6,352 nucleotides of DNA, taken from assembly GCA_027080315.1 (NCBI GenBank), contig JALWSI010000116.1:1-6352 (forward strand), written 5' to 3'. Source of the DNA: a bacterium (GTDB taxonomy: Bacteria > Thermosulfidibacterota > Thermosulfidibacteria > Thermosulfidibacterales > JALWSI01). The notes under the pieces are model-generated. The model ran no database searches. It saw only the letters and a list, made by a program, of their open reading frames with translations, and was not told where the DNA came from. The translations under genes and the position numbers were made by a program. Shown in pieces: positions 1 through 6,352 of the stretch (position 1 is its first letter; each line of letters opens with the position of its first letter).

Positions 1-170
1 GTGCCGCTTCGCCTGTAGGTGTAGAACTCAAAGGCCAGCAAGGCCAATCCCGGAATCAAGGTGTAGAGCCCTTCGGCCCCCTTGCCTGCAGCGATGTCGG
101 CTATTCCTTGAATCGCAAGAAGAAGCCCCAGCGCCGTCCACATTATTCCGCTTATGGTAGAGTGATTCAT
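1..170 (-). CDS. small two-helix membrane protein, 3' end cut by window
   Basis: Only the first 56 codons are visible; the gene runs off the left edge. The ATG at 170 lies directly after the pgi TAG stop (171-173), so the two are abutting (TAGATG). A strong ribosome site AGGAGG (181-176), inside the end of pgi, sits 5 bases from the ATG, which fixes the start and suggests translational coupling to pgi. Two hydrophobic stretches are visible: about residues 6-28 (ISGIMWTALGLLLAIQGIAD core) and about 34-50 (GLYTLIPGLALLAFEFYTY core). They are joined by a short GKGAE turn and followed by basic Arg-Arg, so an inner-membrane hairpin protein is likely. I do not recognise the family. The link to sugar metabolism is positional only and is probably no more than co-transcription. 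Confidence 0.7.
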   Translation of the reverse strand, partial: MNHSTISGIMWTALGLLLAIQGIADIAAGKGAEGLYTLIPGLALLAFEFYTYRRSG

Positions 171-1526
171 CTACTCCTCCTTCAGTCTCAGAGAGGCGTT
201 GCCGGCAAGATGCCACCTCTTCACCTCTTCCATCTCTCTCTCAAATCCCTGCCTCTGCATCAATGCATAGGTGAATCTTTTGCCCTGTTCAACCCCGGGC
301 TGGTCAAAAGGGTTTATTCCCATGGCCAGTCCGCACACCGCGGTGGTGATCTCGTAGAGCATAAAGAGGGCCCCAAGGGTGAAAGAGTTGAGCCTTTCAA
401 GGCTTATGGTGATGCTTGGTACCCCGCTCTTTGCCAAAGCAGCCGCTGTGCCAATCTGCTCGTTGAGGAGGAGAGAGTGGAGGCTCTTCCCCCCAAGGTA
501 TCCTAAGGTCTCCTTTCCGGAGAACAGCCCGGGAATCTCCACGTCCTCTTCCGGGTTTTCAACCCTGAGGAAGGTGACCATCTTATCCTTTGGACCGTCG
601 TTGAAGAGCTGGATCAGTGAGTGCTGATCGTTGGCACCCATGGCGGCCAAGGGGGTCTGGCCTCTGCCCTCTTTCCCAAGACTCTCTGCCCAAAGCTGGC
701 AGAACCATCTGCTGAAACCTTCAAGGCGGGTGAGGTAGGGCATCATAACGGCTATGTTCTTCCCTTTCTTGCAGAGAGAAAGGTGAAGCCCTGCAAGCAG
801 AAGGGCGGGATTCTCTATCCCCGCTTTCTCCTCACATAGCTCTGCCATCCACCTTGCCCCATCCAAAAGCTCTCTCACCGATGCTCCAACAAAGGCTAAG
901 GGGAAAAGGGCCACTGGCGAGAGCACCGAGAACCTGCCACCCACATTGGGAGGCACTGGAAGGGCCTTGAATCCATGCTCATTGGCGAGCTCCCGAAGGG
1001 TGCCCTTTTGGGGATCTGTGGTGAAGACCACCTCCTTTTTGGCCTCATACTCTCCAACCCTTTCACTCAGAGCCTTGAACACCACTAAGAAGTTGGCCAT
1101 GCTCTCGGCTGTACCTCCAGACTTGGAGACCACGTTCACCACCGCCTTTGAGAGATCCACCTCTCTCAAAACCGCTGCGGTCTTCTCTGGATCCACATTG
1201 TCTAAGATTCTCAGCTTTGGACCATCACTGGGCAGGAAGGGGTGAAGTGCCTGCAGAGCAGCCTCTAAGCCCAAAGAGGAACCGCCTATACCCACCACCA
1301 CCAGCCATTCTGGAGGATCTTTTTTTAGTTGATCTACCAGTTGAAGAATGGAGGAGAGGTCCTGATAGGGAAGATCAATGAAGCCCACTTCACCTTCTTC
1401 TCTCAGGACCTGCAACTGCTTGAATCCCGCAGCTATCTCCTGAGCCAGGGTCCTTTTCAGTTCATCCTCTTGAAGAGGTGGATCACCCACCTTTAGGGCA
1501 GCACCATAGGCTATCTCTATCTTCAT
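171..1526 (-). CDS. pgi: glucose-6-phosphate isomerase
   Basis: Cytoplasmic enzyme that interconverts glucose 6-phosphate and fructose 6-phosphate in glycolysis and gluconeogenesis. From the ATG at 1526 it has 451 residues, about the size of the short bacterial form. Visible hallmarks: the SIS-fold phosphate-binding loop GIGGSS (79-84); SKSGGTAES (about 134-142); the first PGI signature around NVGGRFSVLSP (from 194); the catalytic-type Glu in WAES (E281); His in NDQHS (H302); and the second signature with FDQPGVEQGK ending at K416, the catalytic lysine. The frame is open further upstream, to 1838, but that extension crosses the promoter region and the divergent gene and has no family similarity. 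The ATG at 1526 has AAGGGG 7 bases upstream, and a GTG two codons earlier (1532) is too close to that site. It abuts the small membrane gene downstream. All key residues appear intact. Confidence 0.95.
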   Translation of the reverse strand: MKIEIAYGAALKVGDPPLQEDELKRTLAQEIAAGFKQLQVLREEGEVGFIDLPYQDLSSILQLVDQLKKDPPEWLVVVGIGGSSLGLEAALQALHPFLPSDGPKLRILDNVDPEKTAAVLREVDLSKAVVNVVSKSGGTAESMANFLVVFKALSERVGEYEAKKEVVFTTDPQKGTLRELANEHGFKALPVPPNVGGRFSVLSPVALFPLAFVGASVRELLDGARWMAELCEEKAGIENPALLLAGLHLSLCKKGKNIAVMMPYLTRLEGFSRWFCQLWAESLGKEGRGQTPLAAMGANDQHSLIQLFNDGPKDKMVTFLRVENPEEDVEIPGLFSGKETLGYLGGKSLHSLLLNEQIGTAAALAKSGVPSITISLERLNSFTLGALFMLYEITTAVCGLAMGINPFDQPGVEQGKRFTYALMQRQGFEREMEEVKRWHLAGNASLRLKEE

Positions 1527-1548
1527 CTTCACACCCCTTTCTTGGGCG

Positions 1549-1577
1549 AATCTAATGCTTTTAATCTTTTTGGGCAA
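1549..1577 (-). promoter_or_regulatory. candidate sigma70 promoter for pgi
   Basis: Read on the minus strand, TTGCCC (1577-1572) and TAGATT (1554-1549) are 17 bases apart, with an A/T-rich spacer. Each matches the consensus hexamers at 4 of 6 positions. The predicted transcript would start near 1542, just before the AAGGGG ribosome site of pgi. This supports the ATG at 1526 rather than a longer protein. It is a pattern match only. Confidence 0.4.
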
Positions 1578-1579
1578 CC

Positions 1580-1609
1580 TTGTCTGTGGTACCTTACCCA
1601 TGGTAAAAT
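1580..1609 (+). promoter_or_regulatory. candidate sigma70 promoter for the metallo-hydrolase gene
   Basis: TTGTCT (1580-1585, 4/6 to consensus) and TAAAAT (1604-1609, 5/6) are separated by 18 bases. The predicted start near 1616 would give a very short leader for the ATG at 1630 and a more usual one for the ATG at 1648. A small inverted repeat TTACC-CAT-GGTAA (1594-1606) overlaps the spacer and the first bases of the -10 box, where a repressor could sit. That role is inference. Confidence 0.45.
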
Positions 1610-1629
1610 AGGTTTGAAGATAGGAGAAA

Positions 1630-2595
1630 ATGAAGGGGGTAAGAGGAATGATACTTGAACCGTTGAAAGAGCTGAGGATAACCGTGGTGATAGACAACGT
1701 GGCCGACCTCATTGCCCAGGGTAACGAGGTCACCATCAGGAGACCTATCTTCTCAGGAGACCAGGTAGCTCCTCCCCTCATAGCCGAGCACGGGCTTTCT
1801 CTCTTCATTTCCGCCACGGATTTCAAGGGCAACACCAAACATATTCTTTTAGATGCTGGTCTTACAGAAGAGGGGTTGCCCTACAATCTTAAGCGTTTGG
1901 ATCTGCCCGTAGAAGAGACCGACCTTGTGGTTCTTAGTCATGGTCACTTTGACCACTTTGGAGCTCTGAAGTGGCTGTATCAGGAGGGGGTGGTTCCCAA
2001 AGATGCTCCTCTGCTTCTTCATCCCAAGGCCTTCTCCTTGAGGGGGATAAGAGACCCTCAGGGTGGGCTCCATCCCTTCCCCCAACTGAACAGAGAAGAG
2101 CTTGAAGGGATGGGAGTGAAGATCGTTGAGACCAAGGATCCCATGCTTCAGCTGGGGGGCATGGTTCTCGTTACCGGTGAGATTCCTCGCTACACCCCCT
2201 TTGAGATAGGGTTCCCCATGGGATACCGCATGGAGAACGGAGAGGCGGTTCAGGATAACATCCCTGACGATCAGGCCTTGGCATTCCTAATTGAGGGTAA
2301 AGGCGTGGTGGCTGTTCTCGGCTGCGGCCACTCAGGGGTGATCAACACCCTTGATTACATTGAGAGTTTAACCAAAGAGAAGAGAATTCACGCGGTGATA
2401 GGAGGATTCCATCTTTCTGGAGCGGTCTTTGAAGAGACGGTGTCGCCAACAATAGACAGGTTGAAAGAGAAGGGGGTTCGCTGGGTGGCTCCAACCCATT
2501 GCTCAGGGTTCAAGGCCCAGTGCAGATTTGCAAAGGAGATGTCTGAGGAGTTCATCTACTGCTGCGTGGGAACCACCTTCGTATTCTCAGCCTGA
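1630..2595 (+). CDS. MBL-fold metallo-hydrolase, MJ0301/Tflp (COG1237) type
   Basis: Metallo-beta-lactamase-fold protein, 321 residues from the ATG at 1630, with no signal peptide, so probably cytoplasmic. Metal ligands follow the family order: HGHFDH (104-109), GCGHSG (H234), GGFHLSG (H261) and APTHCSG (H290). The GCxHxG...N and GGFHL blocks point to the branch often labelled 7,8-dihydropterin-6-methyl-4-(beta-D-ribofuranosyl)-aminobenzene-5'-phosphate synthase. That reaction belongs to archaeal methanopterin synthesis, and most bacterial members have no proven substrate, so I do not assign it. AGGAG at 1622-1626 supports the ATG at 1630, though with only 3 bases of spacing. The ATG at 1648, with GGGGG 8 bases upstream, is an equally possible start. 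The gene is divergent from pgi and its 3' end overlaps the DUF502 gene by 40 bases. The C-terminus (VGTTFVFSA) looks complete at the TGA. Confidence 0.88.
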   Translation: MKGVRGMILEPLKELRITVVIDNVADLIAQGNEVTIRRPIFSGDQVAPPLIAEHGLSLFISATDFKGNTKHILLDAGLTEEGLPYNLKRLDLPVEETDLVVLSHGHFDHFGALKWLYQEGVVPKDAPLLLHPKAFSLRGIRDPQGGLHPFPQLNREELEGMGVKIVETKDPMLQLGGMVLVTGEIPRYTPFEIGFPMGYRMENGEAVQDNIPDDQALAFLIEGKGVVAVLGCGHSGVINTLDYIESLTKEKRIHAVIGGFHLSGAVFEETVSPTIDRLKEKGVRWVAPTHCSGFKAQCRFAKEMSEEFIYCCVGTTFVFSA

Positions 2596-3221
2596 TCCTC
2601 CAACACCAAGGGTATCACGCCTCCTGAAACCACCACTCTGATCCCCTCTTCCACCGACAGGGAGAGGGGTATCACCTCCTCTTTGGGCACAACGATCATC
2701 ATTCCCGAGGTGGGGTTGGGGCTGGTGGGAATGAATACGGTGTAGGCGGGGGATCTTAGATTGGACACGCTGCCCCTAACATCGTTTGTTACAAAACCCA
2801 TAGAGTAGATGCCCTTGCGGGGGTACTCAACCATCACCACCTTGGTGAACTTGTCTGCGTCAGCGGAGTCTGCCACTGAGAGCACCAACTGCTTTGCCGC
2901 AGAGTGGATCACTCTTACTCCTGGTATATGTTCCATGAGATGCTCCCAAAGGCCAACCAGCTTCTTGCCAAAGAAGTTGGTGGCGAAGACGCCCACCAGA
3001 AAGATGAAGATCACCGTGACCACCAACCCCGCCCCCGGTATGGGATGTAGGTACTCATGGGGCATTCCGGCCCTCTCAAGGCCACGCATCACCAATGGGA
3101 TGACCAAGGAGTCCACCTTGCGTACAATGTAGATCACTGTGAAACCGGCCACAAAAAGGGGAACGATCACTGCAAGACCTGCAAAGAAGGTTCGGCGCAG
3201 CTTGGCCCTTAACCAGCCCAT
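2556..3221 (-). CDS. DUF502 family membrane protein
   Basis: 221 residues from the ATG at 3221, which has GGGAGG (3233-3228) 6 bases upstream. A GTG at 3242 would add 7 residues but would place that ribosome site inside the gene. Two membrane segments are visible, about residues 12-33 and 63-84. Between them is a short segment containing PHEYLHPIPGAG. After the second comes the family pattern IPGVRVIHSAAKQL (99-112) and then the DUF502 hallmark PNPTSGMMIVVPKEE (168-182). The N-terminus is basic (RAKLRR), so it is probably cytoplasmic. Related plant proteins are called LIKE COV; the bacterial function is unknown. It stands alone on this strand: upstream is a terminator ending the porin operon, and downstream its last 13 codons, including the stop, are antisense to the end of the metallo-hydrolase gene. 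Confidence 0.88.
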   Translation of the reverse strand: MGWLRAKLRRTFFAGLAVIVPLFVAGFTVIYIVRKVDSLVIPLVMRGLERAGMPHEYLHPIPGAGLVVTVIFIFLVGVFATNFFGKKLVGLWEHLMEHIPGVRVIHSAAKQLVLSVADSADADKFTKVVMVEYPRKGIYSMGFVTNDVRGSVSNLRSPAYTVFIPTSPNPTSGMMIVVPKEEVIPLSLSVEEGIRVVVSGGVIPLVLEDQAENTKVVPTQQ

Positions 3222-3387
3222 GGGTTTCCTCCCGTTATTCACCGCTTCTGGTCAGCTCTTCTACTCCCAGATGGAGAAGGAATCTACAAGGAAAGTGCTG
3301 AGGGGGATTTTGTTTTTTGCGAAGAAGGAGGCTATTACCAAAGTCACTCCTTCATTTCGGATAATCCCTTGAGTACCAGAGAAAGAG

Positions 3388-3411
3388 AGGGGCGGGGATT
3401 TCCCCGCCCCT
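3388..3411 (-). terminator. intrinsic terminator of the cytochrome-porin operon
   Basis: A perfect inverted repeat, AGGGGCGGGG then CCCCGCCCCT with a 4-base AT-only loop, gives a 10-bp very GC-rich stem. It lies about 40 bases after the porin TAA stop. On the minus strand it is followed by a pyrimidine-rich tail (CTCTTTCTCT) that is T-rich but not a pure T run. No plus-strand gene ends nearby, so it most likely ends the porin operon and insulates the DUF502 gene. The short stretch 3222-3387 between it and DUF502 must hold the DUF502 promoter; I see no convincing -35/-10 pair there. Confidence 0.75.
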
Positions 3412-3452
3412 GGTTGTTAACGCTTTAGGTTTACTGAGTTAACTTGCTGTTC

Positions 3453-6074
3453 TTACAGCTGGTACTGAATGCCGAAGCCGATGTAGGTGATGGAGCCATC
3501 ACCGTCGTAGATGTAGTACTCGTCGTCGTCAAACTTATCGTAGTTGAAATTGAAGTTGAGCATCAGCTTGTCAGTGATATGGTAGTTTGCCGACAATCCT
3601 ACCTCTATGGTGCTCATCTCAAGGTCAGAGAAGTCGTCCATCTCGTCAAAGGTTGGATGACCCTCTTCCCACTCCTTGGTGAAAGAGCCCCATGCGTACG
3701 CTTGGGGAGAGGTGGGATTCATTGCCATGAGCTCTGGGATCCGGTTCTTGAAGCTCACATTGTCAAATCCGGCCTTTGAGTAGGTGTAGGTGATGCTTCC
3801 CGTGAAATCCAGCCTCTTGATGGGAGTGAAATTGATAGCAAAGGTGATTGCATGGTAGTCAATGGTGTAATCCACCTCGTCCTTGGCAGCCCCAACCTGG
3901 GGCGTGAAGGTGGAGCCCGCTCACCCGTTGAAGAAGGTGAACCAGTAGTCTGTTGTGGTCTTCTCGTGGTAGAAGTTGTAGGCCAGCGACAGGGTGAGCT
4001 CCTCAACAGGTGACCACCATGTGCTGATTCCCGCGTTGAACTGCTGGCTCTCCCAGGGAGTGTCGTCGTTGTCCTGGTGGGTGTACGAGATCATGGGGGC
4101 GATGGATGCGGTGGGTATGGGCGACCAGTTGAAAGAGAGCTCGGCCTTGTAGGTGTCGCTGGGTTGATTTGTGCCCTCCTGGATCCTGTTCATGGGGATG
4201 AAGAAGTCGGCATAGTTTGATGAGTCTCCTATGTCCAGTGAGCTTGCCCCATGGGTGCATACGCATCCCGGGGGGCTGCAGGTTGGGTTGCAGGTGTTGG
4301 GATACTGGCAGCTGCCATCGGCAGGGAAGCAGAAGTTGGGCGAAAGGGCAGACTGCAGCACCTTGTCCTTCTCTCCCTTGGCGTGGGGGTATTCAAAAGG
4401 ATCGTCGTTGTGCTCGTAGGTGAAGCTGAACCTGCCGTTCAGGTTGGCCATGGGGTAGAAGTAGATGGTGCCATCAATGGTATGGATGGTGGGGTCGCCG
4501 TAGTCGTACTCGTCAAGGTGGTAGTCTGCAGGCACCGGGTTGATGAGGTCGTCTGTGTTGTCCAGGGCGATCTTGTTGTACTCGTCGGTGAAGGCAGCCC
4601 TGTTCTCCCAGTACTGCAGCTTGTTGTCCCTGTCCACCAACTTCAGCCGGTACTCGAGCCTGGTGGTCACATAGGTGTTGAAGTTGTAGTTGGCCGACAG
4701 ATCAAACTCGGTCACGTCCCTGTCGGCAGCAGACTTTCTGTTGTAACCGAAGTTGGTGTCGGGGGCTGCGTTGATGTAACCGTCGTAGCCCCAGTGGCTA
4801 CCGGCGTTTGGCAGCAGGCTGTCGGGAGGATTGGGTGCCCCCCCGGCGTCCTTCACCTTAATGTCGTCTGCGTCTATGGTGTAGTACTTGACGCCTGCGG
4901 TTACGGTCATGTGTTTCACCGGGTGGAAGGTGATGCGTCCCATGGCGCTCTGGTAGGTCTGGTCGATGTCGTGATCAAGCGCCTCGGTGCGGTCCTTGTC
5001 TGTTGCCTTTGAATAGACATACATGCCGGTGAGGTAGGCGTCTTTGAAGATGGCCAAACGCGCCTTCACTGTTTCGGTGTTCTTGTCGGTCTCGGGCACC
5101 CGGGCGAAGGGCAGGCTCTCGTACTGGTAGTTCAGGCGGTTCCCAAAGGTTCCCTCCTCGCCTCCCGGGGGTGGGTAGGCAGTGCCGCCGTACTGAGGAT
5201 CGTATGCAGGGGGATGGTGTGAAAGCTCGTAGAAGTTGTGCATGGTCTCGTCGCTTCTTCTGAAGACCTTGGTCTTGTGGGTGAAGTCAAGGGTGAGGGG
5301 ACCGTGAATGAAGGTGACGCCTCCCTTGTAGATCTGGGTGGTCTGGTTAACCATCTGTGCCTGTGACACTATGTGGCAGCTTGCGCAGTGGCTCATGGTC
5401 ATCACCTGGCGGTTCCCCTTCTTGTTGGTGTAGTGGTAGCCGCCGTGCACGATTATGTTGGGGAAGAATGGAAGCTGCAGCTTGAAGTCGCTGCCGAACC
5501 TCTTGATGCGGTACATGTAGTCTTTGCCAAAGTTCATGTCTGTGTAGCGAAAGGCCTTGGGTCCGTGGGTCTCCCAGGCCACCACATCGTCGTAGCCCGG
5601 GTAGTCAACGAACTTGTAGGAGTCGGGCTGTGGATCGCTGGGGTCGTTGTTGATACCCACAGGTATCTTGAACTGGGGATCGGCCAGGGTTTGAGACTTC
5701 TTGATGTAGGGCTTGTAGAACTCGTCGTGGTCTAACCTGTGTATGAAGCGGTCGTACGACAGGCTGACCCTGAATACCCGCGAGAGATCTAAATCGGCCC
5801 CGGTATAGAGATCATCGTTGTCTTTGTAGTTTCCTGTGAGGTCAAGGTAGAGATTCTCGTTGCTTCCCTCCACCTTGAGCCCAAAGTCGGGGCTCGAATC
5901 TACGCTCTCGTACTCAGCCACCCTGCGTTTCGAGTCGTCTGTTGCGTAGCCGTGGTAACCTGCCGAGAACTCTGCCTTGAACTTAGCAGGTGCCTGGTTA
6001 GCCTCTTCCCCGTAGGATAGCACGGGCAGCACCAGCAAGGCAGCCAGTAAACAGATGGTGATTCGCCTAATCAT
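3453..6074 (-). CDS. MtrB/PioB-type outer-membrane porin with in-frame TGA (possible selenoprotein)
   Basis: Beta-barrel partner of a multiheme cytochrome; the family forms the sheath that lets electrons cross the outer membrane. The product is 873 residues if codon 718 (TGA, 3923-3921) is read through, or 717 if it stops. The start is the ATG at 6074, with AGGAGGT (6087-6081) 6 bases upstream. Residues 1-23 are a signal peptide (MIRRI then a hydrophobic core, cleavage likely after SYG). The rest is alternating polar/hydrophobic strands rich in Tyr, Asn and Asp, with short periplasmic-type turns and long loops. Odd features are a CASCH heme motif (230-234) and six Cys between 582 and 606. After the TGA the same frame runs 155 codons with continued strand patterns ([45 protein letters not shown]) and ends QYQL-TAA, so the downstream part belongs to this barrel. 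Family assignment rests on architecture and the cytochrome partner. The TGA could be selenocysteine, a sequencing error or a recent nonsense mutation. Confidence 0.85.
3871..3914 (-). promoter_or_regulatory. candidate SECIS-like mRNA hairpin
   Basis: In the porin mRNA, starting 6 bases after the in-frame UGA, UCCACCU (3914-3908) can pair with AGGUGGA (3877-3871). Inside this, GCCCC (3903-3899) pairs with GGGGC (3893-3889) around the loop AGGUU (3898-3894). The loop begins 23 bases after the UGA. The published bacterial SECIS pattern is a short stem-loop just after UGA with a G in the first two apical-loop bases, and this fits; the E. coli fdhF loop is AGGUCU. There is no bulged U in the upper stem as in E. 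coli, and GC-rich coding DNA can form such hairpins by chance. Confidence 0.4.
3921..3923 (-). other. in-frame TGA codon, candidate selenocysteine (residue 718)
   Basis: This is the only stop within the 873-codon porin frame. The preceding codons read DYWFTFFNG and the following ones [10 protein letters not shown], with no frame change. By strand alternation the position falls in a long loop between strands [12 protein letters not shown] and [14 protein letters not shown]. One base change separates TGA from Cys, Trp, Arg, Gly, Ser or Leu codons, so error or mutation remains possible. Confidence 0.45.
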
Positions 6075-6085
6075 CTTTCCACCTC

Positions 6086-6352
6086 CTATCGGGTAAGTCT
6101 GCGGCCCATACCCGGCCTGGTGTTAGAGGGAAGATTGGATCCGTGAATCTGGCTGTGGCACTCGGTACACTTGGTGGTCATCACCTGCTGAATGTCGTTC
6201 ACCTTGCCTATGCCGTAGTTGGTGTTTCCAGAGAGGCCAGAGTGGAAGTGCATGTGGTGGCACTGAAGACAGATGAACGGCTCGTTCTGCTTGAGCATGT
6301 TGTTTGCCACGGTGCCGTGGGGCTGGTGACAGATGTCGCAGTTCTCCTCCAC
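6086..6352 (-). CDS. multiheme c-type cytochrome C-terminus, MtrA/PioA/DmsE type (partial)
   Basis: The last 88 residues of a larger gene that begins beyond the right edge; the GTG at 6352 is just a codon at the boundary, not a supported start. Three CXXCH heme sites are visible: CDICH (5-9), CLQCH (28-32) and CTECH (62-66). Their following histidines, in HQPHG, HHMHFH and SQIHGSN, are candidate distal ligands. The order CxxCHxPHG, then CxxCH, then CxxCHxxIHGSN near the end is typical of the periplasmic decaheme cytochromes that dock in MtrB/PioB barrels. It should therefore carry electrons from the periplasm into the downstream porin. The TAG stop (6088-6086) overlaps the porin ribosome site, with 11 bases between the genes, so they are one operon and probably translationally coupled. 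Total heme number cannot be seen. Confidence 0.88.

Follow-up and report, generated by a model that had tools for sequence, protein, structure and literature searches.

A 6,352-nucleotide stretch of bacterial genomic DNA (referred to as the window, meaning the whole stretch analysed) carries on its minus strand a gene for an MtrB/PioB-type outer-membrane barrel whose reading frame is interrupted by a TGA codon. The question raised by this locus is whether the TGA terminates the protein or is decoded as an amino acid and, in the latter case, whether the protein represents a family that is new to science. The first-pass annotation had described the barrel frame as broken at codon 718 alone and continuing for 155 codons to TAA. 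A re-reading of the frame agrees: the gene starts with ATG at 6074, TGA 3921-3923 is codon 718 and the sole in-frame stop among the 873 codons, and 155 sense codons follow before TAA at 3453-3455. Sequence comparisons lead us to conclude that the UGA is very probably read as selenocysteine (Sec), a confidence that covers the decoding and excludes the role of the residue. The features of the locus are:

3453..6074, minus strand: MtrB/PioB-type outer-membrane barrel of the GSU2204 family (NF041027), 873 residues with Sec718.
3921..3923, minus strand: TGA, very probably read as selenocysteine, residue 718, in the motif FFNG-U-AG (from the aligned TGA in homologs and the sel genes).
3889..3903, minus strand: SECIS-like hairpin GCCCC-AGGTT-GGGGC, with the first loop base 22 nt past the TGA.
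5373..5387, minus strand: CASCH, a CXXCH heme-c-binding motif, residues 230-234, invariant together with Sec718 in 49 aligned homologs.
6086..6352, minus strand: upstream gene for a GSU2203-family decaheme c-type cytochrome (NF041028), of which the window holds the 3' end (88 codons).

The Pfam model MtrB_PioB (PF11854) matches residues 643-866 of the barrel with 34.4 bits (cut-off 23), and because this match runs across the TGA, the distal frame belongs to the same domain. Conservation of the codon itself in homologs shows that its occurrence is more than chance. Within the order to which the genome belongs, the barrel gene of every genome with a match contains a single TGA, located at the aligned codon; the window's own genome has a paralog (contig C196) that shares this TGA, as do all ten aligned A1 proteins. 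Searches beyond the order with the NCBIfam model NF041027 detected homologs in other phyla, while one further phylum searched with this model yielded matches below the cut-off only. Altogether, about 56 distinct homologous DNA sites from several phyla, with a few near-duplicates among them, have TGA at the aligned codon, and two homologs (L119, 390.4 bits, and L120, 355.5 bits; cut-off 350) have Cys, encoded by TGC. The genomes of both Cys homologs hold a TGA paralog as well. In two diverged homologs the Sec site is occupied by Ser or Gly and the motif is lost, and the more distant barrels L122-L129, which score under the NF041027 cut-off, are without the Sec loop. Eleven columns are invariant across the 49 aligned homologs, including C230, C233, H234, G717 and residue 718, the last being Sec in 48 rows and Cys in L120. 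The next in-frame stop past the Sec site, counted in 55 genes, is TAA in 28, TAG in 15 and TGA in 12.

The machinery for selenocysteine insertion, which the first-pass annotation had suggested looking for, is present in full in the window's genome: selA (630.8 bits) adjoins selB (376.5 bits) on contig C208, selD scores 378.2 bits, and selC is represented by a tRNA-Sec with anticodon TCA (UCA) scoring 83.5 bits. The metallo-hydrolase gene in the window stops at TGA 2593-2595, which had been taken as an argument against global reassignment of the codon; TGA likewise closes selA, selB and an EF-Tu-like gene of this genome at the expected end of the protein. With TGA serving as the ordinary stop in these four genes, a change of the genetic code is unlikely. 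As a separate observation, selD (L029, G000:C61) is itself a selenoprotein gene, with an in-frame TGA in the context SGUGAK and a GC-rich inverted repeat after it.

The SelB protein and tRNA-Sec would decode UGA codon 718 under the guidance of the hairpin located about 22 nt downstream. We assessed this hairpin by a bacterial SECIS model (PMC13188914), requiring a stem of 5 bp or more and agreement with the loop and distance rules. The window hairpin fits the model with its loop at 22 nt, or 23 nt when the A-U pair within the loop is included. Such a hairpin is found in 55 of the 56 TGA genes, in every case 20-23 nt downstream of the TGA; the same minimum score is reached by 23% of background positions, and a score of at least 16 is attained by 71% of the TGA sites versus 3% of the 8554 background positions taken from these genes. 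In the Cys genes L119 and L120 the hairpin is absent or weak. Covariation in the stem amounts to 0.402 in 16 sequences (0.113 after shuffling) and 0.410 in 51 sequences (0.120 after shuffling), slid controls are lower, and the pair at columns 23-33, for example, occurs as GC 18 times, CG 17 times and AU 11 times. None of 300 synonymous recodings that preserve the protein gave a hairpin as good as that of the window; across the 56 genes this control gives p < 0.05 in 39, and 17 fail at 0.05. The free energy of the window hairpin alone is unremarkable (z 0.68), and an Rfam search for SECIS gave no match.

Other explanations of the TGA can be weighed against these observations. A true stop would make the gene a decaying or truncated pseudogene, consistent with the use of TGA as an ordinary stop elsewhere in the genome; given the aligned TGA in so many distinct homologs across phyla, a distal frame that is kept and contains no other stop, and a hairpin that covaries, we regard this as highly improbable. 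Without decoding, the barrel would be missing 5 of the roughly 26 strands predicted for it, and its assembly would be improbable. Genome-wide reassignment of UGA to an ordinary amino acid could account for the in-frame TGA being read through both in the barrel and in selD, but it is hardly conceivable in a genome where selA, selB, the EF-Tu-like gene and the metallo-hydrolase stop at TGA, where the Sec machinery is complete, and where TGA is kept at a single codon of the barrel gene with the hairpin adjacent. A sequencing or assembly error at 3921-3923 might be suspected in a fragmented assembly of the metagenome type (253 contigs); however, the TGA recurs in the genome's own paralog and in assemblies obtained independently, and since independent relatives carry the same codon, such an error is very unlikely, to the point of being negligible. 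Decoding as selenocysteine is the reading that we retain.

A different kind of alternative concerns novelty, namely that the UGA is decoded as Sec and the family is nevertheless new, as the first-pass annotation proposed. Weak matches to general MtrB_PioB models (TIGR03509, for example, gives 22.5 bits, well under its cut-off of 240) and a literature search that returned no functional study of the Sec speak for this view. Against it, the window barrel matches NF041027, named "GSU2204 family CXXCH-containing (seleno)protein", with 413.8 bits (curated cut-off 350), as do all 10 A1 members at E<=0.001, and residue 717 pairs with the final position of the model (580/580), so that the model stops exactly before Sec718. 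In addition, an MtrB/PioB-family outer-membrane beta-barrel selenoprotein is listed in a 2022 review (PMC9312934) and, under NF041027, in a 2026 review (PMC13188914). Two of the primary papers that the 2026 review cites make no mention of MtrB in their main text. Judging from where the NF041027 model ends, the Sec of the protein listed in these reviews probably occupies the same site as Sec718. The chance that the family is new is therefore slim: the selenocysteine part of the original proposal stands on the machinery, the aligned TGA with its Cys counterparts, the covarying hairpin and the use of TGA as a stop elsewhere, the claim of a new family is rejected, and the window barrel is a well-supported new member of the catalogued GSU2204 selenoprotein family.

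The genomic context is in line with this assignment. The window barrel shares with the GSU2204 family both the CXXCH motif and the GSU2203-family decaheme cytochrome partner, an association that exists in Geobacter, and is longer than the NF041027 model family by roughly 100 residues, some of which form a Cys-rich insert. The NF041028 model matches the 88-codon cytochrome fragment with 126.5 bits (a partial match) and the full-length neighbours of the barrels L041 and L044 with 436.7 and 471.5 bits, respectively (cut-off 325). From the matches to NF041027 and NF041028 it follows that the locus is the known GSU2203/GSU2204 gene pair, here in a lineage for which we found no earlier description; we know of no other described example of the GSU2204 family in this order. 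No MtrC-like gene was recognised beside the cytochrome/barrel pair when the open reading frame lists of L041 and L044 were inspected by eye. In Geobacter, transcripts of GSU2203 and GSU2204 are up 2.7-fold and 2.4-fold with hematite, and 1.7-fold and 1.5-fold with magnetite (PMC4070692).

By homology, the decaheme cytochrome and the MtrB-like barrel would form an MtrAB-like electron conduit across the outer membrane; what is seen directly is the gene pair. A structure model of the barrel built from ten sequences has 26 strands, with short turns alternating with long loops, at low confidence (mean pLDDT 54.4, and below 50 for residues 710-730). Among PDB structures it is matched best by 6r2q_B, the MtrB chain of the Mtr complex (E 3.2e-19; runner-up 5e-10), while a sequence search of the PDB with the barrel gave no match. 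The window barrel resembles Shewanella MtrB (MtrAB/MtrCAB, 6r2q chain B) in its 26 predicted strands and its decaheme partner gene, at 11% identity over the structural alignment. To our knowledge, Shewanella MtrB has neither a Sec residue nor a CXXCH motif in the barrel.

Counting back from the last strand of the model, the loop with Sec (714-728) and the one with CXXCH (227-235) lie on the same long-loop side, which we take to be extracellular, a placement that derives from strand counting in a low-confidence model. Sec718 would then sit in a predicted extracellular loop on the side of the invariant CXXCH, most likely as a low-potential selenol redox site or a site contacting metal or heme where the conduit opens to the outside. 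The invariant columns and the predicted loop placement suggest a role that is heme-linked or acceptor-facing. A more specific proposal, namely that Sec and the invariant CXXCH heme motif make up a joint redox site at the extracellular mouth, is offered tentatively and we consider it rather unlikely; if it were true, Sec might, for example, be in contact with the iron of the heme or with the terminal acceptor, and selenium would serve extracellular electron transfer in a way for which the literature searched gave no description. A further parallel is ExtKL of Geobacter, a multiheme cytochrome selenoprotein (PMC5877670), which is likewise a Sec-containing component of a gene cluster related to extracellular electron transfer; compared by description, ExtKL is a five-heme cytochrome whereas the window protein is a barrel. 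Apart from ExtKL and the catalogue listings, we found no literature on Sec in porin-cytochrome systems, and for the GSU2204 family the searchable literature goes no further than the listing. Beyond what the catalogue entries consulted show, the present analysis finds that the Sec site is constant from phylum to phylum, that a SECIS-like element covaries, that Cys paralogs occur naturally and do without this element, and that Sec and the heme motif are invariant together; on this footing the role of Sec in extracellular electron transfer can be put to a direct test.

Several minor observations concern variation within the family. The window barrel is 73% identical to L040 and 70% to L041, whose genomes are placed in another phylum, and 62% identical to its order-mate L003, all four being in one clade; the higher identity to the proteins from another phylum suggests horizontal transfer. 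The Cys-rich insert, at about residues 592-620, is found among the ten A1 proteins only in the window barrel and L003, which is of the window subtype. In L041, one of the 12 genes with TGA as the next stop, this TGA comes early, where the frame appears shifted; the last part of the gene (8149-8457) appears frameshifted, and the C-terminal end goes on in another frame. In the Cys paralog L119 (G440:C87:18500-21300), a TGA lies in frame 90 codons before the Cys, in the context SGYUTKSGSNVP, and may reflect error, decay or another cause. Finally, the family includes two subtypes, YFNG/FFNG-U-AG and LFGG-U-GG-like, both with Sec, and several genomes (G000, G006, G104, G408, G444 and G480) contain the two together.
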